A DNA stretch of 25,017 nt from a virus. The notes under the pieces are model-generated. The model saw nothing but the letters and a program-made list of their open reading frames with translations. It did no database searches and was not told the DNA's origin. Below, one piece after another: positions 1 to 25,017 of this stretch; within the stretch, counting starts at the first letter, position 1, and each line of letters begins with the position of its first letter. Location of the stretch: the IMG/VR virus record IMGVR_UViG_3300042541_001269, positions 1 to 25,017 of that record; one strand, 5' to 3'. Made by a program: the position numbers and the translations under genes.

Positions 1-241
1 TAGTCTTTTCTTGATTATAGCCATATGCGTCCTCGTATTCTTTGGCAAGCATCACAAAAGCATCAATGATGTTTTGCGGCCCATACCCACACCCCATTGC
101 AAATTGAAAGAACTGCCTAGTCAAGCCCGTAGCATTCACTTCTTGGCATTGATGAATGATTTCTTGATAGCCAGCCGTATCGCTAGTTGTATCGCCAGAA
201 AAACGATGGGAAAAGGAATAGGAATCAACAAAAGCAGTCAT
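1..241 (-). CDS. hypothetical protein, 3' end cut by window edge
   Basis: An open frame runs from an ATG at 241 leftwards to base 1 with no stop. It gives at least 80 residues beginning MTAFVDSYSFSHRFSG and including FFQFAMGCGYGPQNIIDAF. The composition is that of a normal soluble protein rich in aromatic residues and Q/N, with no membrane segment or signal peptide. I do not recognise the family. It starts 12 bases after a terminator hairpin (253..277), so it may belong to a transcription unit separate from the fiber genes. No clear Shine-Dalgarno precedes the ATG. A plus-strand open frame covers the same bases, but its sequence looks non-coding and all neighbours are on the minus strand. Confidence 0.6.
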   Translation of the reverse strand, partial: MTAFVDSYSFSHRFSGDTTSDTAGYQEIIHQCQEVNATGLTRQFFQFAMGCGYGPQNIIDAFVMLAKEYEDAYGYNQEKT

Positions 242-252
242 GGCAGACAAAG

Positions 253-277
253 AAAAAGGCCAGCCCGCAGGCTAGCC
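253..277 (-). terminator. intrinsic terminator after the fiber/basic-protein genes
   Basis: On the minus strand GGCTAGCC (277..270) pairs over all 8 positions, one of them a G-T wobble, with GGCTGGCC (265..258) across the 4-base loop TGCG. TTTTTC follows. It lies about 20 bases after the stop of the small basic gene and just before the ATG at 241, so it most likely ends the structural transcript. No stability calculation was done. Confidence 0.75.
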
Positions 278-299
278 GAGAAGGACCATAGCGTCAAGC

Positions 300-443
300 T
301 TAGCTTTTTCCCTGTCCACGCAAAAGTTTGCGTCCATGGCTTGGCTTGCTCCTTTTACCTTGCCCTTGCAAGGTCAATTTCGGGGCGCCAGGCTTGTGCT
401 CTCGCTTAAGGGCAGCGTTTCCACCTTTTGATTTAACGGCCAT
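300..443 (-). CDS. small, highly basic phage protein (47 aa)
   Basis: Starting at the ATG at 443 the product is 47 residues, MAVKSKGGNAALKREHKPG..., ending SHGRKLLRGQGKS. It is packed with Lys, Arg and Gly and has almost no acidic residues, suggesting contact with nucleic acid or another polyanion. Similar short basic proteins ending in RGQGK are, as far as I recall, common in cyanophages, but I cannot name a function. The frame stays open upstream to a GTG at 491, which would add 16 residues (MAWTGYTDSAHLPFSF). I prefer the ATG because the added part is unlike the basic body and overlaps an inverted repeat. Neither start has a good Shine-Dalgarno. The gene is followed by a terminator. Confidence 0.5.
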   Translation of the reverse strand: MAVKSKGGNAALKREHKPGAPKLTLQGQGKRSKPSHGRKLLRGQGKS

Positions 444-476
444 GAAAGAAAATGGGAGATGAGCGGAATCAGTGTA

Positions 477-510
477 GCCTGTCCACGCCACTCTTGCGAC
501 ATGGACAGGC
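477..510. repeat. perfect 9-bp inverted repeat (hairpin)
   Basis: gcctgtcca (477..485) and tggacaggc (502..510) are exact inverted copies around a 16-base loop. The element lies between the stop of the 72-residue gene (533) and the small basic gene. On the minus strand no T-run follows, so it is not a textbook terminator in the direction of transcription. On the plus strand it is followed by TTTAGTT, only a weak tract. It could be an RNA processing or stability hairpin or a protein-binding operator; nothing in the sequence decides this. Confidence 0.6.
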
Positions 511-532
511 TTTAGTTAAGAGAACGCTCTGT

Positions 533-751
533 TCAGAGCTTGCCAGCAGCAATTGCGTCAGTCAAGGGCTTAAGGTTTTCGGTGGTCCAATAGTCCTTAG
601 CGACCATAATTTCAAGATGCTCAACATTACGGCTGATGCAATCTTGCTCCTCTTCAGTGAGAGAAGGCTTGGCCAGAAGGTTATTGATCAAATTCACGCT
701 ATCCATCGAAGCGGAATACTGACGGGCTGGATCGACGACTGAAGTAAACAT
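533..751 (-). CDS. small conserved phage protein downstream of the fiber (72 aa)
   Basis: A 72-residue acidic, helical protein (MFTSVVDPARQYSASMDSV...). It includes SLTEEEQDCISRNVEHLEIM and ends LTDAIAAGKL. Its start lies about 20 bases after the stop of the 960-residue fiber, on the same strand, so it is likely co-transcribed. It resembles small proteins I have seen next to tail fibers in cyanophages, but their function is not known to me. There are no membrane segments, and the single cysteine is not in a recognisable motif. Possible roles are fiber assembly chaperone or fiber-tip accessory; both are guesses from position. Confidence 0.6.
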   Translation of the reverse strand: MFTSVVDPARQYSASMDSVNLINNLLAKPSLTEEEQDCISRNVEHLEIMVAKDYWTTENLKPLTDAIAAGKL

Positions 752-771
752 TGGTTTAATTGATTGGTGGT

Positions 772-3654
772 TTAAGCGCCCTTGAGGGCAGTGATTTCGT
801 CCTGTAGTCCTTCAACCATTCCTGCAAGCTCTTGCACTGCATTGACAAGAACAGGCAGTAATGTACTATAACCGGCTTCAAGCCGATCGGGATTCTCTTG
901 GCTCACAAGGTTTGGAATGACAATGCCAGTTTCTTCTTGCACGGCAAGAAGCTCCTGCGCAATGAAGCCTGCGTCTTCGATGTCCACTTTGCCTCCATCG
1001 CGAGCGTCCCAAGTGAAGGATACTGGACGAAGTTTGGAGACGAAATCAAGGCCAGCACGAAGATTGGTGATTTCTTTTTTGTCTCGGACATCAGACAATG
1101 AAGTGATGGTCGTCACTTGACAGCGTAGCGTAGCAATGCCGCTATTACCAAGAGTGATTACGTTGCTTGCCGTGACAGACGCGCCTTGTGAATTGTTTCC
1201 AATAAATGAGTTGTTTGCGCCTGTCGTATTAGTGCTGCCAGCACTGGTTCCAATGGCAGTATTACTAGTGCCACTTGTCGTAGCATAAAGAGAATAAATA
1301 CCATGAGCAACGTTGTAGTTGCCAATGGTATTAGAAAAGAGAGCCTGGGTGCCGATGGCACTGTTTTCAATGCCAGTGGTATTGGAGCCAAGGGCCTGGA
1401 GTCCAGTCGCTACGTTGGAGCCGCCAGTGGTGTTGGCAGCAAGGGCTTGGTGACCAGTCGCTACGTTGTTGCTGGCAGTGGTGTTGGCAGCAAGGGCTTG
1501 GTGACCAGTCGCTACGTTGTTGCTGGCAGTGGTGTTGGCGGTAAGGGCTTGGTAGCCAGTTGCTACGTTGTTGAAGCCGGCAGTATTGGCTGCTAGAGCT
1601 AAAGCGCCAACCGCTATGTTTTGACCGCCAGTGGTATTGGCGAGAAGAGCTTGGTAACCAGTTGCTACGTTGGTGGTGCCAGTGGTATTGGCGGCAAGAG
1701 CCTGATAGCCAGTCGCTGTGTTAGCGCCACCAGTGGAATTAGCCGCTAAAGCAGAAAGTCCAATTGCTATATTTTGTCCTCCAGTGGTGTTGGCAGTAAG
1801 GGCTTGGTAGCCAGTCGCTACATTGTTGGCGCCAGTGGTATTGGCGGTCAAGGCTTGGTAGCCAGTTGCTACGTTGGCGGCGCCAGTGGTGTTGGCGGCA
1901 AGGGTTTGGTGGCCAGTTGCTACGTTGGCGCCGCCAGTGGTGTTGGCGGCAAGGGCTAAAGTGCCAGTTGCTATGTTTTGATTGCCAGTGGTGTTGGCGG
2001 CAAGGGTTTGGTGGCCAGTTGCTACGTTGCCGAAGCCAGTGGTGTTGGCGGCAAGAGCTGAAGCGCCAGTTGCTACGTTGTTAGCGCCAGTGGTGTTGGC
2101 GGCAAGAGCGCTGCGACCAACGGCAGTGTTGTTACTGGCAGTGGTATTAACGGCGAGGGCTCCAGCACCATAGGCAGTATTATCATTACCAGTGGTATTG
2201 GTGGCAAGGGCAGTGAGACCGTAAGCAGCATTCTGACTGCCTGTAGTGTTGGCGCTGAGGGCACTAAGGCCAACGGCAGTGTTGTTGCCGCCAGTGGTGT
2301 TAGCGGTGAGGGCGGCAGAACCGATGGCGGTGTTATTGCCGGCAGTAGTATTGGAAACAAGGGCGTTAGCGCCATTGGCAGTGTTGTTGGCGCCAGTGGT
2401 GTTGGCGGCGAGGGCGCTGCGGCCAACGGCAGTGTTGGCAGTGCCAGTGGTATTGGCGGCGAGGGCTCCGTTACCAACGGCAATATTGCTAACGATTGCT
2501 CCCGCACCACGCCCCACCGTAGCGCCATAAACAGTCAAGTCCCCCGTAGAAATTGTCACGGCTCCAGCAGCGCTAACCGTCATACGTGCGACGCCGCTAG
2601 TAGACACGCCCACGGAATTAGCCGAAGGCAAATAAATGCCATTAGCAGGAACAGTAGCGCTGCTAGGAATCAGCGCAGCAGCAGTGCTATTGCCAGTAGT
2701 AATAACATTTTGACTGCCAAAATCTGGGCTAATTTTAGTGCCAACAATAGCAGCGGCGCTATTAACATCTGCATTGACAATACTGTCATTAACAATGTTG
2801 ACCGATGCCACGGTAACGGCACTAGGAAGTGCTCCGTTTGCAAGCTTAGACAGATCAATGGCGGCAGAAGCGTTAATATCAGCATTGACGATGACGCCAG
2901 TTGCAATGGACGTGGCATTCCCGACTGAAGTGATGTCGCCAGTTAAGTTGGCATTGGTGGTAACAGTGGATGCATTGCCGGCTAATGCAGCCGTGATTGT
3001 TCCAGCAGAAAAATTGCCACTTCCATCACGAGCAACAATCGCCGAAGCTGTATTAGCACTAGCAGCAGTAGTGGCACTATTGCTTACTTTTCCTGCTGTC
3101 GCAATAGTCGCAAGTTTTGCGTCAGTAATGGTTCCGTCAGCAACCATCGTGTTAGTGATGCTGCCAGTATCACCAGTGGTAACAACCGTACCAGTAACGT
3201 CAGGTAGCGTAATAATCTTATCCGACGCCACTGAAGCCGTGGCTCGCAAAGCAATATAGTTAGTGCCATTAGCCGTGGTTTCACGAAATTGCACTTGCTG
3301 CTGATTGTCCATCACCAGCGCACCCGTCATCACGTCGCCAGTGACATTGACAAACTCACCGTCTTGAGTGCGCCATGCCGTACCGTCCCAAACCTTGAAG
3401 ACATAACGGCTACTAGCAGTATCAAGCCATTGCTCGCCTTTGCTATTGCCTGCCTGTCCGCCGCTTGCAGGACTTACGTTTGGTGCCGTAGCTCCAACGT
3501 GAACAGGGCCAACTTTTACTAAGTCGCCATTACTGTCTTTAACAAATAGCCCAGGACTAGCAAGATTAGAATTAACGGCAAGTTGCCCGTCAGCCATTCC
3601 ACTAGGAACAGGACGCTTATTGGCAGTAGATGAACGCAGATGCTGGAGAGCCAT
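772..3654 (-). CDS. long tail fiber with 17-residue repeats and C-terminal S74 autocleaving chaperone
   Basis: A 960-residue adhesion fiber. Residues 1-95 carry the attachment module also found in the 229-residue protein (HLRS, KRP, ADGQLAVN, VKVGPVHVG), ending in a W-G motif (GEQWLD...VWDGTAWR). A linker rich in TGTVVTTGDTGSI and NADINASAAIDLSKLANGAL-type segments follows. Residues 390-814 are about 25 copies of a 17-residue repeat of the pattern NxAxGxxALxANTTGxx, likely a trimeric beta shaft. From Ser854 the protein matches the S74 intramolecular chaperone: SDVRDKKEI supplies the Ser and the Lys five residues on, then LRPVSFTWD and DAGFIAQELL. In this family the chaperone helps the fiber trimerise and then cuts itself off just before the Ser, which would leave a mature fiber of about 853 residues. 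ATG at 3654. Confidence 0.9.
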   Translation of the reverse strand: MALQHLRSSTANKRPVPSGMADGQLAVNSNLASPGLFVKDSNGDLVKVGPVHVGATAPNVSPASGGQAGNSKGEQWLDTASSRYVFKVWDGTAWRTQDGEFVNVTGDVMTGALVMDNQQQVQFRETTANGTNYIALRATASVASDKIITLPDVTGTVVTTGDTGSITNTMVADGTITDAKLATIATAGKVSNSATTAASANTASAIVARDGSGNFSAGTITAALAGNASTVTTNANLTGDITSVGNATSIATGVIVNADINASAAIDLSKLANGALPSAVTVASVNIVNDSIVNADVNSAAAIVGTKISPDFGSQNVITTGNSTAAALIPSSATVPANGIYLPSANSVGVSTSGVARMTVSAAGAVTISTGDLTVYGATVGRGAGAIVSNIAVGNGALAANTTGTANTAVGRSALAANTTGANNTANGANALVSNTTAGNNTAIGSAALTANTTGGNNTAVGLSALSANTTGSQNAAYGLTALATNTTGNDNTAYGAGALAVNTTASNNTAVGRSALAANTTGANNVATGASALAANTTGFGNVATGHQTLAANTTGNQNIATGTLALAANTTGGANVATGHQTLAANTTGAANVATGYQALTANTTGANNVATGYQALTANTTGGQNIAIGLSALAANSTGGANTATGYQALAANTTGTTNVATGYQALLANTTGGQNIAVGALALAANTAGFNNVATGYQALTANTTASNNVATGHQALAANTTASNNVATGHQALAANTTGGSNVATGLQALGSNTTGIENSAIGTQALFSNTIGNYNVAHGIYSLYATTSGTSNTAIGTSAGSTNTTGANNSFIGNNSQGASVTASNVITLGNSGIATLRCQVTTITSLSDVRDKKEITNLRAGLDFVSKLRPVSFTWDARDGGKVDIEDAGFIAQELLAVQEETGIVIPNLVSQENPDRLEAGYSTLLPVLVNAVQELAGMVEGLQDEITALKGA
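1213..2487 (-). repeat. 51-bp in-frame tandem repeat array in the fiber gene
   Basis: Twenty-five units of 51 bp encode the 17-residue fiber repeat; a degenerate 26th unit (NSFIGNNSQG) follows. Units vary mainly at codons 2, 4, 6-7 and 16-17, and the NTTG core is nearly constant. Units 1430..1480 and 1481..1531 are identical at all 51 bases, pointing to very recent duplication or gene conversion. The array is inside the coding region and never breaks frame. Confidence 0.95.
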
Positions 3655-3695
3655 TCCTTAACACCCAAAAATGGGCCGGAGATTATCCTCTTAGT

Positions 3696-3908
3696 CTAAT
3701 AGCTGCCGTCGTTTATGGTTAACGTGCTAATGTTCCAAGTATTAACCCATGACGCATCATAATCAACGCTACTATTCTTAATCAACACTTGATTTACAGT
3801 GCCTCCAGAACTAGGAAAGCTAGATCCCATGGCTCCTTGCGTGCCAGGCACTGCAAGAACAATTTGCGTTTCTTCATTATTTGAAACGTTAATCTGGACT
3901 TCTGGCAT
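3696..3908 (-). CDS. small fiber-associated protein (70 aa)
   Basis: A 70-residue protein, MPEVQINVSNNEETQIVLAV, then a short collagen-like stretch (PGTQGAMG), then GGTVNQVLIKNSSVDYDASW and a C-terminus INDGSY. The GGT-x-x-QVLxK...DYxxxW pattern is a common tail-fiber element. The ATG at 3908 has AGGA nine bases upstream and follows the 209-residue gene by three bases, so the two are probably translationally coupled. It resembles the 57-residue gene at 5360..5533. It is likely a virion tip or fiber accessory rather than an enzyme. Confidence 0.7.
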   Translation of the reverse strand: MPEVQINVSNNEETQIVLAVPGTQGAMGSSFPSSGGTVNQVLIKNSSVDYDASWVNTWNISTLTINDGSY

Positions 3909-3911
3909 TGG

Positions 3912-4541
3912 TCAGTTCCTGGAGTAAGTACGTTGTACGGTCGCTATGCCAGAAAGCCAATAGTAGCGTTCCCCTGGGCCGTTTGTTAAGCTTACATCAT
4001 AATTGTAACGGCCAGCTTCAATCCCAGACGAAACGGCTGGAGGCATAGTCACTAAAAACTCTCCATTCACTGCATCAGTAATTGAACAGTTAAAAGTGGC
4101 AACTTGCACATCTTGGATGATGCCCCTAACATCAGCATCAACTGTATAGCCTGTTAAGTTGACTGGCTTTGCAGCATAAAATACGCCTTCCCCATTGCTT
4201 TGAATTTGAACGGCGGTACCGCCAGAAGTGGTGGCAACATAAAATGCATTATTCGTCAAACCACTACTAAGAACAAAATAAATTGAATTCAAGCTTAGCC
4301 CACAAGGCACTTTTACTCCCGATATGGTTACAACGCCTGTAGCACCACTGGCCGTAAGGTCTTCTGCTGTAAAGACAACTTTGGTTCCATTCGTCAGTCC
4401 ATGGCATGGCGCCGTAAACAAAGCATAACCACCACTTACCGTAACACCACTCAATACTTGCCGTTGCTCAGTTGCCCGCAGTACTGCCTTCCATGTGGCA
4501 TTTTGCAAAATAGTTGTATCGTATATGGCGGGATAAATCAT
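3912..4541 (-). CDS. BppU-like baseplate/tail accessory protein with an inserted domain (209 aa)
   Basis: The ends of this 209-residue protein together look like the beta-sandwich domain at the N-terminus of BppU-type baseplate proteins. Residues 8-25 (DTTILQNATWKAVLRAT) and 126-209 (VNLTGYTVDADVRG, ITDAVNGEF, then IEAGRYNYDVSLT) would form one domain. Between them, about residues 32-122 (bases 4176..4448), sits a second module with HGLTNGTKVVF and LSLNSIYFVLSSGL...NAFYVATTSGG, a pattern I know as a separate phage tail module. The function would be linking receptor-binding parts to the tail tip. ATG at 4541; the 3' end is coupled to the 70-residue gene. Assignment is from pattern only. Confidence 0.6.
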   Translation of the reverse strand: MIYPAIYDTTILQNATWKAVLRATEQRQVLSGVTVSGGYALFTAPCHGLTNGTKVVFTAEDLTASGATGVVTISGVKVPCGLSLNSIYFVLSSGLTNNAFYVATTSGGTAVQIQSNGEGVFYAAKPVNLTGYTVDADVRGIIQDVQVATFNCSITDAVNGEFLVTMPPAVSSGIEAGRYNYDVSLTNGPGERYYWLSGIATVQRTYSRN

Positions 4542-4618
4542 CGCCTAATCACAACGCTTTCTTTTATTGTAGCTCAAGGTATCACACAAGGAGGCTTTCA
4601 TAATACGCTTACAATGGC

Positions 4619-5308
4619 TCAAAAGCTTCCGTCATCAAGGTCAGAAAGAAGAGCTATGGTGCCGGTTAAGTTTGGCAATGTAATCGTACGGTCAATAGTT
4701 GGATCCACTACTGCCAGTGTGGTTTCAAAGCCATTGTCAGTGGCGCCTTCGAAGACCAAGGAACCATTATTTCCAATTTCTAGCACTCCTGAAATTGTTC
4801 CGCCAGTTCTTGGCAGAGCATTACTAGCTAAGTCATAAGCCGTTTTGACGGCAGTAGCAGAAGCAATGGTGGTGGAGCTAGTTGTGGAAGTAGAGTCGCT
4901 AACTTTGCTTTGTAAGCCAGAAGGTGTAACAGCACGAATACTATCAGTGCCAGACTGTGTTTCAGCGCCAGTGGCTAGTGCTAGAAGGCCAGCGTTTGCA
5001 GTGGTTCCTGAAGGAGTGAGATTGACAAATGAGCTGCCCGTGTAATAATGAATGCCATGAATGGTGGTACTATTATTCACCCATAGTTCACCCAAGCTAT
5101 TTCCAGAACTTCCAGCCGGAGTCACATTGGGAGCTGCTGCGCCAACATGAACGGGCCCAACCTTGACGACTGCCCCATCGCTGGCCTTCAGGAACACCCC
5201 TGGCGTAGACGAGGCAGTGTTAAGCGCTAGTTGACCATCAGCCAAGCTGGCTTCACTGGGGCGCTTGCTGGTGATGGCAGAGCGAAGATGTCTAAGAGTG
5301 GCAGCCAT
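4619..5308 (-). CDS. short tail fiber, paralogue of the 960-residue fiber N-terminus (229 aa)
   Basis: Residues 1-90 match the attachment module of the long fiber almost motif by motif: LRHLRSAITSKRP, LADGQLALN, VKVGPVHVGA, then a weak W-G motif (GELWVNN...YYTGSSF). A middle part (ALATGAETQSGTDSIRAVTP) is typical of fiber repeats. The last about 60 residues again match the long fiber (TITLPNLTGT against IITLPDVTGT), but here the protein simply stops at LSDLDDGSF. It therefore looks like a shortened copy without shaft repeats or S74 domain. ATG at 5308; no good Shine-Dalgarno. It probably sits on the same attachment site as the long fiber. Confidence 0.75.
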   Translation of the reverse strand: MAATLRHLRSAITSKRPSEASLADGQLALNTASSTPGVFLKASDGAVVKVGPVHVGAAAPNVTPAGSSGNSLGELWVNNSTTIHGIHYYTGSSFVNLTPSGTTANAGLLALATGAETQSGTDSIRAVTPSGLQSKVSDSTSTTSSTTIASATAVKTAYDLASNALPRTGGTISGVLEIGNNGSLVFEGATDNGFETTLAVVDPTIDRTITLPNLTGTIALLSDLDDGSF

Positions 5309-5359
5309 GGCAATGAGTGGTGAGTAATAAAGGCGGCCTTAATTGCTGCATTCTAAATC

Positions 5360-5533
5360 TTAAACGTACTCACCTTCGTCTATTACTGCATTAGTAGAAT
5401 TTAGTACGTGGTCGATATTGTCCCATCCAGTGTAATAAAAAGCTTTTGAGGTTTTGATTAGCACCTGTCCTTCGCTGCCGTAGGGAGGAACCTCCTTTCC
5501 TGCATATACAAAGCTTGACAATTGATAAGTCAT
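5360..5533 (-). CDS. short fiber-accessory protein (57 aa)
   Basis: An ATG at 5533 opens a 57-residue frame ending at TAA 5362..5360: MTYQLSSFVYAGKEVPPYGS, then EGQVLIKTSKAFYYTGWDN, ending VIDEGEYV. It fills the gap between the 712- and 229-residue fiber genes, on the same strand. QVLIK.S....Y..W matches QVLIKNSSVDYDASW of the 70-residue protein, and both end in an acidic-Gly-aromatic tail. That shared pattern is the main reason to call it a real gene. A weak GAGA lies about 10 bases before the ATG. It is probably a small virion or fiber-tip component. Confidence 0.6.
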   Translation of the reverse strand: MTYQLSSFVYAGKEVPPYGSEGQVLIKTSKAFYYTGWDNIDHVLNSTNAVIDEGEYV

Positions 5534-5552
5534 TTATTAATTCTCTTTGTTT

Positions 5553-7691
5553 CTAGAACGATCCATCATCGACAACGCCAACGGTCATAATGCCAGTGCC
5601 TGATGCCACCAAAATTTGAGAGGATGCTCTCACGATGCCAGCAGTGGTTGCATTGGCAATTTGCACTTTTGCCCATACACTTTCATTGTAATCTTCTTGC
5701 GATGCAATACTAGGACTAGGCGGCACTAAAGACCCGCCTGCCACTAAGACATCTTCGTCGCTGACACCACCAACTGCACTGTAAAGATTGACCTTAGTCC
5801 AAGATGCGCCAGCGCCTTCTGATAGCACCCAGTTGCCAATGGCAAGGCTTTCCGTAGGGGCGGGAGCTGTACCAGTGCCTGCCGTTGTAACAACTAAATA
5901 TACGCCGTTGTTGCTCGTATTGGGAGGAGACAGCGGCTGTCCAACAGTCAGCCCGGCTTCAATGCCATAAATATTGGTGCTTTCAACAACATTCCCCGAT
6001 GCGCTATAAGTGCCACCAAAACGCAAGTTAATCTGCGTGGGACTGCCGTAGCCAAGGTTTAGCCAATAACCATTAGGAACGGGAGAGACTTCTCCCACCC
6101 AAATATAAGCAGCACGATCATTAGGGTTGATCCACCACTGTCCAGCAAATTCAGGAACTGGCGAGCTTTCGCTAACTTGCGCAATGCCATAATCAGCCAG
6201 TTGCGAAGCCGTTACGCTATTTTCAGCCAAGAAAGCGCTTGAGAATGATCCGCTAGTAATTTTGCTTGCATCTAGGCCAGGAATGTCTGCGGCCAGTAAT
6301 GTGGGTTGAGCTGAGACGATGTGTCCTTGAGCGTCAATAGTAACAGCGCCTGCGTAAACGCCACCAATGGCAGTATTGCTGTGATTGAGCGTGCCAGTGC
6401 CATCAACCGCTAAGCCAGTGCCAGGAGCCACGGCGCCAATGTTTAGTGCAGTGGCAATGGGCAGATCAGTGGATTGCAGCGCCCTGAAAGCAGGAGCAGT
6501 TGCCACTCCAGACGATGGCCCAGCAAAAACAGTTGCAGCCGTTTGGTTTTCTAAAGTGGTCGTAACAACTGCTGAATAACTATCAGGATATGTAACATCA
6601 AAAGCGATGGGGGTGGAATCAACAAAGCTAATATCACTAATTGCCGCTTGACGTTCCCATGAATCACCATCCCATACATAAACGAACTTAGTAGTAGCGT
6701 CTAGATATAGTTGACCAACAAAGCTTCCGCTCCCGCTGGGTGCCCCTGCCGAAACAATAGAAGATGAATTGTCTGCGAGTTTGGTTGCAGTAACTGCATC
6801 GTCAGCAATCTTGGCAGAAGTAACAGCAAGTCCTGAAATAGCGGCAGAATTTACGCTTTCTGCTCCATAGTTAACTGCAGTCAGTGACCCACTGGCAACA
6901 GTAGCTCCAGATACTGCGCCAACATTAATGTCTCCAGCTTCAACAATTGCTTTCGTGGCAAGAGCGCCAAGTCCTAAAACTGTTCTAGCGTCTGCGCTGC
7001 TATTGCCGCTTGCAAGGAACCCTCTCGCATAAGCAGGCAATGGGGAAGTGTCATAAGTGTCCACTCCTGTTAAGTAGAGAATCTTGTCCGCAGAAGTGGT
7101 TAGACCAGCAATAGAAGCGAGTCCTGTATCGTACGCTTGTACGTCCGTGCCAATGGCAAGACCAAGGTTTGTGCGGGCATCACTAGCAGAAGACGCCCCT
7201 GTGCCCCCATCGACAACGGCCAGATCAATGATGTTCGAAATGGTGCCGCCTGAAATGACCACACTGCCTGCGTCCTGTGCAGCCAATGTCCCAAGTGCAG
7301 GAAGGCCAGTCAAGCTCTGGTAGGTGCCACTGGTGGCCACTGGAGCCAATCCCGCAACGCTGTTAGCAGTGATGGCTACGGCTATGCCAGACGCTGCAGT
7401 GACCAGTCCTTGGCCGTTTACAGTGAACTGAGCAACAGTGCTGGCATTTCCATAAGTGCCTGCGACAACACCAGTGCTGTCAAGAGCAGTGGCGCCAAGC
7501 TTGGTGGTCGAACTTTGGTTTAACTTTGCAAGATCAATGGAGCTGGAAGCAATACCAGCAATGCCAATGCTTAATAAATCACCAACGGCAATTTTCTTTG
7601 TATCACCAGCACTTAAATCGACAATAGGCAGTTCATCAAGTTGAGACAAGTCAACTGATAAGGCATCAAGCTCAGAAATGCGAACAGCCAT
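5553..7691 (-). CDS. tail fiber protein (712 aa)
   Basis: A 712-residue, low-Cys, Ala/Ser/Thr/Gly-rich fiber. Residues 1-40 (MAVRISELDALSVDLSQLDE, LPIVDLSAGDTKKIAVGDLL) are a known phage fiber N-terminus for tail attachment. GGTGASSASDARTNLGL near residue 167 is the classic fiber repeat of side tail fibers. Two W-G modules occur near residues 333 (GQLYLD...VYVWDGDSW) and 522 (GQWWINPND..AYIW); these small domains often end or cap fiber sections. The C-terminus is TVGVVDDGSF. No S74 or enzymatic depolymerase motif is visible. The ATG at 7691 starts two bases after the stop of the upstream gene, with GAGG about 10 bases before it. Confidence 0.85.
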   Translation of the reverse strand: MAVRISELDALSVDLSQLDELPIVDLSAGDTKKIAVGDLLSIGIAGIASSSIDLAKLNQSSTTKLGATALDSTGVVAGTYGNASTVAQFTVNGQGLVTAASGIAVAITANSVAGLAPVATSGTYQSLTGLPALGTLAAQDAGSVVISGGTISNIIDLAVVDGGTGASSASDARTNLGLAIGTDVQAYDTGLASIAGLTTSADKILYLTGVDTYDTSPLPAYARGFLASGNSSADARTVLGLGALATKAIVEAGDINVGAVSGATVASGSLTAVNYGAESVNSAAISGLAVTSAKIADDAVTATKLADNSSSIVSAGAPSGSGSFVGQLYLDATTKFVYVWDGDSWERQAAISDISFVDSTPIAFDVTYPDSYSAVVTTTLENQTAATVFAGPSSGVATAPAFRALQSTDLPIATALNIGAVAPGTGLAVDGTGTLNHSNTAIGGVYAGAVTIDAQGHIVSAQPTLLAADIPGLDASKITSGSFSSAFLAENSVTASQLADYGIAQVSESSPVPEFAGQWWINPNDRAAYIWVGEVSPVPNGYWLNLGYGSPTQINLRFGGTYSASGNVVESTNIYGIEAGLTVGQPLSPPNTSNNGVYLVVTTAGTGTAPAPTESLAIGNWVLSEGAGASWTKVNLYSAVGGVSDEDVLVAGGSLVPPSPSIASQEDYNESVWAKVQIANATTAGIVRASSQILVASGTGIMTVGVVDDGSF

Positions 7692-7693
7692 CG

Positions 7694-8623
7694 TTAAGTA
7701 ACCTCTTCGATTACGCCAAGCTCTTCTAGCGTTGACTCTTTCCCAATGCTAACATTATTTTCAGTTCTTAAATCAACAGGGCTATCTCCTGCTCGCAACT
7801 TAAACTCTCCGGCAGTCAAGAAATCAAAGCTACATTCTGCAATTTGATCGGCTTCTACTGTCATTGCCGATTTTGTAAAAATACCATTCACTTCATAAAA
7901 CACGCCTTCATTTGTCAAATAACCTGGCGGCTGAGGCTTGCCGGGTTCCAATATGTAAAACTTTCCCTGGAAACGACTGCCCACTTCAATCTTTTGTATA
8001 AGCTGAGAAAGAGCCAGTGGAATCTCTTCGCCAATTACATTCTTAAAGCTAAACAGACAATCCAAAGTGCCACCACCACTAATGGCGCTTGAAGTAAAGT
8101 CCCTGTATTTACCTCCCAGCGCAGTGGTATCTACAGTTTCTCTTTCAGTGGACAATGTAAAGCCCGTCACTTGACCAAGTTGATTAAAGCTTCCTGGCAA
8201 CAAGTTCACCCTTACTTGCCATGGTACTGTGCTTGTTTGGTCAAGAGGTACGGCTAAATAGCGAACTCCAGGGTTGGCAATGGCATCAGTAAAAGTGCGA
8301 TACATTCGGATGGCGCCCAATGTATCTACATTGGCAAAAAACTCTAATGGACCAATTGACGCATTAGGATTATCAATGTATTGAGTGTTGCCAGCATTTT
8401 TATAAAGACGAAAAGGCAGTCCTCTGTCGTCTTTGGCGCTAATTTTAATTCGATCTCCAGTGGTGATCGTGCCAAACGGCAAGTCAAGACCAGTCGCCGT
8501 TCCCAAGGAAAAGCGTTGGCGGGAAACATATAAGTCTGACTTGGCAATTTCCAAGTCCAAGGCATGACTATCGCCCACTCGCTTTAATTCAATGCTTCCA
8601 TAGTGTCCGGCAAAAACTGTCAT
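7694..8623 (-). CDS. tail-tube-like virion protein, copy A (309 aa)
   Basis: A 309-residue beta-rich protein. Residues 164-193 (TVDTTALGGKYRDF, then SGGGTLDCLFSF) carry the motif I associate with phage tail tube proteins, in which an [ED]TTALG loop precedes strands of the barrel. The start FAGHYGSIELKR resembles YTGNNGRIYVAR of the next upstream gene, so the two look like diverged paralogues. It lies after the J-like tip gene, not where the main tube gene is expected, so it may form a distal tail ring, a fiber hub or a collar decoration. The role is inferred; the fold assignment is moderate. Confidence 0.6.
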   Translation of the reverse strand: MTVFAGHYGSIELKRVGDSHALDLEIAKSDLYVSRQRFSLGTATGLDLPFGTITTGDRIKISAKDDRGLPFRLYKNAGNTQYIDNPNASIGPLEFFANVDTLGAIRMYRTFTDAIANPGVRYLAVPLDQTSTVPWQVRVNLLPGSFNQLGQVTGFTLSTERETVDTTALGGKYRDFTSSAISGGGTLDCLFSFKNVIGEEIPLALSQLIQKIEVGSRFQGKFYILEPGKPQPPGYLTNEGVFYEVNGIFTKSAMTVEADQIAECSFDFLTAGEFKLRAGDSPVDLRTENNVSIGKESTLEELGVIEEVT

Positions 8624-8645
8624 GACATTATCTTATTAGCACTCC

Positions 8646-9440
8646 TTAAAGGCCCGCTTTGAGAGGCACGTCCAGAAGGGGACCATCAACAGTGAATGAA
8701 GTGTCAATAGTAACTACTTCACCATAACTCACTCCAATGCTTGCGCCAGTAATATAAGCATTAAAAAGGAAATTGGTCTTCCAAAGTGCTGCACCTCCCA
8801 CCTCTCCATAGTTTCCAGCAATGCTTCCGTCTACAGCTAAATTCAAGATAATACGAGGAGGAGTGCCACGAGGGAAAAGAATATCTATCATCTCAAAAGT
8901 ATCTTTCTGCGGATTTGCCCCTGCATTGCTTCGGTCGTCTTCGTAGAACATCAAAGTAGCACTGCCTTCCCCTGAAGTAATCGATGGGGAAAAAGTTTTA
9001 ACTGCATCGCCAAGCGCAGTTGTTTCTACCACTTCACTGCTGCTATTAAGGGTCCAACTGCGAACCTTTGCAATACGATATCGATCATCAAGAATTTCGC
9101 GCTCATTATCAACACCAACAGTAGCAACAGTGCTAATAGTGAAATCAGAAGTGAGCCTGACAATGGTGCCCGCAGAGATTCGGCCAAAATAAACAATATT
9201 GCCGGCTGCATAATTTGACCCCGTTACAGACGTATTGAAAACTACACTTGAGCCGCCACTGCCTGCCGAAGCAGCTCGAACCATCGCTCCTTGACCGTTA
9301 CCCTGCACATTGAAAACAGACAGCGTTTCATTCGCCGCTACCGATTGCCCAGGCACCACTGCAAGAGTGAAGTTTCCTTGAATGCCATAATCTACTTTAC
9401 GCGCAACGTAAATGCGCCCATTATTGCCTGTGTAAATCAT
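8646..9440 (-). CDS. tail-tube-like virion protein, copy B (264 aa)
   Basis: A 264-residue protein with EVVETTALGDAVKTF and SGEGSATLMFY at residues 136-166, the tail-tube-type signature also present in the 309-residue protein. Residues 20-90 include a Gly/Ser/Asn-rich segment (GQGAMVRAASAGSGG, VTGSNYAAGNIVYF) that looks like an inserted module absent from its paralogue. There are no cysteines, membrane segments or catalytic motifs. ATG at 9440, 63 bases after the J-like stop. It is likely a structural ring protein near the tail tip. Confidence 0.6.
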   Translation of the reverse strand: MIYTGNNGRIYVARKVDYGIQGNFTLAVVPGQSVAANETLSVFNVQGNGQGAMVRAASAGSGGSSVVFNTSVTGSNYAAGNIVYFGRISAGTIVRLTSDFTISTVATVGVDNEREILDDRYRIAKVRSWTLNSSSEVVETTALGDAVKTFSPSITSGEGSATLMFYEDDRSNAGANPQKDTFEMIDILFPRGTPPRIILNLAVDGSIAGNYGEVGGAALWKTNFLFNAYITGASIGVSYGEVVTIDTSFTVDGPLLDVPLKAGL

Positions 9441-9503
9441 TTAGACAATTCCCGCCGTTCTTTCATGATAGCAGGGCTCCAGTGTTTTGCGCTCATAGTC
9501 ATA

Positions 9504-12500
9504 TCATTCTGGGGCGTTATCAATACTAAATAGTCCTGCCACCCGTTTTGTAAGGCCTCTAGTGACCAAAGAGTAGCCATCGGCGTCAGTGGGGTGTTCA
9601 ACTGCGCGAACACTAACTTCACCTTCTTCGTCCATGGCTACTTCCGTCACCCTGAAAGTCCTTTTATTTCTTATTACTTTGCCAAGAACAAAAACAAAGC
9701 CATCAAACGCCGCTAGAGATGCAGCTTGATTGCCCGCTACTGCCACTGCATTCTTAAAAATTGTCCCTGCCGATTGATCATTAGGGTTGTACATCAAGAA
9801 CTGATAACTATCATTGTTTACATTATCGGCAAGAGGAAGATTCAAGCTACCACCAGCGCCAATAGTTCCACTGTAAATTTTGTCCCATTGATTTTGGGCC
9901 AGTTCTACATAAATATAAGAACTAGGGCCCACATAACTATCCGTCGGAAAAGTCTTGAATTCAATGGCACGGCGAGAATTTCGTCGTGTCTGACAGAGAA
10001 GTTTTCCCAAGAGGATAGCTTGGCTTTTATTTGTAACAAATTGAGATGCATCAATAGTTTCTCTGACGGCACTGTCTCCATCAGTATCACTCAAGAATAC
10101 GTTTACGCTATTCTTTTTGGGGAATGCTCCCTTGTCTTCATTGTCTCTATAGATGACAGTAACAACTACGTCTTGAGTGTTGGCCCCGTAATCAATGAAT
10201 TCTTCCTTGTAGCTATCTTCTAGAATATTGCCTTGATTGAACAAAGCGGAAATTTCTACCGGCACCAAGGTCTCCTTGCTCGCAATGCGACCAGTTGTCC
10301 TTTCGTATGGAACGCCTGGAATTAGAGCTTCTTTCCCATCGATTTTGGCAAGTTCAAGCAAGCTGAACGATGCATTGTTTGCCCAGAACTGGCGCCATGA
10401 TTCAGGCTCAGCAATCACGCCATCCATAAACAAACCGTTTGTTTCGCAAAACTTCTTGCTTCTTGCAAGCTGTTCAACGTCAGTGGAAAACAAGTCGCCA
10501 GAATATCTACCAATACCATCGTTTTTGTCTAATATTGTGTCAAGAAAAATATCAGGCGCTCTATTGGCATAACCTCCTGGACGTGCCTGCCCCGTGCCAC
10601 TTACAGCTTTTTTGGCGATAAAAACTGCTCCCACTGCAGCAGTGGTTCCCAATGCCAAGCCAGCTTCGGTCCAATTTGAATTGCCTACTGTTGTGATGTA
10701 GTACGAGCTGCCAACGGTTAGTGCACTAGAAGAAACAATGGTATCAGGAGGCAAGTATTGAAAATCTGGCTGCCCCCAGCTAAAGCCAGCAACAATGCCT
10801 GATGTTCGTAGCAGTCTGCACCTTCGCCCTTGATTCACAAACATTGAAAGCGAGCGCAAGTCTTGAACATTGCGGCCTGAATACATATTGAAACCAGCCA
10901 AAGAAAGGTCACTGTACAAACTGCTATAGTTTGCAAAACTTTCTGCAATTTGTTCTGTTACTGCCGTGATGGCGAATTCAGGGCCTTGGTCAAAAGACAT
11001 TTGAAGCTGAGTGTCGGCAGTATTGCTAAATACATCCCATTCGTTTGAATCGCCTGGAGTCTTATTTAATGGCGGCAGTTTATTGTTGCCATTGCGCACT
11101 TCGCCAACAAAAGAAATAAATGACGAACCTTGGAGATTAAACCGCCGTTCGTTACCGGCATTCTCCAAATAGAAGAAACGGAATTCTCCTGCAGATGACA
11201 CCAAATCGCTAGAACTGAACTCTGCTACGGCATCATGAACTGGCTCAATCTGAAACTGCCAATGCTTTGCGCTTAGCGGCCCGCGAAGGCCAGAATCAAA
11301 ACGAAAATAAACAAAATTATCGACATCTGCAGCGCGTCGTACTATGAAGATTCCTTTGATATAAGTGAATGTTTGCTCTCCTTCTCTTTTGTATTTGACA
11401 ATAAACATACTCGTGCGACGTTTGATGCCATTGTCAGTCACTGGGTAACCTTTCTTTTCTTCGCTGCCGTACTTTTCTTGTCTGCCACTAATGCGCCGCC
11501 ATACACGAGCCTTAATTGCAAAGTCAACAATATGACAGGGCGATACTGTTTCGTAGTAAGCTGTTTCAATTTTTACTAATGCTTTCGTAAAGAAAGTATC
11601 GTCAATTTTGTCTCCAGAATTAATAGAACTTTTATAACCAATGTAGTCTCGTAATGCCTGCTTTTCCTGGTCCGCCAAGTTGCGCTTAAATACATCGCGA
11701 ACTTTAGTAACATTTCTAGTGGGCTGAGTTAGCGTTTCGGTGTATTGCTCAGTAATGAAGATCCTTCCATCTGCCAGTAATTCTTCTGCCGTATTAATTG
11801 AACTGCGTAAATCTTCTTGTAAAAGTTGCTCTGTTGTCCTTTTGAGGCTTTGATAAAGAGGGTCTGAGTTGGCAATCTTTTGTGCGCTTTCTTGCGGGTC
11901 AACAGCGCTATAAATAATGCTGGGAGCATAGCCACTTTCGACACAAGCAAGCCTTACCGTCATATCGCCGTCATCGGTGGAGCCTTTGTCGATGGAAATA
12001 ATGGTAAACTTAGCCGAGCCAAGTTTCATTACGCCGGCGCTGTCAAAAGCATTAGATGCTGTTCGTCGTGACTCGGCCGCTTCTTCTCTTGCGCTACTGC
12101 CATAGTATCCACTTGTGTTGGCAAGCGTAACCGACATGTTCTCTCCTTTTTCAATTCTTGCCCCTGTGCTATTAGGAGTTCTTTCGTCCCAATTTCTCAA
12201 GCCTGTAACTCTAATTTGATTGCTAGCTCTGTCAATATTTCCGCTTTCATTTCGTACTTCTATGTCTACATTGATAGGCACAGGAGAGTAAATACCAAAC
12301 ACGTTAGAAGTGGATGGAGATGTTGCATGACTGAACCCATCGCCATTTGGACCGCTAGTAGAAGGACTAATTCGATATATATTGTCAAGGCCTGCTCCCA
12401 CCGTACCAGGATCATTTTTAGTTTCGCTGCCCTGCAGCAAACTGCTACGTCGTAATGCTCCTGTGTCATTGGGCTTGAAATATAGCCAATAGTTTTGGGC

Positions 12501-13019
12501 TATTAAATCACGCAATGGGGTTTGACCAAATGCTGATCTACTGGCATCAATGCTTCCAATTTGCCCCGCACCAATCAGCAGCAATAGCTGGACGTACTGG
12601 CTGCTGCCAAAGCTCTTGACAGACGACCACAGGAGCGAAGTAGCCACTCGTACGCCCCCATTGGGATTGGTCCTGATGTCGGTGTAGACAAGGTTGACTG
12701 GATCGCCATATTCGGCCAGTTGCTGCACGCTGTTGAAGCCAGACCTTGGGGCAAAGACATCGTCACGAGTTTGAGCCCTGCCGCTTGGTTCTTCTTTCTT
12801 GACTAGCAACGCTCCTACAACTTGCAGGATTGTGCCAACAATAACCAGAACTAACGCAACTACAGCAAGATCATTTCGCACGTCAAAAACCGTGCCTTCC
12901 TTTGGGTCGGAATATATTTGCTGCTGAGCGACGAAGTCTAAATATTCTTGCTTTGTGATGCCAAGGCATTCAACGAGCTGATGCTCGTAAGGCATTAACT
13001 TACGCTCATTGCTTCCCAT
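9504..13019 (-). CDS. tail tip attachment / central fiber protein, lambda J-like
   Basis: A 1171-residue protein at the position of lambda J, after M-, L- and K-like genes. The N-terminus has a hydrophobic helix (residues 51-73, LAVVALVLVIVGTILQVVGA) followed by YVQLLLLIGAGQIGSIDASR and AFGQTPLRDL. The last two fit the J-family pattern 'GxIxGI...PL' of the hub domain. About residues 761-815 (bases about 10575..10740) contain a separable module, ALTVGSSYYITTVGNSNW ... GAVFIAKKAVSGTGQA, known as a repeated insertion in many phage tail proteins. The C-terminus keeps strand-rich J-like sequence (RTFRVTEVAMDEEGEVSVRA). I chose the ATG at 13019, which overlaps the preceding TAA (TAATG), over a TTG at 13031. 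No separate I gene is seen. Confidence 0.8.
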   Translation of the reverse strand: MGSNERKLMPYEHQLVECLGITKQEYLDFVAQQQIYSDPKEGTVFDVRNDLAVVALVLVIVGTILQVVGALLVKKEEPSGRAQTRDDVFAPRSGFNSVQQLAEYGDPVNLVYTDIRTNPNGGVRVATSLLWSSVKSFGSSQYVQLLLLIGAGQIGSIDASRSAFGQTPLRDLIAQNYWLYFKPNDTGALRRSSLLQGSETKNDPGTVGAGLDNIYRISPSTSGPNGDGFSHATSPSTSNVFGIYSPVPINVDIEVRNESGNIDRASNQIRVTGLRNWDERTPNSTGARIEKGENMSVTLANTSGYYGSSAREEAAESRRTASNAFDSAGVMKLGSAKFTIISIDKGSTDDGDMTVRLACVESGYAPSIIYSAVDPQESAQKIANSDPLYQSLKRTTEQLLQEDLRSSINTAEELLADGRIFITEQYTETLTQPTRNVTKVRDVFKRNLADQEKQALRDYIGYKSSINSGDKIDDTFFTKALVKIETAYYETVSPCHIVDFAIKARVWRRISGRQEKYGSEEKKGYPVTDNGIKRRTSMFIVKYKREGEQTFTYIKGIFIVRRAADVDNFVYFRFDSGLRGPLSAKHWQFQIEPVHDAVAEFSSSDLVSSAGEFRFFYLENAGNERRFNLQGSSFISFVGEVRNGNNKLPPLNKTPGDSNEWDVFSNTADTQLQMSFDQGPEFAITAVTEQIAESFANYSSLYSDLSLAGFNMYSGRNVQDLRSLSMFVNQGRRCRLLRTSGIVAGFSWGQPDFQYLPPDTIVSSSALTVGSSYYITTVGNSNWTEAGLALGTTAAVGAVFIAKKAVSGTGQARPGGYANRAPDIFLDTILDKNDGIGRYSGDLFSTDVEQLARSKKFCETNGLFMDGVIAEPESWRQFWANNASFSLLELAKIDGKEALIPGVPYERTTGRIASKETLVPVEISALFNQGNILEDSYKEEFIDYGANTQDVVVTVIYRDNEDKGAFPKKNSVNVFLSDTDGDSAVRETIDASQFVTNKSQAILLGKLLCQTRRNSRRAIEFKTFPTDSYVGPSSYIYVELAQNQWDKIYSGTIGAGGSLNLPLADNVNNDSYQFLMYNPNDQSAGTIFKNAVAVAGNQAASLAAFDGFVFVLGKVIRNKRTFRVTEVAMDEEGEVSVRAVEHPTDADGYSLVTRGLTKRVAGLFSIDNAPE

Positions 13020-13405
13020 TATTTGGCCCAATGAAATTTCCCTTTTACTACGTTAGCGAAAGGCAATGCAATAACCCTCTTTCCAGGACCAATCATAATA
13101 GCTCGATCATCGCTTACTACAGTGGCGAGGGCAATGGACCCACTAAACGATGATGCACGAAACAATGCTCCAGCTCTTGGCTGTTTAATTCTTTCACTTC
13201 TTGCCCGTATCCATTTTAACACTTGAAGGCCGCCCACTTCTTCCTCTTCGTACAAATCATACACCCACCTAAATTCAGGGTAGAAATCATGAAGGCCAAG
13301 CATACGCCTTACTTCCATGCTCAGCGCAAAGCAATCAGTGAAACCACTTCCGTCCATGGGATGGGCACCCCATTTATATTGAAGACCAATCAAGTCATTT
13401 AGCAT
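13019..13405 (-). CDS. NlpC/P60-like tail protein (lambda K-like), possibly catalytically dead
   Basis: A 128-residue protein at the lambda K position. YKWGAHPMDGSGFTDCFALS (residues 10-29) matches the NlpC/P60 motif with the catalytic cysteine at 25. The second half, PRAGALF...GSIALATVVSDDRAIMI, lines up with the usual GDL...HVGIYL region, but where His is expected there is Ser90, and the Asp of GDL is Ala80. Either the histidine is supplied elsewhere (H5 of the motif, H39 and H125 exist) or the domain is only structural. It lacks the JAB domain of lambda K. ATG at 13405, six bases after the L-like stop; its stop overlaps the J-like start. Confidence 0.7.
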   Translation of the reverse strand: MLNDLIGLQYKWGAHPMDGSGFTDCFALSMEVRRMLGLHDFYPEFRWVYDLYEEEEVGGLQVLKWIRARSERIKQPRAGALFRASSFSGSIALATVVSDDRAIMIGPGKRVIALPFANVVKGKFHWAK

Positions 13406-13411
13406 GACAGC

Positions 13412-13948
13412 TCACTGAAGACGCAGATCAGCATTCAACGGCAAAGGCCCGACAAGATTACGGGTGAGAGAACGTGCTGGGAAACTGGCACCCACGCTAT
13501 CCATGGCACTTCTAAATCTAAGTTCAATGGTGGTCTCCGAAAACGAAGCGCCAATGCCAAGGAATTTCTCAGCGTAACTTTTTATTTCCCCATCGCTTTC
13601 ATTCAACCAAATAGTAGTTAATGTCAGGCGACTAAGTCTATTTCCATTGCCTTGCTCTACTAGGCGAATGCCAATCTCTACATTAGGGAACAATACTTGC
13701 ATCAAGTTATTGTCACCGCCAATATTAGAAACAGATCCTTCCGCCCTAAATGGAACAAATGTAAAAAGCTTATTTAAGCGTTTCCTTTGGCTATTGATGA
13801 AATAATTTTGGTAACGGTGGACAATGCTGCCAGGAGTGCTGCCTTCTATAGTATTGCCAGCATCGTTCGCAATGGCAAAGAGCCTTGCAGCTTTTTCATT
13901 TGCAAAAGCCAGTAGTTCAAAATATTGGACAATTCTGATTGCGCTCAT
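13412..13948 (-). CDS. minor tail protein, lambda L-like by position (178 aa)
   Basis: A 178-residue protein between the M-like and K-like genes. The C-terminal part (ELRFRSAMDSVGASFPARSL, then TRNLVGPLPLNADL) resembles the end of phage tail proteins of the DUF1833 / lambda L type. It contains no cysteine, so it cannot bind the iron-sulfur cluster of lambda L, and it is shorter than lambda L. Its ATG overlaps the preceding stop as ATGA, indicating translational coupling. It would form part of the distal tail cone around the tape measure end. Assigned by order and the C-terminal motif. Confidence 0.6.
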   Translation of the reverse strand: MSAIRIVQYFELLAFANEKAARLFAIANDAGNTIEGSTPGSIVHRYQNYFINSQRKRLNKLFTFVPFRAEGSVSNIGGDNNLMQVLFPNVEIGIRLVEQGNGNRLSRLTLTTIWLNESDGEIKSYAEKFLGIGASFSETTIELRFRSAMDSVGASFPARSLTRNLVGPLPLNADLRLQ

Positions 13949-14325
13949 ACAATTTCCGCCACTAATTTGATGGTCACGGAACTCATGTCACGATAGACGG
14001 AACTAATGGAAGGCGCTTCTGCGTAAAACCAAAGCGTCTCACTAGGACTACGCAATGAATTCTGGATTAAGCTTAGGCCAGAAAAAATCTCCAATGGAAT
14101 GGCAAAACCATTTGTTTGACCGCCCTGCCCATCGTAATGGCTAATGATTAACTGAACAATATCCTCTTTGATGTTGTCAAAGCTAAGTTCAATGGAATGG
14201 CCGAATGCTTTGTTGCCAAAATTACGTCTTGTTACTTTTCCTGATAAAGTTTTGTAAAACTTAGTAGGATAATCGCCGAGCACAAAACGACGGGTTGATG
14301 GTTTGATCTTAGGAAAGTCAGCCAT
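13945..14325 (-). CDS. minor tail protein, lambda M-like by position (126 aa)
   Basis: A 126-residue protein directly after the tape measure gene (two-base gap), where lambda-type phages encode the M tail-tip protein. It has the layout of a small beta-sandwich: GHSIELSFDNIKEDIVQLII, then SHYDGQGGQTNGFAIPLE, then RDMSSVTIKLVAEIV. No catalytic or membrane motif is visible. It overlaps the next gene by four bases (ATGA). It likely forms the ring joining the tail tube to the tip. The role is supported by gene order more than by sequence. Confidence 0.6.
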   Translation of the reverse strand: MADFPKIKPSTRRFVLGDYPTKFYKTLSGKVTRRNFGNKAFGHSIELSFDNIKEDIVQLIISHYDGQGGQTNGFAIPLEIFSGLSLIQNSLRSPSETLWFYAEAPSISSVYRDMSSVTIKLVAEIV

Positions 14326-14327
14326 GA

Positions 14328-17300
14328 TTAACGAATGCCAGCACGGCGACGGGATGAAGGAGAATTGGCAAGACGATCAATGGCAAGATTGGCTCCTCTG
14401 GCGGCGCCATCTCTACTGGCCACTCGACGAGTTTCAGCCATGGCCATTTCGAGCTGTGCTCTATCAACGTATTCTACGCCATTGATTGTTGTACTTTGGA
14501 AGCTCATGGAAAGAACCGAAGGGGAAGAACGAGATTGCGCTTGAGCAGCAAGCAGATCACGAGACGATTCGCCTCCTGGCCCCCCTCTCATTTGTACTGG
14601 AATGGAACGACCATCAGGCAATGGTACGATTGCTTCATTGTACTTGCCTTCGCCTACGAGGCCCAGCGTAGGGCCTTTAACCATGCCACCATTAGCAAAG
14701 GCTTGGAATCCGCCAGCCCAAAGAGCGCCATTAGCTGCTGCCTTAGGCTTAAATAGATTACTAAAGCCACCAACGGCCCCTCCGACGCTGGCTAGGACAG
14801 AGCCGATGCCCATAAGAGTATTACCAGTGCCACCTTTCTTGACTTGACTAATGCCTGCCGCAATGCCCATGATGGAGCCAACTGCAATGCCAACACCTTG
14901 AGTGAGCTTGCCTAAGCTTTCGCTGAATGTTGAGCCTTTTGCCTTGAGTGCCTCAGTGGACTTTTCCACTTGCCCCGGAAGGTCAACTGTTAGTGCCTGC
15001 TCAAATGGCGGTACACCTTCGAGTAGTTTGTCTTTTCCATATTCGAAGGAAGATGCAAGGCTTTCCATGGACAGACCAATAGAAGCTTGGGCGCTTTCGA
15101 AGGTGGATGCAAGAGCGGACGATATTACCTCGCCTTCTGCGCCGCCAAACGCCATGGCGCTCGAAGACAGTGATGCTAGCGTTGTCTGCCCTCCCAAGGT
15201 GGGAGCTGTTGTCGCAGCCACTCCAATCGGCGACGGCTGCCCCACAAGAGCTGCTGTAACACTTTCGAGAGCCGTTGTATTTTGGACTATGGCGCTGGTG
15301 TTGCCATTAGTGGCCTGTACGGGATCCTTGGAAATATCACTGGGAAGCTCTCCTGCCTTTTGCTGTATTCCTTTAGGCAACAGCAATCCTTCCAGTCCTT
15401 CTTTAAGGAATTTATCTACAGGGGCCATGGCAAAGTCAAAGAAAATGGTCAGCACTTTATCTTTTAAGCCTTCTTGAAACTTTTTCAAAGCGTCGGCCGC
15501 ATCTTCGCCGGAAATGACGGCCTTCAAGAAACCCTTGTAATCTCCAGTGGTACTAGAGACAAAGCCATCAATTAATGAGCGCGTTTCTGCAATGTTCTTT
15601 TTGATTGTTTCTAGGTCAAAAATCTCTTGAGCCTTTGCGTTTCCGTACTGCGATTGAATTTCAGCGAGCCTGCGTTCTTCGTCGCCAACAATAAGAAGAA
15701 GCTTAACTTCATCTTGCAGGCTTTTAATGTACTTAGCAGTATCTCTTGTTTTTACTACTTCAATGCCTCGCAGTGTTTCGTCGTTCTTGTTTTTTTCAGC
15801 ATCCTTGGACGCTCCAAGCGCCTTGGCTAGCTCGGCCTCTAGCATCATGCGCTCTTCCGCAGAAAGCTTTGCTTTTTTAGCAAAAGAAGGCAAAGCCTTT
15901 AGCAAATCTTGGTATTGAAGATCAAGCTCCAGTAACCGCATTTTGTAATTAATTATATTTTCGTCTACGCCCTGCTCCATCAAATTATTGCGCTCTTTTA
16001 GCAATTGACTGTCAAGAGTTAAATCAGGAACGTTATACACTTCTTGCATATAACGACCTAGTTCTTTCATGATGCTGCTTTCCTTGATTAGAATTGCTCC
16101 GCGATCCGCAAGCGCAGCATTCTCTTTTGCTATGCCAGTATTGGCCACCGTCATAGTGTCACGATTTTCATTGCTTCCTACTTTTCTGGGAGCGCCTGCA
16201 CCAACTGGGCCAGAATAATTCATCAAGCTTGCCAGCCCCGTCGTCATTTTCACCTTTCCTTCTGGAGTGGGTATATGCAAATGAATATTTTGGCCGCCTT
16301 TTCCAGCTCCGTGTCCATACGGGTCCCGTTCGGGCCCGAACAGTTGACTGCCAAAAGCACCAGTAGCTTTTAGCTTTCTCTCCATGTCAATTGTCCTGCG
16401 CAACGCATTCGCATCACTTCCTCCCAGAATGCCCATATCCATGGCATTAAGAGTGTGATTAGGTGTTGCGTGACCTTTGTTTGTAAAATCTCCAGTGGTG
16501 CGCCCAAATCCTTGAGACACCAGCCATTCGCGTAATACTTTTTTATCAATGTACCCAGAAGACGCTACGGAACCTCCGACTGAAGACGGCGATACGGCAG
16601 CAGAAGGTGATACTTTGCCTGCTGCTTCTGCAATACTTAACTGACCACTAAATGCAACATCTTGTCTCTCTTGCTCAGTCTTTGCCAGCGCCCGTAAGAA
16701 TTGCAAATTTTGCCTTTGGAGGCGGTTAGCCCCAAATTCTTGCATGTCATACAAATCTTCACGAAGTCGCTTTTCTAGTTCATAGCGAGCTTTAATGCGT
16801 TCAATTTCTGCCTGATTATAGGCATTTGCAAGCTGGTCACGAAGACGTTCAAAGTTTTCCAAGCTATCTTCTTTCTTTTTTTTGTCCTCTTTGCCTGCAC
16901 GGTCCATGGACATGCCCGCGCCTTTTCCGCCAAAATCCAGCGTCAAGCCACTTGGCTTACTCGTCTGATAGGCAGCGTTACCTCCTAAATCAGTGAATAA
17001 TTGATTCAGCTCATCCCGGCGCTTTTGCAAGCTTTTAAGAGTTGCCACTGCTACTGTATTGTCGCCTGGCCGATTCTTTGTTGATGCAATAGCTTCAAAC
17101 GCTTCATTGATCTGTGTGTTTACAGTTTGCCTTTCTGTAGCAACAGATTGAATGTCACCGCTGCCCGTCATATTGCGAACAACAGTCGCTACATTGGCAA
17201 TGTTTTTGAAAACTTCGTAAATGCCTTTGAATACAAAGCCAAGTTTATTTGCAGCTTCCACTGCAAGAGTGACCAAAGATGCCAAGCCACTGGCAATGGT

Positions 17301-18944
17301 CTTCAGTTCTTGTTCATTTGCAAGGACAAATTTTCTAATATCATTAAGAGTGCCTGTAAGTAAATCTTGCAAATCTGCGCCAGATTCCGTAAATAATGAC
17401 CCAATGGACAGAGAAACTTGCTCCAAAGCAATCGCTAGGCGTTGCCCCGCGTATTCAGGAGCTGTTGCTAACTGCTCACTAAATTTCCCATAGTCTGCAT
17501 AGTTTTTCTTGGCAAAATTGATAAATTCTTTAATGCCAATCGTGCCTTTCTCTAAGCCATCTTGCAATTGCTCAAAGCTTAGTTTATTAGCTTGAGCAAA
17601 TTTAACCACGGCGCCAGGGAACCTTTCTCCCAACTGGCCGCGAAGTTCTTCTGCCTGTACGCCGCCTTTGCTCATAATTTGAACAACGGCTCGCATGGCT
17701 CCATCTAGATCTTCAGCGCTGCCGCCAGTGGCCATGATGGCTAAAACTGTGCCTTCTAAGATTTCCCTAGTTTCATCAACTGATAAATTATATTCTTTTG
17801 TGTTAGCTCTTAGTTGAGTGAAGAATTTGGAAGTTTGTTCTAAAGGAATTAAGAGCTTTTGGCTCATTTCGCCAACCGCTGCCTGCGCCTGCGCAAAGTC
17901 TTTGGCATCGACAGACGCCATAGCAAGACCTCTTTGTATCCTTTGCACAGCAGAGGCTTGACTGGTGATGCCCGCCAAGGCAGTGCCCAAATTGTCTGCC
18001 ACTTGACCAATGGCGGCCCCTGCAAAGGCTCCAGGCACTCCACCGGCAAGACCACCAGCAACTCCCCCTACTGCGCTTCCAATGCCTCCTCCAAGCCCTC
18101 CTCCGTAGAGGAATGCTCCGCCAGCGGCCCCCACTCTTTGACCAGCAGAGGGCCCGACGCTTTGCCTCTTCTGAATCTTTTGAATACCTTTTTCTGCTTT
18201 TAGTATTTCTTTGTTTAATTCTCTCCAGCGACTGCTATCAGGAGAAATCAGACGAGCTTCTTTTTGCAGGACTTTTAATCTATTCTCATAATCAGCAAGA
18301 GAGTTTGGTCGAAAAGCGTCTGGGGATGGCTTAATTGTCTTTGCAGTTTTAGCCGCTTGGCCTATCGCCTCTAAGTACTCAGGGCTTCCTGGGCTGCTAG
18401 GAATACCCTTGCCGCCTTTGGTTGGTCCGTATTCAATGCCTCCACGAACTGGACTAGCAATTAATGGAATGGCCCCCTTGGCGCCCATGCCAGTGCGAAA
18501 TTCTGCAACAGCCTTAGAGCGCCGCTCTTCCGCTCTTGTTTCGACGATGGCCATTTGCAGCCTTTCGTCAAACGCTTTTCTCTCGGCTGCCATCCTTTGC
18601 TTTAGCAGCCGATCCTCTTCCTTATACGACTCTTCTGCTATTTTGAGAAGATCTTTATGGTACTTTGCTGCTCCTTGACTAGCGCTGCCATAGGCTCGCT
18701 GCATTGATGCCAAAGCCTTATCTAGATCAGAATAAGCTTTGTCAATATTTGCAACGGCTCCACGAGCGTCCTTAAGCTCTTGATTTAGCTTACTTAAATC
18801 ACTGGCTCTTGCAATAAATTCTTCTGCGCCGATTTGGGCATTTTCAAATTCTTTTGTGACCCCTTGAATGCTTTTCTTGAGAATCTTAATAGTCCTACCG
18901 GCACTACTGGCATCGGCGGTAAATGCAACTGCATATTCAGCCAT
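14328..18944 (-). CDS. tail tape measure protein with embedded peptidase-like segment
   Basis: A 1538-residue protein, by far the largest. It opens with coiled-coil sequence (residues 1-150), then a Gly/Ala-rich hydrophobic stretch (about 271-325), then a typical tape-measure N-terminal domain (about 333-490: IQRGLAMASVDAKDF, GGVQAEELRGQLGERFPGAV). Around residues 795-895 there is an unusual insert with NHTLNAMDMGI (about H830, D836) and NIHLHI (about H887/H889), resembling the zinc ligands of LAS/M15 or M23 peptidases. A second hydrophobic stretch (about 1338-1395) and the C-terminal motif GLVGEGKYNEAIVPLPDGRS are standard tape-measure features. By the usual rule of about 1.5 angstrom per residue, the tail would be roughly 200 nm. 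ATG at 18944 has GAGG six bases upstream and overlaps the gp10-like gene. Confidence 0.93.
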   Translation of the reverse strand: MAEYAVAFTADASSAGRTIKILKKSIQGVTKEFENAQIGAEEFIARASDLSKLNQELKDARGAVANIDKAYSDLDKALASMQRAYGSASQGAAKYHKDLLKIAEESYKEEDRLLKQRMAAERKAFDERLQMAIVETRAEERRSKAVAEFRTGMGAKGAIPLIASPVRGGIEYGPTKGGKGIPSSPGSPEYLEAIGQAAKTAKTIKPSPDAFRPNSLADYENRLKVLQKEARLISPDSSRWRELNKEILKAEKGIQKIQKRQSVGPSAGQRVGAAGGAFLYGGGLGGGIGSAVGGVAGGLAGGVPGAFAGAAIGQVADNLGTALAGITSQASAVQRIQRGLAMASVDAKDFAQAQAAVGEMSQKLLIPLEQTSKFFTQLRANTKEYNLSVDETREILEGTVLAIMATGGSAEDLDGAMRAVVQIMSKGGVQAEELRGQLGERFPGAVVKFAQANKLSFEQLQDGLEKGTIGIKEFINFAKKNYADYGKFSEQLATAPEYAGQRLAIALEQVSLSIGSLFTESGADLQDLLTGTLNDIRKFVLANEQELKTIASGLASLVTLAVEAANKLGFVFKGIYEVFKNIANVATVVRNMTGSGDIQSVATERQTVNTQINEAFEAIASTKNRPGDNTVAVATLKSLQKRRDELNQLFTDLGGNAAYQTSKPSGLTLDFGGKGAGMSMDRAGKEDKKKKEDSLENFERLRDQLANAYNQAEIERIKARYELEKRLREDLYDMQEFGANRLQRQNLQFLRALAKTEQERQDVAFSGQLSIAEAAGKVSPSAAVSPSSVGGSVASSGYIDKKVLREWLVSQGFGRTTGDFTNKGHATPNHTLNAMDMGILGGSDANALRRTIDMERKLKATGAFGSQLFGPERDPYGHGAGKGGQNIHLHIPTPEGKVKMTTGLASLMNYSGPVGAGAPRKVGSNENRDTMTVANTGIAKENAALADRGAILIKESSIMKELGRYMQEVYNVPDLTLDSQLLKERNNLMEQGVDENIINYKMRLLELDLQYQDLLKALPSFAKKAKLSAEERMMLEAELAKALGASKDAEKNKNDETLRGIEVVKTRDTAKYIKSLQDEVKLLLIVGDEERRLAEIQSQYGNAKAQEIFDLETIKKNIAETRSLIDGFVSSTTGDYKGFLKAVISGEDAADALKKFQEGLKDKVLTIFFDFAMAPVDKFLKEGLEGLLLPKGIQQKAGELPSDISKDPVQATNGNTSAIVQNTTALESVTAALVGQPSPIGVAATTAPTLGGQTTLASLSSSAMAFGGAEGEVISSALASTFESAQASIGLSMESLASSFEYGKDKLLEGVPPFEQALTVDLPGQVEKSTEALKAKGSTFSESLGKLTQGVGIAVGSIMGIAAGISQVKKGGTGNTLMGIGSVLASVGGAVGGFSNLFKPKAAANGALWAGGFQAFANGGMVKGPTLGLVGEGKYNEAIVPLPDGRSIPVQMRGGPGGESSRDLLAAQAQSRSSPSVLSMSFQSTTINGVEYVDRAQLEMAMAETRRVASRDGAARGANLAIDRLANSPSSRRRAGIR

Positions 18945-19353
18945 TTTTCACCTCTTGCAAAAATAAATTGTCAATCACTTTATCCAGTCTAGAGATGGTG
19001 TCCCTAGTAAATGGTCGCGCAGGTATGCGATTCCCTGGCTTATGAACATAGCCATTATGCACTTCTAGCGCATAAGCCTCTCCTTCTCCGCCTGTCCAAG
19101 TAAAAACTGTCCGCAGTTCACCTATGTTTTCTCTTGCCTGACTATCTCTCAACCCTCCCATGTCAACAATATCCCTTGGCGAATCCACTTTTTCGCCATT
19201 GACTCTTTCTGTTGGGTTAGGCCAATCCCATTTTACTGCATCAATTTCGCTTAAAAAATCCTCTTCGGCCCAATCCATTGCACGCCTAAAAATAGTCCTT
19301 GAAATCCCCTCAAGCTGCACAAGCTTGCTTGTCACATTGTCAGTGATTCGCAC
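18937..19353 (-). CDS. HK97-gp10-like / tail completion protein (138 aa)
   Basis: A 138-residue protein. VDMGGLRDSQ...TVFTWTGGEG.AYALEVHNGYVH...RIPARPFTRDTI fits the HK97-gp10 / Mu-gpG-like family pattern: a Gly-Leu-Arg-Asp-Ser segment, YAxxVHxG, then an ARPF motif before a C-terminal helix. These proteins help complete the head-tail joint or tail. The start is a GTG at 19353; an in-frame TAA lies nine bases upstream, so no longer start exists, and the next Met is 26 residues in. The Shine-Dalgarno is weak. Its location between the chaperone and tape measure genes is later than usual for this family. Confidence 0.7.
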   Translation of the reverse strand: MRITDNVTSKLVQLEGISRTIFRRAMDWAEEDFLSEIDAVKWDWPNPTERVNGEKVDSPRDIVDMGGLRDSQARENIGELRTVFTWTGGEGEAYALEVHNGYVHKPGNRIPARPFTRDTISRLDKVIDNLFLQEVKNG

Positions 19354-19379
19354 TTTAGTTTACACTGCTTTCTATTAGC

Positions 19380-20314
19380 CTAGCTAAGTTCAGCGCCAAT
19401 TAGACCAATGACAATGGGTGGCATCTTTTCGTTTTTCAACGCCCACCTAATTGCGTGTTCTGTTTCTGACTGTAAATCATTAGAACCTTTCTTCATTTCA
19501 TAAGGCAAGAAGTCAGCCAAGCTTGTTTTCTTGCCTTTACTAGACAACGCAGAAAGTACCACTCCTCCCAGTTTGGCAGTTGCAATGCTTTGGGCATTCA
19601 CTTGTTCTCTTTGCTTTTCCAGAAGGTTTTCTAGGCAAACCTGCATAAAGGCAATCGGCACTTTCCCAAAATGCCTTGCGTGAAAAATGGGATCATTGGC
19701 TGCTAGCGCTAGGAGGTGGCAATAAATACCAGTCCAGTCCGTAGAGTAATTTATAGCCTGGTCACAACTTTGCTCTAGTCGCTCCAGGAATGTTATTTTG
19801 GGGCTTCCTGCTCCTCTTCTTCGTCGCCTTGCAATGCTCCATTTTCTTCGGCCATGAAGCTTTCTATTTTTTGCAATAGAGCTTGTGGTAATTTATTAGT
19901 GTCATCCTTCTCCCAGTCATCTGTGGCTTTCCACTTTTTGCCATCAAACACTTCGCCGCGATTACGGAAGAACAAAGTGACCAAGCTTTCGAATTGCTCC
20001 CTTCCAGACGGTACCAAGTTCATGAGGCGAGAAGTGTCTTCCGAAAATTCGCTTAATAGCTCAGACCTTTCCGGGGTGTCTTCTTGCAAAAGCCCAAAAG
20101 CATCTTCTTCTGGAATGCCTTTTACTTTGGCAATATGACGAGCCAATTGAATTGTCTTCAAAGTAAATTGAGCACGCCTTTTGTTCTGCTCCTCACGCAT
20201 CCAAGTTTCTTCTGCCAGCCAGCTTTGATATTTGCGCAGGCGCAGTTTCTCTCCAATCTCAGCGTACTCAGGGGAGCTGAGAAGGAAAAAATCAGAGTAT
20301 TTGCTCATTGCCAT
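19380..20314 (-). CDS. tail assembly chaperone fusion made by -1 frameshift (GT-type, 311 aa)
   Basis: The 173-residue frame (20314 to the stop at 19793) ends ...QEAPK. At C CCA AAA (19802..19796) a -1 slip gives the next codons ATA ACA TTC CTG GAG. That frame is open without interruption through ITFLERLEQSCDQAINYSTD, then a His/Leu/Ala-rich stretch, into PIAFMQVCLENLLEKQ, and ends at TAG 19380. The fusion is 311 residues. The downstream frame has no credible start of its own: the first start codon is a GTG deep in the domain. In lambda, G and GT made this way act on the tape measure protein during tail assembly; the place just before the tape measure fits. Confidence 0.85.
19757..19802 (-). 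promoter_or_regulatory. programmed -1 ribosomal frameshift signal
   Basis: The heptamer CCCAAAA (19802..19796) is in the correct register, C CCA AAA, immediately before the zero-frame TAA. Seven bases further on, CCTGG (19788..19784) can pair with CCAGG (19761..19757), a possible stimulatory stem with a 22-base loop. The slippery site is of the XXXYYYZ type used in phage tail chaperone genes. The stem is short and its role is less certain than the heptamer. Confidence 0.8.
19793..20314 (-). CDS. tail assembly chaperone, unshifted product (G-type, 173 aa)
   Basis: The zero-frame product is 173 residues, helical and charged (EEDAFGLLQEDTPERSELLS, RLMNLVPSGREQFESLVTLF), with a strongly acidic C-terminus (GDEEEEQEAPK). 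It matches the lambda G type in size class, position and relation to the shifted product. Two starts are possible, ATG at 20314 and ATG at 20308; neither has a clear Shine-Dalgarno, so translation probably relies on coupling with the upstream 84-residue gene, which it overlaps by 23 bases. Usually much more of this form than of the fusion is made. Confidence 0.8.
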   Translation of the reverse strand: MAMSKYSDFFLLSSPEYAEIGEKLRLRKYQSWLAEETWMREEQNKRRAQFTLKTIQLARHIAKVKGIPEEDAFGLLQEDTPERSELLSEFSEDTSRLMNLVPSGREQFESLVTLFFRNRGEVFDGKKWKATDDWEKDDTNKLPQALLQKIESFMAEENGALQGDEEEEQEAPK

Positions 20315-20546
20315 TTAATGGAAGTAGCGACAGTCTAGCGTTGAGCATTCGCAAAGGCACAGAAGAATTTGCTGCTCTAGACGGTATCATTGCTATACGT
20401 TCTTCCCCATTGATCTGCATCTTTATTTCTAAAGGGCAACTAGAAATGAAACAAGCAAAGCCAGCAGTCAAGGAATCGCCGTCTTGCGTGACATTAAACA
20501 GCCAAGCTTTTTCGCAGTGACTTTTAATAAACTTTTTGGTCTTCAT
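20292..20546 (-). CDS. hypothetical protein in tail module (84 aa)
   Basis: An 84-residue protein, MKTKKFIKSHCEKAWLFNVT, then TAGFACFISSCPLEIKMQIN, ending LPLNGNEQIL. It looks beta-rich and has three cysteines. Its ATG overlaps the tail terminator stop (ATGA), and its 3' end overlaps the chaperone start by 23 bases, so it is in the same translationally coupled run. I do not recognise a family. Position suggests a small tail assembly or tube-capping factor, but this is only context. Confidence 0.6.
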   Translation of the reverse strand: MKTKKFIKSHCEKAWLFNVTQDGDSLTAGFACFISSCPLEIKMQINGEERIAMIPSRAANSSVPLRMLNARLSLLPLNGNEQIL

Positions 20547-20947
20547 GCTGCCAAATAGCCCATATTTACATCGGGAATGACAATGCGATACTGCCCATAG
20601 GCAACATCGCTTTCCGGAGAAGGAAAAAATTCCGCATCAGGAAATCTTCCCATCATCCGTTCTGCTGCCGCAGACAGATTTGATGAAGTGGTATCATAAT
20701 TAACAATTACTACCACCCACTCTTGACGCCGCTTAAATTTTCCTAAAGAAGGAGATGGCGAAGCACGAGGAAACTCTTCAATGGTCACCTCAAGGCCGCT
20801 GACTTTCCATTCAGGAGGCACGCCTTGTCGTCCCACCACATAAAGCGCAGGAATCGTTGTATTGTCCGGCAGTGTATAGCTGCCAATCAAGCTGGGGCTG
20901 GCACCTAGCAGTGTCGTAACAGTGTCGCGCAATTGGGCAATGTTCAT
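20543..20947 (-). CDS. candidate tail terminator protein (134 aa)
   Basis: A 134-residue protein with the outline of tail terminators (lambda U type): a helical start MNIAQLRDTVTTLLG, the strand pair TTIPALYVVGRQ, a charged strand FKRRQEWVVVIVNYDTTSSN, a helix LSAAAERMMGRFPDAEF, and a final strand YGQYRIVIPDVNMGYL. Such proteins form the hexameric ring that stops tube growth and joins tail to head. The ATG at 20947 is preceded by GGAGG seven bases upstream, lying inside the terminator hairpin arm. It follows the candidate tube gene rather than preceding it as in lambda. Confidence 0.6.
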   Translation of the reverse strand: MNIAQLRDTVTTLLGASPSLIGSYTLPDNTTIPALYVVGRQGVPPEWKVSGLEVTIEEFPRASPSPSLGKFKRRQEWVVVIVNYDTTSSNLSAAAERMMGRFPDAEFFPSPESDVAYGQYRIVIPDVNMGYLAA

Positions 20948-20973
20948 AAAAAAGCCTCCCCGTAAGGAGAGGC
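20948..20973 (-). terminator. intrinsic terminator whose 3' arm holds the next gene's Shine-Dalgarno
   Basis: On the minus strand GCCTCTCC (20973..20966) pairs with GGGGAGGC (20961..20954) across the 4-base loop TTAC, with one T-G wobble, followed directly by six Ts. It lies 22 bases after the candidate major tail protein stop. The ATG of the next gene (20947) abuts the T-run, and the GGAGG of the 3' arm is seven bases from that ATG, so the same element can both end transcripts and hide a ribosome binding site. Confidence 0.8.
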
Positions 20974-20995
20974 TAGCAAACTATGGAAGTAAAAA

Positions 20996-21574
20996 TCAGC
21001 TATTAGGAGAAGAAGGAATCAGCGAACCAGTGTTAGTGGCATTCTGATGCACGCCAATCCGGCCACGGCTGATCAAGTCAAAGGTCACTTCAACGAGATT
21101 GTCAGCAGGATAGCTTTCGCTATAGTTCATCACGCAAGCCGTATAAGCCACGCGATCATAGTAGAACGTAGTACCGCTAACGCCAAGTTGCTTGTTGATT
21201 TCAACGTACACTTCTTGGTTCTTGTTATAGCGGTTAGCTGCAATCACCTGGAAGGCTTCATCAAAGCTGTTGGGGATGAAGGTGGTGCCGTCAACGTCCT
21301 TCTGGAAGTAGGAAGTGATGGAAGCAGTGGCTTGGCTGGTGACGATCACGCTGTCAGAGAAGCCGCCGCCGCCTAGCAGGTAGAACTCCGTGTTGCCATC
21401 GTTGAAGGCTACGGAAGCCGTCGTGGCGGCTTGGAGGGTGTAGAGGGTGGGGGCGCCGCTCACCGTGAAGGTGGCGCCACTCTGAGTGATCACTGGACGG
21501 CCAACACCGTCAATGGAACCAACACGTACAATTACGTCTTGGCTCTTAACCAATTCTGTGGGATGGTAGAGCAT
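20996..21574 (-). CDS. candidate major tail (tube) protein (192 aa)
   Basis: A 192-residue beta-rich protein. Key parts are FNDGNTEFYLLGGGGFSDSV, a loop rich in T and D, VYVEINKQLGVSGTTFYYDR, and ESYPADNLVEVTFDLISRGR, the last like the closing strands of tube proteins. It has a good Shine-Dalgarno (GAGG, seven bases from the ATG at 21574) and is followed at once by an intrinsic terminator. By eye its codons are richer in G/C than its small neighbours, as in the capsid gene, consistent with very high expression. These three points plus position favour the tube protein; sequence similarity alone is modest. Confidence 0.65.
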   Translation of the reverse strand: MLYHPTELVKSQDVIVRVGSIDGVGRPVITQSGATFTVSGAPTLYTLQAATTASVAFNDGNTEFYLLGGGGFSDSVIVTSQATASITSYFQKDVDGTTFIPNSFDEAFQVIAANRYNKNQEVYVEINKQLGVSGTTFYYDRVAYTACVMNYSESYPADNLVEVTFDLISRGRIGVHQNATNTGSLIPSSPNS

Positions 21575-21615
21575 GAGAATGCCTCAACAATGGGGAAAGA
21601 GAAGATGGTTAAGCG

Positions 21616-22005
21616 TCAGACGTTCTGTACGCTTCCTTTGCCAATCAAGCGGAAAATGCCTCTAACTGGCGCACCTAGGAACTGCCAATAATGTTCGGCA
21701 ATTTGTTCGTTAGGTAATAGTTCAAACCGTCCTTCTCTTCCATTGATTGTGGCAGAAGCGGAACTCCCTGGAGTGATGCCAGACAAGGCCAACGGCCCAG
21801 TCAGTCGTCCTTCCATGTACACAGCCGTACTATCAGCACCAAGCAAATAATCGTACTGTGGGTTTCGTTTTTGCCTAAGACTGGCATAGTAAGTCACTCC
21901 AGAGGATAGAGCAACGTAGTTACCAGTCTCTGCATCAACGGCATAGCCAGAAGCAACGGACCACATGAGAGTGGCATTTGCTAATGGCGAAAGGCCGTTA
22001 ATCAT
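21616..22005 (-). CDS. head completion / head-tail connector candidate (129 aa)
   Basis: A 129-residue beta-rich protein, MINGLSPLANATLMWSVASG, then VTYYASLRQKRNPQYDYLLG, VYMEGRLTGPLALSGITPGS and REGRFELLPNEQIAEHYWQF. The A/V-rich start and the short beta-barrel pattern fit head-closure or stopper proteins of siphoviruses (a GRLTGP...LP turn is common there). Its ATG overlaps the preceding DUF4054-like stop as ATGA. No enzyme motif is present. The role is inferred from its place between the connector and tube genes. Confidence 0.5.
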   Translation of the reverse strand: MINGLSPLANATLMWSVASGYAVDAETGNYVALSSGVTYYASLRQKRNPQYDYLLGADSTAVYMEGRLTGPLALSGITPGSSASATINGREGRFELLPNEQIAEHYWQFLGAPVRGIFRLIGKGSVQNV

Positions 22006-22316
22006 GCGACAAATCCCATGGAGAAAGAACCAGTGACGGTTTCAAGCATTCGTTTGAACTCTTGGCCATATTGAGTGGCCTCCAGTCCTTTGCCATAAAC
22101 CTTGCCATCAGTGGCGCCAATTTGAACGCCCATTTGTGCAAGTTGAATGGCGATGATATGAGCAGCGAGATGCTTTACTGCCCTATCAGTTTGATCTCCG
22201 AAAACATCAGCCGACGCATCTGCTGTTGCCTCTTCAATCGCTCCATTGACAATCCCAGTGGGATGAGGGATGAACTCAGGGAAGCGCTCAAGGAATGTTG
22301 CGTAAGTAACAGTCAT
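22002..22316 (-). CDS. DUF4054-like head-tail connector (104 aa)
   Basis: A 104-residue helical protein, MTVTYATFLERFPEFI, then VNGAIEEATADASADVFGDQ, and DRAVKHLAAHIIAIQLAQMG. The 'FxxRFPEF ... DxAxxxLAAHxLA' layout is that of DUF4054 / gp6-like connector proteins, which form the ring under the portal. It starts with an ATG at 22316 that shares one base with the previous stop (TGATG). The C-terminal part (YGQEFKRMLETVTGSFSMGF) is typical too. Confidence is good for the family and fair for the role. Confidence 0.75.
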   Translation of the reverse strand: MTVTYATFLERFPEFIPHPTGIVNGAIEEATADASADVFGDQTDRAVKHLAAHIIAIQLAQMGVQIGATDGKVYGKGLEATQYGQEFKRMLETVTGSFSMGFVA

Positions 22317-22702
22317 CAGGCGTTCCCCAAGCGAATGGATTCAAGGCGTTTGTTGATGGCATTGCGCACTCGAACGCGGCCTTCGATTGCTTTCCATTCA
22401 TTGAGCTGTTGCTCGTCATGAATGATTTCAATGGTACGCAAGGCTTCAATAAGAGGAATGTTGATTAAGGATTCAGTGTCCCGTGGAATGGTTTCCACAG
22501 TCGGCTTCTCCTTCAACTCTTCAATAGCCCCGATGGACATCAGCCGCTTAACCGTTTGATTTTCGCGGGCTTGCTTCCATTGCGTTTCGGGCACTTCTTG
22601 ATTCAACCCTGGCGCAAGTTGAATCATTCCTCCAGTGGTGATAATGCCAAATCCTCCTTCGCGAGGGGGATTTTCAAGCTCAGGACGATAAGCAATTAAC
22701 AT
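22316..22702 (-). CDS. hypothetical head-region protein (128 aa)
   Basis: Taking the ATG at 22702 the product is 128 residues: MLIAYRPELENPPREGGFGI, then IQLAPGLNQEVPETQWKQAR, a middle helix (VKRLMSIGAIEELKEKPTVE) and a basic C-terminus (RVRNAINKRLESIRLGNA). A TTG at 22714 would add four residues, but has no better Shine-Dalgarno. 'LxPGxNxVPxxxW ... xxLxxxGxIEEL' is a pattern I have seen in small virion proteins next to capsid genes; I cannot assign a function. It sits between the capsid and connector genes and overlaps the latter by one base. Confidence 0.6.
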   Translation of the reverse strand: MLIAYRPELENPPREGGFGIITTGGMIQLAPGLNQEVPETQWKQARENQTVKRLMSIGAIEELKEKPTVETIPRDTESLINIPLIEALRTIEIIHDEQQLNEWKAIEGRVRVRNAINKRLESIRLGNA

Positions 22703-22755
22703 TTTGGTGTTCAATAAGAACTAGGAAACAGCTTAACGCCCTTTGCTCAAATGGC

Positions 22756-23670
22756 TCAAGAAGACGCCTGCACGTAAACCATGCTCTTGGGATAGTACAC
22801 AGCCACACCACCCACGCGAGCGTGAGCAGGGACGATGAACTCAAGACCACGTTGCTGGGGCGGGAACAGTTCGAGGGGCTGAGGGATGTGCAGTTGCACT
22901 TTCTCAGGATCGCGCTTGTACACGACCATGCGGCTGGTGTTCAGGCGGCCGCTGTTCTTGCCCTTGGTCAGTTGGTTGATGGGTTCAACGTTACGGATGT
23001 AGGGGTTGGTGCGCAGGAAGTATTCCAGCACAGTCACGTCCGAAGAATCAGAGTTGCGGGTGGTGCTAACTTTGTTGTAATCTTCGTAAGCCAGCAGGAT
23101 GGTATCCGGCTGTTCTTTCATGTTCGAGCCGTTGATGATGGCAGTAACGCCATAGTTCAGCAGTTCAATCATTTCTTGAGCAGTGGTGCCAACAGTGGTG
23201 AACCACTTGTCAGCAGCAAGGATGTCAACGGTGGAGTTGTTGAAGAAACCAGCCATGTTGACGGTGGACTCACCGAACATTGCAACGCTTTCAACTTTCT
23301 CCTCATAAGCGCGACGCACTGCAGCAGCACGACGTTGCTCAAGGGCAATGTTGGCCATTTGAGCAGCACGCAGTTCCTGAACGGTATAGCCGAAGCTGCC
23401 ACCGAAAGAACGGATGTTGATGCTCTTCTCCACCTGGCTGATGTCGGCACGCGGCAGATCATCGGCAGCATCGGCAATCAAGCGGAACTCCCCAGTGGAG
23501 TCCATGATGCGATAGGTGAAGGTTTGGGCGCCAGGACCAGCTTCGCTAGTAACAGGAAGAATGGTCGAGTACTTGATATCGGCATAAGCGATTTCAAATA
23601 CTTGAGGGCGGATGTACTCAAGCTGACGCTGCAGGAAAAGCCCAGCGTCATCCATACGGAAATCAGACAT
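22756..23670 (-). CDS. major capsid protein, DUF2184 type (304 aa)
   Basis: A 304-residue HK97-fold candidate of the DUF2184 group. Visible parts are LEYIRPQVFEIAYADIKYST, AGAQTFTYRIMDS-like strands, the P-domain helix LRAAQMANIALEQRRAAAVR, ALFGES-type turn VAMFGESTVNMAGFFNN, PDTILLAYEDYNKVSTT, and the closing PQQRGLEFIVPAHARVGGVA. It forms the icosahedral shell. I chose the ATG at 23670: AGGAGG lies seven bases upstream (23683..23678). The alternative TTG at 23688 lies upstream of this site and would add six residues. There is no N-terminal delta domain, so scaffolding must come from another protein. Its codon choice is visibly G/C-rich, as expected for the most abundant virion protein. Confidence 0.88.
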   Translation of the reverse strand: MSDFRMDDAGLFLQRQLEYIRPQVFEIAYADIKYSTILPVTSEAGPGAQTFTYRIMDSTGEFRLIADAADDLPRADISQVEKSINIRSFGGSFGYTVQELRAAQMANIALEQRRAAAVRRAYEEKVESVAMFGESTVNMAGFFNNSTVDILAADKWFTTVGTTAQEMIELLNYGVTAIINGSNMKEQPDTILLAYEDYNKVSTTRNSDSSDVTVLEYFLRTNPYIRNVEPINQLTKGKNSGRLNTSRMVVYKRDPEKVQLHIPQPLELFPPQQRGLEFIVPAHARVGGVAVYYPKSMVYVQASS

Positions 23671-23677
23671 TAGAGGG

Positions 23678-23683
23678 CCTCCT
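23678..23683 (-). promoter_or_regulatory. strong ribosome binding site deciding the capsid start
   Basis: AGGAGG on the minus strand, seven bases from the ATG at 23670 and two bases after the upstream gene's TGA (23687..23685). It fixes the capsid start at 23670 rather than the TTG at 23688. Confidence 0.85.
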
Positions 23684-23684
23684 A

Positions 23685-24245
23685 TCAAGAATCAGCAGAG
23701 AGAGTGAAGCTAGGGCCGTTCAGCTCCAGAACCACCAAACCGCTACCAGTGGTAGAAGTAAGGAAACGAGCATTGGAAAGGCGAACGGTTTTGCCAGATG
23801 CAAAAGCATGGCTGAACTGACCGGCCTTACCAGTGCCGCTTGCGGAGTAAAGAACCCGCACAGGCGAAGCTGGAGTGACGGTGCCGGTGACATAAACTGC
23901 CACAGCGCCTTCGTTGGCAACGTTCATCACTTGGTCGATTTTCACACCAGGACGAGAGTCACTGTTAATAGCGGTTTCGTCAACGTAGGTGAGAATGTTC
24001 ACGCCAAGCACAGTGCCAGTGGCGCCAGAAATCGTGGTAGCAGAGTTTGCGACAGTGCCAGCCACGTTGTAAACTTGCAGGTCGCCGAAGGGCTGCACAA
24101 CGGCAGTTTCATTGATGCAGGTGCTAATCGTATTGTCGCGGATGTCAGCGAGTTGACCTTCCAGCAAAGCAGCATGAGTGAGAGCGTAGCTCTGTTGCAC
24201 GCCACCAGCAGAAGCAGTCCCTGACGTAGTGAAAGTTACAGCCAT
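23685..24245 (-). CDS. capsid decoration/cement-type protein (186 aa)
   Basis: A 186-residue beta-rich protein between the scaffold/protease and capsid genes, where decoration or structural cement proteins are encoded in many siphoviruses. It starts MAVTFTTSGTASAGGVQQSY, has a helical ALLEGQLADIRDNTISTCIN segment, then barrel-like strands (VDETAINSDSRPGVKIDQVM, AVAVYVTGTVTPASPVRVLY). It ends GSGLVVLELNGPSFTLSADS. It has no enzyme motif and G/C-rich codons, suggesting an abundant virion protein. It starts at ATG 24245, three bases after the DUF2213 stop. Confidence 0.65.
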   Translation of the reverse strand: MAVTFTTSGTASAGGVQQSYALTHAALLEGQLADIRDNTISTCINETAVVQPFGDLQVYNVAGTVANSATTISGATGTVLGVNILTYVDETAINSDSRPGVKIDQVMNVANEGAVAVYVTGTVTPASPVRVLYSASGTGKAGQFSHAFASGKTVRLSNARFLTSTTGSGLVVLELNGPSFTLSADS

Positions 24246-24248
24246 GGG

Positions 24249-24866
24249 TCAGCCCTTAGAAACGGAGAGGGGGGATTTCCAACCATTCTGCAGCTTGTCC
24301 ATGTAGGACGAAGGAGCAGACACTGGAGATGCAATAGAAGCAACAGCTTGACGCAGCACTTCAGTGCCGGCCGAATCACCACGGGGGGCGGAATCAGCGA
24401 GCGTGTCAAACATGGCAGTCACATAATCATCGGAGCGTTCCGACAGATCAAGCGAATCACCACGAGTGGCTTGAATGGATGCCTGCATGATTTCGCGGAC
24501 AGTTTTGCCAGTGAAATCAAAAGCGGAATCCAAGGAAGGACGAGCTTTGTCGATAAGCGCAATGCGCTCTTCAACGAGACTGTCAACATTGATTTGTTGA
24601 GCAGCACTCAGGTCTGCCTTTAGGCCAACCATCTCGTCGGCAATTGCATCAGCACGCCCTTCGGCAGCATCACATTTGCCTTTCATTTCTTTTTCCATGG
24701 CATCCATTTCGGACTTCATGGAATCTGCGGCGGCTTGAAGCTCGTCGCATTTTTTCTTCATATCCTCGTAGGACATTTTGGCGTCTTCCCGCTCTTTGGT
24801 GATTGCCAGAGCTACGCTCTCGGTCACCTCGAACTCGGCGCCATCGAAGTTGACTTTTGCAGTCAT
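24249..24866 (-). CDS. nested scaffold-only product (putative internal start)
   Basis: Inside the protease gene, in the same frame, an ATG at 24866 has GAGGA (24878..24874) exactly seven bases upstream. It would make a 205-residue product, MTAKVNFDGAEFEVTESVAL..., consisting of a long charged coiled coil (EDMKKKCDELQAAADSMKSE onward) and a C-terminal part (SLVEERIALIDKARPSLDSA). This is the arrangement of lambda C/Nu3, where the scaffold is translated from an internal start in the protease gene. Use of this start is inferred from the Shine-Dalgarno and the domain boundary; it has not been shown. Confidence 0.55.
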   Translation of the reverse strand: MTAKVNFDGAEFEVTESVALAITKEREDAKMSYEDMKKKCDELQAAADSMKSEMDAMEKEMKGKCDAAEGRADAIADEMVGLKADLSAAQQINVDSLVEERIALIDKARPSLDSAFDFTGKTVREIMQASIQATRGDSLDLSERSDDYVTAMFDTLADSAPRGDSAGTEVLRQAVASIASPVSAPSSYMDKLQNGWKSPLSVSKG

Positions 24867-25017
24867 AGATGGTTCCTCAATGGGAGTTAATAGAGAAGGA
24901 TCAGCAGCATCTAGACGATCCAGATGAAGCTTCACTTGCGGCCCAGCGCGGCCCCTGCGAACGACAGCGATGTGATTACCATTGATCTCCTTTTGGATGC
25001 CATCGTAATTTTCACCT
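24249..25017 (-). CDS. DUF2213-type prohead protease with coiled-coil scaffold tail, 5' end cut by window edge
   Basis: The frame is open to the right window edge. It reads GENYDGIQKEINGNHIAVVR, then RGRAGPQVKLHLD. 'YDGxQxxIxGNHxAxVxxGRAG' is the signature of DUF2213 phage proteins, regarded as prohead protease-like; the GNH histidine is a likely catalytic residue. After residue about 50 of the visible part comes the scaffold-like coiled coil (AMEKEMKGKCDAAEGRADAI) and a helical C-terminus. A GTG at 24935 could be taken for a start but lies after the signature, so the true start is beyond the window. It would cut scaffold and perhaps other head proteins during maturation. Confidence 0.8.
   Translation of the reverse strand, partial: GENYDGIQKEINGNHIAVVRRGRAGPQVKLHLDRLDAADPSLLTPIEEPSMTAKVNFDGAEFEVTESVALAITKEREDAKMSYEDMKKKCDELQAAADSMKSEMDAMEKEMKGKCDAAEGRADAIADEMVGLKADLSAAQQINVDSLVEERIALIDKARPSLDSAFDFTGKTVREIMQASIQATRGDSLDLSERSDDYVTAMFDTLADSAPRGDSAGTEVLRQAVASIASPVSAPSSYMDKLQNGWKSPLSVSKG
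24874..24878 (-). promoter_or_regulatory. internal Shine-Dalgarno in the protease-scaffold gene
   Basis: GAGGA on the minus strand, seven bases before the in-frame ATG at 24866. Its spacing equals that of the capsid and tube genes' sites, which is the reason to think it is used. Confidence 0.55.

Follow-up and report, generated by a model that had tools for sequence, protein, structure and literature searches.

The window analysed here is a 25,017-base stretch of DNA from an uncultured virus, and two overlapping reading frames, referred to as G and T, lie on its minus strand between a major tail protein (MTP) gene and a tape measure protein (TMP) gene. The features that the following paragraphs draw on are given in the order in which the minus strand is read.

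22756-23688, minus strand: major capsid protein gene, 85% identical to that of Synechococcus siphovirus S-CBS4
20996..21574, minus strand: MTP gene, with a weak match to phrog_1407 (E=5e-5)
19793..20314, minus strand: G-like zero-frame ORF, 173 codons from the ATG at 20314
19811..19816, minus strand: Shine-Dalgarno (SD)-like GAGGAG, 8 nt upstream of the heptamer
19796..19802, minus strand: slippery heptamer CCCAAAA in the register C_CCA_AAA (X_XXY_YYZ)
19793..19795, minus strand: zero-frame stop codon TAA, adjoining the heptamer directly
19757..19788, minus strand: 3' hairpin, starting 7 nt after the heptamer
19380..19796, minus strand: T-like -1 frame coding region, 138 codons and a TAG stop
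18937..19353, minus strand: gene X, with weak matches to phrog_5 (tail completion/neck1, E=0.005) and phrog_37577 (E=4e-5)
14328..18944, minus strand: TMP gene, matching PF20155 TMP_3 (E=8e-24) and several tape-measure PHROGs

G ends in an acidic linker (...GDEEEEQEAPK) whose last codons are GCC CCA AAA, followed by TAA; a Met that is conserved among G homologues, as the start of MSKYS, lies at 20308 in the window. A sequence-only reading of this DNA, which named no strand, had placed CCCAAAA in the zero-frame register immediately before the stop, and this is where it was found (19802-19796, then TAA at 19795-19793); after a -1 slip the ribosome would decode the heptamer as CCC AAA A. The -1 frame stays open between 19892 and 19380 and, as that reading had it, continues for 138 codons beyond the slip site. 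We also agree with it that the second frame lacks its own start codon close to the junction, the earliest ATG, GTG or TTG being the GTG at 19661, which is 46 codons in and sits within conserved T sequence. Its warning that independent gene calling would mislead is borne out by a mechanical ORF list, in which T appears only as a 93-aa ORF starting with GTG. The corrected gene model would put one fused product in place of this spurious gene.

Relatives keep the same order of genes, MTP - G - T - gene X - TMP. Among loci with enough flanking sequence, an MTP homologue was found upstream of G in 42/42 and a TMP gene downstream in 49/49, and gene X lies between T and TMP in 66 of 67 homologous loci. 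Genes of the tail completion/neck1 type usually sit upstream of the major tail protein, and a position between T and TMP is unusual for this type. Searches of G and T against Pfam, PHROGs, NCBIfam and PDB sequences gave only weak, inconsistent matches. AlphaFold2 models built from 12-row alignments were of mediocre confidence (mean pLDDT of 69 for G and 61 for T), and Foldseek with the G model returned no match at E<=0.001 in either PDB or BFVD, the best BFVD match being unnamed (E=0.007). A chaperone function was assigned from the place of the pair, between the genes for the major tail protein and the tape measure; the known families of tail-assembly chaperones often share no sequence relationship, and architecture is therefore the ground on which membership is claimed. 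Position and architecture, not homology, support G and T as a lambda G/GT-type tail-assembly chaperone pair; what supports the earlier naming of the two frames as tail chaperones is gene order, and not sequence or fold homology.

To follow the junction in relatives, viral contigs were searched with both halves and with their alignments, which gave 73 distinct homologous junctions (72 from IMG/VR and one from S-CBS4, a Synechococcus phage in culture). At every one of them it is the -1 frame that carries the second half. Conservation of the heptamer had been proposed beforehand as a test of the frameshift, and an in-register XXXYYYZ heptamer was present at the frame junction in 73/73 homologues, compared with 36 of 12,371 other codon positions in the homologous upstream genes (0.29%). 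Four classes of heptamer were seen (AAAAAAC in 38, CCCAAAG in 23, CCCAAAA in 11 and AAAAAAA in 1), and the zero-frame stop, whether TAA, TAG or TGA, adjoins the heptamer in 58 of the 73 and follows 1-13 codons later in the rest. In a tree of the joined proteins the IMG/VR AAAAAAC sequences form one clade (support 99/98). A swap between C_CCA_AAR and A_AAA_AAC keeps the register and a shift-prone heptamer and changes the encoded residues from PK to KN; on this tree the heptamer class has switched one or two times without any loss of register. Homologues with the same residue in the heptamer also share its codon in 95-100% of pairs, as opposed to about 48% in the rest of the gene. G is 47-83% identical across 11 aligned homologues and T is 38-72% identical across aligned homologues; dN in the T frame is 0.05-0.18 and dS is at least 1 and often saturated, values that point to strong purifying selection on this frame.

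Two further elements flank the heptamer, an upstream SD-like motif and the full extent of the downstream hairpin, and both are additions to the sequence-only reading. Across the family, a purine motif resembling an SD is found 5-10 nt before the heptamer. In 34 representatives (homologues less than 80% identical in T, which are still related by descent), Glu codons at positions -3/-4 were GAG in 32 cases and GAA in 12, and at -1/-2 they were GAG in 4 and GAA in 30, a split by position with a Fisher p of 6e-8. Predicted pairing with the anti-SD averaged -7.4 kcal/mol in the same representatives, compared with -5.1 kcal/mol in synonymous shuffles (p=2e-5). The window's own pairing energy is -7.6 kcal/mol, but 26% of nulls were as good, so that it is not significant alone; the signal is significant in aggregate and mostly not in single sequences, and it falls in an acid-rich linker, which favours GAR codons anyway. 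The element is weak or absent in homologues L021, L084, L086 and L114. An SD spacing of 9-14 nt has been reported for stimulators of -1 frameshifting, and the best spacing found here, about 5-10 nt, falls at the low end of that range or short of it (PMC5009743).

Downstream, the 5-bp stem that had been noted 7 nt after the heptamer proved to be the outer part of a longer hairpin, in which an outer helix of CCTGG/CCAGG (19788-19784 / 19761-19757) encloses an inner helix of 6 bp (19782-19777 / 19769-19764). The window hairpin has a minimum free energy of -14.1 kcal/mol (z = -3.3 relative to dinucleotide shuffles). The 40 nt beginning 5 nt past the heptamer fold at -11.0 kcal/mol, compared with -6.4 kcal/mol in synonymous shuffles (p=1.5e-6), and the fold was more stable than synonymous shuffles in 28 of the 34 representatives. 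This excess was strongest at the junction, absent from the next two segments and marginal at +125. In the main AAAAAAC clade the hairpin is usually CGGCTTGC-NNN-GCAAGCCG with variable loops, and pairing in the hairpins is far above that in slid controls. A covariation test of the hairpins gave pair covariation that was not above shuffles, and it is stability, not compensatory change, that argues for the structure. L003 and L025 have a disrupted outer helix, and that of L027 is weaker.

Sequence comparison makes it very probable that G and T belong to a lambda G/GT-type tail-assembly chaperone operon and are joined by programmed -1 ribosomal frameshifting. Most ribosomes would end at the zero-frame stop and produce the short form, G. 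When CCA occupies the P site and AAA the A site, a fraction of them would shift back by one nucleotide to CCC AAA, bypass the TAA next to the heptamer and read 138 codons more, which would give a G-T fusion of 311 residues. While the ribosome elongates, its 16S rRNA tail may pair with the SD-like GAGGAG, which probably raises the frequency of the shift, as probably does the RNA hairpin 7 nt downstream. SD and stem-loop stimulators are known for -1 shifts, and C_CCA_AAG has been reported to be highly shift-prone in E. coli (PMC5009743). In lambda the G/GT products link the tape measure and the tail tube protein (PMC5009743); by analogy, the expected binding partner of G is the tape measure protein, and the T domain would bring in the major tail protein. 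For a member of this class, G would also be expected to exceed G-T in amount and the chaperones to be missing from virions. That slippage occurs, how efficient it is and what the proteins do is what we infer from the observed anatomy and its conservation.

T could instead be a separate gene with its own, possibly non-canonical, start that is expressed by translational coupling, in which case the SD-like motif would hold the ribosome for reinitiation. The motif does lie just before the G stop, as in many coupled genes (PMC5009743), and in the window a codon ATA overlaps the zero-frame stop in the -1 frame. However, the heptamer stands where a start served by the SD would have to lie, and the first ATG, GTG or TTG available in the window is 46 codons in, inside conserved T sequence. 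A conserved start for T, which had been named as an observation that would speak against frameshifting, was not found: 26 of the 34 representatives lack a T-frame ATG or GTG within 40 nt of the zero-frame stop, and in the other 8 such a codon varies in position. An own start would also leave the 73/73 in-register heptamers unexplained, and we consider coupling very improbable as the source of T. A single homologue, L018, has a T-frame ATG that overlaps the zero-frame stop as ATGA (3861-3880; CCCAAAATGA) and keeps the heptamer. This overlap could make T by reinitiation, and a double mechanism, frameshift together with stop-start reinitiation, is possible in L018.

A change of frame could also arise before translation, if RNA polymerase rather than the ribosome slipped on homopolymer runs. 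The AAAAAAC and AAAAAAA classes (38+1 of 73) hold runs of 6-7 A on which RNA polymerases can slip, but the window and 33 other junctions are CCCAAAR, with runs of just 3-4 identical bases. Polymerase slippage does not need the codon register that is kept in 73/73, and the SD-like and hairpin signals act on ribosomes, which makes this explanation even less probable than coupling. A sequencing or assembly error or a degraded gene, which might be suspected of a single metagenome contig, is refuted by the homologues, in which the same -1 offset recurs at 73 distinct junctions from independent samples and from cultured S-CBS4 and in which T is under purifying selection. Programmed ribosomal frameshifting is the reading retained in what follows.

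S-CBS4 is the sole cultured relative that we found (locus L021, taken from HQ698895.1 15779-24255, with the junction locus at 4001-4971). Its gp032 is a G homologue (38% identity) and its gp033 a T homologue (31% identity to a relative), and an in-register A_AAA_AAA lies at 20276-20282 of the record. S-CBS4 differs from the window in that the stop is 13 codons past the heptamer, in having neither a clear SD at the right spacing nor a hairpin, and in having no gene X homologue between T and TMP. The two proteins were deposited as separate hypothetical proteins with no frameshift noted, and the annotated start of gp033, at 20528, is about 245 nt past A_AAA_AAA. gp033 is probably the C-terminal part of a -1 fusion, made through A_AAA_AAA, that the record leaves unannotated. 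The annotation of gp032 is probably 69 nt short at its 5' end, the conserved MSKYS start being at 19779 of the record.

A cyanobacterial host was inferred because the capsid protein is 85% identical to that of S-CBS4, and the window probably comes from a picocyanobacterial siphovirus. In the same comparison G is about 38% and the tape measure 32% identical, so that the tail module either diverged much more than the capsid or was exchanged. No psbA/psbD gene (PF00124) was found in 12 larger related contigs, no prophage copy was confirmed in the genome contigs searched, and the 25,017-base window holds no tRNA gene. Elsewhere in the window, a gene at 772-3654 on the minus strand encodes a 960-aa tail fibre/spike-like protein, whose C-terminus looks like a self-cleaving chaperone domain. 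Within this gene, an array of 51-bp tandem repeats at about 1371-2482 encodes NTTGxxNxATGxxAL repeats.

The phage family concerned is common in the IMG/VR collection, and its chaperone pair is recognised by no profile library, including in the deposited S-CBS4 genome. We found no report of this frameshift in S-CBS4-like phages in the open-access literature. The class to which the pair would belong is widely conserved (PMC5009743); PRFect (PMC10885494) cites 28 phages with such a frameshift from Xu et al. and puts the annotated cases in SEA-PHAGES at about 2,400. As with lambda G/G-T, the frames of the window pair overlap and lie after the major tail protein gene and before that of the tape measure, and the frameshift fusion would add a C-terminal domain (PMC5009743). 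The pair differs from lambda in showing no similarity to a known chaperone that sequence or fold searches could detect, in a stop that adjoins the heptamer directly, in the family's extra gene X between T and TMP, and in a putative dnaX-like pair of stimulators unlike what is reported for lambda. This would be a known kind of frameshift in a new protein family, for which a higher frameshift rate is plausible.

The signals themselves resemble those of E. coli dnaX and the IS-element cassettes, which likewise have an SD-like element upstream, a heptamer and a stem-loop a few nt downstream (PMC5009743). The SD here is a few nt closer than in these cassettes, and the heptamers are CCCAAAR or AAAAAAC, not AAAAAAG. 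dnaX is also a different gene with a different purpose; here it is the longer product that would come from frameshifting, with the short one terminating at the zero-frame stop. A_AAA_AAC has been reported to be much less shift-prone than A_AAA_AAG in E. coli (PMC5009743), and its presence in L012, L014-L017 and most AAAAAAC relatives may reflect properties of the host tRNA-Asn. We tentatively suggest, as a possibility that is less likely than not, that an unnamed and widespread chaperone family of S-CBS4-like cyanosiphoviruses combines a dnaX-like SD, heptamer and hairpin with an adjacent stop, in contrast to an apparently unstimulated lambda, that its G-T:G ratio is higher, and that its A_AAA_AAC clade implies a more slip-prone host tRNA-Asn. 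If both stimulators work, the family would offer a test of whether cyanobacterial ribosomes slip on A_AAA_AAC, and a natural comparison with lambda for the setting of the G:G-T ratio.
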